In this document: one piece after another, positions 1 to 64,000 of the stretch
Position numbering within the stretch: position 1 is the stretch's first letter
Layout: every line of letters starts with the position of its first letter
Source: an uncultured Sulfitobacter sp.
GTDB lineage: Bacteria > Pseudomonadota > Alphaproteobacteria > Rhodobacterales > Rhodobacteraceae
Assembly (NCBI RefSeq): GCF_947497275.1
Contig: NZ_CANMFS010000003.1
Span: 1-64,000 of the forward strand
Length of the DNA: 64,000 bases
Direction: 5' to 3'
Position numbers and translations under genes: made by a program
The notes under the pieces: generated by a model
Databases searched by the model: none
The model's input: only the letters and a program-made list of their open reading frames with translations
Told to the model about the DNA's origin: nothing

Positions 1-3000
1 GCGAACTCCGTCCCGTCGAACGCCAGCGCACTGCCGTAGGTCTTGGCCGCGTCGTTCACCGTCAACTGCAGCGGCGCAGGAGTGATCTCCGCACTGCCCT
101 CGCGCGCGACAACGGCATAGTCGCGCAGGGTGGAACTTGTCAGCGGCGTCGTGTCCAGCGTGAAAATCTGTGTACCAACGGTATTGTCCACAAAGGTCGG
201 CGTTTCAAAGAGGGGCGTCGTGTCCAGCGTCTCGCCCGCGTCAGCGAAAACGTAGATGCCCGGTCCGCCAGAGACGGTTCCGCGGGCGACGGCGGTTGTC
301 GTCTGGCCGTATGTAAGTACCAGGGCGCCAGGCGTCGCGAACACAACCCTGTCTATTGTGTAGATCGACGGGTAGCGGTTGATGGCACCGGGTGCCCAGA
401 CGTTCGCGAAATCCCATCCTGCCGCCTCGGCGCGTGTGAAAAACCCTTCTGTGTCCTCGAACTCTACCGTGCTCAGCCCTTCTCCGAGGCTTGCATCGCC
501 GGTATCCGCTTGGCCCGCCGTGTCGACATCCCAATAGGACGCCGTAACCGTCGCTTCGGCGTTCTGTCCGATCAGCCCGCCGACTGTCGCAACACCTTCA
601 CCCTCATTCGATACGATGCCGTTCGAGTAGGTGTTGAGAACGGTGCCGCCTCCAAGAGCGCCGATGAGCCCTCCAACGAATTTACGAGCGAAACTGGACG
701 CCGACACATCGCCACTGGCGTAGCTGTCGCGGGTCGTGCCGCTGAACTGAGTACCGGTGTGCCCTCCAACGGCGACCGGCACCGAGAGGGTCTGCCCCGA
801 TGCGGAACCGCGCGCCGCTGTGCGGGTCTGAGTATCGGAGTTCAGCCCGGTAAAGCCGCCGACCGACGACGCGTAGTTAGCTCCGCTCGTGCTGCCGTTG
901 AAGGCCAGCATGGACAGGCTTGCATCGCCACTGGCGAATGCGTCCGTGATGGTGCCCTCGTTGCGGGCCGCGAACCCACCCACGACACCTTCGAGGTCGG
1001 TGGCGTAGGACGCAGCGCCGGTCGCGGCCGCCTCGCTGATCTCACCGGGGCCGCCGCTGTCGCTGCCGCGACCGTTGGTACCGACAAAACCTCCCACAAA
1101 ACTGTTTACAAGCGCCGAGCTAACCGTGAGATTGCCCGATGCCGTGGCGCCGCTGATGGGGCCAAAGTTTACGCCGACGAGCCCGCCTGCCTCGGTTGTA
1201 CGCACGCCTTCGACCAAAGCTTCGTTCGACACATCGATGCTGCCGGACGCCGTGACGTCCGTGACCGGACGGACCGCGCTGTTTTCGTTGAAACCGATCA
1301 GCCCGCCGATGCGCAGATCCGATCCTGCGGCTGCGATCGAAAGGTTGCCGGTGGCGTCCGAGCCGGTGATGGATCCGATGTTGTAACCCGCAAGCCCGCC
1401 TGCATAAACGGCATCTTCCAATGCGCTTTCCACCGACAAAGCCATCGCACTGGTGGCGTTGGTGATGCCTTCGATCGAGGTGTTTTCCCCTGTAAGCCCA
1501 CCGATGTACAGCGGTCCGCCACTTCCGTCTGCGGCAACCGTACCGGATGTCGTGACTGTATCGACGGCACCGCCGTTGATGCCGACCGCGCCGCCGACGT
1601 GCCGCTGGCCGATGGTTGTCCCTGTTTCGAGAACCTGACCGGTAAAGGTGCTGTTGGACAGCGTAGAGAGGAAACTACGCCCGACAAGGCCACCAACAAT
1701 CAGATCGGTATCGGACTCGTTCTCGGCGGAAACACGGCCCTCGAACCGGCTGTTGTTCAGCGTTCCTCCGGCGCCGCGCATGTCCCCCACCAGCCCGCCG
1801 GCGATGGTTCCGAATTCATTGGCGACGATGCCGGTGGCGGTGACGTTCTCGATCGTCGTATCAATCGCCGTTCCGATCAAGGCGGCGGAAATATTCGACC
1901 CGCCAATGAGCACGTTTCCAAGGGTCAGATCCTGGATGTCCGCCCCGTCGGTCCTGGCGAAAAGCGCGGCATCGAAATCATTGGAAGCCAGATTGTTGAT
2001 GGCATTCTCCTGACCGTCGAACGTGCCGCCAAACGCCGATCCGCTCAGGCCGTCGATTGCGGCGAAACCGTCGCCGCTGTTCCAGTTTTCGGTCCCCGAG
2101 GCCTCGATGTCGTTCGCCAGCGCAAAGCTTTGGTTCAGCAAGGCCTGTGTCCTGAGCCCCTGTACCCCGTAGATATCGGTCAGCAGGTACGGATCCGCCG
2201 CAGTACCGGTGCCGCCGAGCGCGCGTAGAAAGCCGGTGTCGGTGTTCTGTGCGACCTGAAAGTCGGTCGCATCGAATGCTGGCAGCGCCGCGCCAAGCTG
2301 GGCCCAGTCGCCGCGCAACAGCTCGAACGTGCCCACGTTCACGGAACCGGCGGGGCCGGTGGTGATCGCACCGCCTGCGTCGATCTGCAAGCCACCCGCA
2401 TCCGCATCGACACCGGCATCGAACCGCACGTCTCCGGCGGCCTGAAGTGCCAGAACGGTCGGCGCCGTCCAGTCTATTTGCGAAGCGACGGTGATATCGC
2501 CGTTTTGCGCGCCGACGGTCGCGCTACCGGTCGAAACTGTCACATTGTTACGCCCCAGGTTGTCTTCAAGCTGGGTGACTGACAGGGTCGAATTGTCAGC
2601 GTTCGGTGTTAAGTCAGTTGCCGTCAGCGTGCCGCCCGATGTCGGTACATCGTCAATTGTTACGTTGTATGGATCGAGCAGCAGTGTCCCGAACGCGCCG
2701 TGGGGGGCACTGGTATCAACCATGCCGCTGAACGCGAGCGTTTGCTTGCCGGAAACTTCGACAAAACCGCCGTCCCCTGCCGACGTACCGCCGCGTGCTG
2801 AGATGGTGCCGGCGAATTCAGTCCAGGTGTCGGACCACAGGATCACACGGCCTGCGTCACCGCGCGCACCTGCATCGGCGGTGATCGTGGTGTCGACATC
2901 GACGCCAAGGTAGAGTGCTGTGGGCAACGTGTCGCCGCCCTGGTAATCGCCGCCGATGCGCACGATTCCACCGCCGCCGCTGGCGTCGATCTTCGCGCCG

Positions 3001-4028
3001 ATCAGCGAGATATCGCGGCCTGTGATAGTGACATCACCGCCGCCGGGCCGGGCCGCAGGGCGGCGCGATTGCGCCACGATGATGGCCGGGCGCCGTTGTT
3101 TCTTCGCCCGCGTTGTCGCGCGGCCCGAAACCGTCACCCGACCACCCGCACCACCGCCCAGCGTGATCGTGCCGTTGCTGACGGAGACCGAGCGCGCCTC
3201 GGCCACGCCCGACAGGTTGATCGCATGGCGGGCCGCGTGTCGCGCAGTTGCCGCCTGCATCTCGATCAACCCGCCATCGGCAGAGACCGTGCCTGAATGC
3301 TCGATCAGTGCGCGCATCTCGTCGCCGCCCTCGGAAGGGATCTCAACCTGCAGGAAACGGTCGCCTGACAGATCGAGCGTCGTACGCTCGCCCGCGCCAA
3401 AGCCGATCCGGCCCATCGGCACCATGACAAGACCGGAGTTCGAGACGCGACCGCCCAGAAGGGCCGCAAATCCGCCGCGCCCGATGATGATCCGGCCCGC
3501 GTTGTCCACGGCGGCTGAGCTGCCCACCCCGTCGAAACGCAGGCGCCCCGCCATGAAATCGTCGTCGTTCGTATCCAGCGTGGAGCCGACAAATCCGCCC
3601 TGCGCGCGAACTTCGCCCTGCGGACCGATGAACAGACCGTTGGGATTGACGACGAACACCTGCCCCGTCGCGGTCAGCCGGCCGTGGATCTGGCTCGTCG
3701 TATCACCGGTCACGCGGTTCAGGATCGCGCTCGAGGTGTCGGGCTGGCGGATGTCGACCGACCCGCCGCGCCCGATGGAAAACCCGTCCCAGTTCACGAT
3801 CGCACGGTCGCTGCCCTGGTTCAGCACCATCCGCCCCGCACCCGGCGTCGAGATGGTGACATTGCCCTTGATGACGCTGCCACCCTGCGGCAGGACCGTT
3901 TCGGCAAGGGCCATATGCGGCTGTAGAAACCCCAGAAGAACCAGGGTTAGCGGTGTCAGGCGGACAGGCCCCCGGGAATCAGAAGCGGAAATTACCCGAA
4001 ATGCTGAAACGCGTGTCATCCGAACCAT
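1..4028 (-). CDS. TpsA two-partner secretion adhesin (filamentous haemagglutinin family), C-terminus outside window
   Basis: This is a large exoprotein whose reading frame stays open from position 4028 to the left edge, giving about 1342 residues with the C-terminus missing. After a hydrophobic signal segment ending near MALA, the N-terminal TPS domain begins ETVLPQGGSVIKGNVTI and carries the diagnostic NPNGLFIG motif. Roughly residues 700-1180 are GLUG-type repeats (VGGLIG, VGGFTG, YWDVDTAG). The last visible part resembles MBG domains (LVLTYGQTT, then ITPAPLQLTVNDAAKTYGSA). It should be exported through the TpsB barrel encoded just upstream and act as a surface or secreted adhesin. In-frame ATGs lie at 4028 and 4019; the first is used. 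The start lies 50 bp inside the tpsB gene, so translation is probably coupled. Confidence 0.88.
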   Translation of the reverse strand, partial: MVRMTRVSAFRVISASDSRGPVRLTPLTLVLLGFLQPHMALAETVLPQGGSVIKGNVTISTPGAGRMVLNQGSDRAIVNWDGFSIGRGGSVDIRQPDTSSAILNRVTGDTTSQIHGRLTATGQVFVVNPNGLFIGPQGEVRAQGGFVGSTLDTNDDDFMAGRLRFDGVGSSAAVDNAGRIIIGRGGFAALLGGRVSNSGLVMVPMGRIGFGAGERTTLDLSGDRFLQVEIPSEGGDEMRALIEHSGTVSADGGLIEMQAATARHAARHAINLSGVAEARSVSVSNGTITLGGGAGGRVTVSGRATTRAKKQRRPAIIVAQSRRPAARPGGGDVTITGRDISLIGAKIDASGGGGIVRIGGDYQGGDTLPTALYLGVDVDTTITADAGARGDAGRVILWSDTWTEFAGTISARGGTSAGDGGFVEVSGKQTLAFSGMVDTSAPHGAFGTLLLDPYNVTIDDVPTSGGTLTATDLTPNADNSTLSVTQLEDNLGRNNVTVSTGSATVGAQNGDITVASQIDWTAPTVLALQAAGDVRFDAGVDADAGGLQIDAGGAITTGPAGSVNVGTFELLRGDWAQLGAALPAFDATDFQVAQNTDTGFLRALGGTGTAADPYLLTDIYGVQGLRTQALLNQSFALANDIEASGTENWNSGDGFAAIDGLSGSAFGGTFDGQENAINNLASNDFDAALFARTDGADIQDLTLGNVLIGGSNISAALIGTAIDTTIENVTATGIVANEFGTIAGGLVGDMRGAGGTLNNSRFEGRVSAENESDTDLIVGGLVGRSFLSTLSNSTFTGQVLETGTTIGQRHVGGAVGINGGAVDTVTTSGTVAADGSGGPLYIGGLTGENTSIEGITNATSAMALSVESALEDAVYAGGLAGYNIGSITGSDATGNLSIAAAGSDLRIGGLIGFNENSAVRPVTDVTASGSIDVSNEALVEGVRTTEAGGLVGVNFGPISGATASGNLTVSSALVNSFVGGFVGTNGRGSDSGGPGEISEAAATGAASYATDLEGVVGGFAARNEGTITDAFASGDASLSMLAFNGSTSGANYASSVGGFTGLNSDTQTRTAARGSASGQTLSVPVAVGGHTGTQFSGTTRDSYASGDVSASSFARKFVGGLIGALGGGTVLNTYSNGIVSNEGEGVATVGGLIGQNAEATVTASYWDVDTAGQADTGDASLGEGLSTVEFEDTEGFFTRAEAAGWDFANVWAPGAINRYPSIYTIDRVVFATPGALVLTYGQTTTAVARGTVSGGPGIYVFADAGETLDTTPLFETPTFVDNTVGTQIFTLDTTPLTSSTLRDYAVVAREGSAEITPAPLQLTVNDAAKTYGSALAFDGTEF

Positions 4029-5703
4029 GGTTCCGTTCTCCTCTGGCCACTTCGACCCTCAAACTGCTTGCTCTGAAACGTGAATCTGTCTGTGAAATTA
4101 GGTCCAGCCCGACGCCGTAGGACTGGGCGTTCTCGCTGTTGCGCTCAAGCGCCGTGGGCCGTTCAATCGAAATTCCGCCCGCAGCAAGAAAGACATAGGG
4201 GCTTACGACGACAGGCGTGTTGCCCAGCGCGGTCTTGGTCTGGTGCGCGATCTCGGCTCGCACGACCCAGCCGCTGTCACCGCGCAATTCGCCGGATTCA
4301 AATCCCGACAGTTCGCGCACGCCCGACAGGCCGAATTGCTCCGCCGTGACAAGCGCGTCTCCAAAAGAGATCTGCGCACGCCCTGTCACCGCCAATACGA
4401 TGCTCTCGCTCAGGGCGCGCTGATGATAGCCTGAAAAGCTCAGCTTGGTAAAATCGGCATCGGCGCCCTGACGTGACAGAGGTGTTCCCACACCGGCGTC
4501 AGCAGCACTGCGCGCGCCCCATACATCGACGCCGCGCGACAGAACGGCACCGGCATCGGTGAACGCTCCGTCGTCGTGGATATAGCTGACGTTGCCGCCG
4601 AACCGCAGCACGGTCGTCTTGTCCTCGTAGATCGGCGTGATGCCCCCGGAAATCAGATCCTGGCTGTCGCGCTGGCGATCGATCGAGAACTGCGTGCTAA
4701 CGTTAAGCTGCCGCGCGCGGATCAGCGGATAGATCAGCCGCAGGGACTGACGGTCGAAGTTCGACCGAGTCGGCGCCGCATCGTCGTCGGGGGTCGTGTC
4801 GCTGGTGGTTACTTCTGCGTTGAGGACCAGACCGGATGGCCCAAGCGGCACCACGAAGCCACCTGCCAGAACGCGGTAGCGCGGATCGCTGCCCAGATAA
4901 TCGCTCGGCGCACCCGACGCGCGGAGGTACAGCGTTTCACCGTATCCGAAAGGGCTGTTGAATTCGATGCCCGCATTCAGCGTCAGGCGGCCCAGCTCAT
5001 CCGAGGCGTTGTTGTCGAAACCGACAAAACCAGTGATTTTCTGGTACTCCGGATCCAGTGTCAGCACCGTCCCCCCCGGGCGTTGTCCCGCCCCCAGCAC
5101 CGTGCCAAGTGCAACGCCGGCGGTGTCGCCCGCCAGCAAAAGCTGTCTCTCAAGCTCGGCCAGCGTGAGCCCCTTGCGGTTGACCAGCGGCGCGGTCAGC
5201 TGGTCGATCCGCCGCTGCACCTCAGGCGGGACGTTGCTGCGGTCCACTGTCTCGACGAAACCGTCCACCACGACCACTCTCAGGACACCGCCGTCGCGCA
5301 GACTTTGTTGGGGCAGCACGACCCGGGCCAGAACGAAACCGGCGTTGGCATAGGCTTCCTCCAGCGCACCGACAGCGTTGAAAAGTTCCGACACCGGTAC
5401 ACGGCCTCGCGTCAGCCGCGCCTCGAGCGCGGCGTTGGCTTGCGCCATCTGCGGCAACCCGCCTTGCAACGATACACCCGAAAGTGTGATGCCGATCCGC
5501 TCCGCGCCCGGAGGGGCTTCGGTGCTGGTCGCGCCGGAAAACACGATCGCGCCGTCGAGCTTTTGCAGCGGTGGGATGAAGCTGTCGGGCGTCACGCTGC
5601 TTGCGGTGTTGGCGTCTTGTGCGCCGACGCTATCGGAAAGCACCAAAGCCATCGCAAGAGCACAGGACGCAACGGTTCTCGGACGCAGGTTTCGGATCAC
5701 CAT
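3979..5703 (-). CDS. TpsB outer-membrane transporter (ShlB/FhaC family)
   Basis: This 574-residue outer-membrane pore secretes the TpsA protein of the following gene. The chosen ATG at 5703 has GGAG eight bases upstream and gives a clean signal peptide (VASCALAMALVLSDSVGAQ). An in-frame ATG at 5763 would put 20 residues before it. Residues of roughly 70-230 are POTRA-like (GVSLQGG, GFVLARVVLPQQ, LRVVVVDGFVE). The rest is a beta-barrel, with GVRELSGFESGEL in place of the usual VRGY/F loop-6 motif. It ends in phenylalanine (SGNFRF), the usual BAM-recognition residue. The 3' end overlaps tpsA by 50 bp. Confidence 0.9.
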   Translation of the reverse strand: MVIRNLRPRTVASCALAMALVLSDSVGAQDANTASSVTPDSFIPPLQKLDGAIVFSGATSTEAPPGAERIGITLSGVSLQGGLPQMAQANAALEARLTRGRVPVSELFNAVGALEEAYANAGFVLARVVLPQQSLRDGGVLRVVVVDGFVETVDRSNVPPEVQRRIDQLTAPLVNRKGLTLAELERQLLLAGDTAGVALGTVLGAGQRPGGTVLTLDPEYQKITGFVGFDNNASDELGRLTLNAGIEFNSPFGYGETLYLRASGAPSDYLGSDPRYRVLAGGFVVPLGPSGLVLNAEVTTSDTTPDDDAAPTRSNFDRQSLRLIYPLIRARQLNVSTQFSIDRQRDSQDLISGGITPIYEDKTTVLRFGGNVSYIHDDGAFTDAGAVLSRGVDVWGARSAADAGVGTPLSRQGADADFTKLSFSGYHQRALSESIVLAVTGRAQISFGDALVTAEQFGLSGVRELSGFESGELRGDSGWVVRAEIAHQTKTALGNTPVVVSPYVFLAAGGISIERPTALERNSENAQSYGVGLDLISQTDSRFRASSLRVEVARGERNHGSDDTRFSISGNFRF

Positions 5704-5936
5704 CGGGCGCACTCCAGACAATAAATTCGGACAAACCGGACACGAAAATAGTACATGAGCCAAAAATCACAGGCTCTTGACGTAGAGTAACCCGCGCAAT
5801 GGCGCAGTTTGCAAGGAATTTCTACATTTTTGCGCCGCTACGCGTCACAGATCGGTGCGAACCACGGGGTAGCACCGCAGCGAAAAGCCGCCACATTTAC
5901 GCTTCGCGCGCTATTCGATCTTGATCTGGTGACAAT

Positions 5937-5956
5937 TACCATCCATATACCATCCA
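5937..5956. promoter_or_regulatory. Tandem direct repeats upstream of the RHH regulator (candidate operator)
   Basis: TACCATCCA occurs twice, at 5937-5945 and 5948-5956, with starts 11 bases apart (about one helical turn). The second copy ends 19 bases before the regulator ATG, and a GATGG inverted half follows at 5961-5965. Ribbon-helix-helix proteins often bind tandem short sites spaced by about one turn, so autoregulation is plausible. This is inference from position only. Confidence 0.4.
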
Positions 5957-5975
5957 ATCAGATGGAGTTTTGATA

Positions 5976-6392
5976 ATGACCAACGTCAGACAGCTGCGCG
6001 ACAAGACACCCGAAAGCGAAAAGATCACGATCAATCTCGGCTACGTGGACCTCGGCCGCATCGATCTTCTGGTGCAGGAAGGGTTCTATTCAAACCGCAG
6101 CGATTTCATCCGTACGGCGATCCGCAATGGGCTGGAGGCGCACAACGAGGTTGTGAGCAAGTCAATCGAACGACACACGATGGAATTGGGTCTGCGCGAT
6201 TTCAGCGTGTCGGACCTGGAGGCGCTGCGCGCCGCGGGCGAAGTGCTGCACGTCAAGGTCGTCGGTCTCGCGCGGATCGACCCGGATGTCACGCCGGAAC
6301 TGGCGCTGGCGACCATCGGTTCGATTACGGTTCTCGGCGCCCTGCAAGCCAGTCCCGATCTCAAGAAGGCACTCGCCGACCGCATCAAATAG
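5976..6392 (+). CDS. CopG/ribbon-helix-helix family transcriptional regulator
   Basis: This 138-residue protein has a classic RHH N-terminus: a beta-strand (KITINLGYVDLGRIDLLV) followed by a helix-turn-helix with the GFYSNRSDFIRTAIR signature seen in CopG/ParD-like DNA-binding proteins. The C-terminal half (VLHVKVVGLARIDPDVTPEL, then GALQASPDL) is not a recognised effector domain; it may mediate oligomerisation or sense a ligand. ATG 5976 is chosen because GGAG lies eight bases upstream; a TTG at 5970 is an alternative. It is the first gene of a plus-strand cluster with a PHB depolymerase-like esterase and a C45 hydrolase, and may regulate them and itself. Confidence 0.75.
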   Translation: MTNVRQLRDKTPESEKITINLGYVDLGRIDLLVQEGFYSNRSDFIRTAIRNGLEAHNEVVSKSIERHTMELGLRDFSVSDLEALRAAGEVLHVKVVGLARIDPDVTPELALATIGSITVLGALQASPDLKKALADRIK

Positions 6393-6423
6393 GCGTTTCA
6401 ACGCCGATCAAAAAGGAAAGAAC

Positions 6424-7515
6424 ATGAAAAGATTTAACGCCGGTGCACCCCACCGGGCGACCGATGACGCACGCGTCGCGCACTACAGCGCCGCTTCCGA
6501 TCTGGTACGCAGAACCCTCGCGCAGCACGGGCTGATGCCTGCCGCGCAGGAAGGTGACGCCGGTGGCCTGCCGTTCGCATCGCCGGATATCACGGGCCTG
6601 TTTGGCAGATTGGGCACCGCACACCGTCGCGCACCCTCTGTCGAGGCAGCACTTCCTGCCGGTGCCAGTTTCGAGCGACAGACCTATACCTGCGCCTCGG
6701 GCACCCGTGCCTATCGCACTTACGTACCGTCCACAGGCACGCAAGGCATCGCGGGCGTCGTACTGATGCTGCACGGCTGCACACAGACACCAGAGGATTT
6801 TGCCGCAGGAACGGGTATGAATGCGCTGGCCGAAACGCACCGGCTGGCCGTTGTCTATCCGCATCAGGCACGCGGAGAGAATGCACAATCCTGTTGGAAC
6901 TGGTTCCGGCGGGGCGACCAGATGCGCGGCCGGGGCGAACCCGCCCTGCTTGCCGGTCTGGTGGCGCAGGTAGCCTCGCAGCATGCAACCCCGACGACAC
7001 CCGTTTTCGTCGCAGGTCTTTCCGCCGGCGCGGCGATGGCCGTTATCCTTGGCGAGACCTATCCAGAGGTTTTCTCCGCCGTAGGTGCCCATTCGGGCCT
7101 GCCCTTCGCTGCAGCGACGGACATGCCATCGGCTTTTGCCGCTATGGCAGGCCAGGCGCCGCGCGCGGCCGGGTCTTCGGTCAAAGGCACCGTGCCGACC
7201 ATCGTGTTTCACGGATCTGCGGACACGACTGTGCACCCATCCAATGGCGACCGGATCGCGCGTGACGCGCATCATCCGGATGTCCACCAGCCGTTGGTGA
7301 CAGACAACCAAAGCACCGTCGCAGGCCGGCGTGTGGACCGCACGGTTACGACGACGCAACAGGGCCGGCCGGTGCTGGAGCACTGGCGCATCGACGGCCT
7401 CGGCCATGCATGGTCCGGCGGGCAGCCCGCCGGATCCTACACCGATCCTGCGGGGCCGGATGCGAGCGGTGAAATGATCCGTTTCTTTTTTGAAACCACT
7501 TCTGAGAGCAAATGA
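6424..7515 (+). CDS. PHB depolymerase-family esterase
   Basis: This 363-residue alpha/beta hydrolase belongs to the esterase_PHB group (LMLHGCTQTPEDFAAGTGMN and SCWNWF are family signatures). The lipase box GLSAG puts the nucleophile at about Ser200, with an acid in HGSADTTVHPSN and a histidine in DGLGHAWSGG. The substrate could be short-chain polyhydroxyalkanoate oligomers or another ester. No signal peptide is visible, so a cytoplasmic role in mobilising storage polymer or in ester hydrolysis fits better than extracellular depolymerisation. ATG 6424 is preceded by AAGGAAAG. The gene lies 31 bases after the RHH regulator and one base before the C45 gene, so an operon is likely. A phasin gene occurs far away in the same window (44.9 kb). 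Confidence 0.82.
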   Translation: MKRFNAGAPHRATDDARVAHYSAASDLVRRTLAQHGLMPAAQEGDAGGLPFASPDITGLFGRLGTAHRRAPSVEAALPAGASFERQTYTCASGTRAYRTYVPSTGTQGIAGVVLMLHGCTQTPEDFAAGTGMNALAETHRLAVVYPHQARGENAQSCWNWFRRGDQMRGRGEPALLAGLVAQVASQHATPTTPVFVAGLSAGAAMAVILGETYPEVFSAVGAHSGLPFAAATDMPSAFAAMAGQAPRAAGSSVKGTVPTIVFHGSADTTVHPSNGDRIARDAHHPDVHQPLVTDNQSTVAGRRVDRTVTTTQQGRPVLEHWRIDGLGHAWSGGQPAGSYTDPAGPDASGEMIRFFFETTSESK

Positions 7516-7516
7516 C

Positions 7517-8671
7517 ATGACCAATCTTACCCTGACTTTCGACGCCGTGGACGAAGCTATACCCGGACCGAAATGGGCCGCCCGCTGGCACCGGTCCTGG
7601 CCCGCCTACGAGGCGTGGTTCCTTGCGCGCGGCGGGGACTCCGGCCCGTCGGCGCGCACCTGCCGGGACAAGCTGACGCACTTCATGCCAGAGCTGGTAC
7701 CGGTCTACGACCGTCTGGTCACATTGGCGGGCGGCTCGGAGAGAGCAGCGCGGTTCCTGTCGACCTGGTGCCCGCCAACCTATCTGGGAGGCTGCTCGCT
7801 TGCTGCGGTGGCCGACGGGCGCGACGTGCGACTGGTGCGTAATTACGATCTTTCACCTGACCTGAACGAAGGGCTGCTCTTGAGGACCGAATGGACCGGG
7901 GGCGCCGTGATGGGCATGGTCGAATTCCTGTGGGGGCTTTCGGATGGCATCAACGATGCTGGTCTCAGCGTCGCACTTGCCTATGGGGGGCGGTCAGAGT
8001 CCGCCGACGGTTTTGGGATCACGACGATCCTGCGGTACCTGCTGGAAACCTGCACCACTGTTGATGAAGCGATGACCGCGCTCAAACGGATCCCGTCGCA
8101 TATGGCGTACAATGTTGTGCTGGCAGACGCCGCAGGCAACACCGCGAGTGTCGAGATGTCGCCCGGCGGCGGGGCGCGCCGGATGCCGCAGGCGATCGCG
8201 GCAAATCACCAAAGCGCGCCCAGCCAAGCGGACCATCCCGCGTTTACCCGCAGTTTCGAGCGCCACGCGCATCTCGCGCAGTTGGATGCATCTCCGACCG
8301 CGCTCAACGCGGCGTTCCTGAAAGGACCGCTTTTGCAAAACCGGTACGCGCAAGGGTTCGGCACACTGTTCACGGCGGAATACGATCCTTCCGCCGGTAC
8401 GCTCGGTCTCACGCTGAACGGGACGCGGTGGGATCAGTCTCTGACCGCGTTCGAGGAAGGTCAGCGCATTGTCGACTACGCGCGGATACCCGACGCCGCC
8501 AACAATCCACTGCCGCCGCGAGAGGCGGTCAGTGATCTGCAAGGCGACACCTACACGCAAAGCGCGCCCGACTGGACCAGGGCCGCGCGCATCGACTGGA
8601 GCAAGGTTGCATCGGATTATGCCAGCGGCAAAGGGCGCCCGATCAGGTCGTATCTGGCCGACGTCGCATAG
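7517..8671 (+). CDS. C45-family autoproteolytic acyltransferase/hydrolase
   Basis: This 384-residue Ntn-hydrolase-type protein resembles acyl-CoA:6-aminopenicillanic acid acyltransferase (peptidase family C45). The expected self-cleavage site is before Cys93 in GGCSLAAV, followed by VRLVRNYDLSP, which matches the conserved arginine-asparagine-aspartate region after the nucleophile. HMAYNVVLADAAGNTASVEM and NHQ are also typical. Members cleave or form amide bonds in small acylated compounds; the substrate here is unknown. It starts one base after the esterase stop, so the two hydrolases are probably co-translated and may act on related esters or amides. A strong hairpin follows. Confidence 0.78.
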   Translation: MTNLTLTFDAVDEAIPGPKWAARWHRSWPAYEAWFLARGGDSGPSARTCRDKLTHFMPELVPVYDRLVTLAGGSERAARFLSTWCPPTYLGGCSLAAVADGRDVRLVRNYDLSPDLNEGLLLRTEWTGGAVMGMVEFLWGLSDGINDAGLSVALAYGGRSESADGFGITTILRYLLETCTTVDEAMTALKRIPSHMAYNVVLADAAGNTASVEMSPGGGARRMPQAIAANHQSAPSQADHPAFTRSFERHAHLAQLDASPTALNAAFLKGPLLQNRYAQGFGTLFTAEYDPSAGTLGLTLNGTRWDQSLTAFEEGQRIVDYARIPDAANNPLPPREAVSDLQGDTYTQSAPDWTRAARIDWSKVASDYASGKGRPIRSYLADVA

Positions 8672-8696
8672 AACCGGCTAAGCCTACACGAATAAG

Positions 8697-8728
8697 CGGG
8701 CCCTGCTTGGACGTACAAGCAGGGCCCG
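8697..8728. terminator. Bidirectional hairpin terminator
   Basis: A perfect 13-bp inverted repeat (CGGGCCCTGCTTG and its complement) with a 6-base loop lies between the convergent C45 hydrolase and molybdenum hydroxylase genes. No long T-run is present on either strand, but stem strength and placement support shared termination. Confidence 0.8.
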
Positions 8729-8745
8729 TCCGATACGAAGATCCA

Positions 8746-10944
8746 TTACGGATCGGGCAGATCCGGTATGATCTTGTCCAATGTTGCGGGATAGTCGCGC
8801 ACGCGCACCCCGGTTGCGTTGAAGATCGCATTGGTCACCGCCGCGCCGGCGCCTGAAATGCCAAGCTCTCCCACCCCTTTGGATTGGATCGGGTTGGCCC
8901 ATTCATCACGTTCCTCAAAAAACACAACATCAAGTTGCGGCACATCGAGATTCACCGGGACATGGTATTCGGCGAGGTTGTGGTTGACGACATGACCGTC
9001 GCGTTGATCGTGGACCAGGTCCTCGGTCAGCGCCGCCCCGATCCCGAAGATCATGCCGCCGTGGCATTGGGATGTCGCGGTCTGCACGTTAAGGATGCGC
9101 CCCGCCGAAAACACACCCAGCATCCGCCGCACACGGGTTTCGCCCGTCACGGCATTTACCGCAACTTCCGCGAAATGCGCGCCGAAGCCCGCGTGTTGCA
9201 CCACCTCGCTCGTGTCTCCCGGCTCGATATGACCGGTCGCCGTCAGCGTTTCGCTTAAGAGCGCGCTGAGCTTTTTGCGTACGTTGCCGGAAGTCGCCAT
9301 GCCGTCTTTCAAGGTCAGGTCGGATGCCCGTGCGCCAAGCATTTCGGCAACATCGCCGCGTAAGGACTGACAGGCAAGGAACACGGCCGATCCGACAGAG
9401 CTTGCGCCCCATGATCCGCCGGAGCCAGCGCCGGGGGGCAGATCGGTATCACCCAATTTCACAGTGACGTCGTCTAGCGGCAGTCCGAGCAATTCCGCAG
9501 CAATCTGGGCGAGTATTGTATAGGTGCCGGTACCGATGTCCGTCATGTCCGTCTCGACAACCACTGTCGCGTCGGGGTTCAGAATGACGCGCGCCTTTGC
9601 CTCCGACAGGATGTTGCCGCGTGCGGCGGACGCCATGCCGTGCCCGATCAGCCATTCGCCTTCGCGGTTCTGTCCCGGTGTGGCGTTGCGTTTTTCCCAT
9701 CCAAATCGCTGCGCCCCCTCGGTCAGGCAATCCGCAAATCTGCGGGACGAAAATTCCTTGCCGTTTTCGGGGTGGACGTCGGGGATGTTGCGCAAACGCA
9801 AGTCGACGGGATCTATGCCTGTCTCATGAGCCAACTCGTCCATCGCGTTTTCCAGCGCAAGCATCCCGACCGCTTCACCGGGCGCGCGCATGGATCCGGC
9901 ACAGGTGCGGTGAATGCGCGCGATCTGGTGCGAATAGGCACGGTTCTTGCCTGCATAGAGAAAATGGGTGGCGAGAGCGACGGGTTCGCTAAACGCCTCG
10001 CCGGGTAGGTTCGACACGGTCGCGTCGTGGCCAATTGCCGTCAGATTGCCTTGCGCGTCTGCCGCCAGACGCAGCCGCTGGCGGGTGCCGCTGCGGCGCA
10101 TCGTTGTCTCGAATACCTGCGCGCGGGTCATGACTACGCGTACCGGCCGCTCCAGTTCCTTGGCCGCGATTGCAGCAGCCACCGCTTCGGGTGCGATGCC
10201 CAGCTTGGACCCGAATCCGCCACCGACATAGAGGGCCAGAACACGGACGTTTTCAGCGTCGATACCCAAGGCATCCGCGAGCTCATTACGGTTGTATTTA
10301 AGCATCTGGTAGGAGCCATACAGTGTCAGCTTGTCGCCCTCCCACTGCGCCAGGGACGCATGTGGCTCCATCGCCGCACTGTTTTGCGAGGGCGTCGTAT
10401 ACACGGCGTCAACGCTGGCATGGGCCTGTGACATCGCAGCATCTATATCCCCCTGCTCGGTCTGCTTGCCATCAGGCCGGTCAATGACGGCATCGGGATC
10501 GTCCGGATCAGTCGCCCCCGCCTGAGCAGAGTAGCTCACCTGCGCGGATTGTGCCGCGTGCCGGGCCTGTTCGAATGTCTCGGCAACGACAAGCGCGATG
10601 GGTTGTCCGAAATAGGCAACGTCGCGTGGCCCCTGGACCGGAGCTTCGTTTGCGGTGCCTTGCGCGGGGTTGCGCAACAGCCGCTCGTCGGTGATGACCG
10701 CAAGCACACCCGGCATCGCACGCAGCGCCTGTTCGTCGATCTGTGTCACCTTCCCCTTTACGACAGTGGCACGGACCAACACTCCTACAGCTTCGGATCC
10801 GTCCCCGAATTCCGCCGCATATTGCGCCTGCCCGCTGACTTTCAATGGACCGTCCCTGCGCGGTGCCGCAGTGCCCACGATGCCCTGCGCCATGTCGGCA
10901 AGGACATCCGGCTGCTTTGTGTCCATCTTGTGATGTGCGCTCAT
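8746..10944 (-). CDS. Molybdopterin-binding large subunit, xanthine dehydrogenase/aldehyde oxidase family (PaoC/YagR type)
   Basis: This 732-residue catalytic subunit of a molybdenum hydroxylase oxidises an aldehyde or N-heterocycle at Mo-MCD. N-terminal [19 protein letters not shown] and GGGFGSKLG are typical. The active-site glutamate is expected in [15 protein letters not shown] near the C-terminus. Length and motifs are closest to PaoC (YagR) of E. coli periplasmic aldehyde oxidoreductase. The start ATG overlaps the stop of the FAD subunit gene (ATGA). No XdhC/PaoD-type maturation gene is visible next to it, so the chaperone must be elsewhere. The physiological substrate cannot be told from sequence. 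Confidence 0.9.
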
Positions 10945-11924
10945 TGGTTTGTCTCCGTCGCTGTGCGCAGCACGGCCTTGAGCGTGCGGCGGGCAAGTGG
11001 GATCTTGAAATCATTCGCGCCGTAACCGCGCGCATCGGCAAGAAGGATGTCCGCAGCCTTGTCGAACAGCGCGTCGGACGGTCTGTTGCCAATCAACGCA
11101 TCCTCGACAGCGTCGTTGCGCCACGGCTTAGGGGCGACACCGCCAAAGGCCAGCGTCGCGCGGGCAATTTTTCCGTCGTCGATACGGATGACCGCCGCAA
11201 CCGACACGAGCGCGAAGGCGTAGGAGGCCCGGTCGCGGACCTTGCGGTAAATATGCGTGCCCGGTTCTGGTGCAGGCAGCAGAACGGCGGTGATCAGATC
11301 GCCGGGCTTCAGCACCGTTTCGATTTCGGGCGTATCACCGGGCAGACAGTAGAAGTCGCCGAGCGGGATGCGTCTCATATCGCCCGCCGTGTCTTCAACC
11401 TCGACAACGGCGTCCAGCGCCATCATCGCGACAGCCATGTCGGACGGGTGCGTTGCGATGCAGTGCTCGCTCGTCCCCAGAATAGCGAGGATGCGGTTGA
11501 ACCCTTCTCTTGCCTGACATCCACTGCCCGGCTCGCGCTTGTTGCACGGCATAGCTGTGTCATAAAAATAGGCACAGCGCGTGCGTTGCAACAGATTGCC
11601 ACCCGTGGTCGCCTTGTTACGCAACTGTCCCGACGCACCGGCCAAAAGCGCCCGCGACAACACCTCGTACTCCTGCCGTATCCGCCCATGCGCGGCGAGA
11701 TCGCTGTTGCTGACCAATGCACCGATCCGCACGCCACCGTCTTCGGTGTCCGTGATCTGGTGCAACTCAAGCCGGTTGATGTCCACGAGCGCGTCCGGCG
11801 CCATGACCTCAAGTTTCATCAGATCGAGCAGATTTGTTCCGCCTGCGATAATCGTCGCCCCGGTCGCGGCGTGGTGCGTCGCGTCGGTCCGGCTGGCGGC
11901 ACGGGCATATTCAAACTCTTTCAT
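10941..11924 (-). CDS. FAD-binding subunit of the molybdenum hydroxylase (PaoB/YagS type)
   Basis: This 327-residue subunit passes electrons between the Fe-S subunit and an acceptor. The FAD-binding loop is [18 protein letters not shown], and GNLLQRTRC follows. The stretch from QRTRC through [13 protein letters not shown] to SEHC carries the extra cysteines that in PaoB-type subunits bind an additional [4Fe-4S] cluster, which supports a PaoABC-like trimer rather than a canonical XDH. Both ends overlap neighbours by ATGA, so the three subunits are translationally coupled. Confidence 0.9.
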
Positions 11925-12436
11925 GGTGTTTCTCCCTCAGCGGCTTCGCGGATAGCACGCACTATTCCGGGGTACGCGGAGCAACGGCACAGATTGCCGC
12001 TCATTCGCTCGGAGATTTCCGCATCCGACAGCACGACATCCTCAGCCAGCGTCTCGGATACATTCGATGGCCACCCGGCACGGGCTTCTTCAAGCATCGC
12101 AGTCGCCGAACAGATCTGGCCAGCGGTGCAGTAGCCGCACTGAAACCCGTCGTGACGTACGAACGCCTCTTGCAGCGGCGACATTTTCTCCGGAGTGCCG
12201 AGGCCTTCGACGGTGGTAATGTCATCGCCGTCGTGCATGCAGGCCAGCGTCAGACAGGCGTTGATCCGCCGTCCGTTGATCAGCACGGTACAGGCGCCGC
12301 ATTGGCCATGATCGCATCCCTTCTTCGTCCCGGTAAGGTCGAGATGATGGCGCAGCGCATCCAGAAGTGACGTACGCGGATCAGCGTCTATCTCATGCGC
12401 CTCCCCGTTGATCTTGAGCTGAGTCTTCAGAGACAT
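11921..12436 (-). CDS. [2Fe-2S] subunit of the molybdenum hydroxylase (PaoA/YagT type)
   Basis: This 171-residue subunit has the plant-ferredoxin cluster motif [21 protein letters not shown] and the second all-helical [2Fe-2S] motif [10 protein letters not shown] with NLCRCSAY. It is the first gene of the three-gene operon. ATG 12436 gives the normal family start ([19 protein letters not shown]); upstream codons in the same frame do not look like a Tat signal. Unlike E. coli PaoA, which is exported by Tat, this enzyme therefore appears cytoplasmic. Confidence 0.9.
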
Positions 12437-12846
12437 GGATAGGGCCTTTCTGGTAGAAGTGTGCGGGCGTCCGGTGCAGGACGATCGCGTAAGGGATGGA
12501 TCTATCGGCCAAGCGTGACGTTCTTCCGAACGCCGCTGACTTGAGGATTTTTTCGTACGACCGGACGGTGGCAGTGTCCTTGGGTGTTTTGGCAACCGCG
12601 GTGCGACACTTTGAGAACGCTAACCTGCCGCATAAGTTCCCCTTTTGCGCGAGTTGCGGTTTAACCCCCACAGAACGCAGCGACGCTCTGCGTCTGTTGC
12701 CCCTAAGTTGGAGCCTCGGACCGAGATCGGGACACGCACCTCTCAGCTCTGTGACAGAGGGGCCGACTGAATTTTTACCCGCTACGCTTGACCCGGATAC
12801 GCGAGGCCGTAGATCAAGCATCTCGACTTAGAAAATTGGACCCCAC
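12437..12846. other. Intergenic region between divergent molybdenum hydroxylase and pterin-like operons
   Basis: This 410-base gap must hold divergent promoters for both operons. Reading frames of 111 aa (12496-12831, plus) and 142 aa (12393-12821, minus) cross it, but neither matches a family I recognise and each is antisense to the other. I see small imperfect hairpins such as CTCTG-TGA-CAGAG near 12750 and no convincing gene. Confidence 0.5.
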
Positions 12847-13242
12847 ATGTTTGCTGTTGAAGTTCGCGACCACATCATGATTTCGCACTCCCTGCCCTCG
12901 CCCGTCTTCGGCCCCGCTCAGGGCATGCACGGGGCCACATTCGTGGTCGACGCTGCGTTCTATACGGACGATCTTGACGATAACGGGCTGGTCGTCGATA
13001 TCGGGCTCGCTACGGACGCCTTGGCCGCCACGCTTGCGCCCCTGCGGTATTGCAATCTTGACGAGGTACCGGAGTTCGAGGGCAAGATCACGACCACCGA
13101 GTTTCTGTGCCACCATATTTGGGCACAGCTGCGCGATGCCGCGAAATCGCAGGGGATCGGCGACAACGGGCGCCTGCGCCGGATCCGCGTGATGCTGCAC
13201 GAAAGTCACCTCGCACGCGGTTGGTACGAAGCGGATATTTAG
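12847..13242 (+). CDS. 6-pyruvoyl-tetrahydropterin synthase/QueD-like protein (divergent subfamily)
   Basis: This 131-residue T-fold protein resembles PTPS and 6-carboxytetrahydropterin synthase. His14 (ISHSL) and His28 (GMHGATF) match two of the three zinc histidines. The third, normally the second His of HGH, is Ala30, and the catalytic Cys before it is absent (PVFGPAQGMHGA). LVVDIG, NLDEVPEF, TTTEFLCHHIW and the pterin-anchoring glutamate region VMLHESHLARGWYEADI are kept. Pterin or purine-like substrate binding is therefore likely, but standard PTPS or QueD chemistry is doubtful. It opens a seven-gene operon, and the next gene starts one base after its stop. Confidence 0.82.
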   Translation: MFAVEVRDHIMISHSLPSPVFGPAQGMHGATFVVDAAFYTDDLDDNGLVVDIGLATDALAATLAPLRYCNLDEVPEFEGKITTTEFLCHHIWAQLRDAAKSQGIGDNGRLRRIRVMLHESHLARGWYEADI

Positions 13243-13243
13243 G

Positions 13244-14017
13244 GTGGCGTTCTCCGTTGACTGGCTGGCACTGCGTGAGCCTGCGGATATGGCAGCGCGT
13301 GATCGGGATCTGCTCGGGCAAGCGGCGACGATTGCCGCAGGGGGGCTAGCCGTTCTCGACCTTGGCAGCGGCACAGGATCGACCGCGCGGGCTTTCGACG
13401 CGGCGGGCGCGCCAGATCTGAAATGGCGGTTTGTGGACAATGACCCCGCACTGCTGAAAGTTGCGCGCGAAAGCTTTTCTGACAGTGCTCAAATTTTGGG
13501 TGACTTGGGCGACATCGACGCGCTGCCTCTGGACGGGGTCGGATTGGTGACCGCGTCCGCGCTGCTTGATCTGATGCCCCATCACTGGCTTTCGGCGCTT
13601 GCGCACCGCCTGCGTGCCGCGCACATCCCCTTCTATGCCGCACTCAACTATGACGGCAACTTGCTCTGGACGCCCAACCATCCGCAGGATGCAAGCATCA
13701 CGGACGCGTTCAACGCGCATCAACGCGGTGACAAAGGACTTGGCCGCGCGCTTGGACCCGACAGTGGTGTGCAGGCGGCAGCCCAGTTCGATGCGCTGGG
13801 TTTCGACGTCTCTCTGAAGAACAGCCCGTGGAGGATCGGGCCCGGACAGGCCGCGCTGCACAGCGCGCTTCTGGATGGCATTGGCGCCGCCGCCGGCGAG
13901 GCCGGCCATCGCGGCGTACCGGAGTGGACAGCCGCACGCCATGCGGGCGTACACCACAGTCTTTGCGAGGTCGGTCATACCGATCTGTTGGCCATTCCCC
14001 CGGAATACGGCTCATGA
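13244..14017 (+). CDS. Class I SAM-dependent methyltransferase
   Basis: This 257-residue Rossmann methyltransferase has motif I VLDLGSGTGSTARAF at about residues 37-51, an acidic second-strand residue (WRFVDNDPALL), and a post-III region (LVTASALLDLMPHHWL). GTG 13244 is one base after the preceding stop; no other in-frame start fits as well. In this operon it could methylate the pterin or pyrimidine product, or a sugar on it. The substrate is not inferable from sequence. Confidence 0.78.
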   Translation: MAFSVDWLALREPADMAARDRDLLGQAATIAAGGLAVLDLGSGTGSTARAFDAAGAPDLKWRFVDNDPALLKVARESFSDSAQILGDLGDIDALPLDGVGLVTASALLDLMPHHWLSALAHRLRAAHIPFYAALNYDGNLLWTPNHPQDASITDAFNAHQRGDKGLGRALGPDSGVQAAAQFDALGFDVSLKNSPWRIGPGQAALHSALLDGIGAAAGEAGHRGVPEWTAARHAGVHHSLCEVGHTDLLAIPPEYGS

Positions 14018-14117
14018 CATTGCGCGATACTGGGCTATTTCATACCGAAGAATGTTCCAATCGCTGTCCGAATACCGCAGCAGAACGGGTGTTGGCAGTG
14101 GCCTCAGGGAGGGCGAG

Positions 14118-14933
14118 ATGAACCTTGTCGACGTGACACCGAGTGTCTGGGACAGAATTCTGGCAGTGCGCAACGGCAGGGCCTGTTTATGCTGTGGCGC
14201 CTGGTCACCGGGCGAGCGGCGCAGTCTTGCGCTTTACGGAGCACTTGCACAGCCCGATGCCGAAACTAGTGTTGTCGCCCAGATCGGTCAATCGCTCGAC
14301 GGTCGGGTCGCCACGATTTCGGGCGATGCGCAGGATGTCTCCGGTCCCGACGGGCTGGCGCATCTGCACCGCATGCGCGCGCTGTCCGATGCGGTGGTCG
14401 TCGGAGTCAAAACCGCGCTGAAAGATAATCCGCGGCTGACGGTGCGCCTTGCACCGGGTGAAAACTCCGCCCGTGTGGTGATCGACCCGTCCGGCAGGTT
14501 GCCCAACGATACAAGACTGCTAACCTGCGACAATGCCCGGCGGATCGTCATCCAGGCGGTGGACAAGCCGCGGCCCGCCGGTGTCGAAGTGGTCCGGCTG
14601 CCGCGCGGTGACTGGATCGCGCCGGATGCGATCATCTCGGCGCTGCGCGGTCTGGGGCTCAAGAGACTGTTGATCGAAGGTGGCGGTGTCACAATCGCGC
14701 AATTTCTTGAGGCGGACGCGCTGACCCGACTTCACATTGCGGTGGCGCCTGTGCTGATCGGTGCCGGTCCGCAAGGTCTAACTACGACGCCGGTCGCGAC
14801 GCTGGCACAGGCACGCCGGCCCATGACGCAGGCGTATGCACTTGGATCGGACGTTGTTTTCGACTGTGCGCTCACGCCTGCCACATCGCCACGTCCGACC
14901 TGCACCCATTCGGGGTGTACTGCCGAACACTGA
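14118..14933 (+). CDS. RibD C-terminal-type reductase (dihydrofolate reductase-like family)
   Basis: This 271-residue protein has an N-terminal extension of about 60 residues followed by a RibD_C domain: AQIGQSLDGRVAT, SGPDGLAHLHRMRALSDAVV, LKDNPRLTVR, VVIDPSGRLP, LLIEGGGVTIAQFLEA and HIAVAPVLIGAG. RibD reductases use NADPH to reduce the ribosylamino-pyrimidine from GTP cyclohydrolase II to the ribityl form; relatives reduce pterins. The deaminase domain of a full RibD is absent. ATG 14118 is preceded by GGGAGGG. A 100-base gap separates it from the methyltransferase. Beside a GTP cyclohydrolase II-like gene it suggests a riboflavin-pathway-like opening step diverted to another product. Confidence 0.82.
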   Translation: MNLVDVTPSVWDRILAVRNGRACLCCGAWSPGERRSLALYGALAQPDAETSVVAQIGQSLDGRVATISGDAQDVSGPDGLAHLHRMRALSDAVVVGVKTALKDNPRLTVRLAPGENSARVVIDPSGRLPNDTRLLTCDNARRIVIQAVDKPRPAGVEVVRLPRGDWIAPDAIISALRGLGLKRLLIEGGGVTIAQFLEADALTRLHIAVAPVLIGAGPQGLTTTPVATLAQARRPMTQAYALGSDVVFDCALTPATSPRPTCTHSGCTAEH

Positions 14934-14989
14934 CACCTGCGCCGCCTGCCCTACCGCTCGCAAGTGACCGAAAACCGAGGACTGCAAAC

Positions 14990-15520
14990 ATGTCAACACA
15001 GACCGACACGCTCTCGCCCGCGCCGACCGGAAAGGTCGCGCGTTGTGTCACCGATGTGCGCATGGGGTCGCCCTGTGTCTTCGTGTCGGACAGCGACGAC
15101 ACCATTTCGGCAGCGGTCAGAACACTCTCAGACGCCGTGAAGATACTTTCCGCTGCGCGCCAGCCTGTCGTTACGGGCCAGCCTGCCAGCGTAATGTTCT
15201 CGACCGAAGCCGCGAATAACGAGCGATTGCATACATTTCACGAGTTCACCAATGGGGCCGGGGATTTGCCTGACTCTTTAAAATGCGATTGCGGCCCGCA
15301 AAGGCGCGCGGACCTTGGACGGACAGGATCGGAAGGTGCCAGCCTCCGGCGCTACCGCCATCAGGAAGGCCGTGGCAACGGTTTGGCAAACATGATCCGG
15401 GTCTATGTACATCAGGAAAAGTATCTCGACACGGGCAATGCCGATCACCGGTCGGCGCTCGAGGATGATGATGCCTTCGCGCGCGCTGCCAACGCGCAGA
15501 AACACGGAGGAGTCCTGTGA
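14990..15520 (+). CDS. Degenerate GTP cyclohydrolase II (RibA)-like protein, probable decayed gene
   Basis: The 176-residue frame keeps RibA landmarks in order: KVARCVTDVRMGSP at the N-terminus, then SLKCDCGPQ, HQEGRGNGLANMIRVYVHQ and DTGNADHR. The segment between residues 50 and 95 is much shorter than in relatives. The first zinc cysteine (normally SEC-TGD) is replaced by HEF-TNGAGD, and the C-terminal third after LEDDDAFARAANAQKHGG is missing. Two of three zinc cysteines remain. GTP cyclohydrolase II opens the imidazole ring of GTP, and this copy is unlikely to do so unaided. Its stop overlaps the next start (TGATG), so translation through it may still matter. A repurposed binding protein is an alternative to decay. 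Confidence 0.6.
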   Translation: MSTQTDTLSPAPTGKVARCVTDVRMGSPCVFVSDSDDTISAAVRTLSDAVKILSAARQPVVTGQPASVMFSTEAANNERLHTFHEFTNGAGDLPDSLKCDCGPQRRADLGRTGSEGASLRRYRHQEGRGNGLANMIRVYVHQEKYLDTGNADHRSALEDDDAFARAANAQKHGGVL

Positions 15521-16491
15521 TGCAGTTCGATCGCGAAGCACGGGCGCTGTGGATGACCGCCAGAAATAAGGCGGCACTGCGCACAACCCCCTATGACGTC
15601 CCCGATACCCATGTCGTCATCGAAACCATGTTTACGGGCATCAGCAAGGGCACCGAAAAGCTGGTCTTTGAAGGACGCGTGTCGCACGGTGAACACGAGA
15701 CCATGCGCGCGCCTTTTCAGGAGGGAGACTTCTCGTTTCCGGTGAAATATGGATATGCCGCCGTTGGCCGCCTGTTGGACGGTGCCGGTGCGGGTGACAT
15801 CGTGTTTGCTCTTTTCCCCCATCAGGACTACTTCTCAATACCGGTCGAAGCCGCTTTGTCGGTGCCGCCGGACGTCCCGGCCGCGCGCGCCGTGCTGGCC
15901 GCGAATATGGAGACCGCGCTGAACATTCTTTGGGATGCGGGCGTTCAGGCCGGGGACCGTGTGGTTGTCGTCGGCTGCGGCGTCGTGGGGGCGTTGGTGG
16001 GGTATCTCGCCAGACGAATTCCCGGCACCGAGGTGTGTCTGTGCGATATCGACCCGGGGCGCGCGACATTGGCAGACACGCTGGGGTGCAATTTTGCCCT
16101 GCCGGATGAGGCTCCGAATACCGCAGACGTTGTCATCCACGCCTCTGCCACGGCAGCGGGGTTGGCCACCGCGATTGCGCTTGCTGGAGTCGAGGCCACA
16201 GTGGTGGAGGCAAGCTGGTACGGCGAGGGTACCACGCAAGTTCCATTGGGCGGACGGTTTCACCAGCGGCGGTTGCGCCTGCTCAGTTCGCAGGTGGGTC
16301 GCATCCCGCCAAGCCATGCAGCCCGCTGGACCCATCGCCGCAGGCTGCAGGTGGCTTTGTCGCTGTTGGCCGACCCGACGCTCGACGCGCTGATCTCAGG
16401 TGAGACGCGTTTTGAGGAGCTGGCTGTGGCGTATTCTGCTATCCTCGGCGATCCGCAAACCCTGTGTCACAGGGTCCGGTTCGATGACTGA
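15520..16491 (+). CDS. MDR-family (zinc-type alcohol dehydrogenase-like) oxidoreductase
   Basis: This 323-residue medium-chain dehydrogenase/reductase has an N-terminal GroES-like domain (VIETMFTGISKGTEKLVFEGR, FSFPVKYGYAAVGRLLDGA) and a Rossmann nucleotide site (RVVVVGCGVVGALVGYLA). The usual catalytic zinc cysteine is absent, replaced by SKGTE, so it may work as a zinc-independent reductase. The C-terminal LRLLSSQVGRIP is typical of a subgroup often named zinc-binding alcohol dehydrogenase. ATG 15520 has GGAGG nine bases upstream and overlaps the preceding stop. The next gene starts eight bases before its end. Confidence 0.82.
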   Translation: MQFDREARALWMTARNKAALRTTPYDVPDTHVVIETMFTGISKGTEKLVFEGRVSHGEHETMRAPFQEGDFSFPVKYGYAAVGRLLDGAGAGDIVFALFPHQDYFSIPVEAALSVPPDVPAARAVLAANMETALNILWDAGVQAGDRVVVVGCGVVGALVGYLARRIPGTEVCLCDIDPGRATLADTLGCNFALPDEAPNTADVVIHASATAAGLATAIALAGVEATVVEASWYGEGTTQVPLGGRFHQRRLRLLSSQVGRIPPSHAARWTHRRRLQVALSLLADPTLDALISGETRFEELAVAYSAILGDPQTLCHRVRFDD

Positions 16492-17338
16492 TGCCCCCAA
16501 CGATGCGACCACGCCGGTTTTCGACGGCGCCAGCGATACACTGCGCACCATGGTCGATGCGGCGGTCCAGGCCGGTGCGCTATTGGTCGCCGCGTCGCAA
16601 CGCAGAACCGATCTGCGCGTCGATGAAAAATCCGCGGGCGATTTCGTATCAGAGGCGGACCGCAGCGCTGAGGCGCTGATCGCCGATGTTCTGATGGGCG
16701 CCTACCCGGCCTACGGCTGGTTGGGTGAGGAAACGGGCGCGCGCACGGGCCGGAACAGTGATCTGCGCTGGATCGTGGATCCGCTGGACGGGACCACGAA
16801 TTTCCTGCGCGGCCTGCCACATTGGGCGGTGTCCATCGCGCTGTGCCGGGGCGAGGATGTCCTGTGCGCCGTCGTTCATGATCCATCAAAGGCCGAAACC
16901 TTCGTTGCCGAACGCGGCGCAGGCGCACATCTCAATGGACTTCCGATCACGGTGACCAAGGGTATTGCGCTGGATGCCGCGTTGTTCGCGACCGGCGTAC
17001 CGGCGGGCGGGCGCATCACCTATCTGCCCGATTGTCTTGGCGATCTGGAACGGTTGATGCCGAGATCGGCCGGCGTGCGGCGCTGGGGGGCGGCGGCACT
17101 GGATCTCGCCTATGTAGCGGCAGGCCGCTACGACGGCTATTGGGAGCGTAACCTTGGCGCATGGGATGTTGCCGCCGGGATGTTGCTGGTTCAGGAGGCA
17201 GGAGGCCGCATTGCACCGTTGTGGCCGAGTCACAGCGTGCTGTCATCCGGGTCCTTTGTGGCCAGCAACGCCGATCTCGGCGACGCTCTCGCCGCGCAGA
17301 TTGGTCGCCGTTCCGACTGCGAGGGTTGGCATGGCTGA
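16484..17338 (+). CDS. Inositol monophosphatase-family phosphatase
   Basis: This 284-residue metal-dependent phosphatase has all three family motifs: WLGEETG, WIVDPLDGTTNFLRGLPHW and, near the C-terminus, GAWDVAAGMLLVQEAGG. Family members hydrolyse inositol-1-phosphate, PAP, histidinol phosphate or nucleotide phosphates. In this operon it could dephosphorylate a ribityl or inositol intermediate. ATG 16484 overlaps the upstream gene by eight bases. Confidence 0.85.
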   Translation: MTDAPNDATTPVFDGASDTLRTMVDAAVQAGALLVAASQRRTDLRVDEKSAGDFVSEADRSAEALIADVLMGAYPAYGWLGEETGARTGRNSDLRWIVDPLDGTTNFLRGLPHWAVSIALCRGEDVLCAVVHDPSKAETFVAERGAGAHLNGLPITVTKGIALDAALFATGVPAGGRITYLPDCLGDLERLMPRSAGVRRWGAAALDLAYVAAGRYDGYWERNLGAWDVAAGMLLVQEAGGRIAPLWPSHSVLSSGSFVASNADLGDALAAQIGRRSDCEGWHG

Positions 17339-17365
17339 TCGTTTTCACGCATTTCAAGGACTGAC

Positions 17366-18421
17366 ATGACCGGAACTCTCGTCTTTGCCGTCCCCGGCGA
17401 CATCCAGACACGCACCGGCGGATATCTATATGATCTCAAGCTGATGAACGCGCTTTGCGCGCTTGGCGTCGACGTGCGCCATATCGCGCTGGGAGACACC
17501 TTTCCCGCGCCGACACGCGCACACGCCACATCTGCCCTCGCGCAGTTGCAATCACTTCCCCCAGAGGACGCAGCCCTGGTGGACGGACTGGCGTATGGTG
17601 CGCTGGATACGGACGGTCTACGCGATGTGCGCGCGCCTCTTTTTGCACTGGTGCATCACCCGCTGGCGCTTGAAAGCGGCCTTGAGGCCGGTCTGGCCGA
17701 TGCAATGGCTGCGCGCGAACGGGCCAATCTGGCGCTGGCGCGGCATATTTTCGTGACCAGTCCGCATACCGGCGGAATCCTTTCGCAGCATTACGAGATT
17801 TCGCCCGACCGGGTCACCGTGGTGCGGCCCGGTTTCGACCCCGTCGCCGAAATTGACACTGCCGCAAAGGACACGCCGCCGCTTATCCTGTCCGTCGGGA
17901 TCCTGGCGCAGCGCAAAGGGCACGACATCCTGCTGCGGGCGTTATCACGGCTGGGCGATCTGCCGTGGCAGGCCGATATTGTCGGGCGCGAACACGAGCC
18001 GGGCATGAACGCACGTCTTTCGGCACAGATCAGGGATCTGGACCTGCGCGAGCGTGTTCGCCTGTCGGGTGAGATCTCAGACGCCGCACTCGAAAGCCGC
18101 TACCGGCGCGCGACACTGTTCGCGCTTGCCACCCGCTACGAGGGCTATGGCATCGTGTTCGGCGAAGCGATGGCGTACGGGCTGCCCATCGTGTCGACGC
18201 GTGTCGGCGCAGTGCCGGAGACTGTCGCCAAGGGCGCCGGGATGCTGGTGCCCGCGGACGATCCCGAAGCTTTTGCCGGGGCGCTGAGGCGTCTTTTGAC
18301 AGATGCCAAGGCCCGCGAGACCTGCACACGGGCCAGTTTCGCGGCGGGTCAGGCACTTGCGGGTTGGTCCGATGCGGCGGCACTGGTGCGTGACCGGCTG
18401 CCGCTATCTACCGCGCCCTGA
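17366..18421 (+). CDS. Glycosyltransferase family 4
   Basis: This 351-residue GT-B enzyme starts FAVPGDIQTRTGGYLYDLKLM, with the Gly-rich acceptor loop. It has LILSVGILAQRKGHDILLRAL at the start of the donor-binding half and the EX7E region YEGYGIVFGEAMAYGLPIVS, followed by GAVPETVAKGAGMLVP. It should transfer a sugar from a nucleotide-sugar donor with retention of configuration. As last gene of the pterin-like operon it suggests the final product is glycosylated. Its 3' end overlaps the convergent flippase-like gene by 18 bp. Confidence 0.87.
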   Translation: MTGTLVFAVPGDIQTRTGGYLYDLKLMNALCALGVDVRHIALGDTFPAPTRAHATSALAQLQSLPPEDAALVDGLAYGALDTDGLRDVRAPLFALVHHPLALESGLEAGLADAMAARERANLALARHIFVTSPHTGGILSQHYEISPDRVTVVRPGFDPVAEIDTAAKDTPPLILSVGILAQRKGHDILLRALSRLGDLPWQADIVGREHEPGMNARLSAQIRDLDLRERVRLSGEISDAALESRYRRATLFALATRYEGYGIVFGEAMAYGLPIVSTRVGAVPETVAKGAGMLVPADDPEAFAGALRRLLTDAKARETCTRASFAAGQALAGWSDAAALVRDRLPLSTAP

Positions 18422-19351
18422 AGACGCGGTGGAAGCCGCAGTAGCGATCCCTTGACTTGGGTACGCAGCAAGCGTCAAAAGGCCGGGCACACTTGCGATC
18501 AACAGCGCAAGACCATAGGCCACACCCGCCGCAACCCCCGCCTCGGCTCCCGCGCCGATGATCGGGAAAAGCGCCGCAGCTGCTCCTTCGCGCAGGCCCC
18601 ATCCGCCGACCGAAACCGGGATCATCATTGCGCTGAGGATCAGGGGCACAAGGACCAGCGCCGCTTCGACGGACATCACGGTACCGGTTCCACGGGCAGC
18701 GGCCCAGAACGCAAGGACCATCAACAGCGCAATCACCAGCGACAGCGCCAGTTGCCGCCCGATTACGTCAGGGGCCAACAACGCCGTCCCGAGCGCGTTC
18801 ACGAAGCGGCGCAACGGCCCGACGAACCGCGCCAAGATCGCGATGCCTGCCCCCAGAATACCGAGACAAACACTGCCCCAAAGCGCGCCGCGCACCAGCC
18901 AACCGGGCCAGTCGACACCCCCTGGCAGCAGCGCCAGCACCGCACCGCCCAACAAGACAAGCGCCACGGCCGCCTGCCCCGCGAGACGCTCGATCATCAC
19001 CGCATGGGCGGAACCGCTCAGCCCGCCCGCGCCGCGCGGGGCGCGGACAGCACGCCCCGCATCACCAAGCACACCGCCCGGCAGGCAAAGGTTCACGAGC
19101 TGCGACAGGTAGTATTCGCGCACCGCAAAACCAATGCCGAACATGGCCCCCAGACTGCGCGCCGTGATCTGCCAGCGCCACGCCATCAGGACGGTCATCA
19201 GCGTAAAACAGGCGACTGACACGGACAGCCAGCGCAGGTCCGTTTCCAGCAGACGGTGGTAGGTAGCAGACGGATCCACGCTCCAGAACAACGCGGCCAA
19301 AAGCGCCAGAGACACCGCCAACCGCAGCAGATATTCGCGCCACCGGGTCAC
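18404..19351 (-). CDS. Flippase-like / lysylphosphatidylglycerol synthase transmembrane-domain protein
   Basis: This protein of about 315 residues is largely transmembrane (LLRLAVSLALLAALFWSV, then LVIALLMVLAFWA and LVLVPLILSAMMIPVSVGGWG). The SVGGWGLREGA segment and the LCLPGGVLGDAGRAVR loop are characteristic of the UPF0104/AglD/MprF-N family, proposed lipid or isoprenoid-sugar flippases. GTG 19351 overlaps the preceding stop (GTGA). It is the last gene of the minus-strand membrane operon. Confidence 0.8.
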   Translation of the reverse strand: MTRWREYLLRLAVSLALLAALFWSVDPSATYHRLLETDLRWLSVSVACFTLMTVLMAWRWQITARSLGAMFGIGFAVREYYLSQLVNLCLPGGVLGDAGRAVRAPRGAGGLSGSAHAVMIERLAGQAAVALVLLGGAVLALLPGGVDWPGWLVRGALWGSVCLGILGAGIAILARFVGPLRRFVNALGTALLAPDVIGRQLALSLVIALLMVLAFWAAARGTGTVMSVEAALVLVPLILSAMMIPVSVGGWGLREGAAAALFPIIGAGAEAGVAAGVAYGLALLIASVPGLLTLAAYPSQGIATAASTASSGRGR

Positions 19352-20979
19352 GATGCGTCCGCCATGCGTGACAGGGTGCTGTAGGCGCGGATGAACCGGT
19401 CGCGGAAATCCTCCATCGGCCAGACCGGTGTATCCGCCTGCGGGACCATCCCGTCCTGCCACTCCCATCCGTCGGCCTGAGCAATCAGGTCGGGCGGCCC
19501 GATCAGGTGCACGGCCACATCACGGCTGTCGCTCCCTGCGACAAAACCGGCAGGCTGGTGATCCCCGAGGATAACAAACAGCGGCAGGTCATCGCGGCGC
19601 GCGGCGTAGGCAGTCGCGGCTTTGAGGGAATAGTCGACCGCCAGACGGTACTGATCGCGCACACGGTCACGGTCGCGCCAGACTGCGGCCGGTGTATCGC
19701 CCGATGCTGCAATCTCGTTGAACACCGTGCCGTCGCCCACATCGGCCCAGTCGATCATCCGGGGTACAGGGACCCAGGGTGCGTGCGACGAGATGAGCGC
19801 GATCTGAAGGAAATCGGGCCGCGGATCGGGCGGCAGCAGCGCCGCGTAGGCCGACAACGTGTATTGATCCGGCATCGTGACCCAGTTGAACGGAAGTCCG
19901 GCATAGCCCAGATCATCCGCAGCGAGGATGGTATCGAAGCCCATCGTCAGCCCTTCGGGCCAGGCCAGTGTGATTGCGGGCATGACAGCCGCCGTGCGAA
20001 ATCCGGACGCCTGTGCGAGGTGGAACAGACTTTGTCGGCCGGAGGCCAGCATGGCGCCATAGCGCCCTTGATCGGTGGTGCGCAGACCAGAACCCAAGGT
20101 GCCGTGCGCCAGCCAGCTTTGCCCGCCGGCGGTGGGTGAGTTCAGCCACCCGCTGCGCATTGCGTAGCCCGCGCCCGACAACTCCGCCTCTGCGCGTCCC
20201 AGCGTCCCGACATGCGTTGGCGCGTAGAGAGGATTGTCAAAACTCGTTTTGCCATAGCTCTCGATATATATGACGACGATATCACGCCCGCCGGTCCGGT
20301 CGAAAAGCGCGGATTGGCCCTTGTAGGGATCGCGTGCCGCGGCCGTGCGAAACAGCCGCAATTCTGACAGGGCATCCCGACCACGCGTGATCTGTGCTGC
20401 GGCCAGAACGGCATTCGAGGCGGAACCGGGCGGCTCCACCGGTATGCTCCATATCCCCCGTGCTTTACCATAATCCGCAAGGGCAAGGATCACCGCTCCG
20501 GCAAACACTGCACCTGTCGCCAAGCGCGCGCGGGGCGAGAGAGGGTGCCTCGTGATCCTGCGCAGGGCAAGGTATACCGCGAATGTCAGGGTGCAAAACG
20601 CAACAAAACCAAGGCTCGCCGCGATCCACGCGGCAACCGGCCCGATGCTGCCGGATACCACGTCAAACCCGGCCCGTATCAGAAACATGTCGACCACAGG
20701 GCTGAACGGTCGGTTGAGCGCCGACAGCATTGCGAAATCACCGATCTTGAGAAGTACGATGAGCATCAGGGCAAAGGTAATGCATGCACTTAACGCGGCA
20801 CCAACACGCCAATGCGGCGGCACCACGACAAGCCCCGACACGAGCACCACCCACTCCAACGGAAACGTCAGGGCTGCGTCTGACAGATCGCGGGGCGATG
20901 CGGGCAACACCAGCAGGACGTACAGCAACATTGCGCCAGCCGCTGCCGCGATACAGGCCCGCATGCGTGATCGATTCAT
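19348..20979 (-). CDS. Membrane sulfatase / LTA-synthase-like phosphotransferase
   Basis: This 543-residue protein has several N-terminal transmembrane segments (AAAAGAMLLYVLLVLP, WVVLVSGLVVV, ACITFALMLIVLLKIG and others) followed by a sulfatase/alkaline-phosphatase-fold domain from about residue 230. Metal-site elements are DIVVIYIESYGK and VILGDHQPAGFV; the nucleophile region is NSPTAGGQSWLAHGTL. Lipoteichoic-acid synthase and phosphoethanolamine or phosphoglycerol transferases share this architecture, so transfer of a phospho-alcohol head group at the periplasmic face is the best guess. ATG 20979 overlaps the CDP-alcohol transferase stop by ATGA. Upstream in-frame codons belong to a shadow frame of that gene. 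Confidence 0.78.
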   Translation of the reverse strand: MNRSRMRACIAAAAGAMLLYVLLVLPASPRDLSDAALTFPLEWVVLVSGLVVVPPHWRVGAALSACITFALMLIVLLKIGDFAMLSALNRPFSPVVDMFLIRAGFDVVSGSIGPVAAWIAASLGFVAFCTLTFAVYLALRRITRHPLSPRARLATGAVFAGAVILALADYGKARGIWSIPVEPPGSASNAVLAAAQITRGRDALSELRLFRTAAARDPYKGQSALFDRTGGRDIVVIYIESYGKTSFDNPLYAPTHVGTLGRAEAELSGAGYAMRSGWLNSPTAGGQSWLAHGTLGSGLRTTDQGRYGAMLASGRQSLFHLAQASGFRTAAVMPAITLAWPEGLTMGFDTILAADDLGYAGLPFNWVTMPDQYTLSAYAALLPPDPRPDFLQIALISSHAPWVPVPRMIDWADVGDGTVFNEIAASGDTPAAVWRDRDRVRDQYRLAVDYSLKAATAYAARRDDLPLFVILGDHQPAGFVAGSDSRDVAVHLIGPPDLIAQADGWEWQDGMVPQADTPVWPMEDFRDRFIRAYSTLSRMADAS

Positions 20980-21758
20980 CGTTGCCGCGCCAGATACCGG
21001 ATGTCGCGCCCGAACGACCACACAAGCAGGGCCGCGGCACCCAGCGCGATTGCGCGGGCGGTCTGATCGGTGAACACGGGCAGCAGCAGGAGGCAAAGCG
21101 CCCCGATCTGGATGACGCACACAACCTTGCGGCCAAGGCGATCCGGCAGAGGCGCGCGCAGCCACCCCAAAAGGAACCCTGCCGCCAGAAAGGCGTAGCG
21201 GCTGAACCCGAGGATCAAAAGCTCGGGCCCGGCGCGCTCCGAAACCAGAAGCACGAGGGCAAGCATGCAGGCCAGTCCGGCATCGACTTCCATATCGAAC
21301 CGGGCACCGTAGGCCGAGGGTACGCTTTGATGGCGCGCAAGCCATCCATCCAGACCGTCGAGCGCGAGCGCGGATGCTGCGACGGCGAAAATCGCCAGCC
21401 CTGCGCGGTCCAGCAGGGTCTGGTCGACCAACGCCACCGCCAGCGAACAGACGAGTGCAAGGCGAAAGAGCGTTACGGCGTTGGGACTGCCGTAAACATC
21501 TCGTGGATACCCCAGAGGTGCCATCGCGTATAGCGATGCCGCGGCAGCGCAGGCATATAAAGCAAAAGCGATCGCTGGTGCAGCGATCCCGCCTGCCGGA
21601 TCGAGCAGACGCACAAGAACAACCACACCGACAGCAAAAAACGCCGCGAGCAGCGCCCCCTGCGCCTGGGCGCGCGACATATGCCACCAAGCCAGCACGG
21701 TAGGTCTGAAGGTAAAATGATTCCCGGTTCTCATCTCTACAGATTTAGCGTTCAACAT
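20976..21758 (-). CDS. CDP-alcohol phosphatidyltransferase family protein
   Basis: This 260-residue membrane enzyme has the complete CDP-alcohol phosphotransferase motif, DGLDGWLAR then GARFDMEVD (D-x2-DG-x2-AR-x8-G-x3-D-x3-D), and about seven hydrophobic helices. It should join an alcohol or alcohol phosphate to a CDP-activated partner to make a phosphodiester lipid or lipid precursor. In-frame starts occur at 21758, 21734 and 21680; the first is used without strong ribosome-site support. It is coupled to the sulfatase-like gene. Confidence 0.8.
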   Translation of the reverse strand: MLNAKSVEMRTGNHFTFRPTVLAWWHMSRAQAQGALLAAFFAVGVVVLVRLLDPAGGIAAPAIAFALYACAAAASLYAMAPLGYPRDVYGSPNAVTLFRLALVCSLAVALVDQTLLDRAGLAIFAVAASALALDGLDGWLARHQSVPSAYGARFDMEVDAGLACMLALVLLVSERAGPELLILGFSRYAFLAAGFLLGWLRAPLPDRLGRKVVCVIQIGALCLLLLPVFTDQTARAIALGAAALLVWSFGRDIRYLARQR

Positions 21759-21787
21759 CCGATTTCAAGACAGCGTACATCACAACG

Positions 21788-22453
21788 TCACACGCGGCTG
21801 TGCCCCGAGGGAACAGCGCAGATGCGCGCCACCAAGGGCCGGTGGTCCGACGCCGCGCGAATGGCGGGACTGTCGAGCGCGGCAAGCCCGGTCGGCCCGG
21901 TCGCATCGTCCGTCAAGATCCGGTCCAGCGGCAACACCGGGCGCCGCACGGGAAAGCTGGCCACAGCGCCACCGCGCAGCGTGCTGCCGAAGAACCGTCG
22001 CGAGAGCGCGAGACCGCCCCAGGGCCGCCACTCGTTCAGATCACCCAGCAGCAAGGTACGCATTTTTGGTCGCCGCGCGATGTACTGTCCCAAGGTGCGC
22101 ATCTGCACCGCGCGCAGCCCCTGAAGAAGCGACAGATGCGTTGCAATAATGCGCAGATCATGACCGTTGCGGCGGACCTCCGCCACCACGGCACCGCGCG
22201 GATAATGTCCCGGCAGATCAATCAATGCGCGTGTGCGCACCTCGAACGCGGGATGCAGATACAGCACTGTTCCGAGAAAGCCGTGGCTTTGCGCGCCCCA
22301 TCGGGCATCGGTCGGGCGATGTAACCAGTCCAGTCCTGTCGCTGCCTCGATCCGGTGCGGATCGATCAGACCGTCATAGGGCGGCTGCTCACCGTCCGCT
22401 TCTTGCAGGGCAAGAATATCGGGCCGTGTCGCCGCGATCTCGTTGGCGATCAC
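21788..22453 (-). CDS. Endonuclease/exonuclease/phosphatase-family protein with unclear 5' end
   Basis: The protein has the DNase I-like fold motifs DILALQEAD, THLSLLQGLRAVQM, LLLGDLNEW and a C-terminal SDHRPLVA. Family members cleave phosphodiesters in nucleic acids, inositol phosphates or lipids. The first in-frame start is GTG 22453, but the conserved first strand ATWNVHRA is encoded upstream at 22496-22519 in the same frame, and no ATG, GTG, TTG or CTG occurs in frame before the stop at 22601-22603. The 5' end is therefore damaged, misread or uses an unusual start. It precedes the CDP-alcohol transferase gene by about 30 bases. Confidence 0.7.
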   Translation of the reverse strand: MIANEIAATRPDILALQEADGEQPPYDGLIDPHRIEAATGLDWLHRPTDARWGAQSHGFLGTVLYLHPAFEVRTRALIDLPGHYPRGAVVAEVRRNGHDLRIIATHLSLLQGLRAVQMRTLGQYIARRPKMRTLLLGDLNEWRPWGGLALSRRFFGSTLRGGAVASFPVRRPVLPLDRILTDDATGPTGLAALDSPAIRAASDHRPLVARICAVPSGHSRV

Positions 22454-22690
22454 CCGTTCAATTCTTTGCGGATCGACCCTAGTGTCGCCGCCACGCGCAC
22501 GGTGGACGTTCCATGTCGCGCACCCGTAGGTAGACCGTGCTTGATGTTCGATGGCGGATATCCTCCGGGGATGCTTTACCGGATGTATTCCGCATACGGC
22601 TCACCCGCGCAAGGCGGGCATCGTATCGCTTGCCGCAAAGAAATTTTCGCTTAGACTTCAGGTCTCACCCCTCTGCGAAAGGATCCGCCT

Positions 22691-23275
22691 GTGACACGCT
22701 TTTTTCCTTCGGCCGCTCTCGCCCTCTCACTTGCCCTTCCCGCGCAAGCAGAGCCGCTCAGATACGAGCTTGATCCGGCCCACACCACAGTCGCTTTCAC
22801 GATCCAGCATCTCGGCTACGCCGACACGCTGGGGCTTTTCGGCGAGGTTTCGGGCGGCTTTACCTACGACATGGAGACGCAGCAGCTGTCGGACGTCAGC
22901 GTCACTGTCGCTGCAGACAGCATCACAACCCTGAACGAGGCCCGCGACGATCATGTGCGCGGGAATGATTTTCTCGGCGTCCAGGATCATCCAACAATCA
23001 CCTTCACCGCCGATAGCGGCACGGCGCGCAGTGACACTGCAGGCACCGTCAAGGGCGAAGTCACCATTCTCGGACAAACCCGTCCCCTCGCACTCGATGT
23101 CGAACTTGCGGGCCAAGGTCCCTATCCTTTCGGGCACAAACGCTTTGTCCTTGGCGTATCGGCGCGCGGCAGTCTGATGCGCAGTGATTTCGGTATGAAC
23201 TACGGTGTCGACAACGGACTTGTCGGGGACGAGGTGCAGATATTGATCGAGACAGAAGCGATGCAGGTAGAGTGA
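22691..23275 (+). CDS. YceI-family periplasmic protein
   Basis: This 194-residue protein has a signal peptide (FFPSAALALSLALPAQA) and the YceI lipocalin-like fold: YELDPAHTTVAFTIQHLGYA, HVRGNDFLGVQDHPTITF, GEVTILGQTRPLALDV and SDFGMNYG. YceI proteins bind isoprenoid or lipid ligands in the periplasm. GTG 22691 is preceded by AAAGGA. It stands alone between two minus-strand blocks. Confidence 0.85.
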   Translation: MTRFFPSAALALSLALPAQAEPLRYELDPAHTTVAFTIQHLGYADTLGLFGEVSGGFTYDMETQQLSDVSVTVAADSITTLNEARDDHVRGNDFLGVQDHPTITFTADSGTARSDTAGTVKGEVTILGQTRPLALDVELAGQGPYPFGHKRFVLGVSARGSLMRSDFGMNYGVDNGLVGDEVQILIETEAMQVE

Positions 23276-23277
23276 CC

Positions 23278-23298
23278 CAGAACCGGTCCGAGGTTCTG
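23278..23298. terminator. Hairpin after yceI-like gene
   Basis: CAGAACC and GGTTCTG form a 7-bp stem with a 7-base loop three bases after the YceI stop, in the gap facing the convergent acyl-CoA synthetase. Moderate strength and no T-run. Confidence 0.45.
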
Positions 23299-23342
23299 CG
23301 GCGCGGCGCGCTGCGGGTTGCGGCTCTGCGCATACGCAGCGA

Positions 23343-24875
23343 CTAGATCTTGCGCCCGGTCTCTTTCCAGTATGCGGCCCGCAAACGTGGCTTGAATATC
23401 TTGCCGCTGTCCTCTCGCGGCAAAGCATCGTGAAAATCTATGATGCAGGGATGTTTGAAGCGGGCGAGCTTGCCGTCGAGCAATGCACGTACCTCTGCTT
23501 CGTCGGGGATCCACCCATCGGCGGGTTCGATCGCTGCGACGATCTTTTCGCCGAATTCCGGATCGGGCGCACCAAAGACCGCTACATCGCGGATAAAGGG
23601 TGCGCGCATCAGGACCGCTTCGATCTCGGCGGGAAAGATATTCGCACCGCCCGATATGATCATGTCCTTCTTGCGATCGGTAATGAAAAGATAGCCGTCC
23701 GCGTCGAGCCATCCCAGATCCCCCACCGAGACATGGCCATGCTTTTCCGCCATGCGCCTGCTATCGGGATCGTTTGAGTAATCGAAACCGCCGAAAGCTT
23801 CCATGCGGGCATAAATCTCGCCGACCGCGCCCGCCGGAAGCGTGTTCCCGTCGCCGTCGAGGATCAGAACGGTGCCGCCCATCTGCATCCGGCCGGCGGT
23901 GCCCGGTCTGGCAAGTGCCTCTGCGGATGACACCATCGTCATGAAACCGATTTCCGTCGCACCGTAGCTTTCCCAAAAGACCGGCCCCCACCAATCTATC
24001 ATCGCCGCTTTGAGATCATGCGGCCAGGGCGAGCCCGTGGAGACGCAGAACTCTACCGATGACAGATCGTACCGCGACTTCACCGCTTCGGGCAGTTTCA
24101 GAAGCCTGCTCATCATCGTCGGCACCAGATAGACATGGGTGATGCGCTGCTGCGCAATGGTTGCGAGGAACGGCTCCGGTTCGAACCTGGGGGCGATGAG
24201 GGTCGACACCCCTTGTGCGACGAGCGCGGCACTCGTCAGCGTCGACGGTGCCGAATGATAGATCGGGGCGGCGGTAAAAAAGCGCGCACCGGGTGTCAGT
24301 TGCATCATCTCGGTAGCGACGCGCTTGAGCACATCTTCGAAATTTCTGCGAGGGCCGCTGCCGGTGCGACGGACACCTTTGGGTGCGCCCGTCGATCCGG
24401 ACGTGTACCGCATTAGTGGGCGCATCATCTCGCGTCGCTGCAACGGTGCCTGCGCCGCGACAAGATCGCGCCACTCGGGGCAGTCGGGTCGGGCGTTGGC
24501 AGCGTGCACGTCGATACCGTAGGCTGCGCGCAGTGCCGCACCCGGTGCTACCGCAATGACCGTGCGCCCGTCAAGGGCCGGACCGAGAGCCTCGATCAGA
24601 TCGCGGTGAATGATCACGAACCGCGCGCCGCTGTCGTCGCAGATGGCCGCGACTTCTTCGGCCGCCGCGTGCCAGTTGAGCGCGACGATAACCGTACCGG
24701 CCCGTGCTGCCGCACGCATGATCTCCAACTGCGCGAGGTCGTTGCGCATGATCACCGCAACCGGCACATCCGTACCGGCCCCCAGTGCGATCAGCGCCGC
24801 CGCCCCTTGTGCCGCGCGCATCTCCAGCGCGTCACGGGCTACGCGGGTGTCGAAATCGGCAACGAATGGCGCCAT
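23343..24875 (-). CDS. AMP-dependent acyl-CoA synthetase/ligase
   Basis: This 510-residue ANL-superfamily enzyme activates a carboxylate to acyl-AMP and then acyl-CoA. The AMP-binding P-loop is YTSGSTGAPKGV. ESYGATEIGF is the A5 motif, followed by GDLGWLDADGYLFITDRKKD (A7-A8), and the catalytic lysine is in REDSGKIFK near the C-terminus. It lies 40 bases after an SDR gene and downstream of the ABC importer block, which suggests catabolism of an imported acid. The substrate is unknown. Confidence 0.88.
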   Translation of the reverse strand: MAPFVADFDTRVARDALEMRAAQGAAALIALGAGTDVPVAVIMRNDLAQLEIMRAAARAGTVIVALNWHAAAEEVAAICDDSGARFVIIHRDLIEALGPALDGRTVIAVAPGAALRAAYGIDVHAANARPDCPEWRDLVAAQAPLQRREMMRPLMRYTSGSTGAPKGVRRTGSGPRRNFEDVLKRVATEMMQLTPGARFFTAAPIYHSAPSTLTSAALVAQGVSTLIAPRFEPEPFLATIAQQRITHVYLVPTMMSRLLKLPEAVKSRYDLSSVEFCVSTGSPWPHDLKAAMIDWWGPVFWESYGATEIGFMTMVSSAEALARPGTAGRMQMGGTVLILDGDGNTLPAGAVGEIYARMEAFGGFDYSNDPDSRRMAEKHGHVSVGDLGWLDADGYLFITDRKKDMIISGGANIFPAEIEAVLMRAPFIRDVAVFGAPDPEFGEKIVAAIEPADGWIPDEAEVRALLDGKLARFKHPCIIDFHDALPREDSGKIFKPRLRAAYWKETGRKI

Positions 24876-24915
24876 CCTGTCGGTCCTTCCAAAACTGAGC
24901 GGCGGTCTACGGATG

Positions 24916-25686
24916 TCAGGGCTTTGCCCCTTCGACTTCGGCGATGCCCACGAAACTGCGGTTCCACGTTGGCGAAATCAGGATCTCGTTGAGACAGACA
25001 TGCGGCGGCGCTTCGGCAATGTAGCGCACGATCGCGCCGAGGTCCTCGGCCTTGAGCATCCTGGCCACGTCTTCCGGCGACGGCGGTTTCGGGCGCGATT
25101 CAAGGATCGGGGTTGCGACCTCGCCGGGCATCAGCGCGGTGCAGCGGATGCCGTGAACGCCCTCGTCCTGATTGATCGAATGGCTCAACGCGACGACGGC
25201 ATGTTTGGACGCGCTGTACGCCGGCCCGGTCAGCCGCGACGGATAGCGCCCCGCCCAGGACGCCGTCAGGATCAACGTGCCCGCACCCTGTGCCCGCATC
25301 TGTGGTAGGACGGCAAGCACCCCGTTCATCACACCGTTGAGGTTGATGTCGACGACTCTTGCAAAATCCTGCGGGGTGATCGCGTCGACGGTACGGTTGG
25401 GTACATTGATACCGGCATTCGCCATGAAGATGTCGATACCGCCATGGCGGGCGATGAGATCTTTCGCAATGGCCAGTGTGGCATCCACGTCGACAACGTC
25501 GAGCGGTGCCGCCTCTGCCTTGCCGCCTTCGGCCCTGATCTCGGACACGACCCGGTTCAACTCTTCGACCCGCCGACCCGACACGACCACACGCGCGCCA
25601 CTGTGGGCGAGTGCCTTGGCCGATGCCTCCCCGATACCGCCCCCTGCGCCGGTGATCCATGCAGTCTTGTCTTGTAGTGCGTTCAT
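24916..25686 (-). CDS. Short-chain dehydrogenase/reductase
   Basis: This 256-residue classical SDR has the NAD(P) motif TGAGGGIGEAS, MANAGI, the catalytic serine in LTASWAG and the YSASK dyad, followed by ALMPGEVATP. ATG 25686 gives the normal family N-terminus (MNALQDKTAWITGA). It probably oxidises or reduces an acyl or alcohol intermediate together with the acyl-CoA synthetase. The N-terminal extension possible in the same frame is non-coding. Confidence 0.87.
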   Translation of the reverse strand: MNALQDKTAWITGAGGGIGEASAKALAHSGARVVVSGRRVEELNRVVSEIRAEGGKAEAAPLDVVDVDATLAIAKDLIARHGGIDIFMANAGINVPNRTVDAITPQDFARVVDINLNGVMNGVLAVLPQMRAQGAGTLILTASWAGRYPSRLTGPAYSASKHAVVALSHSINQDEGVHGIRCTALMPGEVATPILESRPKPPSPEDVARMLKAEDLGAIVRYIAEAPPHVCLNEILISPTWNRSFVGIAEVEGAKP

Positions 25687-25783
25687 TTCGATCCTTCCCT
25701 GAATATGTGTTCGATTGAAGCCGAAACCCACCCCTTCAGGTCTTTGTCGAGGATTACCGCGGTGGGCTGCACGTCTTATGCGA

Positions 25784-26590
25784 TCAGCGGAACGCCAACA
25801 GTTGCGCATGGTCGATGGTGCCAAGATCCTGCTGCTCCGGGCTGAGTGGTACGAAACTGATCGAAAGGCCCGAAGGGCGATGATCGCAGACCGCCATGGT
25901 GGTGCCTTCGAGCAGGCGCAGATCGTAGTCTTCCAACAGATCCACCGTGTAATCGAGGCCACTTGTGATGCACACCGGGATGCCGTGCCAGTGATGTACG
26001 CGGTTGATGTGGATATGCCCCGACACGATGCCCGCGACATTTGCGCTCTCAAGCGCCTCGGCAAGCCTGTTGGTCGAGGCGAGATCTACTGTTTCCCAGA
26101 GCAATCCGCTGTCGTCGATGCGCGGCGGGTGGTGCATGACGATGAGCTTCGGCAACTCCGCATGCTGGGTCAGTGCCTGCGCAAGATCGGCGAACTGCGC
26201 CTCGCAAATCGCACCCGCGACCCGCTCGGGTACCTTTGTATCGAGAGTGATCACATGCAGACCGCCGAGCACCCGATCGTGGAAATGGGGGCCATCCCCC
26301 TGCCCCGTCTCAAAGACGGCGTGGAATTCCGCGCGCAGATCATGGTTGCCCAGCGCCATTACGACAGGCACCTGCAGGGGAGCCAGCAGATCGCGCACCA
26401 GCGCGTAGCTCGCGGCATGACCGGTGTTCGTCAGATCGCCGCTCGCCACCACGAAATCGGGCGGCGGCTGCATCGCGTTGATCAGTCCGACAACCCGCTC
26501 AAGCGTGTCACGGCTGGCGCTTTTATCCACGGGATCATCCGCATCGGGATGGGAAATGTGCAGATCGGTAAGGTGGATGAAGCGGGTCAC
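25784..26590 (-). CDS. Class III cyclic-nucleotide phosphodiesterase-like metallophosphoesterase (GpdQ/CpdA type)
   Basis: This 268-residue binuclear metallophosphoesterase has all five blocks: DLHISHP, SGDLTNTG, LGNHD, VMHHPP and SGHIHINRVHHW. GpdQ-type members hydrolyse glycerophosphodiesters, CpdA-type members cAMP. The start ATG overlaps the stop of the second ABC ATPase gene (ATGA), so it is synthesised with the importer. That coupling makes hydrolysis of an imported phosphodiester a reasonable hypothesis. Confidence 0.85.
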   Translation of the reverse strand: MTRFIHLTDLHISHPDADDPVDKSASRDTLERVVGLINAMQPPPDFVVASGDLTNTGHAASYALVRDLLAPLQVPVVMALGNHDLRAEFHAVFETGQGDGPHFHDRVLGGLHVITLDTKVPERVAGAICEAQFADLAQALTQHAELPKLIVMHHPPRIDDSGLLWETVDLASTNRLAEALESANVAGIVSGHIHINRVHHWHGIPVCITSGLDYTVDLLEDYDLRLLEGTTMAVCDHRPSGLSISFVPLSPEQQDLGTIDHAQLLAFR

Positions 26591-27360
26591 ATTCTGTCTC
26601 CGGCGGCTTTGAGGAGGGATCGGGTATAGCTGTGCGCGGGTGCGTTCAGGATATCGCTGGCCGCACCGTATTCAAGCACCTTGCCGTGCTGAAGAACCAG
26701 AAGCGTATCGCAGATCGATGCGACCACGGCCAGATCGTGACTGATGAACAGGATCCCGATGCCCAGGTCGTCCTGAAGATCCATCAGCAGATTAAGGATC
26801 TGCGCCTGCACCGATACGTCGAGCGCCGAAACCGCCTCGTCCGCGATCAGTAACCTGGGGCGCGTGACAATGGCGCGGGCGATGGCGATGCGCTGGCGCT
26901 GACCGCCGGAGAACTCGTGCGGGTACTTGCCGCCATCGCGCGGGTGCAGGCCCACCTGTTCGAAAGCCTCGCGCACGCGTTCGGGCGCGCGGATGCCCAT
27001 TGCGCGCAGCGGCTCTGCGATGGACCAGCCCACCACGCGCCGCGGATCGAGCGAGCTGAAAGGATCCTGAAAGATCATCTGAAACGCGGGCCGCAAGCGG
27101 CGCAGTGCGGCGGGCTTGAGCGCATGGATATCCTGCCCCTCGAACGCGACCTGCCCCGCATCCGGCGCCTCGAACGCCATCGCCATGCGCGCCAGCGTCG
27201 ATTTTCCCGACCCGCTTTCGCCCACCACACCAAGGGTGCGACCGGCGGCGATTTCAAAGCTCACATCGTCCACGGCGGTAACGTGTGGTGTCTTTCCCAA
27301 CAGCCGGGTGCGCGGCAACCGATACCGCCGGGTGAGGTTTCTTGCCCGCAGCAGGGTCAT
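26587..27360 (-). CDS. ABC transporter ATPase (DppF/OppF type)
   Basis: This 257-residue ATPase has Walker A GESGSGKST, signature FSGGQRQRIAIARAI and Walker B LLIADEAVSALD. The long spacer and FQMIFQDPFSSLDPRR are typical of the second ATPase of oligopeptide/nickel-type importers. Both ends overlap neighbours by ATGA. It pairs with the ATPase encoded just upstream. Confidence 0.9.
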   Translation of the reverse strand: MTLLRARNLTRRYRLPRTRLLGKTPHVTAVDDVSFEIAAGRTLGVVGESGSGKSTLARMAMAFEAPDAGQVAFEGQDIHALKPAALRRLRPAFQMIFQDPFSSLDPRRVVGWSIAEPLRAMGIRAPERVREAFEQVGLHPRDGGKYPHEFSGGQRQRIAIARAIVTRPRLLIADEAVSALDVSVQAQILNLLMDLQDDLGIGILFISHDLAVVASICDTLLVLQHGKVLEYGAASDILNAPAHSYTRSLLKAAGDRM

Positions 27361-28319
27361 TCAGGGCCCCCTGCCAAGGCGTGGCAGGTGGCATTTCGGG
27401 GGCCGACGGGTGCGGGTTTCACATCTGCGCAGAAGGAACGCTCGACCACGCAGCGCCCGGCAAACCGGCAACCCTGCGGCAGCGCCTCGAGCGGCGGCAC
27501 CGTGCCGGGGATCGTCGGCAGCCGCTTGCGCCGTCCACCCGCATCACGCGGCACCGCACGCGGATCGGGGCGCGCGGCCAGCAGTCCCTGGGTGTAGGGA
27601 TGATGCGGATTGGCCAGCACATCCGCCGTGCGCCCCCGCTCGACGATATCGCCGCCGTACATCACCGCGATGTCGGTTGTCGCGCGCGCGACCGCGGCAA
27701 GGTCATGACTGATGAACACCAGTGCCATTGTGCGCGTGCGGCTCAGATCCACCAGCAGATCGGTAATCCTCAGCGCGACATTTGCATCAAGCGCCGTCGT
27801 CGGCTCATCCGCGATCAGCAGCTCTGGATCGCAGGCCAGCGCCAGCGCGATCAGCACCCGCTGACGCTGGCCGCCTGACAGTTCGTGCGGGAACATGCGC
27901 AACCGTGCTGCGGGATCGGGAATACCGACCTCCTCGAACAGGGAGATCACGCGCGCGCGGGCCTGCGTCTTGCCCATCCCCAGATGCACGCGCATCGGCT
28001 CGGCCACCGTATCGCCGACGCGGCGCAGCGGATTAAGCGCCGTCATCGGTTCCTGGAATATCATCGCGGCACGGCGTGCGCGGATGGATTGCCAGCGCGC
28101 CTCGGAGGCCTGTGCCATGTCGACGCCGTCGATGGTGAGCGTGCCGGTCAGCGTCGCGGCCTCGGGCACCATGCCCATCAGGCAAGCGGCCAGCATGGAT
28201 TTGCCGGACCCGCTTTCCCCGACGATCCCGATCCGGTCGCCCGGCGCGATGCGCAACGACGCCGCGCGCAGGGCCGCGCCAAAGCTGAAGCGTACCGTCA
28301 TATCGCGCATCTCGAACAT
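27357..28319 (-). CDS. ABC transporter ATPase (DppD/OppD type)
   Basis: This 320-residue ATPase has Walker A GESGSGKSM, MIFQEPMTALNPLRRVG, signature LSGGQRQRVLIALAL and Walker B LLIADEPTTALD. The C-terminal oligopeptide-transporter extension holds conserved cysteines (LPQGCRFAGRC and SFCADVKPA) that in relatives can bind an Fe-S cluster. ATG 28319 directly follows the DppC-like stop; ATG 28310 is an alternative. Confidence 0.9.
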   Translation of the reverse strand: MFEMRDMTVRFSFGAALRAASLRIAPGDRIGIVGESGSGKSMLAACLMGMVPEAATLTGTLTIDGVDMAQASEARWQSIRARRAAMIFQEPMTALNPLRRVGDTVAEPMRVHLGMGKTQARARVISLFEEVGIPDPAARLRMFPHELSGGQRQRVLIALALACDPELLIADEPTTALDANVALRITDLLVDLSRTRTMALVFISHDLAAVARATTDIAVMYGGDIVERGRTADVLANPHHPYTQGLLAARPDPRAVPRDAGGRRKRLPTIPGTVPPLEALPQGCRFAGRCVVERSFCADVKPAPVGPRNATCHALAGGPE

Positions 28320-28320
28320 C

Positions 28321-29139
28321 TCAGCGCACCCTCGCCAGCCGGGGGTCGGTGATATCGCGCAAACCGTCCCCCAATAGTCCGAAGCCCAGCACCGCTGCGA
28401 CGATGCACAGGCCCGGATAGACCGCAAGTTCGGGTGCGAGATAGATCAGTGTCTGCGCCTCCGACAGCATCCGCCCCCAGCTTGACGCGGGCGGCTGTGC
28501 GCCGAGCCCGAGATACGACAGAGCCGCCTCCGCCAAGATCGCGACTGCGAATTCGATGGTCGCCTGCACAATGACGGCGGCGGCGATGTTGGGCAGAATG
28601 TGATCGCGGGTGATCGCCAGTTTGGTCATGCCTGCGGCGCGCGCGGCCAGCACGTATTCGCGCGTCCATATCTGGTTGGCCGAGGCCCTTGCGACCCGCG
28701 CGAACACGGGGATGTTGATAAAGGCGATGGCCAGCACCGCATTGGTCAGCGATGGCCCGAACACCGCAGCCAGCATGATCGCGAACAACAGCGCCGGAAA
28801 CGCAAAGCCCAGATCGGCCAATCGCATCACCGCATCCTCCACCCAGCCGCCCAGCGCGGACGCCAGAAGGCCGAACGCCACGCCAACGGAGCCGCCCAGC
28901 AGCACCGCCACCAATGCGACCGTCATGGAATTGCGCGCTGCCGCCATCAACTGACTCACGATGTCGCGGCCCAACTGATCGGTGCCCAGCCAATGCACCG
29001 CCGAAGGATCCGCAAACTTGCCCCGGATATTGAGCGCGGTTGCGTCATGCGGCGTCCAGATCAGCGACAGCGCCGCCGTGCCGACCATAAGAGCCACCAA
29101 AACCGCACCGATGATGAAATTGGCGGGCAGCAGTCTCAT
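28321..29139 (-). CDS. ABC transporter permease (DppC type)
   Basis: This 272-residue inner-membrane permease has about six helices and the EAA loop ARAAGMTKLAITRDHILPN. HWLGTDQLGRDIVSQ is the usual DppC N-terminal signature. It is coupled by ATGA overlap to the DppB-like gene and forms the heterodimeric channel with it. Confidence 0.9.
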   Translation of the reverse strand: MRLLPANFIIGAVLVALMVGTAALSLIWTPHDATALNIRGKFADPSAVHWLGTDQLGRDIVSQLMAAARNSMTVALVAVLLGGSVGVAFGLLASALGGWVEDAVMRLADLGFAFPALLFAIMLAAVFGPSLTNAVLAIAFINIPVFARVARASANQIWTREYVLAARAAGMTKLAITRDHILPNIAAAVIVQATIEFAVAILAEAALSYLGLGAQPPASSWGRMLSEAQTLIYLAPELAVYPGLCIVAAVLGFGLLGDGLRDITDPRLARVR

Positions 29140-30080
29140 GCGCGGGCCTTCAGGCGCGGGTCGATCAGGATGTACAGCAGATCGACGACGAAATTCGCGG
29201 TCACGACGATGACGGCGAACAACATCACCAGCGCCTGCACTGTGGGCAGGTCGCGGTTGGAAATGGATTGAAAGATCAGACGTCCAAGACCGGGCAGATA
29301 GAACACGTTCTCGATCACGATCGTGCCGGTCACGAGAGCCGCAAATTGCATTCCCACGATCGTCACGATCGGCACCAGCGCGTTGGGCAGAACGTGACGC
29401 CACAGGATGCGCCGCTGCGACAGTCCGCTTGCGCGTGCAGTGCGGGTGAAATCCTGCCGCATCACCTCGAGCGCAGAGGAGCGTGTCACCCGCGCCAGAA
29501 CCGCCGATTGCACCAGCGCCAACGCGACCGTGGGCAGCACCAGCGAGCGCACCGCCGCCACCGGATCGGACCAGCCGGAAAAGCCGCCGGGCGGCAGCCA
29601 CCGCAGCTTGACCGCGAACAGCAACACCAGAAGGATCGACAGCCAGAAGGCAGGCACCGCGATGCCGAGTTGGCTGAGAAACATCGTGGCCCAGTCTCCC
29701 GCTTTGCCATGGCGGGCCGCCGCGAATACGCCGACCGAAAGCGCAACGGCCAGCGTGACGATCATCCCCGCCACCGCCAGCGAAATCGTCAACGGCAACC
29801 GCTCCGCGATAAGGTCGGCCACCGGTACGCGAAAGGAATGGCTGGTGCCGAAATCGCCTTTCAGCGCGCCGCCCACCCACGCGAAATACCGCGCGACGAC
29901 CGGATCGTTCAGACCCAGATCTTCTCGCAGCGCGGCAAGCGCGTCGTCCGTCGCGTCCATGCCGAGGATCGTCAGCGCCGGGTCGCCCGGCAGCACGTTC
30001 ATCACCGCAAATACGACAATTGAAACCGCGATCAGCGTCGCGATAAATCCAAACGTGCGGCGCAGCAGGAAATAGGTCAT
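29136..30080 (-). CDS. ABC transporter permease (DppB type)
   Basis: This 314-residue permease begins with a membrane helix (FGFIATLIAVSIVVFAVMNV), followed by LPGDPA. The EAA loop is ARASGLSQRRILWRHVLPN, and FYLPGLGRLIFQSISNRDLP is typical of the family. It is separated from the substrate-binding protein gene by a hairpin in a 52-base gap. Confidence 0.9.
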   Translation of the reverse strand: MTYFLLRRTFGFIATLIAVSIVVFAVMNVLPGDPALTILGMDATDDALAALREDLGLNDPVVARYFAWVGGALKGDFGTSHSFRVPVADLIAERLPLTISLAVAGMIVTLAVALSVGVFAAARHGKAGDWATMFLSQLGIAVPAFWLSILLVLLFAVKLRWLPPGGFSGWSDPVAAVRSLVLPTVALALVQSAVLARVTRSSALEVMRQDFTRTARASGLSQRRILWRHVLPNALVPIVTIVGMQFAALVTGTIVIENVFYLPGLGRLIFQSISNRDLPTVQALVMLFAVIVVTANFVVDLLYILIDPRLKARA

Positions 30081-30096
30081 CTCCGGTACGGCTCAC

Positions 30097-30118
30097 GGAG
30101 AGGGGTCGCCCCCTCTCC
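30097..30118 (-). terminator. Intercistronic hairpin between binding protein and permease genes
   Basis: GGAGAGGGG and CCCCTCTCC form a perfect 9-bp GC-rich stem around a 4-base loop. It lies just after the binding-protein stop and before dppB-like. Such hairpins commonly stabilise or partly terminate the upstream message so that binding protein exceeds permease. Confidence 0.65.
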
Positions 30119-30132
30119 TTTCCCCGGGCGGA

Positions 30133-31617
30133 TCACCCGTTGGAAACGTTTTTCAGTGGCATGTAGAGCACCGGTGACGAGGACCAGTAGCCCTCCACCT
30201 CATTGCGGAACACGCCCAGAAGCGGCATCTGGAACAAGAACCCGTGGACCGCCTGATCGGAGAGGTACTGCTGGCCTTCCTTGAGCAGCGCATCGCGCGC
30301 CTGCGGGTCTGCCTCGGTCGAGATGCTTTCCCACAGGGCGGTGAACTTCGGATCGTCGTAGCCGTAGAAATAGTCAGGTCCGCGCGCGAAATTGCCCATG
30401 TCATTGGGGCTGGTGTGCGCGATGATCGTCATGTCGTAATTCTTTTTCTTGTAGACCTCGTCGATCCAGAAGCCCCATTCCACATTCTCGACCTTCGCGT
30501 CGATGCCCGCGTCCGACAGCTGTGCCTGAATGATCTCGGCAGAGCGGGTGGCATAGGGGAATGGCGGCACGCGCAGGGTCATCGTCTGGCCCGCGACGCC
30601 CGCCGTCTCGAACATCTCGGCCGCCTTGGCGCTGTCGGTGGGATAGGCATCGGTCAGATCGACGTAGGCGGTGCCGTGGGGCGGATAAAAGCTGCCGATG
30701 GGGATCGCCTTGCCGTACATCGCACCATCAATGATCTCGTCGCGGTCGATGGCGGTGGCGATGGCGCGGCGCACCTCGATGTTGTCGAACGGCGGCTTGG
30801 CGTTGTTGATCGCAAGGATCACCTCACCCTCAGTACTGCCCTGATTGACGCGAAAGCGTGGATCGGCCTCGAACTGCTCAAGAAGCTCGGGCGCAGGGAA
30901 GCCGGGAAACGCATCCAGTTCTTCGGCCATCATCGCCGCGGTCGCGGCGGCGGCATCCGAGATGAAGCGGAACGTCACGCTGTTGAGTGCCACCGTGTCC
31001 GCATCGCGGTGATCGGGGTTCTTGACCAGTCTCAGCCTGTCGCCTCGCGTCCAGTTGTCGAACTTGAACGGCCCGGTGCCGACGGGGTTGATGTTGTTGG
31101 TCTCGGCGGATTCCGACGCCACGATGGCGCTGTCGCCCTGCCCCATGTTGAACAGGAAAAACGCGTCCTTGTTCTTCAGCTTGATCTGAACTGTGCGCGG
31201 ATCCATCGCGGTGACGCTCTCGATCTGTTCAAAGATGTCCTTGGACGGGTTCACGCTGTCTTCGGCCATCGCGCGGTCGAATGAAAACACTACATCCTGC
31301 GCGTCGAACGCGGTGCCGTCGTGGAATTGGGCGGCATCGGTCAACGTGAAGGTATACGTCAGCCCGTCGTCAGAGACGTCCCATTCGGTCGCCAGATTGG
31401 GCCCGACCTCGCCGTTCTCGGCGACGATGGTGAGTGATTCGAAGACGTTTTGCGTCATCATCCCATCAATGGATGCGGTCGCGTCCGCCGTAGGGTCCAA
31501 CGACGTCGGTTCCTGCTGAAGCCCGAGCACCAGCTCATCGGCCTGCGCCGCTGTCGCGCTGAGCCCGAGCGCCAGCGCGAAAGCCGTGAACCGCAGCGAA
31601 TCTTGAAAATGCATCAT
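30133..31617 (-). CDS. ABC transporter substrate-binding protein, family 5 (DppA/OppA type)
   Basis: This 494-residue periplasmic binding protein has a signal peptide (FTAFALALGLSATAAQA) and family-5 motifs: QEPTSLDPTADATASIDGMM, ATEWDVSDDGLTYTFTL, FHDGTAFDAQDVVFSFDR and GTGPFKFDNW. Family 5 covers peptides, nickel chelates, opines and glutathione; the ligand here cannot be told. ATG 31617 and 31614 are both possible; both follow a G-rich stretch. It is the first gene of the importer operon. Confidence 0.9.
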   Translation of the reverse strand: MMHFQDSLRFTAFALALGLSATAAQADELVLGLQQEPTSLDPTADATASIDGMMTQNVFESLTIVAENGEVGPNLATEWDVSDDGLTYTFTLTDAAQFHDGTAFDAQDVVFSFDRAMAEDSVNPSKDIFEQIESVTAMDPRTVQIKLKNKDAFFLFNMGQGDSAIVASESAETNNINPVGTGPFKFDNWTRGDRLRLVKNPDHRDADTVALNSVTFRFISDAAAATAAMMAEELDAFPGFPAPELLEQFEADPRFRVNQGSTEGEVILAINNAKPPFDNIEVRRAIATAIDRDEIIDGAMYGKAIPIGSFYPPHGTAYVDLTDAYPTDSAKAAEMFETAGVAGQTMTLRVPPFPYATRSAEIIQAQLSDAGIDAKVENVEWGFWIDEVYKKKNYDMTIIAHTSPNDMGNFARGPDYFYGYDDPKFTALWESISTEADPQARDALLKEGQQYLSDQAVHGFLFQMPLLGVFRNEVEGYWSSSPVLYMPLKNVSNG

Positions 31618-31997
31618 GTGAAGCCCCCCAAAGGTCAATTGCATCTGCCCACAAACGCAGCACCGCGTGCAAGGCAAGTCCAACGTAAGAAGCGCCACCC
31701 GCCCAGGTCAACAGTAATCCCTTCGGTCGCCCTTTTCCTGCACCTTACTGGCGGGCGACGCGGTCAAAACCCGAGCCACTATTGAGACACCGAACCGCCG
31801 GTCCGGGCAGGCGGACCGACCGCCTGCCCCATTTGTTTTAAATTCAACGCGCTTTTGCCTCAATTGAAGCGAAGTCCGGCCTCAGTCCAACTGTATCTTT
31901 TCAGGAAACGCACTGTCCCCAGACGGGTGGCGCGCATGAAACAGACATCAGCCGCAGCGCCGCAGGAGCGCCGGCATTCAGGACAGGAGCACCGACG
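31618..31997. other. Intergenic region with divergent promoters and an orphan terminator
   Basis: This 380-base gap separates the divergent binding-protein and Hint/RTX genes. It must hold both promoters. The only clear structure is the hairpin at 31805-31829 described separately. No protein-coding frame looks real. Confidence 0.5.
31805..31829 (+). terminator. Rho-independent-type terminator without an assigned gene
   Basis: GGGCAGGCGG and CCGCCTGCCC form a perfect 10-bp stem with loop ACCGA, followed on the plus strand by a T-rich stretch ending in TTTT (31831-31839). Orientation is plus, but no plus-strand gene ends upstream within 8 kb. It may end a small RNA or act as a leader attenuator for the Hint/RTX gene. 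Confidence 0.6.
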
Positions 31998-34103
31998 ATG
32001 CCTACAGGATATCTGGTAACACTCGGCAACGGTGCATTGGGTGTCGGAGACATCATTTCAGGCGGCACGGTCAATTTCACCACGGCCTCGACCATCGGCT
32101 CGGGTCAGTGGCAGTGGACCGGGGCGTACAACGGCCAAGCCTACACCAACACGCTGGAGCCCGGGACCTACTACTACGCCACCAATGGCAACGTCTATTT
32201 CGTGCCGCAATACGGCAGCGTGACAACCCTCACCAACGGGACTGCCGTTTCCGCACCTTCGTTTACCCTGCCGTCGAACGGTACGGTCAGCGGGACATCC
32301 GGCGCGGATGTGATCGACAGCACGTACACGGACGCCGATGGCGACCGGGTCGACCGAGATCCGGGCGCACCCGACGACAGCGTCGTCGCGGGCAACGGCA
32401 ACGATACGATCATCGCCGGAATGGGCGGCGATACGGTGTCCGGCGGTGGCGGCAACGATCTGATCTATGGCGACAGTGGCCCGTCCACCGCCGCCCCCGT
32501 AACCGAACACATGAGCTGGGCCGCGCAAGGAACCGACGGGAGCAGCGTTGCGGGCGGCTTTACCCAAGATACCGGCGCGATCAACGTGACCGTCGGGTTC
32601 ACCGACACCGGCAACAATAATCCCACCTATCAGGTCGAAACCTCCGACACGATGTACTCGGCGGGCAACGAGAATTTCCCGGTCAACTCCTCGTTGTTCC
32701 TGTTCGGCAATGGTGACGGCGCGACGTCAACCACAACGATCAGTTTTGCCGCCAGCCCCGGTGCGGAGGTCGCGGATGGCGTCAGAAACCTTGAATTCCG
32801 CATCAACGACATTGACTGGGGATCGGGCAACCACACCGATGTCGTGACGGTCAACGCCTTCGATGCAAGCGGCGCGCCGGTCACTGTGACGTTCACGCCG
32901 GCGGGTAGTGATACGGTATCGGGAAATACAATCACCGCTGACACGGCCGCAGACACATCGGCCACCGCTGGCGGGTCGGTTCTGATCCAAGTGGCCGGGC
33001 CGGTGTCCCAGATCCAGATCCTTTACGGCAACGGCCAGGGCGGGACGCAGGGCATCAACCTGAGCGATCTGCGCTATGAGATCATTCCCGAAGCGTCGGG
33101 CGATGACCGCCTGTCCGGCGATGCGGGCAATGATACGATCTACGGCGAAGGCGGCGATGATACGTTGCTGGGCGGTGCCAACAACGACCTTCTGGTCGGC
33201 GGCACCGGTGCCGACAGCGTGCTGGGCGGCACCGGCAACGACACGATCCGGGCGGGGCAAGGCGACACGGTCGACGGCGGCGACGGGGATGACCTGATCA
33301 CTTTGGTCGATCTGGGCGAGCCAGGCAGCGGTACCATCACGATCCAGGGCAACACCGGCACGCAGTCGGACGGCGATACCCTGGACCTCAACGGTCTGGC
33401 CGACCGTACGACACTGAACATCGCGTCCGACATCGACGGCGAGCGGTCGGGGACCATTCAGATGCTGGACGGCACCATCGTCAACTTCTCCAACATCGAC
33501 AACATCATCTGCTATACGCCCGGCACCTGTATCCTGACGGAGGGCGGCTATCGTCCGGTCGAAACCCTGCGCCCGGGGATGATGATCGCCACCCGTGACG
33601 ATGGCCTACAACCGCTGCGCTGGGTCGGCAGCAGCACCCTGCCCGCGCAGGGAAATGCGGCCCCCGTCGAGATCGGGGCGCATGCGCTGCCGGGGGCCAC
33701 CGGACCGCTGCGGGTCTCGCCCCAGCACAGGATGCTGATCGAAGGGCATCAGACGGAGTTGTTGTTCGGCACGTCTGAGGTTTTCGTCGCGGCGGCTCAT
33801 CTGCTGAACGGTCGGGACGTGCGGCGGGTGATCGGCGGCACTGTCACCTACATCCACCTGATGCTGGACCGCCATCAGGTCATCTATGCCAATGGCATGG
33901 CGTCGGAAAGCTTCTTCGCGGGTGGTCAAGGATTGGAGTCGCTACACCCTGCAGCGCGGGAGGACCTTTTCCGGCAGTTCCCCGCCCTGCGGCGCGCGCC
34001 CGACAGCTATGGCGAAACAGCGCGGATTTGTCTGAAAGCGGCGGAGGGACGGATGCTGTCGCAACGGCTGTTCGGGGACATAGACATTTTCGCGGCGGCC
34101 TGA
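31998..34103 (+). CDS. Hint-domain protein with RTX (haemolysin-type calcium-binding) repeats
   Basis: This 701-residue acidic protein has glycine/aspartate-rich RTX nonapeptides around residues 125-155 (AGNGNDTIIAGMGGDTVSGG) and 370-435 (LSGDAGNDTIYGEGGDDTLL). A C-terminal Hint (hedgehog/intein-like) domain begins near Cys505 (CYTPGTCILTEGG, VETLRPGMM, LQPLRWVGSSTL, VSPQHRMLIEG). RTX repeats imply calcium-dependent folding after type I secretion, though no T1SS genes lie nearby. Hint domains can self-cleave; this C-terminal arrangement is common in Rhodobacteraceae exoproteins of unknown role. ATG 31998 has AGGAG eight bases upstream. Confidence 0.88.
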   Translation: MPTGYLVTLGNGALGVGDIISGGTVNFTTASTIGSGQWQWTGAYNGQAYTNTLEPGTYYYATNGNVYFVPQYGSVTTLTNGTAVSAPSFTLPSNGTVSGTSGADVIDSTYTDADGDRVDRDPGAPDDSVVAGNGNDTIIAGMGGDTVSGGGGNDLIYGDSGPSTAAPVTEHMSWAAQGTDGSSVAGGFTQDTGAINVTVGFTDTGNNNPTYQVETSDTMYSAGNENFPVNSSLFLFGNGDGATSTTTISFAASPGAEVADGVRNLEFRINDIDWGSGNHTDVVTVNAFDASGAPVTVTFTPAGSDTVSGNTITADTAADTSATAGGSVLIQVAGPVSQIQILYGNGQGGTQGINLSDLRYEIIPEASGDDRLSGDAGNDTIYGEGGDDTLLGGANNDLLVGGTGADSVLGGTGNDTIRAGQGDTVDGGDGDDLITLVDLGEPGSGTITIQGNTGTQSDGDTLDLNGLADRTTLNIASDIDGERSGTIQMLDGTIVNFSNIDNIICYTPGTCILTEGGYRPVETLRPGMMIATRDDGLQPLRWVGSSTLPAQGNAAPVEIGAHALPGATGPLRVSPQHRMLIEGHQTELLFGTSEVFVAAAHLLNGRDVRRVIGGTVTYIHLMLDRHQVIYANGMASESFFAGGQGLESLHPAAREDLFRQFPALRRAPDSYGETARICLKAAEGRMLSQRLFGDIDIFAAA

Positions 34104-34548
34104 TGTACTACGCCCCGGTGCAGGGCGCAACGGGGACGCGGCTCCTTGCGCTTCGCGGGCGCAGCCTCACCGATAGATGCGCGAAATGAGCATCCCCATA
34201 CACCGGCCACATAGGAACAGCGCCATCCGTTGTGGCAGGACCCGAACCACAGCAACTTGACGACATCCCTGTAATCGCTGCCGCCACCGGGCAGTGCCGC
34301 CGCAGTCACGGATATGATCACTGGCGATTTCAGGCAGTTGTCTGAGCTGTTGCGGGATCATACGCCGGGAATTGACTTTGCGGTCCATCCCTGCGTCGCC
34401 GGTCTTGTGCCTGCCGGAGCCGCAGCACACGCGGTATGCAAGGCGCTGCCGATCCCACCTTGCCCGCCCCGCGGGTGGTCCATATCCGCCCCGTTGATGC
34501 GCACACCGCTTCTGATAGGCTCGCGGCACACGGTCGAAGGAAAACACG
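34104..34548. other. Intergenic region, nothing recognised
   Basis: The 445 bases between the Hint/RTX protein and the monooxygenase hold short frames only, including one of 100 aa at 34314-34616 that runs into the monooxygenase gene. None resembles a known family. Short GC-rich imperfect repeats just after 34110 may act as a terminator. Confidence 0.4.
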
Positions 34549-35829
34549 ATGAAGCAACTTCCTGTCCTGATTGCCGGTGGCGGCATCGGCGGGCTTGCCC
34601 TAGCGCTCACGCTTGATCAGATCGGCGTGCCGTTCAAGGTGATCGAAACCGTGAACACGGTGCGCCCCCTTGGCGTCGGGATCAATCTGCAGCCCAATGC
34701 AGTTCGCGAACTCTACGATCTGGGGATCACCGCGCGTGAACTGGACAGTCTCGGCCTTCCGATCCGTGAATGGGCGCTGGTCGGGCGCAACGGGATTGAC
34801 ATCCATGCAGAGCCGCGCGGCCGCGATGCGGGGTATCGCTGGCCGCAGTATGCGCTATATCGGGGCCGCTTCCACATGCTGCTTCATGATCATCTGATAC
34901 GGCGGGCGGGCACCGATGCCTTGCAGTTGGGATCGCGGGTGACGGGGTACCGCAACAATCCCGATGGTACTGTCACGGCCGAGATCACCGACGCGCGCGG
35001 GTACACGACGCACCTGCGCGGCGCGCTGTTGATCGGTGCCGACGGGATCCATTCGAACGTGCGCGCACAGATGCACCCCGACCAGCCCCCCATCCATTGG
35101 GGCGGTGCCGTCATGTGGCGCGGTACCACAAGGGCACGGCCCCTTCGTACCGGCGCATCCTTCGTGGGCCTGGGCGGCAGCAAGCAGCGGATGATCATCT
35201 ATCCGATCACCGCCGCCGATAGCGATGGTTTCGCCACCATCAACTGGATCGCCGAAGTCGCGTTCGAAAACGCGGGCGACAGACCCGCCGGATGGTTCAA
35301 GCCCGCGGACCTGCCGGATTTCGCGCACCATTTCGACGACTGGTCGTTCGACTGGCTGGATGTGCCGGCGCTGTTGCAGGCGGCCGACGTGATCTACGAA
35401 AATCCCATGATCGACCGTGACCCGGTGGCGACCTGGCGCGACGGTGCCGTGGCGCTGATCGGGGACGCCGCCCACGCCATGTACCCGACCGGATCGAACG
35501 GAGCGAGCCAGGCGATCATCGACGCGCGGACGCTGGGCGCCACGATGCTTGCGCGGGGTGTGACGCCGGACGCGCTGGGCGCCTATGATGCGGCCCTGTG
35601 CGGGCCGGTATCGGAACTGGTACTGCGCAATCGCGGTGCGGGACCGTTCGGATTGCTCGATATTGTCGAGGATCGGTGTGATGGCGTATTCGACACCATC
35701 GACGACATCGTATCCCCGTCCGAACGGACCGCGTTCATGGCGCGCTACAAGGCTGCGGCGGGGTTTGCCATGGACACGCTTAACAACGCCGACCCGATGA
35801 TTGCCGCAGATGCAAGAATAGGGGCATAG
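34549..35829 (+). CDS. FAD-dependent monooxygenase (PhzS-like flavin-dependent oxidoreductase)
   Basis: This 426-residue group A flavoprotein hydroxylase has the dinucleotide fold IAGGGIGGLALALTLDQIG, GVGINLQPNAVREL, the DG motif LLIGADGIHSNVR and the FAD-ribityl motif ALIGDAAHAMYPTGSNGAS. The sequence follows the PhzS-like 'flavin-dependent oxidoreductase' group, which hydroxylates aromatic rings with NAD(P)H and oxygen. The substrate is unknown. It stands alone with 95 bases to the next gene. Confidence 0.85.
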   Translation: MKQLPVLIAGGGIGGLALALTLDQIGVPFKVIETVNTVRPLGVGINLQPNAVRELYDLGITARELDSLGLPIREWALVGRNGIDIHAEPRGRDAGYRWPQYALYRGRFHMLLHDHLIRRAGTDALQLGSRVTGYRNNPDGTVTAEITDARGYTTHLRGALLIGADGIHSNVRAQMHPDQPPIHWGGAVMWRGTTRARPLRTGASFVGLGGSKQRMIIYPITAADSDGFATINWIAEVAFENAGDRPAGWFKPADLPDFAHHFDDWSFDWLDVPALLQAADVIYENPMIDRDPVATWRDGAVALIGDAAHAMYPTGSNGASQAIIDARTLGATMLARGVTPDALGAYDAALCGPVSELVLRNRGAGPFGLLDIVEDRCDGVFDTIDDIVSPSERTAFMARYKAAAGFAMDTLNNADPMIAADARIGA

Positions 35830-35853
35830 CCACGTCCGGCCCTTTCATCCGGC

Positions 35854-35867
35854 TTGATCGAAATCAA
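35854..35867. promoter_or_regulatory. FNR/FnrL box (perfect)
   Basis: TTGATCGAAATCAA matches the TTGAT-N4-ATCAA consensus exactly. Its centre lies about 65 bases before the stress-protein ATG, consistent with activation near -41.5 and a short leader. Confidence 0.85.
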
Positions 35868-35924
35868 AGCGATGAGCGGTGCCGCTTGATACCGTCGCTA
35901 AATCCCCACTTTAGGAAGCTTGCG

Positions 35925-36779
35925 ATGAAAAATGCCACCCTTCTCGTTGTTCTCGGTATAGGCGCCAAACCGACGGATCTCGAACCGCTGAGCTCCAGCG
36001 CACGAGACAATAATCTTCACCTGAATGTGCTCGTCCTCGGTGGCATGCCACCGTTGCCGGTTTTCAACTACGGCATGGGGGGATATGGCGGCACCCCGAT
36101 CCCGGACTACTGGCATGAGCAGGTCGATACGCAGAACAGGACGCTGGACCAGAACCGCAAGGAAATTTCACGGTATTTGGCCGATCAGGGCGCCAGCGCG
36201 GAGGTCCGCGTGGTCAGCGGTGAGACGACAGCACTTATGGACGCGGTCGCGGGCATCGCGCTGGCCTGCGACCGGGTCGTCTTCGGCGACGATCTGCGCG
36301 ATGATCCGCAACTGTTCAACGACGCCTTGCGCGCGGCGTTGTTCCGCGCACCGGCGGGGGTCATGCTGAACGCGCTGCAATCGCCCTCGGCGCTCGCACC
36401 GAAATCCGTGTTCGTGTCGTGGAAGGCATCGGTGGCCGCGTCGCGTGCGGCGCATGTCGCTCTGCCGACCCTGCGCCGCGCGGACACTGTCACGCTGGCG
36501 TTGTTCGATCCGGTCGCGACCAGCGCACAGGACGGCGAAAATCCCGGCTCGGACGTCGCGGCATGGCTTACCCATCAGGGTTGCAGCGTCGAAGTGCAGC
36601 AATATCCCAGCGGCGGCGGTGAGATCAGCAAGGCGCTGATGCAACGTGCCAAGGAGACGTCGGCGGATCTGATCGTGATGGGGGCCTATGACCACTCGCG
36701 GCTGCGCGAAACCGTGTTTGGCGGCACCACCCGCAGTATGATCGAACAACACGGGGTGCCGGTTCTGCTGACCCACTGA
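35925..36779 (+). CDS. Universal stress protein, tandem-domain
   Basis: This 284-residue protein has two Usp-like halves. The second half ends with ADLIVMGAYDHSRLRETVFG then GTTRSMI, the ATP-binding G-x2-G-x9-G(S/T) type loop, and VPVLLTH. The first half is more divergent. ATG 35925 has AGGAAG before it. The perfect FNR box upstream indicates induction under oxygen limitation, as is common for Usp genes in facultative proteobacteria. A second Usp at 50.5 kb has the same control element. Confidence 0.85.
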   Translation: MKNATLLVVLGIGAKPTDLEPLSSSARDNNLHLNVLVLGGMPPLPVFNYGMGGYGGTPIPDYWHEQVDTQNRTLDQNRKEISRYLADQGASAEVRVVSGETTALMDAVAGIALACDRVVFGDDLRDDPQLFNDALRAALFRAPAGVMLNALQSPSALAPKSVFVSWKASVAASRAAHVALPTLRRADTVTLALFDPVATSAQDGENPGSDVAAWLTHQGCSVEVQQYPSGGGEISKALMQRAKETSADLIVMGAYDHSRLRETVFGGTTRSMIEQHGVPVLLTH

Positions 36780-36795
36780 TGGTCTGATCCCTGCC

Positions 36796-36820
36796 CTGTG
36801 CCGGAACGCATCCGGCACAG
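36796..36820. terminator. Bidirectional hairpin terminator
   Basis: CTGTGCCGGA and TCCGGCACAG form a perfect 10-bp stem around a 5-base loop between the convergent universal stress protein and lipoprotein genes. Confidence 0.75.
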
Positions 36821-36836
36821 ACCGCGCCCCGACACC

Positions 36837-37454
36837 CTATGCGCGCGCGACGGCCCAATCCGCCATTTCGGGAAGCAGCGTATCGAGCGCGCTTTGGAAC
36901 GCCCGTACGATTGACAGCGCACTGTCATCGGGGGCGATCGCAGTACCCGAGAAACTGCGGTTGGCAATCACCCGCTGGTCGCGGTCGCTTAGCAGGGTCA
37001 GCGCGACGTCGATCCCCACGTTCAGCATTCCCTCCGGCATGACCGTTACTTCGAATTCATCCATCCGGACCAGAAGGGCGGTATCGGGGACCGGGCCGCC
37101 TTCGCTGCGGCCAACGTATCCGATGCGGTCCGTTCCTGCGATGCTGCGGATCAACAGCGATTGCAGCACGAGCGGTGCTTCGTCGCTCCACCGGGCGTCC
37201 GGCAGATAGGTGATCGCGGCGGCCGCGGGTTTCACCATGATCCTGTCGGTCGACATTGCCGCCGGCGCATCCGGGCGTGCCACCAACAGCGTGCGCGATG
37301 TCCGTCGCCCCGCCTTCGACCCGGCTGCGGGTCTCAGGTCATAGGTATCTAACGGCTCAGACGCCGAGTTCAGCGACGATAGCGCGCTGCATCCACCCAG
37401 GACGCAAACGGCGCCGGTAAGAGCCGCGCGGCGGCTGAGTGCTTTTATCTGCAT
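36837..37454 (-). CDS. ABC-type transport auxiliary lipoprotein (PqiC/Mla-associated)
   Basis: This 205-residue lipoprotein has a signal peptide with lipobox LGGC (VCVLGGCSALSS) and then the ABC_trans_aux domain (LDTYDLRPAAGS, LPDARWSDEAPLVLQSLL, VIANRSFSGTAIAPDD). Such proteins cooperate with MCE proteins in lipid movement between membranes. It starts four bases after the MCE gene and ends the four-gene operon. ATG 37454 is used because it directly precedes the signal peptide. Confidence 0.85.
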   Translation of the reverse strand: MQIKALSRRAALTGAVCVLGGCSALSSLNSASEPLDTYDLRPAAGSKAGRRTSRTLLVARPDAPAAMSTDRIMVKPAAAAITYLPDARWSDEAPLVLQSLLIRSIAGTDRIGYVGRSEGGPVPDTALLVRMDEFEVTVMPEGMLNVGIDVALTLLSDRDQRVIANRSFSGTAIAPDDSALSIVRAFQSALDTLLPEMADWAVARA

Positions 37455-37458
37455 GGCA

Positions 37459-39177
37459 TCATCTCCGGTAATCTGGAACACGGTTCGAATCGAGCAAGAA
37501 GCGCGCAGGATCGCGTTCGATCTTGCGCACGAGGCTGTCGAGCGACGACAGCAGACGACGGCCCTCGGCACCAAGCTGCGTCAGCTCCGACAGACCGGTT
37601 TGCGAAAATGTCGTGATCCCGGGTGCGGCGGAGGCGACTGCCTGCTGTACCCGTACTACGACGTTATCGGCCCGTTCGATCAAGGCGCGCAAATCGGCGG
37701 CAATCGCCGGTACGTCGCGGGTTACATCCTCGACGGCGACACTGATGCGATCGGACGCTTGGCGAATATCGCTCATCACCGGCGAAATATCGGTTTCCAG
37801 CACTTCGGTCGCGGCGTCGAACGTGACCTCGGCGGACCCAAGCGCGCCATTGGCCTGCGTCAGTGTGACGTCGAGCGCATCAAGGCTGGTCTGTACGCGT
37901 CCGAACATTTCATTGGCCGAGGTGAGAGCCTGCTCTGCTTTATTGGCGAGTGGGTCGAACCGCCCCGTCGCCCCCGTAAGATCCCGCGCGACCCGGTCGA
38001 CCGCATCCGATGCGGACGCCACCGCGCCGCGTACATCCTTGACGACCGCAGGCACATCGTTCAGGACCACGGTTTCGATCGTAGCAATCGCCGATTTCGC
38101 GTCCGCGAGCACCTCGCGCGCTTCGGCGACGAGCAAGGTACCGTCGCCGTCCACAAGGGTGTAGATGCTGTCGGAAGCGTCAGTCACCGAGGTAAACGCC
38201 GAGTTCGCCTCTGTGAGCGTTCGTTCCAGTTCGGCCAGCCGGGCGTTGAGCAGATCCGCCGTTTGGGAAAAACCGTCGAGCGTCTCGCCGGATTGCCGTT
38301 GCAATGTCGAAATCGCGCTGTTGGTGTTCGCGGCGGCCTGAGAGACCTGCTCAAGTATTTCGGGGATCCGGTCGCGCAGGATCACCTGTGCCTGCGAAAA
38401 CGTTCCCTCGATTGATTCGACCGCACCAGTCGACGTATCGAGCGTTGTCTGCGCGGTGGCGAAAGCATCTTCGGCCGCGATCAGCGCGGCATCCGCCCGT
38501 TCGAGCGTGGTTGAAAAATTCGATCCGATCCCGTCCAGATTTTCGGTAAAGACCGAGATCTGGTCAGTTGCGTCGCTCACTGTACCGGTGATTTCCGAGA
38601 AATCGGTAAGCGCCTGTTCAAGCCCGCCAGAGGCCTGGTCCAGATTGCGCAGGATGTTGGTTACATAGTTCTGGTTCTCGGGGCCGGTCAAGGACTGGAA
38701 CTGCTCGAGCAGGCGGGTGGCTTCGCTGACAAGGTCGGGCGCGTCTTCGACCAGCGCCTGTACCGTTGAGCGGCGCGATGGGATGATCGGCAATTCGCCG
38801 TCGGAAGCTGTCAAAGTTGGCGAACCGGACGTACCGCCCGACAGCGAGATATAGGCCACGCCCGTGACCCCCTGCGACTGAAGTTGCGCTACCGTGTCTT
38901 CGTGGACCGGTGTATCGGCATCGACTTCGATCGTCGTGAACACCTTGGACGGATCTTCCTCATAGATCCGCAGGCCGATCACCTCGCCCACCGAAATCCC
39001 GTTGAACAGAACGTCGCCGGACGAATCCAGCCCCGAAACATCCTCGAACAGGATCCCGTAGGTCTTGTATTGTCTGTCGATCTGAACGCTGGCGAGCCAG
39101 ATGAAAAATCCTAGCGTGCCGAGGATCGCCATCAGGGTGAAGGCGCCGATAAGAATGAAGTTCGCGCGGGTTTCCAT
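37459..39177 (-). CDS. MlaD/MCE-family lipid-transport protein
   Basis: This 572-residue protein has one N-terminal membrane helix (FILIGAFTLMAILGTLGFFIWL) followed by an MCE domain (GLDSSGDVLFNGISVGEVIG, VTGVAYISLSGG). A long helical, coiled-coil-like tail of about 400 residues is rich in T, A, D and S. It is much longer than E. coli MlaD and closer to PqiB/YebT or actinobacterial MCE architecture, so the tail may form a periplasm-spanning tube. Its start overlaps the ATPase stop by one base. Confidence 0.88.
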   Translation of the reverse strand: METRANFILIGAFTLMAILGTLGFFIWLASVQIDRQYKTYGILFEDVSGLDSSGDVLFNGISVGEVIGLRIYEEDPSKVFTTIEVDADTPVHEDTVAQLQSQGVTGVAYISLSGGTSGSPTLTASDGELPIIPSRRSTVQALVEDAPDLVSEATRLLEQFQSLTGPENQNYVTNILRNLDQASGGLEQALTDFSEITGTVSDATDQISVFTENLDGIGSNFSTTLERADAALIAAEDAFATAQTTLDTSTGAVESIEGTFSQAQVILRDRIPEILEQVSQAAANTNSAISTLQRQSGETLDGFSQTADLLNARLAELERTLTEANSAFTSVTDASDSIYTLVDGDGTLLVAEAREVLADAKSAIATIETVVLNDVPAVVKDVRGAVASASDAVDRVARDLTGATGRFDPLANKAEQALTSANEMFGRVQTSLDALDVTLTQANGALGSAEVTFDAATEVLETDISPVMSDIRQASDRISVAVEDVTRDVPAIAADLRALIERADNVVVRVQQAVASAAPGITTFSQTGLSELTQLGAEGRRLLSSLDSLVRKIERDPARFLLDSNRVPDYRR

Positions 39178-39971
39178 CAGGATGCCCCCTCTTGCGTGGC
39201 CGACGGGATCGCGGCACGCGCACGCGGCCCGTGAAAATATTCACGCACCCAAGGATGATCTACCTCGAGCATGTCCGCCATCGTGCCCACTGCCAACACC
39301 TTTTTTTCCGCCAGAACCGCCACACGGTCGCAAATGGCGTGAAGACTGTCGAGATCATGCGTCACCAAAAACACCGTTAGGCCAAGTGCCGCCTGCAACT
39401 GCTTGATCAATTTATCGAAAGCGGCCGCACCGATCGGATCGAGGCCCGCCGTCGGCTCGTCCAGAAAGACGATTTCGGGGTCCAGAGCGATAGCGCGCGC
39501 AAAGCCTGCCCGCTTGCGCATGCCCCCCGACAGCTCGGACGGGTATTTCGCCTGAGCGTTTTCGGGCAGGCCGACCATGCGCACCTTGATCCCCGCCAGC
39601 GTCTCGCGCAGCGCATCGTCAAGGTGCAGTTGCTCGCGCATCGGAGCCTCGACATTCTGGCGCACGGTCAGCGAGGAAAACAGCGCACCGTCCTGGAACA
39701 TCACGCCCCAACGGCGGCGCAGGGTGCGGTAGTCTTCATCCGATGTGTCGCGCACGCTTTCGCCGAACACCTCGATCTGGCCTTCGTTGGGCGTCAACAG
39801 ACCGACGATGGCGCGCAGCAGCACCGATTTTCCGGTCCCCGATCCACCGACCACGCCGATGATCTCGCCGCGCCGTACATCCAGATCAAGACCGTCGTGC
39901 ACGGTATGGGTGCCAAAGCGGGTCACAAGCCCGCGCACTCTGATGATATGATCGTCCGGTGCCTGCTGCAT
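39177..39971 (-). CDS. mlaF: MlaF-type ABC ATPase
   Basis: This 264-residue ATPase has Walker A GGSGTGKSVLLRAIVGL, signature ELSGGMRKRAGFARAI and Walker B IVFLDEPTAGLDPI. The SGGMRKR variant is typical of MlaF/Ttg2A. It energises the MlaE permease encoded just upstream for phospholipid transport. Stop of mlaE and start of this gene share one base. Confidence 0.9.
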   Translation of the reverse strand: MQQAPDDHIIRVRGLVTRFGTHTVHDGLDLDVRRGEIIGVVGGSGTGKSVLLRAIVGLLTPNEGQIEVFGESVRDTSDEDYRTLRRRWGVMFQDGALFSSLTVRQNVEAPMREQLHLDDALRETLAGIKVRMVGLPENAQAKYPSELSGGMRKRAGFARAIALDPEIVFLDEPTAGLDPIGAAAFDKLIKQLQAALGLTVFLVTHDLDSLHAICDRVAVLAEKKVLAVGTMADMLEVDHPWVREYFHGPRARAAIPSATQEGAS

Positions 39972-41104
39972 CAGACCCCCACAATCGCGAAAAATATCGA
40001 AAACAGCGCGTCCATCACGATCACCATAAAGATGGACAGCACCACCGAAGTCGAGGTGAGACGCCCTAGGGATTCCGCGTTGCCCCCCACCTTCATGCCC
40101 TCGTAACAGCCGATAATTCCGATGACCAGCGCGAAGAACGGCGCCTTAATCATGCCGACACCGAAGTGCCACACATCGGTATTCGACACCAGCCGCGACT
40201 GGAATACCCCCGGTGATACGCCAAGTTCGATCCACGACATCACCGCCCCGCCAAGCAGCCCCGACACATCGGCGATCAGACCCAGCGCAGGCAGCATCAA
40301 CATCAGTGCCAGCACACGGGGCACCACCAGGATCGTCACGGGATCGAGGCCGAGCGTGCGCATGGCGTCGATCTCTTCGCGCATCTTCATTGACCCAATC
40401 GCGGCGGTGAAGGCCGAACCGGAGCGCCCCGCGACGATGATCGCGGTCAGCAGGATGCCAAGTTCGCGCAGCACCGAAATTGCGATCAGATCGACAACGA
40501 ATACCTCTGCCCCGAACTGGCGCAACTGCGTCGACCCCTGAAACGCCAGCACCACGCCGATGAGAAAAGCCATGAGCGCGACGATTGGCACTGCATTCAC
40601 GCCGACTTCCTGACAGTGATGCACGACCGAGGTCAGCCGCAACCGCCGCGGGCGTATCACGATCCCCGCCATCGTGATGACGATCTGCCCCAGAAAAGAG
40701 ACCAGCTCGACCGCTGTCTGGCCGAACCGCACGACACTGCGCCCGAACGCCTCGAGCGTATCGTTCAGGCTGCGCTTCTTGTCTTTGGAGGTGTCCTCGG
40801 GTGGGAGGTTCTCGCGTACGGTCTCGATCAGTTGAGCCTGCGCGTCCGATCCGCCTTCGATCCCGATTTCCGCGCCATCCGCCGCCGCACGCCGCTGTAG
40901 ATCGACAAGAAACCACGCCCCCGCCGTATCCATCTGGCTCAGATCAGAAATATCGATGACGGTGACGTCGCGCAGCTTTTTGACCTGTGCCGCGCTGTCG
41001 AGATCCTGCACGGCTTCGATATACAGACGGCCCGCAACCCTGAGCCGGTCATCCACAACCGCCATCTCCACCTTGTCGCCGTCACCGTTCGGGTGTGGGG
41101 TCAC
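39971..41104 (-). CDS. mlaE: MlaE-type permease with N-terminal STAS domain
   Basis: This 377-residue protein has an N-terminal STAS-like domain of about 100 residues (LRDVTVIDISDLSQMDTAGA), a linker, then the MlaE permease (GVNAVPIVALMAFLIGVVLA, FVVDLIAISVLRELG, SMKMREEIDAMRTLGLDP). The fusion replaces the separate MlaB STAS subunit of E. coli. GTG 41104 follows GAAAGG. It is the first gene of the lipid-transport operon. Confidence 0.9.
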   Translation of the reverse strand: MTPHPNGDGDKVEMAVVDDRLRVAGRLYIEAVQDLDSAAQVKKLRDVTVIDISDLSQMDTAGAWFLVDLQRRAAADGAEIGIEGGSDAQAQLIETVRENLPPEDTSKDKKRSLNDTLEAFGRSVVRFGQTAVELVSFLGQIVITMAGIVIRPRRLRLTSVVHHCQEVGVNAVPIVALMAFLIGVVLAFQGSTQLRQFGAEVFVVDLIAISVLRELGILLTAIIVAGRSGSAFTAAIGSMKMREEIDAMRTLGLDPVTILVVPRVLALMLMLPALGLIADVSGLLGGAVMSWIELGVSPGVFQSRLVSNTDVWHFGVGMIKAPFFALVIGIIGCYEGMKVGGNAESLGRLTSTSVVLSIFMVIVMDALFSIFFAIVGV

Positions 41105-41299
41105 GCGGTCGCGCCTTTCGAAAGAAACCTTTAGGTGACTCGTCCATCCCGCAGTTTGCCCCGCACTACAAGCCCCCGGAATGTCGCAGGGCCGTGAAAT
41201 CCAACGCAGTTGTGGACGGAATGTCGAGGTTTCCGGCGCCCTGCGCTGACCGCCAGTCCCGACCGAAGACCAGCCTCGGCAGGCGCAACCGGTTGTAAA

Positions 41300-42301
41300 T
41301 CAGCTTCCCAGCGTCGCCACGAGAACCGCCTTGATCGTGTGCATACGGTTCTCGGCCTGATCGAATACGATGGAAGCGGGACTTTCAAAAACTTCGTCCG
41401 TCACCTCCAGCGCGTCAAGGCCGTGTTCCTTCTGAATGCGCGCGCCGACCTCGGTATCGGCATTGTGAAACGCGGGCAGACAATGCATGAATTTGGTATC
41501 GGGATAGCCCGTGCGCGCCATTAGCTCCGCATTGACCTGATATGGCAACAAATCCGCGATTCGCTGCGCCCAGACGTCGTCGGGTTCTCCCATCGACACC
41601 CAGACGTCGGTATAGATGAAATCGGTATCGCGGGTGCCTTCGCGGATATCGTCGGTCAGCGTCAGCCGCGCGCCCGTTGCTTGCGCGATTGTCCGAGCCT
41701 CCTCGACCAGCGCTGCGTCGGGCATCAGCGACTTCGGACCGCACAGGCGCACGTCCATCCCCATTTTCACACCGCCGATCATCAGGCTGTCGCCCATGTT
41801 GTTGCCGGTGTCCCCCAGAAAGCAGAACGCGATCTGTGACAGCGGGCGGTCGCAGTGCTCTTGCATGGTCAGCAAATCAGCGAGAATTTGGGTCGGGTGG
41901 TATTCATCGGTCAGCCCGTTGTAGACCGGAACGCCCGCCCATTGAGCGAGTTCCTCGACAATCTCATGGCCGAAACCGCGGTATTCAATGGCGTCATAGA
42001 CGCGGCCCAGCACGCGGGCCGTGTCCTTGACCGACTCCTTTTTGCCCAGATGGCTGCCGGTTGGACCCAGGTAGGTCACATGTGCCCCCTGATCGTAGGC
42101 GGCAACCTCGAACCCGACGCGGGTGCGGGTGCTATCCTTCTCGAAAATCAGCGCGATCTCCTTCCCGGTGAGGCGTGGCACCTCGGTACCAGCGGATTTC
42201 GCATGCTTCAGATCGGCGGAAAGGCGCAGCAGAAACGCGATCTCCTCCGGGGTGAAATCGCGCAGGGCGAGGAATGATCGGTTTTGCAGATTGAGTGACA
42301 C
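41300..42301 (-). CDS. arcB: Ornithine carbamoyltransferase (catabolic/ArcB-like)
   Basis: This 333-residue enzyme interconverts ornithine plus carbamoyl phosphate with citrulline. The carbamoyl-phosphate site STRTR is in [22 protein letters not shown] is the ornithine site. Length and the [20 protein letters not shown] and [12 protein letters not shown] stretches resemble ArcB/long ArgF rather than the shorter anabolic form. GTG 42301 is preceded by AAAGGA. The upstream YfcC carrier and an FNR-type box fit a catabolic role, but arginine deiminase and carbamate kinase are not next to it. ArgF is the alternative name. Confidence 0.85.
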
Positions 42302-42345
42302 TCTGTGTCCTTTCAGAAAATACGTGCCGAAAACAGTCGCGCGGG

Positions 42346-43794
42346 TCAGAGCACGACGCCAAGGGCGAGCGCGGCCATGTTCAGCACGGTCAGAACAAGC
42401 AAAAGTGGAGCGACGAAGAGAAGCCACCGGTTATAAGGGATCCGCCCGATGGCCAGCGCGCCGACCACCACCGCCGAGGTTGGCGTGATCAGGTTCACGA
42501 TGCCCGATGCGGACTGGTAGGCCGTGACCGCCAGTGAGCGGTCGACGCCCGCGAAATCAGACACCGGTGCCAGGATCGGCATCGACAGGACTGCTAGACC
42601 GGAAGTCGACGGCACGAGAAAGCTCATCGCGACCTCGATCCAGTACATGCCGGTGATAAACACCACTTCTGAGCGTCCTGCGATCAGCTGCTCGGACGCA
42701 TGCAGCACGGTATCCGTGATCCTGCCCGCGTCCATCACAACGACGATCCCGCGCGCCAGTCCGATGATCAGTGCGACGCCAAGAAGATCCCGCGCGCCGT
42801 TCACGAAGGCTTCGACAAACGGTTTCTCCCCGACCCATCCAACGGTGCCGATAATCAACGACGCTGCTAGAAACAGCATCGACATCTCGGCCATCCACCA
42901 CCCGCGCAACGCCACGCCCCAGATCATCACCGCGAAGGTCAGCGCGAACAGGATCAGTACGACTTTGTTCCGGGTGGTCAGCGCCGCATCCAGCCCCGAC
43001 GCCTCGCCGGCGAAGTGGCGTTCGTTTTCGGCCCGCCGGTCCGCGACGATGGACGCCGAGGGATCCGCCTTGACCCGCGCGGCATAGCGCATCACGAACG
43101 CCACACAGATCAGCCAGCCCACCCCGAGGATCGCCAGCCTGAGCAACAGCCCGTCGGTGAACGCAATACCCGCGGCGTTTGAGGCGATCGTCGTGGCGAA
43201 AGGGTTGATCGTGGAGCCCATGACGCCAATGCCCGCACCCAGCAGGATCACCGCCACACCGGTCGCGGCGTCGTAGCCCGCCGCAATCATTACGGGGATC
43301 AGAATCGCGTAGAAGGCCAAAGTTTCTTCGGCCATGCCGTAGGTCGTGCCTCCGGCGGCAAAAAGCGCCATGAGGATCGGGATCATCCATTTCTCGCGCC
43401 CGCGCATCCCGGCCATGGCCGCCGTGATGCCACCGTCGATGGCGCCGGTCCGGTTCACCACTCCGAGAAATCCACCGATGAACAGCACAAAGAGCGACAC
43501 ATCAATGGCGTTGGCCGCATAGCTTGCCGGATCGTAGAACCCCGCCACAGGCGCGCGCAGGATGTCGAGCAGTCCCTGTGGGGCGCTTTCGACGACACGG
43601 TACGTGCCGGGCACCGGCGTTTCCTTGCCCAGCGCCTCGTTTGTGACACGGTCGTATTGACCGGCCGGAACAATCCAGCTGAGCGCGGCAACCAGCACAA
43701 TCAGGCCAAAGAGGATGGTAAAGGCGGACGGGAACCGGTCGTGCCGTTCTGGGTCTTGCGGGTCCGATGATTGCATCGTTGGTGTGTCTGACAT
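42346..43794 (-). CDS. YfcC-family membrane carrier
   Basis: This 482-residue protein has about 12 hydrophobic segments and YfcC signatures ([87 protein letters not shown]). YfcC-family carriers occur in some arginine-deiminase clusters, probably as arginine/ornithine or related exchangers. ATG 43794 has AGGAG nearby. It is probably co-transcribed with the ornithine carbamoyltransferase 44 bases downstream. Confidence 0.85.
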
Positions 43795-43866
43795 ATTTTG
43801 CTCCTGTCGCCTAAGGGCCGGAACCGGCCCTCTGGGAGCACAATGCCGCAAATGACGGAGCGGCGG

Positions 43867-43880
43867 TTGATCCTTGTCAA
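43867..43880. promoter_or_regulatory. FNR/FixK-type box upstream of yfcC-arcB
   Basis: TTGATCCTTGTCAA fits the relaxed FNR/FixK consensus TTGAY-N4-RTCAA. Its centre is about 79 bases before the YfcC ATG, leaving a leader of about 38 bases if activation is at -41.5. It also overlaps the far 5' end of the divergent ExoD frame. Confidence 0.65.
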
Positions 43881-43936
43881 TCCGGCGCAGGAGCGTGCGG
43901 AGGGACGCCAATCCACCCTTGGACCGGAGCACGCTT

Positions 43937-44545
43937 TTGACGATCCTTCCCCCATCGCCACCATCGCCCGACGGCTTCGCCGCGTTGATCCGATGGGTCG
44001 ATGGCGAACTGGCCGCCGGGCGGCCGGTGACGCTGGGCGACGCGCTCAATCAGGCGGGTGCGCGTATGCACGGTGCCGCCATCCTGTTGCTTGCGCTGCC
44101 CGAATCCATTCCGCTGCCGATTCCGAGCTTCGGTGCCATTCTGGGAGTGCCACTCATCATAATTTCTGCACACCTCGCCCTGTTCGGCGAAGACGGCGAG
44201 CTGCCGGAACGCGCGCGCGCCATCGTGCTGCCGCAACAGATGATCGCCGTGATGGTGCGCTATCTGTTACGCCCGTTGCAGCGGGCAGAACGGATGACGC
44301 AGGACAGAATGCCAGCATTGGCCCGGCGCGAGCGGCTGGTGGGGATGGTCTGTCTGGCGATGTCGTTGTTGTTGCTGCTGCCCCTTCCGTTCATGAACGT
44401 GCCCCCTGCCCTCGCTCTGGTCTGCATGTCATGGGGGTTGGCGCAACGGGACGGCGTTTTCGTGGGTCTCGGGCTTGCGGTGGCGGCGGTATTCATCGCA
44501 ACGCTTCTCGCGTTGGCCGATCTGGTATGGGGCGCCATCGCCTGA
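43937..44545 (+). CDS. ExoD-family exopolysaccharide synthesis protein
   Basis: This protein of about 202 residues has the ExoD pattern LGDALNQAGARMHGAAILLL, LPESIPLPIPSFGAILGVPL, GEDGELPERARAIVLP and several C-terminal membrane segments. ExoD affects exopolysaccharide production and alkaline tolerance in rhizobia; the mechanism is unknown. The start is uncertain: TTG 43937 has GGAG seven bases upstream, while the frame remains open to TTG 43874, which would overlap the FNR-type box. No ATG is available. Confidence 0.75.
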   Translation: MTILPPSPPSPDGFAALIRWVDGELAAGRPVTLGDALNQAGARMHGAAILLLALPESIPLPIPSFGAILGVPLIIISAHLALFGEDGELPERARAIVLPQQMIAVMVRYLLRPLQRAERMTQDRMPALARRERLVGMVCLAMSLLLLLPLPFMNVPPALALVCMSWGLAQRDGVFVGLGLAVAAVFIATLLALADLVWGAIA

Positions 44546-44595
44546 TGCAACGCGCATCGGACCAGTATCGACGCCCAACGATACCGTAGCGCGGG

Positions 44596-44808
44596 TCAGC
44601 GCGGACAGGTCGACATCCCCAACAGCCGGTAGAGAGGACAGAATCTGAAGAAAGCGGTGCCGATGAGGACGATCCCGATCACCACCGATACCACCGTGAC
44701 CGCCGTGCCGGGCGCGATGCCAAATAACCCCGTCAGCGGCACGATGATCAGCAGTGCCCCGATGATGAACCGTAAGATGCGGTCGACTGTACCTACATTG
44801 ATTGTCAT
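44596..44808 (-). CDS. DUF2892-family small membrane protein
   Basis: This 70-residue protein begins INVGTVDRILRFIIGALLII, typical of DUF2892 (the membrane part of YgaP). It has two hydrophobic helices and the C-terminal FFRFCPLYRLLGMSTC cysteine pair also seen in YgaP-like proteins, where it may relate to sulfur or thiol chemistry. ATG 44808 has AGGAG eight bases before it. Confidence 0.82.
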   Translation of the reverse strand: MTINVGTVDRILRFIIGALLIIVPLTGLFGIAPGTAVTVVSVVIGIVLIGTAFFRFCPLYRLLGMSTCPR

Positions 44809-44896
44809 GTTCCGAACTCCTTTTTCTGCCCAAGCACTATAGCTCCGGGCTTGCCTTGTCGGTGACATTGTCACACAACGTCCCTGCGCAGCGTCA

Positions 44897-45238
44897 TCAG
44901 CCTTTCTTGGCGTTCGCGGCCTCAATCCGGGCTCTCATCCGCTCCGTCAATTCAACGAGCTTTCCGGTTTCTTCATGATACTGGTCGAACGCCTTCTGCA
45001 TGAACTGGGCATGAACATGCTGGAATTCCTCGGGCGACCTGCACTGCATCAATGCCTGTTGCGCCTCGACGTCTTCCTTGATGCGGCGCGTTACAAACGT
45101 GCTGATTTCGGTGCCCATATCGGTCAGCACTTCGAACCACGGCGCGCTCATGTAGGCGGTGGGCGTCAGTGACCAGAAAGCGGCGAACGGATCTGCCGTG
45201 GTGTTATCGTCCTCTTGCTTGTCGTCCTTGCGAGTCAT
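44897..45238 (-). CDS. Phasin-family protein
   Basis: This 113-residue, mostly helical protein resembles phasins, which coat PHB granules: DPFAAFWSLTPTAYMSAPWF, then EEFQHVHAQFMQKAFDQYHE and LTERMRARIEAA. It has no membrane segment. ATG 45238 follows AAGGAGACC. An imperfect FNR-like site lies about 72 bases upstream. A PHB depolymerase-family gene is at 6.4 kb, but no PHA synthase is in the window. Confidence 0.72.
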   Translation of the reverse strand: MTRKDDKQEDDNTTADPFAAFWSLTPTAYMSAPWFEVLTDMGTEISTFVTRRIKEDVEAQQALMQCRSPEEFQHVHAQFMQKAFDQYHEETGKLVELTERMRARIEAANAKKG

Positions 45239-45303
45239 TCCGGTCTCCTTGCGGGATATGTTGCGGATGTGCTGCACACTAGTGCGCATCGTGGCGGGTC
45301 CGA

Positions 45304-45317
45304 TTGATCTGCCTCAA
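45304..45317. promoter_or_regulatory. Imperfect FNR-like site upstream of phasin gene
   Basis: TTGATCTGCCTCAA has one perfect half-site and one mismatch in the other (CTCAA for ATCAA). It is centred about 72 bases before the phasin ATG, a spacing similar to the YfcC box. Confidence 0.35.
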
Positions 45318-45501
45318 TACCCGCAGGCGAGAACGCGCCGATAGTCGGACTTACGGTCCTGCCCGGATGACCGTTCGATAATTTCGCAGCTGACAGGCCA
45401 CACCATGCTCCCCAATGTCACCCCCCACAGACCCTTCCGACAGAGCGCCCTGGGATGTCCGGGGATCAATACGCGTCTCCCGAAACAGCGAGGCATGGAA
45501 A

Positions 45502-46626
45502 ATGTGGGGTAACGGCGTCAGAATTGCCCGACTGTTCGGCTTCGATATCAAGATCGACGCAAGCTGGCTCTTGATTGCTACCCTTGTCGTCTGGAGCCTT
45601 GCGACGGTCTACTTCCCCGCGAGATTGCCCGAGGCCAGTCTTGCGGTGCGCGTCTCTGCCGGGGTGCTGGCCATGCTCGGCCTGTTCGGATCCCTCATTC
45701 TGCATGAACTTGCACATGCTCTTGTCGCGCGGCGATGGAACATAGAGATCAAGGGCATTACGCTATTCTTGTTCGGCGGCGTCGCAGAGATGCAGTCGGA
45801 GCCGGAAAGCGCGGCAAGCGAGTTTCGCATCGCCATTGCCGGACCGCTCGCCAGCCTTGCAATTGCCCTGTGCTTCTGGATTACCGCTCACGGCACGGCG
45901 CATTTGGGTGCGCCCCCCGCATTTATCGCGGTGCTCTCCTATCTCGCCTGGATCAATCTGCTGCTGGCGGTCTTCAATCTTCTGCCCGCGTTTCCGATGG
46001 ATGGCGGGCGGGTCCTACGCGCATGGCTCTGGGGGCGGTCCGGCAATCTTCTGGAGGCGACGCGGCGCGCCACCGCGATTGCTGTCCTGTTCGCCTACGG
46101 ATTGATCGGTCTGGGCCTTTACGCCACCTTCTCGGGTAGCTTGGCATCCGGCCTCTGGCCCGCACTGATCGGGCTGTTCCTGTTGGCCACATCCCGCGCA
46201 GCACTCGCACAGGTGGAAACCGGCGCCGCGCTCGAAGGTCGGCTGGTCTGCGATCTGATGACGTCGAACGTCACCACCGCCCGCCCCGATCTGTCCCTGA
46301 ACGCGCTGGTTCACGACATATTCCTTGAACAAGGCGTCAGCTTCGTTCCCGTAGTCGAGGATGACGCGCTGCTGGGGTATGTCGATTTGCAGATGGCGCG
46401 CAAAATCGACCGCGAGCATTGGCACGCCACCCGCGTCGAGGATGTGCTTGAAACCGCGGCACCCGACAATACGGTGGATGCGCGCACCCCCGGCCGCGAT
46501 CTGTTAACCCGGATGACACGGGAAGGCCGGCGCAAATTCCTGGTCACGCAGGAAGGGCAGCTGGCCGGGATCGTGACGTTGGCGGATGTGCTCGGTTTCC
46601 TGAGCGTGTTTCGTGAACTTGGCTGA
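45502..46626 (+). CDS. Site-2 protease-type M50 metalloprotease with CBS domains
   Basis: This 374-residue membrane protein has the zinc motif HELAHA (with ILHELAHALVARRW) and the second zinc aspartate in NLLPAFPMDGGRVLRAW, within about six membrane helices. A C-terminal pair of CBS domains follows (VCDLMTSNVTTARPDLSLN, GVSFVPVVEDDALLGYV, GQLAGIVTLADVLGFL). CBS-type S2P enzymes may be gated by adenine nucleotides and cleave membrane-bound regulators. ATG 45502 has GAGG about eight bases upstream; upstream in-frame ATGs give residues that do not fit. Confidence 0.86.
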   Translation: MWGNGVRIARLFGFDIKIDASWLLIATLVVWSLATVYFPARLPEASLAVRVSAGVLAMLGLFGSLILHELAHALVARRWNIEIKGITLFLFGGVAEMQSEPESAASEFRIAIAGPLASLAIALCFWITAHGTAHLGAPPAFIAVLSYLAWINLLLAVFNLLPAFPMDGGRVLRAWLWGRSGNLLEATRRATAIAVLFAYGLIGLGLYATFSGSLASGLWPALIGLFLLATSRAALAQVETGAALEGRLVCDLMTSNVTTARPDLSLNALVHDIFLEQGVSFVPVVEDDALLGYVDLQMARKIDREHWHATRVEDVLETAAPDNTVDARTPGRDLLTRMTREGRRKFLVTQEGQLAGIVTLADVLGFLSVFRELG

Positions 46627-46707
46627 ATTCGCACATTTGCGAGTGGCGCGAACGGATAGGATTTGCGAAAACGGACGCATTGTTATGCACAACCGGATCG
46701 ACGCCCC

Positions 46708-48240
46708 ATGAAACATATCAATGAAGCCATGCTGCTGCGCGCTCTTCTGGATGCCTCGGTCGATGCCATCGTGGTCGCGGATTCCGAAGGTATTATCCTG
46801 CGGCTCAACAAGGCTGCAGCGACTCTCTTCGGCTACAGCGTCGAAGATCTTACCGGCAAGAACGTCAAGCTGCTGATGCCTGCAGGCGTCGCGGCGTATC
46901 ACGACGACTATTTGCAGCATCATCTGAAAACCGGCGAGACGCGGCTGATCGGAACCGGACGCGAGGACACCGGCGTGCGCGCCGACGGCACGCCTTTTCC
47001 CATGCATCTTTCCGTCGGGCGCGCAGATCTCGACGGCGACGTTGCTTTCGTCGCCATCCTGCACGATCTTACACGGCGCCGTGCGGCCGAAATGGCGGCG
47101 GAACGTTCGCAACGGATCGACGCAATCGGCCAGATGACGGGCGGCATTGCCCATGACTTCAACAATCTTCTCGCTGTGATCGTCGGAAACCTCGAACTGC
47201 TGGAAATGGCCGAGCGCGATGGATCGAATAAGGCGCTGATACACGATGCGCTGGAAGCGGCAGAGATGGGCGCGGATCTTACATCGCGGCTTCTGGTCTT
47301 TGCGCGCAAGAGCGACCTCAAGGCAGAGGTGCTGGTGATCAATTCCGCCGTTTCGCAATCGCTGGCCATGCTGCGCCGGGCTGTCGGTCCGCTCACGGTG
47401 ATTGAAGAATCGCTTGCCGCTGATTTGTGGCAGGCGCAGATCGACCAAACGCAACTCCAGACCGCTGTGCTGAACCTCGTGCTGAACGCGCGGGACGCGA
47501 TGCCGAAGGGGGGGCGCATCTTCATCGAAACGACGAACATGACGTTGGACGATGATTATCTGGCGCAGGAAATCGGGGTGGAGCCGGGGCGTTACGTACG
47601 TCTTTCGATCAGCGATTCGGGCGAAGGTATGTCTGCCGACACCCAGAAGAAGGCGCTTGAACCCTTCTTTACGACAAAACCGGTCGGCAAGGGCACTGGG
47701 TTGGGTCTTTCGACGGTCTACGGGTTTGTAAAGCAATCTGCCGGACACCTTACGATCTATAGTGAGCCGGGTCAGGGCACCTCGATCAAACTATATTTTC
47801 CGGCAGTCTTTTCGGAGGTCGAGCAGGACGCCGACGCGCTGTCCGTGCCCGAGGCGCTGGCCGGTACACGGAACGGGCGGCTGGTTCTCTTGGTGGAGGA
47901 CGATCCGCGCGTGATGCGCACTTCGCAGGCCCGGCTTGCGGCGCTCGGGCTCGACTGTATCACGGCACAAAGCGGCGATGCGGCATGGGAAATTCTGCAA
48001 GAGCGCGACGATATCTGGCTGGTATTCTCGGATCTGATCATGCCGGGCACGATGTCCGGACATGACTTGGCAAAGCGCCTTGCGCAGGAAATGCCGCACA
48101 TCCGCGTGCTGCTCACTTCGGGGTTTTCCGAAGGTGTCCTGCGCGATGGCCGGGTGGAGGCGGAGTTTGCCATTCTGCGCAAACCATTCCGGCAGGCCGA
48201 TCTGGCCGCCGCTTTGCGCGCCCTGATCGCATCGCGTTAA
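46708..48240 (+). CDS. FixL-like PAS hybrid histidine kinase with receiver domain
   Basis: This protein of about 510 residues has an N-terminal PAS domain closely resembling the FixL haem domain: LLMPAGVAAYHDDYLQHHL puts the expected proximal haem histidine at His65, and RLIGTGRE keeps the arginine (Arg85) that contacts bound oxygen in FixL. DGTPFPMHLSVGRA follows. A HisKA region has phospho-acceptor His149 (GGIAHDFNNLLA). The ATPase domain has LNARDAMPKGG and GKGTGLGLSTVYGFV. A C-terminal receiver (LVLLVEDDPRVM, FSDLIMPG) completes a hybrid kinase. It is probably soluble. Its stop overlaps the convergent response regulator by four bases. Confidence 0.88.
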   Translation: MKHINEAMLLRALLDASVDAIVVADSEGIILRLNKAAATLFGYSVEDLTGKNVKLLMPAGVAAYHDDYLQHHLKTGETRLIGTGREDTGVRADGTPFPMHLSVGRADLDGDVAFVAILHDLTRRRAAEMAAERSQRIDAIGQMTGGIAHDFNNLLAVIVGNLELLEMAERDGSNKALIHDALEAAEMGADLTSRLLVFARKSDLKAEVLVINSAVSQSLAMLRRAVGPLTVIEESLAADLWQAQIDQTQLQTAVLNLVLNARDAMPKGGRIFIETTNMTLDDDYLAQEIGVEPGRYVRLSISDSGEGMSADTQKKALEPFFTTKPVGKGTGLGLSTVYGFVKQSAGHLTIYSEPGQGTSIKLYFPAVFSEVEQDADALSVPEALAGTRNGRLVLLVEDDPRVMRTSQARLAALGLDCITAQSGDAAWEILQERDDIWLVFSDLIMPGTMSGHDLAKRLAQEMPHIRVLLTSGFSEGVLRDGRVEAEFAILRKPFRQADLAAALRALIASR

Positions 48241-48980
48241 TTCTGCGCGGCGGCCTGTTCGGTGAGCATATAACCGACGCCACGCACAGTCTTGATCAAC
48301 CGCGGTTGCGCCGGGTCGCGTTCGATCTTCTTGCGCAGACGCGCGACCTGATTGTCGATCGTCCGGTCCAGCGGGGTCCACTCCGGACCGTCGATCAGGT
48401 CCATCAACCGGTCACGTGACAGCGGCCGTTTGGCGTTGTGCAAAAATGCCGCGAGCAGCTTGAAATCGGCGGTCGTGAGATCGCTTTCGACCCCGTCCCT
48501 TTCGGTCATCGTCATCCGTTCAAGGTCGATCGACAATCCGTCGAGCAGCAGCCTTTCGTCCGCATCGGACAGGACCGCACCCGGTCTGGGCTGCACATCG
48601 CGGCCCGCCGTCCTGCTGCGCCGCAGGACGGACCGCACCCGCGCGAGGACCTCGCGGACGTGAAACGGTTTCGCCAGGTAATCATCCGCGCCCAGTTCAA
48701 GCCCCACGACGCGGTCGATCACATCGCCTTTGCCGGTGACCATGACAATCGGCACATCCGTCGTGCGCCGGATATCGCGCGCCACATCCAATCCATCGTC
48801 GTCGCCCAGATTGAGGTCGAGGGTAACAAGATCGGGCAGCACTGTCGCAAACGCGGCTTTCACCTCTGCTGCGTCCGCGGCCTCCATCACGGCATAGCCG
48901 TCGCTTTCGAAACACCGGCGCAACAGAACGCGGATTTTGGGGTCGTCATCGACGACAAGTATGGTGTGCGCAGCGGACAT
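48237..48980 (-). CDS. OmpR-family response regulator
   Basis: This 247-residue two-domain regulator has receiver residues Asp11-13, phospho-acceptor Asp55 (VTLDLNLGDDDG) and Lys104 (ADDYLAKPFHV). The winged-helix domain has LTTADFKLLAAFLHNAKRPL and VARLRKKIERDPAQPRLIKT with VRGVGYML. It converges on the FixL-like kinase gene and may be its partner or serve another kinase. A palindrome TTCAATTGAA sits 20 bases upstream of the ATG (49000-49009) and could be an operator. Confidence 0.9.
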   Translation of the reverse strand: MSAAHTILVVDDDPKIRVLLRRCFESDGYAVMEAADAAEVKAAFATVLPDLVTLDLNLGDDDGLDVARDIRRTTDVPIVMVTGKGDVIDRVVGLELGADDYLAKPFHVREVLARVRSVLRRSRTAGRDVQPRPGAVLSDADERLLLDGLSIDLERMTMTERDGVESDLTTADFKLLAAFLHNAKRPLSRDRLMDLIDGPEWTPLDRTIDNQVARLRKKIERDPAQPRLIKTVRGVGYMLTEQAAAQN

Positions 48981-49154
48981 TGGGTCAAATCCAGATAGCT
49001 TCAATTGAAAATAGCAATCATTGGGCGGCTTTGGAAGGTGCAGCCGGGGCAACTTCACCACCGCTACAAATTGATACAATCGAATACTTAGCGAAGGGTC
49101 ATCCTGCGACACGGAATGCACAGTCTGTGCACGGAACAAACTGGGGGACAGAAA

Positions 49155-49838
49155 ATGTACGTTACGCATTCAACACAGACCGACGGCACGCACGGGCCGT
49201 GCCATGCGATTGCCGCGCCGCAGAGCCGCAAACAAGCGCACGTCTGGACCCGGCACACCACCGGATCGCATCTCTTCCACGAAGGTGACGCCGCCGCGTT
49301 CGTATATGAGGTCAGATCGGGCAGTGTGCGTTTGACGCGGGTGCTGGAGAACGGGCGCCGACAGGTCATCGCCTTCGGTCTGCCCGGTGATATCATCGGA
49401 TTTCCCAACGGGGATCGCCACCATACGGATTGCGACATCATCGCCAACGCCGATATCGTCGCCTATCCGCGCCGGATGCTCGAAACCGAAGGAGCGGACC
49501 CACAGACCCACCAACGGCTCCTTGACGCGGCATTGAACGAGATTACCGCAATGCAGGATCATTTCATGATGCTGGGGCGCAAATCGGCCGTCGAGAAAGT
49601 TGCTTCGTTTCTGCTTGTGCTCGCGCAGCGCACCGGCACGCTGTCCGATGGCGGCATGATGTTTTCCCTGCCGATGAGCCGTGCCGATATTGCTGATTTT
49701 CTTGGCCTGACTGTCGAAACCGTAAGCCGCACCTTCAGTCTCCTGCGCAAACGGGGCATCATCAGTCTGGAGACGCCGCAAACCGTATCGGTCCATGACC
49801 ACGGCGGTCTGGTTGCGGCATCGCAGGATCCTGAATAG
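49155..49838 (+). CDS. Crp/Fnr-family regulator, FixK/Dnr-like
   Basis: This 227-residue protein has a cyclic-nucleotide-binding-like domain (HLFHEGDAAAFVYEVRSGSVRLTR, FGLPGDIIGF) and a C-terminal HTH with MSRADIADFLGLTVETVSRT and LLRKRGII. The recognition helix ETVSR is the FNR-type E-SR that reads TTGAT half-sites. The N-terminus has only one cysteine near residue 16, not the four-cysteine [4Fe-4S] set of FNR, so it is closer to FixK or Dnr and cannot sense oxygen by that cluster. ATG 49155 has GGGGGA before it. Confidence 0.88.
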   Translation: MYVTHSTQTDGTHGPCHAIAAPQSRKQAHVWTRHTTGSHLFHEGDAAAFVYEVRSGSVRLTRVLENGRRQVIAFGLPGDIIGFPNGDRHHTDCDIIANADIVAYPRRMLETEGADPQTHQRLLDAALNEITAMQDHFMMLGRKSAVEKVASFLLVLAQRTGTLSDGGMMFSLPMSRADIADFLGLTVETVSRTFSLLRKRGIISLETPQTVSVHDHGGLVAASQDPE

Positions 49839-49847
49839 CGGACCTCG

Positions 49848-50267
49848 TCAATAGGTACCGTCGCGCAGGATATGATCGTGGCCCAATGCTTCAAGACCGC
49901 TGACGATCTCGTCGGCGCATAGGGGATGCGACAGGAAATAACGGGCCGTCGGCGTGTCCGCACGCTCTCCGGCCATCGCAAGTGCCTCGTGCCAGTCGTC
50001 CGCTTCGAAGTCCCCGCGTCCGATCCACATGAGGGCGACGAGTTCCTGCTGGTGTTCGGGGTCCATGCCATCGATCTCTTCAACGAGTTCTCCGCGGGTT
50101 CCCTCGGTGCCGATTTCCTCGGCCAGCGTGATGTGGTGGCCACCGTTCCCCGCATTGTCCCGGGCGTCGCGCGGTATATCCTCGTCGCCGAGGCTCACGG
50201 CGCGCATCTTGAACACAAGACGGCTGAGAAACCCGGGCTCGATCGTCAATTCAATTGCATCGCTCAT
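49848..50267 (-). CDS. DUF3775-family protein
   Basis: This 139-residue acidic protein matches the DUF3775 pattern (ELVEEIDGMDPEHQQELVALMWIGRGDFEADDWHEAL and LSHPLCADEIVSGLEALGHD regions). The function is unknown. It converges on the Crp/Fnr gene with nine bases between, and is divergent from the universal stress protein; the perfect FNR box between them is about 89 bases from its ATG and could also control it. Confidence 0.75.
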   Translation of the reverse strand: MSDAIELTIEPGFLSRLVFKMRAVSLGDEDIPRDARDNAGNGGHHITLAEEIGTEGTRGELVEEIDGMDPEHQQELVALMWIGRGDFEADDWHEALAMAGERADTPTARYFLSHPLCADEIVSGLEALGHDHILRDGTY

Positions 50268-50349
50268 TTGCTTGTCCCTTGCCTGCGAAGTTATGGTGCC
50301 GACTGTCTTGGCGGCCCTGCGGGTCTAGCACGCACGCGCGCAGCGCTAT

Positions 50350-50363
50350 TTGATCGGGATCAA
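50350..50363. promoter_or_regulatory. FNR/FnrL box (perfect)
   Basis: TTGATCGGGATCAA matches TTGAT-N4-ATCAA exactly. It lies between the divergent DUF3775 and universal stress protein genes, centred about 117 bases before the latter's ATG. Confidence 0.85.
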
Positions 50364-50473
50364 CCCGTCACCGCAATCATGCGTCATCATCACACAGGAC
50401 GACAGCGTTCCAAGCATCTGCGGCAGCGCAAGACGACATCGCGCATCATGCCGGTTCAACAAAGGACTCCGAT

Positions 50474-51313
50474 ATGACCCTGAAGACAATTCTTGCATGT
50501 TTCACCGACGAAACCGGCGCCGAAGGTCTGGCCCGCGCGGCCTGCGCACTCGCTCGCCGCCACGACGCCCATCTGATCGGCGTGCATACCGTGGAGACGC
50601 TGATGTCCTATCCCGGTATCGCCGTACATATGCCCGATGCCGTCTACGAAATCTACGGTGACGCTCAAATGGCGCAGAACGCCAAGCTGAAGGCTGTGTT
50701 CGACAGGCACACGCAGAACGAGGATTTTGTCGCCGAATGGCGGGTCCTGAGAAGCGATCTGGAAACCGGGGCGGAACGGATCGTCGAAACCGCGCGCTGC
50801 GTGGACATCGTATTGCTGAGCGCCGCGCAGGGTGACGAAGACAAGCCTGCGCAGCTCAAGCTGAGCGAGGCCGTCATTCGCGACGCCGGCCGCCCCGTGA
50901 TCAGTGTTCCTCACACGTTCGACGGTGATGTTCTGGGCGAAAGCGTCATGATCGGCTGGAACGGCACCCGCGAGGCGGCACGCGCGGCACATGATGCGCT
51001 GGCTCTCTTGCGCGACGGCGACAGTGTGCAAATCCTGCGGGTCAACGACAGCAGCTTTGATGCATTGAACGATCCCGCCTCGACCGACCTCGCGGCAGGA
51101 CTGGCCCGCTACGGGATCGAAACAACGCTCGTGCAGCGCACATGGTCCCACGGCGGCGTGGCAGAGGCGCTTGACAAGGAAGCGTTCGAGGCCGGAGCGG
51201 ACCTGATCGCGGTTGGTGCATTTGGCCATTCACGGGCCTATGATCTGGTCATCGGCGGCGCCACACGCGACCTGCTCAGGCACGCCAAGCTTCCGGTGAT
51301 GTTCTCACGCTGA
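50474..51313 (+). CDS. Universal stress protein, tandem-domain
   Basis: This 279-residue protein has two Usp domains. The first starts TILACFTDETGAEGLARAA. The second has ESVMIGWNGTREAARAAHDAL and the ATP-type loop LIAVGAFGHSRAYDLVIGGA then TRDLLRHAKLPVMFS. ATG 50474 follows an AAAGGA-like site. The perfect FNR box upstream indicates oxygen-dependent control like the Usp gene at 35.9 kb. The two proteins share little beyond the fold. Confidence 0.88.
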   Translation: MTLKTILACFTDETGAEGLARAACALARRHDAHLIGVHTVETLMSYPGIAVHMPDAVYEIYGDAQMAQNAKLKAVFDRHTQNEDFVAEWRVLRSDLETGAERIVETARCVDIVLLSAAQGDEDKPAQLKLSEAVIRDAGRPVISVPHTFDGDVLGESVMIGWNGTREAARAAHDALALLRDGDSVQILRVNDSSFDALNDPASTDLAAGLARYGIETTLVQRTWSHGGVAEALDKEAFEAGADLIAVGAFGHSRAYDLVIGGATRDLLRHAKLPVMFSR

Positions 51314-51521
51314 CGCAACGATCTTGGGGCATACCGCAATACCCGCGCGTCGGCGGGCCGTGCGATGCGGCGTGCGCATACGGTCCGACGTGGGCACGTG
51401 CGCGGTTTCGTGCTCGGGAGTTGCACTAAATTTTGACCTTTTTGCCCTAATTTCGGCGCTTTCACAGGTCATACCTGCGCAAAGGCTGGACGAGAAACCC
51501 GACCCGCCCAGAGGACAGAGC

Positions 51522-53054
51522 ATGAAAAACACGTCGCTGAAATTGTTGCAGTACGCGCTGGCCTGCGTCGGCTTACAAGCCGTTCGCAAGGACCGCGTTC
51601 GGGATTTGTCCATACTCGATCACGAAATTGAAGCCCTCAACGCCCATTCCATCGTCAATCTGGTCTCTGCGGACGGCGAGGTACTGGAAGTCAACGACCT
51701 GTTCGTCGAAACATTTGGCTACAGCACCGATGATATCATTGGCCAGCCGATAACGATCATCTATTCAGAAAGCGAATGGAGCAACTTCGACGCGATCCAC
51801 GCGGCCCTGACCAGCGGCACCTGCTGGACCGGCGAACAACGGCTGAGACGCAAGGACGGCACCACCGTTTGGACCCGAACCACCAGCTATCCGCTGTTCG
51901 ACAAGAGCGGTGAGCACGTCAAGAGCATTTCGATCCGTACAGATGTCTCGGGTTCGAAATTCTCCGATTCAGAACGTGACATGCATGCTGCCCTGCATAT
52001 GTTTCAGGACGAAATGTTCATGTTCACGCCGGATACGTTGCGCTATACCTACATGAACCGCGCGGCGATGGCGCGCTGGGGCTGGTCGGAAACCGACTAT
52101 ATGAATACCCCGCTGGCCAGTTCGATGCCCGGCTTCGACGAAGAGGCATTTTTGCGAAAGGTGCAGCCGCTACTCGATGGCCGCGTATCTGAGTTGGTCT
52201 ATATTTCCGAACATTTCGAAACACCGTACGAAGTGACGCTGCAACTGACGCACACCGCCGACGGTGCCCCGCGCTTTGTCAGCATCGAACGCAACATCGC
52301 GGAGCGGCTTGAACTCGATCGCGCCAAAGAGGAATTCACCGCCACTGTCAGCCACGAATTGCGGTCACCTCTTACGTCGATCAAGGGGGGGCTGGGCCTG
52401 GTTCTGTCCGGTGCGGCAGGCGCTATCCCTGCCAAGGCGCGCGGCCTTCTGGAAATTGCGCATCGCAACGCCAATCGCCTTGTGCTGATTGTCAACGACA
52501 TGCTCGATCTGGAAAAGATCGCGGCCGGTCAGATGTCTTTTGCCTTGCGCCCCTGCGACGCCGTCGATCTGGTCAACGAAGCCGTCCGCGCCAACGAGGC
52601 GTATCTGGATCAGTACAATATCGGTGTTCGGATCGAAGGCACCGATGCGCCAGCCCTGCTCGTCTGTGATGCGGACAGGATGATGCAGGTACTGGGAAAT
52701 CTGCTGACCAACGCGGCGAAATTCTCGACCGAGGGCAGCGATATTCGCGTGGCTGTCGCCACGGACGACACCGGTGACGAAATCACCTTGACGGTTCAGG
52801 ATTACGGCATGGGCATCCCCCAGGATGCGCAGGAAACCATTTTCGAGCGTTTTACCCAAGCGCGCAACAGCGACCGTGCCCGGACCGGGGGCACCGGTTT
52901 GGGTCTGAGCATCGTAAAGGCGATCGTGGACAGTCACGAGGGCCGCGTGGAAATGGAAAGCTCCGAAGGGGTCGGCACCACTTTCCACATCATCCTGCCC
53001 CGTCGAACCGGAATGAGCGAAGAAACGACCGCCCGGATCGAGGCAGCCAGCTAG
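51522..53054 (+). CDS. PAS-domain sensor histidine kinase
   Basis: This 510-residue kinase has no obvious membrane segment. PAS1 spans about residues 40-145 ([42 protein letters not shown]); PAS2 about 155-260 ([19 protein letters not shown]). HisKA has His278 ([17 protein letters not shown]). The ATPase domain has [10 protein letters not shown] and [17 protein letters not shown] 51522 follows AGAGGACAGAG. It lies downstream of the second Usp gene with a 208-base gap. Its TAG stop interlocks with the ureG stop at CTAG 53051-53054. No cognate regulator is adjacent. Confidence 0.87.
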
Positions 53055-53695
53055 CCTGCCGGGTTCTTGTGCCGCATCCTGGTGTTCAGCCCACCGGCCG
53101 CGAGGATATGCGAGACGACTGCATCCGCGCCCTCGCCGTGTCGCAGCGCACAAAACACGAATGGTTTGCCCACGCGCATCCGCTTGGCATCACGCTCCAT
53201 AACGTCGAGAGAGGCACCGACGTGCGGTGCAAGATCAGTTTTGTTGATCACCAGAAGATCGGATTTCGTGATCGCCGGCCCCCCCTTTCGGGGGATTTCC
53301 TCTCCCGCAGCCACATCGATTACGTAAAGTGTCAAATCGGCCAATTCCGGACTGAACGTCGCCGAAAGATTGTCACCGCCGCTTTCGATCAACACCAGTT
53401 CCAGATCAGCATGCCGGCGCTGCATTTCAGCCACTGCCGCCAAATTGATCGACGCGTCCTCACGGATCGCGGTGTGCGGGCAGCCGCCGGTTTCCACGCC
53501 AAGCACCCGGTCGCCGGGCAAAACCTGCATCCGCATCAATGCTTCGGCGTCTTCCTGCGTGTAGATGTCGTTCGTGATTACCGCCACTGACAGATGCGGG
53601 TGCAGCGCGCGTGCAATCGCGGCGGTCAGCGTCGTTTTGCCCGCGCCCACCGGGCCGCCGATACCGACGCGCAAAGGGCCGTTCATCACTGTCAT
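53051..53695 (-). CDS. ureG: Urease accessory GTPase UreG
   Basis: This 214-residue SIMIBI GTPase drives nickel insertion into urease. The P-loop is [31 protein letters not shown] holds the metal-binding Cys-Pro-His, and [18 protein letters not shown] and [14 protein letters not shown] are the switch and base-recognition motifs. It is the last gene of the urease operon, coupled to ureF by ATGA. Confidence 0.95.
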
Positions 53696-54339
53696 GTGCG
53701 AAAAATCCTGTGTTCAAGTGTTTCGTGGTGCATCGCCGCGATTTCGGCGGCAAAACAGCTGCTGAACAGAGCGTCGGGCGGAACGCCGCGTGTCGCATCC
53801 GCGACAGCATGACATGCAGCGCCCAGCGCGTGCAAGACCGCCTGCCCCTCCGTCTGGCCCAGCGGCACCAGCCGCACGGCGCAGGACACCAGATTGGACG
53901 CGAAGGCCTGCAGGTAAAAAAGCACCGTCAGATCGGCGGGTATGCCAAGTTGACCGCTTGCATAGCCTGCTGCGACAGGATGTGTGAGATCGGGAATGTC
54001 GATCTTCCAGATCGTGCGCGTGGTCCGCGCGAATGCAGTGCCCTGCGCCGTACTTTCGAACAGGCGTTCCGCGCTGGGAGCGTAGGCGCGCGCCACAGCG
54101 TCGATCAGCGTGACCGCGTCACGGTCCCGGCACGCGTGGGCCGCGCGCAGCAGGATTGCATCCGCCTGCCCGCTGCCATGAACAAGCAGATCGCGAAGCC
54201 AGACCTCGAGCTGCGCCGCGGTGCTGATCCCGCCGCGCTGGATTACCGTTTCCAGCCCGTGAGAATAGGCAAAGCTGCCCAATGGGTAGCTGGGAGAGAA
54301 CCATTGGCCCAACGTAAGAAGGACCGCGTCATTTTCCAT
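53692..54339 (-). CDS. ureF: Urease accessory protein UreF
   Basis: This protein of about 215 residues is an all-helical UreG activator with [20 protein letters not shown] at the N-terminus and a C-terminal [23 protein letters not shown] 54339 gives the normal family start; 54378 is an in-frame alternative lying deeper in ureE. It overlaps ureE by 11 bases and ureG by four. Confidence 0.92.
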
Positions 54340-54817
54340 GCGTGTGGTCGTGGCTGTGCGCCGTGGCACCGTGGGCATGACTGTGCGTGCGTCCGTGACC
54401 GTACGCGCCGCCCTCGGGGGTAAAGGGTTGATGTACCGGCGTGACCCGTGCGCCCAAGTGTTCGAGCATGTGACCGATCACCGGATCATTCTGGATCAGA
54501 AGATGGTCCGCTTCGATCTGGCAGGGAGTATGCCGGTTGCCGATGTGCCACGCAAGTTGCACAAGATTGCCGCCTGTAACGCGCAACAGGGGCTCCTCCG
54601 CTGCAACGATCTCGATCAGGTGTCCGTCGTCCGTTTCCAGCGCGTCACCATGATTGAGCGACGTGGTATGCACCAGATCCACCAGTACGTTCTGCCCGTC
54701 CTGCGTCTGAATAACCTTGCGCCGCAAAAAACGGTCGTCGTAGCCAAGCCTTGAGCTGCCAAAGGCCCCTTCCCACGTTCCGGCGGGCCGCACGGTTTGG
54801 CTCAGATGTTCGGTCAT
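54329..54817 (-). CDS. ureE: Urease nickel chaperone UreE
   Basis: This 162-residue protein has the UreE metal-binding region (GNLVQLAWHIGNRHTPCQIE, DPVIGHMLEHLGA) and a histidine-rich C-terminal tail ([20 protein letters not shown]) for nickel storage. ATG 54817 overlaps the stop of the HNH nuclease gene by ATGA, an unusual neighbour for ureE. Confidence 0.93.
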   Translation of the reverse strand: MTEHLSQTVRPAGTWEGAFGSSRLGYDDRFLRRKVIQTQDGQNVLVDLVHTTSLNHGDALETDDGHLIEIVAAEEPLLRVTGGNLVQLAWHIGNRHTPCQIEADHLLIQNDPVIGHMLEHLGARVTPVHQPFTPEGGAYGHGRTHSHAHGATAHSHDHTHGK

Positions 54818-55572
54818 GGCAGCAACCCCGCGCCAGCAATGCCAAAGTGCGCACGCCGATGACAATTCGGACACAAGGCAATTACATTCTCAACTGCATC
54901 CAGACCACCATCGCCAAGGGGCAGAATATGGTGGACCTCAAGAAACGGCGTCCCGTCCTTGCGTAGAAAGGGGGCTTCTCCCTTGCAGTCTCCACACATA
55001 CCGCGCGCCTTGTAGAGTGCTTCGGCGACCACATCGGGATTGCGCCGATAGGTCCTCGTTATCCGCATTACAGGACGCGGTCTCGCAGGTGCGGTAGCGA
55101 GCCTTGCTTTTCGTCCTGCGTCATCTCCGAGCGCCCGCGAGACAGCGAGCAGAAATTTGTCGTCTTCTTCCTGCGCCGCCAGCGGGCTGATTTCCGGCAG
55201 AGCTGTCTGCGTCAAAACCTCCTCGGCAATCCGGCGGATCGCCTTCTGTGGCCCGCCGTTGGACAGTGCCGCGTAATAGTCGACATGTTCCAGTACCGCT
55301 TTCGCCGCCCCTCGCCGCGCATCGACGCCATAATCGCGACCGATCCATTCAAGCAGGGCGGCTGTATCGCTTATCTTCATGGTACTTGCGTACTGCTCCG
55401 CGCGGAGCATTCCGACAATTGAATCGATGTAGCGCAGGGCGGAACTCGCGCCGATGCCCGATTTCTCGATAGCCTGATCCTTGGCTTGAGACAGGCCGCG
55501 TTTGCTGTGGAACACGTCGCGCGCGGCGGCATAGCAGGACCGAACCTGGGCTAATGTGATTGCGTTGGCCAT
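54814..55572 (-). CDS. HNH endonuclease embedded in the urease operon
   Basis: This 252-residue protein has a C-terminal HNH domain with zinc cysteines CGDC and CPNC and the metal-binding FLEVHHILPLGDGG, then ENVIALCPNCHRRAHFG. The N-terminal 150 residues are helical (LAQVRSCYAAARDVFHSKRG, ASSALRYIDSIVGMLRAEQ) and not recognised by me. It lies 12 bases after ureC and overlaps the ureE start by ATGA, so it is expressed with urease maturation genes. Similar proteins are usually solitary or linked to restriction and mobile elements. No urease role is known; a recent insertion or a selfish gene is possible. Confidence 0.88.
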   Translation of the reverse strand: MANAITLAQVRSCYAAARDVFHSKRGLSQAKDQAIEKSGIGASSALRYIDSIVGMLRAEQYASTMKISDTAALLEWIGRDYGVDARRGAAKAVLEHVDYYAALSNGGPQKAIRRIAEEVLTQTALPEISPLAAQEEDDKFLLAVSRALGDDAGRKARLATAPARPRPVMRITRTYRRNPDVVAEALYKARGMCGDCKGEAPFLRKDGTPFLEVHHILPLGDGGLDAVENVIALCPNCHRRAHFGIAGAGLLP

Positions 55573-55584
55573 CTAATTATTCTC

Positions 55585-57294
55585 TCAATACAGGAAATAG
55601 CGTTGCGCCATCGGCAGCACGTCCGCCGGCTCGCAAGTCAGCAATTCGCCATCGGCACGGACTTCGTATGTCTCCGGATCGACCTCGATCTGCGGAGTCG
55701 CGTGGTTGTGGATGAGGTCCTTCTTGCCGATGCTGCGGGTGTTCGACACGGCCACCGTTTGCTTGGCCAGTCCCAGGGTCTGCGCCAGACCATCGGCCTG
55801 TGCCGCGCCAGAGATGAACGTAACAGACGATTGCGTCAGCGACCTGCCGAAAGCCCCGAACATCGGGCGGGAATAGACCGGTTGCGGTGTCGGGATCGAC
55901 GCGTTGGGATCGCCCATTTGCGCCACGACGATGGTTCCGCCCAGCAAGACCATTTCGGGCTTCACGCCGAAAAACGCAGGGTTCCATAACACCAGATCGG
56001 CGCGTTTCCCAACCTCGACAGATCCCACAACATGGCTCACCCCCTGCGCGATCGCGGGGTTTATGGTGTACTTGGCGATATAACGGCGCACCCGAAAATT
56101 GTCGTTGTCGCCGGTTTCTTCCGGCAGCCGTCCGCGCTGCTTGCGCATCTTGTCGGCGGTCTGCCACGTGCGGATCAAGACCTCCCCCACGCGCCCCATG
56201 GCCTGACTGTCGCTTGCGATGATCGAAAATGCGCCCATATCGTGCAGGATATCCTCGGCGGCGATCGTCTCGCGTCGGATACGACTTTCGGCAAAGGCGA
56301 TGTCTTCGGGGATCGACTTGTCGAGATGGTGACAGACCATCAACATGTCCAGATGTTCTTCGATGGTATTGGCGGTGAAAGGACGTGTCGGATTGGTCGA
56401 ACTGGGCAGCACGAAATCCTCGCCGCATATCTTGATGATATCTGGCGCATGGCCCCCACCCGCGCCTTCGGTATGGAAGGCGTGGATCGTGCGGCCCTTC
56501 ATGGCTGCGACCGTATGCTCGACAAAACCGCTTTCATTCAGCGTGTCGGTGTGGATCATCACCTGCACGTCCATGTCATCCGCGACCGACAGACAGCAAT
56601 CGATGGCAGCCGGAGTCGTCCCCCAATCCTCGTGCAGCTTGAGCGCACAGGCACCGCCACGCACCATCTCCTCCAATGCTGCAGGCTGGCTGGCGTTGCC
56701 TTTGCCCGACAAGCCAATGTTCATCGCAATGCCATCAAAGGCCTGCAGCATGCGTCCGATGTGCCACGGACCCGGTGTGCAGGTAGTGGCAAGCGTACCG
56801 TGCGCGGGGCCAGTACCCCCGCCGAAACAGGTGGTCACACCGGAGTGCAGCGCGTCCTCCATCTGTTGGGGTGCGATGAAATGAATGTGGCTGTCCATCC
56901 CACCGGCGGTCAGGATGCGCCCCTCGCCTGCGATGATCTCGGTCCCCGGGCCGATAATAATGTCGACGCCGGATTGCGTATCGGGATTGCCCGCCTTGCC
57001 GATGGCGTGAATCAGACCATCGCGCAGAGCCACGTCTGCCTTGTAGATACCCGAATGGTCCACGATCAGCGCATTGGTGATGACCGTATCGACGGCGCCC
57101 CCACTGCGTGCCACCTGGCTTTGACCCATTCCGTCGCGGATCACTTTGCCACCGCCGAACTTCACTTCCTCGCCGTAAGTCGTCAGATCCCGCTCCACCT
57201 CGATGATCAGATCGGTATCGGCAAGGCGCACGCGATCGCCTGTGGTTGGTCCATACATAGCTGCGTATTGGGCGCGGGGGATTTCGACGGGCAT
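55585..57294 (-). CDS. ureC: Urease alpha (catalytic) subunit UreC
   Basis: This 569-residue nickel amidohydrolase hydrolyses urea to ammonia and carbamate. [11 protein letters not shown] supplies two nickel histidines, [12 protein letters not shown] the carbamylated lysine, [14 protein letters not shown] another ligand and [17 protein letters not shown] the mobile flap with catalytic His. Length matches the family. It is preceded by a small unknown gene and ureB, ureA. Confidence 0.97.
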
Positions 57295-57298
57295 CGCT

Positions 57299-57613
57299 TC
57301 AGCCTTTCTTTTTCAGGCCGCGTTTGCCCAGCCGCTTTGCGTTGGCGCGGGTTTTCTGACGGATCGGCTTGATCGCTGCCGCCATCACGCGATCCGGCGT
57401 ACCGCCTGCAATCATCACCCGTGCCGCCTCCGCGCCCGCGCGGTTCATCGCCTGAGTTTTCTCTGAGACCATCCGGCTGTCTTCGGCGGGAGTGACAGAC
57501 CAGATGCCGGCCATCCCCATCAGCCGCATGGAAATAACAGCCTGCGCTTCGGACATCATGTACGTCATTTCCAGCGCGTTCGACCAATACGAAAACGGAT
57601 CGAATTTACCCAT
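57299..57613 (-). CDS. Small unknown protein between ureB and ureC
   Basis: This 104-residue protein has a methionine-rich amphipathic helix ([20 protein letters not shown]), a middle part ([20 protein letters not shown]) and a basic tail ([16 protein letters not shown]). It resembles small proteins sometimes annotated as antifreeze or phasin-like in Rhodobacterales; I cannot assign a function. Spacing of one base to ureB and four to ureC shows it is part of the operon. A role in urease assembly or RNA/nucleoid binding through the basic tail is speculative. Confidence 0.75.
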
Positions 57614-57614
57614 A

Positions 57615-57920
57615 TCACAGATCTCCCATCACTTGGCCATTAAACCCGAAAACCCGGCGCGCGCCGCCGATCGGGATCAGTTGTATCTCGCGCCGCTGGC
57701 CCGGCTCGAACCGGACAGCGGTGCCCGCCGCGATGTCCAGCCTGTGCCCGTGCGCCGCGCTGCGGTCGAAGTCGAGCGCCGGATTGGTTTCGGCGAAATG
57801 ATAATGGCTGCCCACCTGAATCGGCCTGTCGCCGGTATTGGCCACGATCATGGCAAGCGCCGCGCCATCCGCGTTCAGCGTCAGTGTGCCCTCTGCTGGC
57901 ATGATTTCTCCGGGGATCAT
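57615..57920 (-). CDS. ureB: Urease beta subunit UreB
   Basis: This 101-residue structural subunit starts [19 protein letters not shown], and [19 protein letters not shown] and [16 protein letters not shown] are conserved. ATG 57920 gives the standard start. It forms the urease trimer with UreA and UreC. Confidence 0.95.
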
Positions 57921-57933
57921 CTCGCGGTCCTTT

Positions 57934-58236
57934 CTATCGGATTGGATTGTGAACAGTGACCAGTTTGGTCCCGTCGGGAAAGGTCGCTTCGACCTGAACG
58001 TCATGGATCATTTCGGCTACTCCTTCCATGCATTGATCGCGGGTCACCACATGTCCCCCTGCCTCCATCATGTCGGCGACAGAGCGTCCGTCGCGCGCGC
58101 CTTCCACGACGGCGTCCGTGATCAACGCGATCGCCTCGGGATGGTTCAGCTTGACGCCACGTGCAAGCCGCTTGCGCGCGACTTCGGCGGCCATCGCGAT
58201 AAGCAGCTTGTCCTTTTCACGGGGGGTAAGTTGCAT
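57934..58236 (-). CDS. ureA: Urease gamma subunit UreA
   Basis: This 100-residue subunit starts [40 protein letters not shown] and [12 protein letters not shown] are family hallmarks. It starts three bases after ureD and precedes ureB by 13 bases. Confidence 0.96.
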
Positions 58237-58239
58237 GGA

Positions 58240-59097
58240 TCAGAGTCTCCAGACTGTCGGTAATAGATTGCCGGACAAACGGTCCAGCACCGGGATGAGA
58301 AAGCGCCGCATCGCAAGACTGTCGGGCGCGAGGGCGCGCAGCACGAGAAGATCGCCGGCACGCAACGAAGCGCCCGCACTGTCGGGCAACATCGCGCGGA
58401 TATGCGCAAGCTGCGTAGCGGCATCCAGCGCGGCATAGACTAGCGTCGATACGACGCCCGCGCCTTCTCCGGTCGCGGCGCGTGCCATCTGTGCCGTGGC
58501 ATCGCCCGACAGACGCACGCCATCGAGGTATAGCGGAGCGCCATCACGGCTGATCCTGATCCGGTCTTCCAGATGCAGGGCGCGTACCTGCTCTCCCATA
58601 GCCGCGCGGCCCAGAACGAGCGTTTCCACCAGCAGCAGCGTGGCACCTGCGGCCAGCGCGATATCCAGCCGCCTTTCCAATCTTGCCTCGTCGAACAGGA
58701 TCGTTTCCTGTGGCAACCAGAACAATTGTGCGTTCCTTTCGACGGTGATCCGGGTGTCGATCCGACCCGTCGTGCCATCGCTCGTGCGGTAGATCCGTTC
58801 AGCCGCCTGCGTCGTGACTGTCAGCGCGGTCTGCGGTGCGAGACGGGCGCGCACGCACAAAAGATCGCCCCCGGTGATGCCCCCCGACGTGTTGACCAGC
58901 ACCGCCTCCGCTTGCGGGCGAAAAACGCGGGGGAACACGCATTTCAAACACCCCGACTGCCGCAGATTCGCGATTCGAGTCGCGCCATGCGACTGCCGCA
59001 CGTCCAGATCGACCGCCCCGCGCGCGCGGGGTTGGCCGGACGAGACCGCCGGTTGCGAGGGTGTCAGCTGTTGAATGGCGGGGCTTTCGAAAGTCAT
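58240..59097 (-). CDS. ureD: Urease accessory protein UreD
   Basis: This 285-residue scaffold protein helps nickel delivery with UreF and UreG. LVNTSGGITGGDLLCVRA, TTQAAERIYRTSDG and LFWLPQETILFDEARLER are family motifs. ATG 59097 is used; GTG codons at 59115 and 59112 are in frame upstream. It is the first urease gene, 93 bases after the SMC-like ATPase gene on the same strand; the urease promoter should lie in that gap or farther upstream. Confidence 0.93.
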   Translation of the reverse strand: MTFESPAIQQLTPSQPAVSSGQPRARGAVDLDVRQSHGATRIANLRQSGCLKCVFPRVFRPQAEAVLVNTSGGITGGDLLCVRARLAPQTALTVTTQAAERIYRTSDGTTGRIDTRITVERNAQLFWLPQETILFDEARLERRLDIALAAGATLLLVETLVLGRAAMGEQVRALHLEDRIRISRDGAPLYLDGVRLSGDATAQMARAATGEGAGVVSTLVYAALDAATQLAHIRAMLPDSAGASLRAGDLLVLRALAPDSLAMRRFLIPVLDRLSGNLLPTVWRL

Positions 59098-59190
59098 CGG
59101 TTCTGATTTCACCACAGCGCACAGGGCGGCGGTAGCGTTTTCGCGCGCCTTGCGGATCTTCCGCTACGGCACGCTTAATTTACGGGCAGT

Positions 59191-61830
59191 TCAGGACATC
59201 GGCGTGATCTCGACCGTTGGCCGGGTTCCGCCCAGCCCGCTGAACGCCATCTGGCGGCAGGAGAAAACGATCACCTGCTGGTCCAGTGCCACACGGTGCA
59301 ACGCGGTGAACATCTTGATGATGCGGTCATCGTCGGAATAGACAAGCGCATCGTCGAGCACGATCGGCATCGGCTTTCCCTGCTTGGCGAAGAGGCGCGC
59401 AAAGGCGAGGCGCGTGAGGATGGCGATCTGCTCCTGCGTGCCGCCGCTCAACACCTCCAGTTTCTCTTGAGTGCCGTCGCGCGCCAGACCGTCGGGCAAC
59501 AGCGATGCAGGATCAAAGCTGAGTGCTGCATCTGCATGCAGGATGGCAAGCAAGGGGGCGAGTTCGTGCTGGACCGGTCCGAAATACGTCTCTTGCGCAG
59601 CCCCGCGTTTCGCCGTCAGTGTCTCGACCAGCAGTGCAAGGCTTTCGGCTTCATGGGCAAAACGGTCCGCGCGGTCCTGCGCGATCGCGTAACGCCCGGT
59701 CACTTCGGCCAATGCCTCTTCGACGCCGTCTTCGGCGCGCGCGCGGATGGTCGCATTCAGATCCGCCTGCTCGGCGGTAAGACGGGCAATATCGCGCTGC
59801 GCATTGTCGACGGCGCTGCGTGCACGCGCCAGACCAGCGGTGACCGTCGCCCTATCCGGCGCATCCTTTCCCAGGACTTCAACGGCATCGGTGGCTTGCG
59901 CCAAAGCGGCCTCCGCCACCGTCTCCGTCTGCGCGGCGCCGGCCTTGCGTGCGGGATAGGTCTGCGGATCGCCGTGAGCGTCTTTCGAGGTCTCGAACGT
60001 CGCGGTGGCGGCAGCCTGTTGCGCCTGTGCCCGCGCCAGAGCCGTCTGGGCGCCGGCGGCCTCCGCGACAGCTGCGTCGTAGGTGGCGCGCGCCTGTGCC
60101 TCCCGCGCTTCCGACGCTTCCAGATCCCGGATCAGCGTTTCGGGATCCGCACCGCTTTGTTCGGTTGGTACATGTGCTTGGATTACCGCTGCGGCCTCGG
60201 CCAGCGCGGTCTGGATTGCTCCGATGCCATCAGGTGCAAGCGTATGCAGCACCGATTTCAAAACCTTCACTTCGCCCTGCACCTCCTGTCTGCGCCGGGT
60301 CGCCGCGCGCGCGGATGACAGATCGGCAACACCGGCTTTTTCAAGCAGCCCGTTCAGTTCCGTCAGCGCCCCGTCCACCTTGTCGATATCTGCCGCGGCG
60401 GATCCGGGATCGAGGGTCATCCGGCCGATACCGGGCAGATCGAACATGTCGGGGGCCAGAATGGTATGTGTTTCGGCCTCCAGCGGCTGGCCATTGCGCA
60501 GGACACGGGTGCTGCCTTCATAGCTCAGTTGCATCCGTACACCGCCGGACACAGCTTCCGCTTGCAGTTTCCTGTACCGTTCGTGGGCGGCTTCGATCCG
60601 GTCCAGGGTCGCGAGATCCATCCGCAAGGCAGCAAGTGTTGCATCGGTCTGCTCCAGTTCAGCACGTTTGGCGAGCGCATCTTTCAACCGCTTGGCTAGG
60701 GCGTCGTGCTTTTCCTGTGCGTTGCGGCGCAGCGCGCCTTGCTGCGCCGCTTCGCGCGCGCGGCGATGGGTGGTTACGGCCAGTGTCGCCGCACGCAGCT
60801 CTGCTTCGGCAACTCGGACGCGTTGGGCGACGGTGTCCGCTTTTGTCCGGCAGCTTTCAAGATGCGCGCGCGTCTTTTCCAGCGTTTCACCTGCCTGCGT
60901 ATAGGCGTCGGCCTGCTTCAACAGCCGTTCCAGTGCTTCGTGCGATCTGTCGTACTCCAGCTGCGCCAGACGTTGCTGCGCGCGCATTTCGCTCAATCGG
61001 TCAGCGTGCGCCGCCGCAGCGCGGTCTGCGCGCTCGGCTTCGTCCAGAGCGGTCTGACGGGCCTTGCGGGCCTCGGGCTGGTCCAGCGTGACGAGCATTC
61101 CCGCGACCTGCCGCCTCTTGGCCAACGACGCGGTCAGGGTGCTGCACGCGGCTTCGAGTTCGGCTTTGCGGGTCTGAAGTGCTTCGGCCTCCTGCACCGC
61201 GTCTTTCCACGGACCGTTCGTCTTTGGTTGTCCCGTTGCCGTGGCGAGCTGTGCGAGCGCTGCGCGCGCCGCCTCGATCACCCGGTCCATGCGGCGACCA
61301 CCCGTCACCATGTCGATCTCACCCGCCACGGATGACAGAAGATCGCGCCGCGCGCCCAGCAGCTTCTCCTTCTCGGTCTTTTCGGCCCCGGTGCTACCCG
61401 AAGGTTCCAGCGCGGTGACACCCTGCCGGACCCACAGCAGACCCGCCGGCCCCTCCAATCCCTTGTCCATCAATGCCGCGATCCAACGTTCCGCCTCGTC
61501 GTCCTGGGCCACGAGTGTGCCGCCAGCATCGCGCACGGAGGCGCGTTTTTGCGCCAGAAACGATTTCTCCAGCGTGAAGCGACCAGCGGGCAATTCGACC
61601 TCGGCAGCGATACGGACCGGCCCCCCGGTTTGCGGCTGCAACGATTTCACCTCGCGCGTGGCCGCACCGTATTTCAGAAAGAACAAGGCATAAAGGGCAT
61701 CGAAGAATGTCGATTTGCCAAACTCGTTTGCCTCGGACACCACCGATACGCCATCGCCGATGCCGCTCAGTGTCGCGGTCTGACCAGCGAACTTGCGCAC
61801 GTTCGATAGGGTGAGGCTGCGCAGCTTCAT
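59191..61830 (-). CDS. SbcC/YhaN-like SMC-type ATPase
   Basis: This 879-residue protein has split ATPase halves joined by long coiled coils. N-terminal VSEANEFGKSTFFDALYALF is a P-loop whose first glycine is serine. The C-terminus has the signature EVLSGGTQEQIAILTRLAFA and Walker B PIVLDDALVYSDDDR. The middle is alanine-, glutamate- and arginine-rich coiled coil. It should pair with the exonuclease encoded just upstream, as in SbcCD or the YhaN-YhaO relatives, for DNA end or hairpin processing. The two genes overlap by ATGA. Confidence 0.88.
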   Translation of the reverse strand: MKLRSLTLSNVRKFAGQTATLSGIGDGVSVVSEANEFGKSTFFDALYALFFLKYGAATREVKSLQPQTGGPVRIAAEVELPAGRFTLEKSFLAQKRASVRDAGGTLVAQDDEAERWIAALMDKGLEGPAGLLWVRQGVTALEPSGSTGAEKTEKEKLLGARRDLLSSVAGEIDMVTGGRRMDRVIEAARAALAQLATATGQPKTNGPWKDAVQEAEALQTRKAELEAACSTLTASLAKRRQVAGMLVTLDQPEARKARQTALDEAERADRAAAAHADRLSEMRAQQRLAQLEYDRSHEALERLLKQADAYTQAGETLEKTRAHLESCRTKADTVAQRVRVAEAELRAATLAVTTHRRAREAAQQGALRRNAQEKHDALAKRLKDALAKRAELEQTDATLAALRMDLATLDRIEAAHERYRKLQAEAVSGGVRMQLSYEGSTRVLRNGQPLEAETHTILAPDMFDLPGIGRMTLDPGSAAADIDKVDGALTELNGLLEKAGVADLSSARAATRRRQEVQGEVKVLKSVLHTLAPDGIGAIQTALAEAAAVIQAHVPTEQSGADPETLIRDLEASEAREAQARATYDAAVAEAAGAQTALARAQAQQAAATATFETSKDAHGDPQTYPARKAGAAQTETVAEAALAQATDAVEVLGKDAPDRATVTAGLARARSAVDNAQRDIARLTAEQADLNATIRARAEDGVEEALAEVTGRYAIAQDRADRFAHEAESLALLVETLTAKRGAAQETYFGPVQHELAPLLAILHADAALSFDPASLLPDGLARDGTQEKLEVLSGGTQEQIAILTRLAFARLFAKQGKPMPIVLDDALVYSDDDRIIKMFTALHRVALDQQVIVFSCRQMAFSGLGGTRPTVEITPMS

Positions 61831-62972
61831 GTCGCGTCCTCTACGGCGACAAACGAGAACAGATGCGAAAGCGCCGACAGCGCGATGCGCCTGTCATGGA
61901 CCGACAGATCGGGATCTTGGGTGCGTGCCGTCAGCGTTTCGGCTGCTTGCCGCAACGCGCCCCCCGACGGGTCGATACCGTCAAGATCAGCATCCTGCTG
62001 CGCAAGCTGAACCTGCGTCAGATCGCTGGCAAAGCTCAGGAAATCGGGGGCGGTGCAGTCCAGCGACGCTTGCAGGCGGTGCCGTTCGCGCAGTCCGAGA
62101 CGCCCGCGCCCGACCAGTTCGACCAGCGTATCGCGGCGCAGGGCCATGGCAGGCAGCACATCGCCAAGCAGCGCCTCGATGGCTTCGCCGGGGGTCAGGT
62201 CAAGCGTCACCCGCTGCCATGCAAGCGCGCCCACCGATACCGGGGTGACAAGGGGTGGCGCCCTGCGCGCCACGATCTCGACAAGCAGCGCCCGTCCGGT
62301 CTGCGGGTGCTTGAAGCTGTCCGGTTCGGGTGTGCCGCTGTACCAGGTGTTGGCGGTGACACGGATCTGGCCGTGCCAGTCGCCCAAACCCAGATAATCA
62401 AGATCCGCCTGCGCCGCACGATCCGGCGCGATGATCCCCGATGGCCCATCGGGTGCGGCGCTGCCCGCAGCAGCGAAATCATGAATGCCGCCGTGTCCCA
62501 ACCCGATACGGACCAGCCCTTCGGGCGTCGGCTGATCCATGTCTGCGGTAAGGTCGCGACCGGGATTGCGGGCCGTGCACGGCGCGGCAAGGATCGCGGC
62601 CCCCGCGACGATAACCGGCACAGGCTCGAGCAAGAGGAGCACGTTGTCGGGTTTATCGCGCGCAACCGTCTGCCAAAGCTCGGTCACGGCAAGGCTATCG
62701 TGATTGCCGGGCATAATCATCCACTTCAGATCCGGTGCCTGTGCCATCGCATTGAGCGCCTGACGCGTCACGGTCGGCGCAGGGGTTTCCTGATCGAAGG
62801 TGTCACCGGCGAGCAGAATCGTCTCCGCCCCGCCCTCGCGCGCCGCCTGCGCCAGTCGCTGCAACGCGCCATGACGTGCCTGCCGCAAGCGCCCCCGCAC
62901 ATCCTCTGCGTGACGGCCGAAGGGTTTGCCCAGATGGAGGTCCGAGGCATGAAGGAAACGGAACATGAACAC
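61827..62972 (-). CDS. SbcD/YhaO-like DNA-repair metallophosphoesterase
   Basis: This 381-residue exonuclease-type calcineurin-like protein has the motifs LHASDLHLGKPFG, LLAGDTFDQ, MPGNHDS, GLGHGGIHDF, GLGDWHG and a capping C-terminus. It is the Mre11/SbcD-type partner of the coupled SMC-like ATPase. ATG 62972 is used; 62966 is an in-frame alternative. It is first in the minus-strand block leading into urease. Confidence 0.88.
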   Translation of the reverse strand: MFMFRFLHASDLHLGKPFGRHAEDVRGRLRQARHGALQRLAQAAREGGAETILLAGDTFDQETPAPTVTRQALNAMAQAPDLKWMIMPGNHDSLAVTELWQTVARDKPDNVLLLLEPVPVIVAGAAILAAPCTARNPGRDLTADMDQPTPEGLVRIGLGHGGIHDFAAAGSAAPDGPSGIIAPDRAAQADLDYLGLGDWHGQIRVTANTWYSGTPEPDSFKHPQTGRALLVEIVARRAPPLVTPVSVGALAWQRVTLDLTPGEAIEALLGDVLPAMALRRDTLVELVGRGRLGLRERHRLQASLDCTAPDFLSFASDLTQVQLAQQDADLDGIDPSGGALRQAAETLTARTQDPDLSVHDRRIALSALSHLFSFVAVEDAT

Positions 62973-63137
62973 GCTCGCTCTGCGGATGTGGAAGAACGCA
63001 GTCTGCTGGTCGCATAACGGAGGGTCAAGCGGCGAATGCGCACCCGGTCGAAGATAAAAAGAATGCGACGATGAACCAATCAGCGCCCCGCGGCGTTATG
63101 TCCCAACGTCATTTCCTTCCTGGATCGGAGCTTACAC

Positions 63138-64000
63138 TTGGAAGACATCAAATCGATCCGCCGCTCGCTGCAGCTACTTTGTGTCATCGCCTGTTTTGTA
63201 ACCGCTTATTTCGCCAAGGACCTCATCCTGCCTGTTCTGCTCGGGGTGCTTCTGGCGCTCACGCTCAGCCCGGTCAGCCGGAGCCTCGGCCGCATGGGTA
63301 TTCCAAGCGGCGTATCGGCAGTCATTCTCGTTGGACTGTCAGGTATTGTGGCCCTGCTGCTCCTGGGCGTCTCCGCAGGCACCGTTGCGATGTGGTCGGA
63401 CGAGTTGCCAGGCATGGGCGCGGAAATACAGCGGAAGCTGAGCACGATGTCCGACACCGTCGAGACGATGCGCCGCGCGACAGAAGAAGTCGAGAAGATC
63501 GGCGAAGGCAACAACGCACCGCCGGAGGTGATCGTCAAGCAACCCGGCCTTCTCGACAGTGCGATGAGCAGTGGCATGCGGCTGGGCGGAACGTTGGCTG
63601 TGACCTTGGTGCTGGCCCTTTTTCTTCTGGCGTCGGGAAATCTGTTCTATGTCAAGCTTGTACAGTCGTTCCAGACGATCACCGGCAAAAAGCGCGCACT
63701 TTCGGCAGTATATGACGTAGAAAAGAGAGTGTCGCGGTATCTGCTGACAATCACTTTGATCAACGCGTGTCTGGGTTTGTGCGTCGGCGGTTTCTTATGG
63801 GCCCTCGGTCTGCCCGGCGCACATATCATTGGTGTGGCGGCGTTCTTGCTTAATTTCCTGCCCTATATCGGGGCCGTTGTCGGGGCGGTCATTGCCGGTG
63901 CCTATGCGCTGATCACGTTCGATGCGGTCGGTTTCGCATTGTTGGCACCCGCAGGTTACATGACACTGAGCGCGATTGAGGGACAGTTCATCACCCCCTG
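63138..64000 (+). CDS. AI-2E/PerM-family transporter, truncated by window edge
   Basis: The visible 287 residues show the PerM-like layout: two or three N-terminal helices (LCVIACFVTAYFAKDLILPV, LLGVLLALTLSP), a soluble amphipathic region (ELPGMGAEIQRKLSTMSDTV), then SAMSSGMRLGGTLAVTLVLA, INACLGLCVGGFLWALGLPG and NFLPYIGAVVGAVIAGAYAL, with a final EGQFITP. Members include exporters of AI-2 or sodium-proton exchangers; this one is unassigned. TTG 63138 is chosen because CGGAG precedes it and no ATG is in frame nearby. Confidence 0.83.
   Translation, partial: MEDIKSIRRSLQLLCVIACFVTAYFAKDLILPVLLGVLLALTLSPVSRSLGRMGIPSGVSAVILVGLSGIVALLLLGVSAGTVAMWSDELPGMGAEIQRKLSTMSDTVETMRRATEEVEKIGEGNNAPPEVIVKQPGLLDSAMSSGMRLGGTLAVTLVLALFLLASGNLFYVKLVQSFQTITGKKRALSAVYDVEKRVSRYLLTITLINACLGLCVGGFLWALGLPGAHIIGVAAFLLNFLPYIGAVVGAVIAGAYALITFDAVGFALLAPAGYMTLSAIEGQFITP

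Follow-up and report, generated by a model that had tools for sequence, protein, structure and literature searches.

Genes annotated with queuosine and riboflavin names converge at this locus on genes for membrane enzymes, and the question is what the two sets make and whether they make it together. The locus lies in a window of 64,000 nucleotides (the whole stretch analysed) from an uncultured Sulfitobacter. We find that a joint function of the two halves is well supported, that the cluster very probably serves neither queuosine nor riboflavin synthesis, and that this widespread bacterial gene set probably converts GTP into a small glycosylated molecule of pyrimidine or pterin type, which is handed on to envelope enzymes; what we say of the product, its lipid attachment and its fate we infer. 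A search of the literature on the gene set found no report identifying the product.

Table 1. Genes of the two convergent sets, with window coordinates and the basis of each assignment
Feature	Position	Strand	Basis
PTPS-IV-type T-fold protein	12847-13242	+	PF01242, 71.5 bits
Class I SAM-dependent methyltransferase (MT)	13244-14017	+	PF13649 (Methyltransf_25), 30.8 bits
Stand-alone RibD_C reductase	14118-14933	+	PF01872, E 1.2e-35
Apparently decayed GTP cyclohydrolase II (RibA) remnant	14990-15520	+	GTP_cyclohydro2 (PF00925)
MDR-type oxidoreductase, BchC-like	15520-16491	+	TIGR01202 bchC E 1.8e-12, far under cut-off
Inositol-monophosphatase-family (IMPase) phosphatase	16484-17338	+	PF00459 (Inositol_P), E 1e-54
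GT4 glycosyltransferase	17366-18421	+	PF00534 (Glycos_transf_1), E 6.2e-33
Flippase-like LPG_synthase_TM membrane protein (LPGTM)	18404-19351	-	PF03706, E 9.4e-32
Membrane sulfatase/LtaS-superfamily enzyme (SULF)	19348-20979	-	PF00884, 25.8 bits vs cut-off 25
CDP-alcohol phosphatidyltransferase (CDPA)	20976-21758	-	PF01066 (CDP-OH_P_transf), E 5.5e-13
Endonuclease/exonuclease/phosphatase-family protein (EEP)	21788-about 22534	-	frame + homologues in L032, L033

Open reading frame coordinates and a Pfam scan recover every gene named in a preliminary description of this DNA, on the strands and in the order given there (Table 1), and the GT4 and flippase-like genes share the claimed 18 bp at 18404-18421. 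The scan covered ten window proteins, PTPS through CDPA; nine of them have a match above a curated Pfam cut-off, and the MDR has none. No ATG, GTG or TTG start lies close to the conserved N terminus of the EEP frame; it is 54-55% identical to its homologues in L032 and L033, and a family member of this module, from L126, matches PF03372. The gene set is not a chance assembly, because homologues of each gene recur in syntenic order elsewhere.

The PTPS-like protein, the sole PF01242 match in the genome, carries at residues 21-25 the FGPAQ of the PTPS-IV signature (FGPAQ...HGA), and a single-sequence search of the PDB returned one match, SCO6650 (3d7j, E 6e-34), which is reportedly without zinc and without PTPS activity. 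Compared with human and rat PTPS and QueD, its catalytic cysteine, third zinc histidine and Asp-His pair are all replaced: the alanine of FGPAQ aligns with the cysteine of FGKC in human and rat PTPS, which we take to be the catalytic residue, HGA replaces HGH in all 11 sequences of alignment A1, and at the Asp-His pair PLDHKNLD aligns with PLRYxNLD. All 80 loci examined have FGPAQ, which was one of the two search patterns, and all have HGA in place of HGH, the search pattern itself having contained HG. These residues rule out a queuosine or biopterin role, and the earlier expectation that a PTPS-fold enzyme here would act on pterins is not supported; since the known catalytic residues are missing, any role assigned to the protein is a guess.

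The RibA-like gene is present where it had been placed but looks like a dead, decayed remnant. Its frame encodes 176 aa, against 368-369 aa in L017 and L018, and covers only positions 49-121 of the 165 of PF00925; besides deletions it has C54 -> N and R128 -> A, whereas Cys54/65/67 (presumably zinc ligands) and Asp126 and Arg128 (presumably functional residues of GTP cyclohydrolase II, GCH II) are all kept in each of the 36 other cluster RibAs reaching those positions. It is 40% identical to the RibA of L031 over its best part, the neighbouring genes being 62-84% identical. Judged by these changes a working RibA in the window is ruled out, so the opening of GTP must come from the two other GCH II genes of the genome. 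The RibD_C protein consists of the PF01872 domain with no deaminase domain; it matches the archaeal-type reductase model TIGR01508 at E 1.1e-28, under that model's cut-off, and its nearest PDB structures are 6p8c and 2azn. A second RibD_C match lies in the genome at C1:196021, in a 423-aa frame. Position 105 of RibA is Met in 7 rows and Tyr in 36. A strong creatininase match adjoins RibA in all seven Met105 rows, and 35 of the 36 Tyr105 rows have no creatininase in the stretch examined (seven of these 35 lie <3 kb from a contig end), the other, L070, having a weak match (98 bits) beside it. The Met-type RibAs are all Streptomyces-like and may therefore represent one event; within that limit the pattern points to 2,5-diamino-6-ribosylamino-pyrimidinone phosphate as the likely intermediate.

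The MDR has no invariant cysteine, and no classical catalytic zinc site, in alignment A3 (11 sequences). The GT4 falls, in a tree of 107 rows, into a clade of 26 (support 1.0) that includes eight GT4s from modules in genomes without the MDR and two from detached modules, which suggests that one type of GT4 is common to loci that would make the compound and loci that would import it. It matches the tetrahydrobiopterin glucosyltransferase 5zer at E 3e-4; this match is not specific, being weaker than those to many other GT4s, and a role as tetrahydropterin glucosyltransferase was rejected. The enzyme set is consistent with two earlier proposals, that a pyrimidine precursor comes from GTP and that a sugar is added.

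Locus counts refer to 80 named PTPS loci and exclude the Streptomyces plasmid records L112 and L119, in which a lone PTPS lies between cupin and MBL-fold genes. The core of MDR, PTPS, GT4 and methyltransferase, often with RibD_C and RibA, is found in alpha-, beta- and gammaproteobacteria and in Actinomycetota: the loci contain the MDR (75/80), MT (75/80), GT4 (70/80), RibD_C (55/80), RibA (31/80), CDPA (31/80), SULF (27/80) and LPGTM (25/80), the IMPase family being found in just 14; RibA was not found in 49 and RibD_C not in 25, and RibD_C was also not found in six of seven Streptomyces-type loci (L111, L154-L158). A scan for the core confirmed at least 571 matching stretches. Of 296 actinobacterial genomes drawn, 31 gave matches, in part to distant relatives only; near-identical DNA on plasmids was looked for and none was found. 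Cytochrome b561 genes occur in 32 of the 80 loci. The divergent actinobacteria L162-L164 have a minimal form, RibD_C-MDR-PTPS-GT4, with no CDPA or IMPase within 15 kb, and in the 15.5 kb of L018 MDR, RibA and GT4 are present while PTPS, MT and RibD_C were not seen. L029 and L030, whose MDR matches are weak, were not carried beyond the synteny comparison, and a comparison of conserved frames excluded L026 (an MDR, no PTPS found); the nine of its 45 components inspected were, among the matches listed, mostly opposite-strand shadows and otherwise general ABC-transporter frames.

It had been stated in advance that failure of the two halves to co-occur in other genomes would refute a link between them, and they do co-occur. 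CDPA and SULF lie within about 10 kb of PTPS in 26 of the 80 loci, L032 has both halves in one co-directional order, the actinobacterium L159 has a nine-gene set including the membrane half, and CDPA, MDR, PTPS, GT4, MT, LPGTM and RibA stand together in five Streptomyces-like genomes. Among 149 genomes of the family, the CDPA matches and the SULF matches fall in one identical set of 20, a strong MDR match is found in 13, and six have both the pair and the MDR (Fisher p 0.0026), no more than 10 kb apart in four of the six.

SULF has E240, S288 and D473-H474 invariant across 22 sequences, and CDPA keeps D134, D137, G138, R142, G151, D155 and D159 in 14 sequences from two phyla. CDP-alcohol phosphotransferases share the motif D-x2-D-G-x2-A-R-x8-9-G-x3-D-x3-D, which takes the form D-x2-D-G-x2-[AS]-R-x8-G-x3-D-x3-D here, Ala being Ser in one of the 14. 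A PDB search by sequence gave no match for SULF or CDPA; CDPA weakly matches models of PIP synthase and archaetidylinositol phosphate synthase. The earlier proposal that the membrane set attaches or exports the compound through a phosphodiester lipid stands in part: envelope enzymes are linked to the core, and since OpgG/OpgH adjoin the membrane module in 8 of the 20 genomes, the acceptor may just as well be a glucan or another envelope component as a lipid.

Fourteen of the 20 SULF-bearing family genomes have no MDR match, and in 13 of these an ABC importer lies in or beside the module (10 NMT1-type, 3 MalE-type), the remaining one being a 3.5-kb contig; an importer is found in one of the six SULF genomes with the MDR, a contrast with p 0.0005 when the 3.5-kb contig is excluded. 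A GT4 was found in eight of the 14, always in the clade of the window GT4, and none was found in the three MalE-type modules within the stretch read. The closest solved relatives of the importer, among them thiamin-pyrimidine binders, match at E 1e-7 to 1e-6 only, and one genome, G063, carries the soluble half and an importer together. Since importers take the place of the soluble half and the GT4s fall in one clade, the compound seems to be either made or imported.

We therefore propose, at about even chances, one envelope-directed pathway from GTP to an envelope conjugate. GTP cyclohydrolase II would open GTP to 2,5-diamino-6-ribosylamino-4(3H)-pyrimidinone 5'-phosphate, many relatives using a RibA of their own and this genome its other GCH II genes. 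The stand-alone RibD_C, going by its family, would reduce the ribosyl to a ribityl group without deamination, so that the 2-amino group would stay. The zinc-free MDR, PTPS-IV and the methyltransferase would give a methylated pyrimidine- or pterin-like unit, to which the GT4 would add a sugar and from which the IMPase-family enzyme may take off a phosphate. CDPA, the flippase-like protein and the sulfatase-fold phosphotransferase would make a phosphodiester link, placing the conjugate in the membrane or periplasm, on lipid or glucan, and relatives without the soluble half apparently take the compound up through ABC transporters. More speculatively, and with the chances rather against it, bacteria of two phyla would make a novel envelope conjugate, a methylated, glycosylated GTP-derived pyrimidine or pterin tethered through a phosphodiester to either a lipid or a periplasmic glucan and flipped to the outside, which some relatives unable to make the compound would take up from neighbours. 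Going by the cytochrome b561 genes, the conjugate might serve at the surface as an anchored group that carries electrons or absorbs light. The likely intermediate, the make-or-import pattern and the envelope destination make the product findable, and its identity would settle the function of the PTPS-IV subfamily.

The two sets might also be independent neighbours, the soluble one making a free glycosylated pyrimidine or pterin (a cofactor, signal or protectant) and CDPA, SULF and LPGTM adding a phospho-substituent to periplasmic glucans, as OpgB does, with adjacency reflecting a common service to the envelope or common regulation. We regard this as unlikely, but worth weighing: the 14 membrane modules without the MDR and the eight adjoined by OpgG/OpgH fit it, as do the 53 of 80 soluble-core loci in which SULF was not found and the OpgH-like GT2 beside the core in 32 of the 80. 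Yet OpgG is near only one of the 80 soluble-core loci, G101 and G083, the two of eight genomes searched that have two OpgH-like copies, share 35-36% identity with the L022 query in the second copy, and importers replace the soluble half while the GT4s of both arrangements form one clade. CDPA and LPGTM are, moreover, linked to the core in the actinobacteria L111, L116, L120 and L154-L159, and we know of no osmoregulated periplasmic-glucan system in actinobacteria.

The proposed pathway from GTP must also be set against readings of the cluster as a maker of other compounds. The weak CDPA matches to the two inositol-type synthase models, with GT4 matches to MshA and Pim structures, would suit an inositol-type glycophospholipid, in which CDPA forms a phosphatidyl-polyol phosphate, the IMPase dephosphorylates it, a PimA/MshA-like GT4 adds mannose and the GTP-derived genes merely assist riboflavin synthesis, with no part in the pathway; this is improbable given that the IMPase is rare where PTPS, MDR and MT are near universal and that the minimal actinobacterial form shows neither CDPA nor IMPase in 15 kb. 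Equally improbable is a glycosylated tetrahydropterin (cyanopterin- or limipterin-like) in whose synthesis a PTPS-like enzyme would start from dihydroneopterin triphosphate: the GT4 shares its fold with 5zer, but many other GT4s match it better, the residues described above are gone from the PTPS, and it is GCH II and RibD_C that are conserved alongside. Synthesis of an F420/deazaflavin-type cofactor is very improbable. PMC5041015 refers to archaeal PTPS-IV as an F420 enzyme on the strength of unpublished data, and all three actinobacterial cluster genomes tested have CofD and CofH; among 13 MDR-bearing genomes taken as proteobacterial, however, none has a CofD match and none a CofH above cut-off (one weak match, G150, 19.3 bits), and for proteobacteria the F420 role is rejected.

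How the cluster stands to known systems can now be stated. The preliminary description knew of no characterised pathway with this gene set, and this needs qualifying, as the passage of PMC5445326 on the PTPS-IV (FGPAQ) subfamily already gives its neighbourhood, cluster-node 62 of AGeNNT, with neighbours PF00925 and PF01872, without a settled function. The window likewise has FGPAQ, PF00925 (as the remnant) and PF01872; that passage names no MDR, GT4, methyltransferase, CDP-alcohol transferase, flippase or sulfatase, gives no product, and labels PF00925 as FolE2/GTP cyclohydrolase I, whereas the family is GCH II. SCO6650, the solved relative of the window PTPS, is from Streptomyces coelicolor; the cluster core is also present in Streptomyces records and Streptomyces-like genomes, and loci of that type carry in addition a creatininase and a Met-type RibA. 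Like OpgB/LtaS-type phosphoglycerol transferases, SULF is a sulfatase-superfamily membrane enzyme, its match being barely above the Pfam cut-off; OpgG/OpgH of osmoregulated periplasmic glucan loci adjoin some membrane modules, as noted, and the window genome's own opgC-opgG-opgH lies about 350 kb from the cluster. The archaeal-type 2,5-diamino-6-ribosylamino-pyrimidinone 5'-phosphate reductases (2azn, 6p8c) are RibD_C alone, as here, but the window protein is a bacterial paralogue with another RibD_C in its genome and about 50 additional residues at its N terminus. The likeness to toxoflavin clusters drawn in the preliminary description would lie in the combination of GCH II, a RibD-type enzyme and a methyltransferase; the present cluster differs in having a T-fold protein, an MDR, a GT4 and membrane enzymes.

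The eleven genes of the cluster, a widespread and uncharacterised pathway, lie as the preliminary description had placed them. Their spacing suggests two transcription units, with 1 bp between the PTPS and methyltransferase (MT) genes, 27 bp between IMPase and GT4, overlaps of the RibA-like gene with MDR and of MDR with IMPase, 4-bp overlaps between the flippase-like gene (LPGTM) and the sulfatase-superfamily gene (SULF) and between SULF and the CDP-alcohol phosphatidyltransferase gene (CDPA), and an 18-bp overlap where GT4 and LPGTM converge. Identities with the corresponding proteins of locus L031 are 84% for PTPS, 62% for MT, 78% for RibD_C, 72% for MDR, 76% for IMPase and 68% for GT4.

Features located in the window and in compared loci (L112, L119, L129, L126, L022)
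Sequence	Positions	Strand	Feature
Window	8746-12595	minus	Directly upstream of PTPS; three-gene set (large, FAD and iron-sulfur subunits) resembling a molybdenum hydroxylase of xanthine/CO dehydrogenase type, named from sequence only
Window	14018-14117		MT-RibD_C gap, ~100 bp; almost absent in L017
Window	21788-22534	minus	EEP frame, open far upstream; no ATG, GTG or TTG near the conserved N terminus; non-standard or lost start possible
Window	22691-23275		YceI-family gene adjoining EEP; YceI near the cluster also in L019, L032, L034, L038, L136
L112	12001-12399		Stand-alone PTPS relative, Streptomyces plasmid record
L119	12001-12426		Stand-alone PTPS relative, Streptomyces plasmid record
L129	10280-14688		NMT1/THI5-type importer between flippase-like gene and GT4, membrane-only module
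L126	1980-6391		As L129; others alike
L022	5346-7202		OpgH-like GT2 near MDR

A scan of named genomes confirmed at least 571 stretches, from which the 80 best loci were taken with up to 10 kb on each side (full flanks in 53); several are metagenome bins whose organism labels may be wrong. Among these best 80 of at least 571, PTPS is found in 80, MDR and MT in 75 each, GT4 in 70, RibD_C in 55, FkbM-type genes in 36, OpgH-like and cytochrome b561 genes in 32 each, RibA and CDPA in 31 each, SULF in 27, LPGTM in 25, IMPase in 14 and EEP in 3. Among 149 genomes of the family, strong MDR matches occur in 13 and weak ones in 2. Of 296 actinobacterial genomes drawn, 31 match, and 12 were examined in detail. 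Five Streptomyces-like genomes (PTPS 83-93% identical to the S. fungicidicus query) share the arrangement CDPA / MDR-PTPS-GT4-MT-LPGTM / creatininase / RibA; L159 carries SULF, CDPA, MDR, PTPS, GT4, MT, LPGTM, RibA and RibD_C, L160 only MDR-PTPS-GT4, L161 (a 3.8-kb contig) RibA, RibD_C, LPGTM, GT4 and part of PTPS, and L162-L164 RibD_C-MDR-PTPS-GT4. Plasmid records with the core come from Streptomyces fungicidicus, Microbacterium, Agrobacterium, Thiodictyon, Palleronia and Methylosinus. In L165, the same locus as L045, a Rhodobacterales-like version sits on a 748-kb contig of a 1.5-Mb bin that bears the actinobacterial label Aquiluna, either by recent transfer or by mis-binning.

That the soluble and membrane halves form one joined pathway, as first proposed, is well supported by linkage, a shared GT4 clade and a make-or-import pattern. 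In the best 80 of at least 571 loci, CDPA and SULF occur together in 26 and with LPGTM in 22; any of the three is present in 33 and an OpgH-like gene in 32; 63 have at least one of these two types of membrane end, and CDPA and SULF plus OpgH-like are found in only 2. The same 20 of the 149 family genomes match CDPA and SULF, and SULF is present in 6 of 13 MDR genomes vs 14 of 136 others (p 0.0026, or 0.0063 counting the two weak MDR matches; these p values, like that for make-or-import, treat as independent genomes that are not). The halves lie within 10 kb in four of the six (the window, L018, L019 and L020, although the soluble half of L018 shows only MDR, RibA and GT4) and on different contigs in genomes G063 and G118. 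L032 runs in one direction through EEP, CDPA, SULF, LPGTM, GT4, PTPS, MT, RibD_C, RibA and MDR, and co-directional CDPA, SULF and PTPS also occur in L019, L020, L038, L042, L043 and L049.

Against joined halves counts the lack of any MDR match, genome-wide, in 14 of the 20 SULF genomes. Ten of these 14 have an ABC importer of NMT1/THI5 type within the module or next to it (beyond opgG-opgH in L131) and three a MalE-type one, the last (G147) being a 3.5-kb contig, while among the six MDR genomes with SULF an importer was found, within the stretch examined, only in G063, where the gene call splits the permease into two frames (p 0.0005, G147 dropped). An ABC system ~4 kb beyond EEP in the window looks oligopeptide-type and was left out of the importer count. 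Eight of the 14 membrane-only stretches were found to hold a GT4, and each of these has an NMT1-type importer. In a tree of 107 GT4 rows, each of at least 270 aa, a clade of 26 with support 1.0 unites these eight, the two detached modules of G063 and G118, L032, the window and 14 others whose GT4 does not adjoin PTPS (L045 and L165 count as a single locus); the two internal nodes checked have weak support, 0.51-0.54. Because GT4s of makers and importers form one clade, the GT4 step seems common to both.

Of the glycosylated, GTP-derived lipid product first envisaged, the GTP-pyrimidine origin is reasonably supported, and the acceptor may be a lipid or a glucan. What is observed is the gene content, the linkage, the lost residues, the shared GT4 clade and the make-or-import pattern; the chemistry is inferred throughout. 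Eight of the 20 genomes with the membrane module have OpgG or OpgH next to it, but CDPA and LPGTM accompany the soluble core in actinobacteria too, which are not known to have periplasmic glucans of the OpgG/OpgH type. The OpgH-like GT2 near MDR (L022 and the 32 OpgH-like loci; OpgG in only 1 of the best 80 of at least 571) may be a dedicated glycan synthase, and genomes G101 and G083 have a second OpgH-like copy, 35-36% identical to that of L022. The CDPA motif is intact in 14/14, with one Ala-to-Ser change, and SULF keeps E240, S288, D473 and H474 in 22/22, as an active sulfatase-superfamily phosphotransferase would. An alignment of 11 MDR proteins has no invariant Cys, which argues against classical zinc chemistry.

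The local RibA, in contrast to the role of opening GTP first given to it, looks dead. It has 176 aa vs 369 in L017 and 368 in L018, and is 40% identical to the L031 RibA over the best part. Missing from it are a long part of the N-terminal half, the segment that holds the first zinc Cys and, towards the C terminus, ~50 residues. In an alignment with 37 RibAs from such loci, the zinc cysteines C54, C65 and C67 and the residues D126 and R128 (E. coli numbering, via 2bz0) are kept in all 36 that reach these positions (L103 is cut by a contig end), whereas the window copy carries N in place of C54 and A in place of R128. Elsewhere its genome has two GCH II matches and one RibD_C match besides the cluster copies.

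On the intermediate ("WHICH INTERMEDIATE"), the 43 cluster RibAs that reach E. coli position 105 (the 36 above and 7 more) divide into 7 with Met and 36 with Tyr at this site. A strong creatininase-family match stands beside RibA in 7/7 Met rows and was not found, within the stretch examined, in 35 of 36 Tyr rows, 7 of these 35 lying <3 kb from a contig end; the exception, L070, has a weak adjoining match (98 bits). The Met-type enzyme SCO6655 of S. coelicolor stops at the formylamino compound, and in archaea the creatininase-family enzyme ArfB takes off the formyl group. If these activities hold, Met RibA with creatininase and Tyr RibA would both end at 2,5-diamino-6-ribosylamino-4(3H)-pyrimidinone 5'-phosphate, the expected substrate of an archaeal-type RibD_C. 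Met-type RibAs are Streptomyces-like only, and so represent few independent events; RibD_C was found in one of the seven loci (L120).

What seems new is the anatomy as a whole, together with the make-or-import pattern and the link between Met-type RibA and creatininase, none of which turned up in searches of open-licence papers. The motif FGPAQ, which in PMC5445326 marks 'PTPS-IV' with PF00925 and PF01872 as neighbours, occurs with HGA in 80/80 loci (best 80 of at least 571), partly by selection, since the loci were sought with two patterns that included FGPAQ; the more distant actinobacterial PTPS of L162-L164 have FGPA[AST] with HGH and still adjoin RibD_C, MDR and GT4. The Streptomyces plasmid relatives, among cupin, MBL-fold and MEKHLA genes, give the family a second context. 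PMC5041015 ascribes PTPS-IV, as unpublished data, to F420 synthesis in archaea. Neither a CofD match nor CofH above cut-off was found in the 13 MDR-bearing genomes taken as proteobacterial, and three actinobacterial cluster genomes have both. The window PTPS, the sole PF01242 match in its genome, has SCO6650 (3d7j, E 6e-34) as its only PDB match in a single-sequence search and, compared with human and rat PTPS and E. coli QueD, has the catalytic Cys, the third His of HGH and the Asp-His pair replaced.
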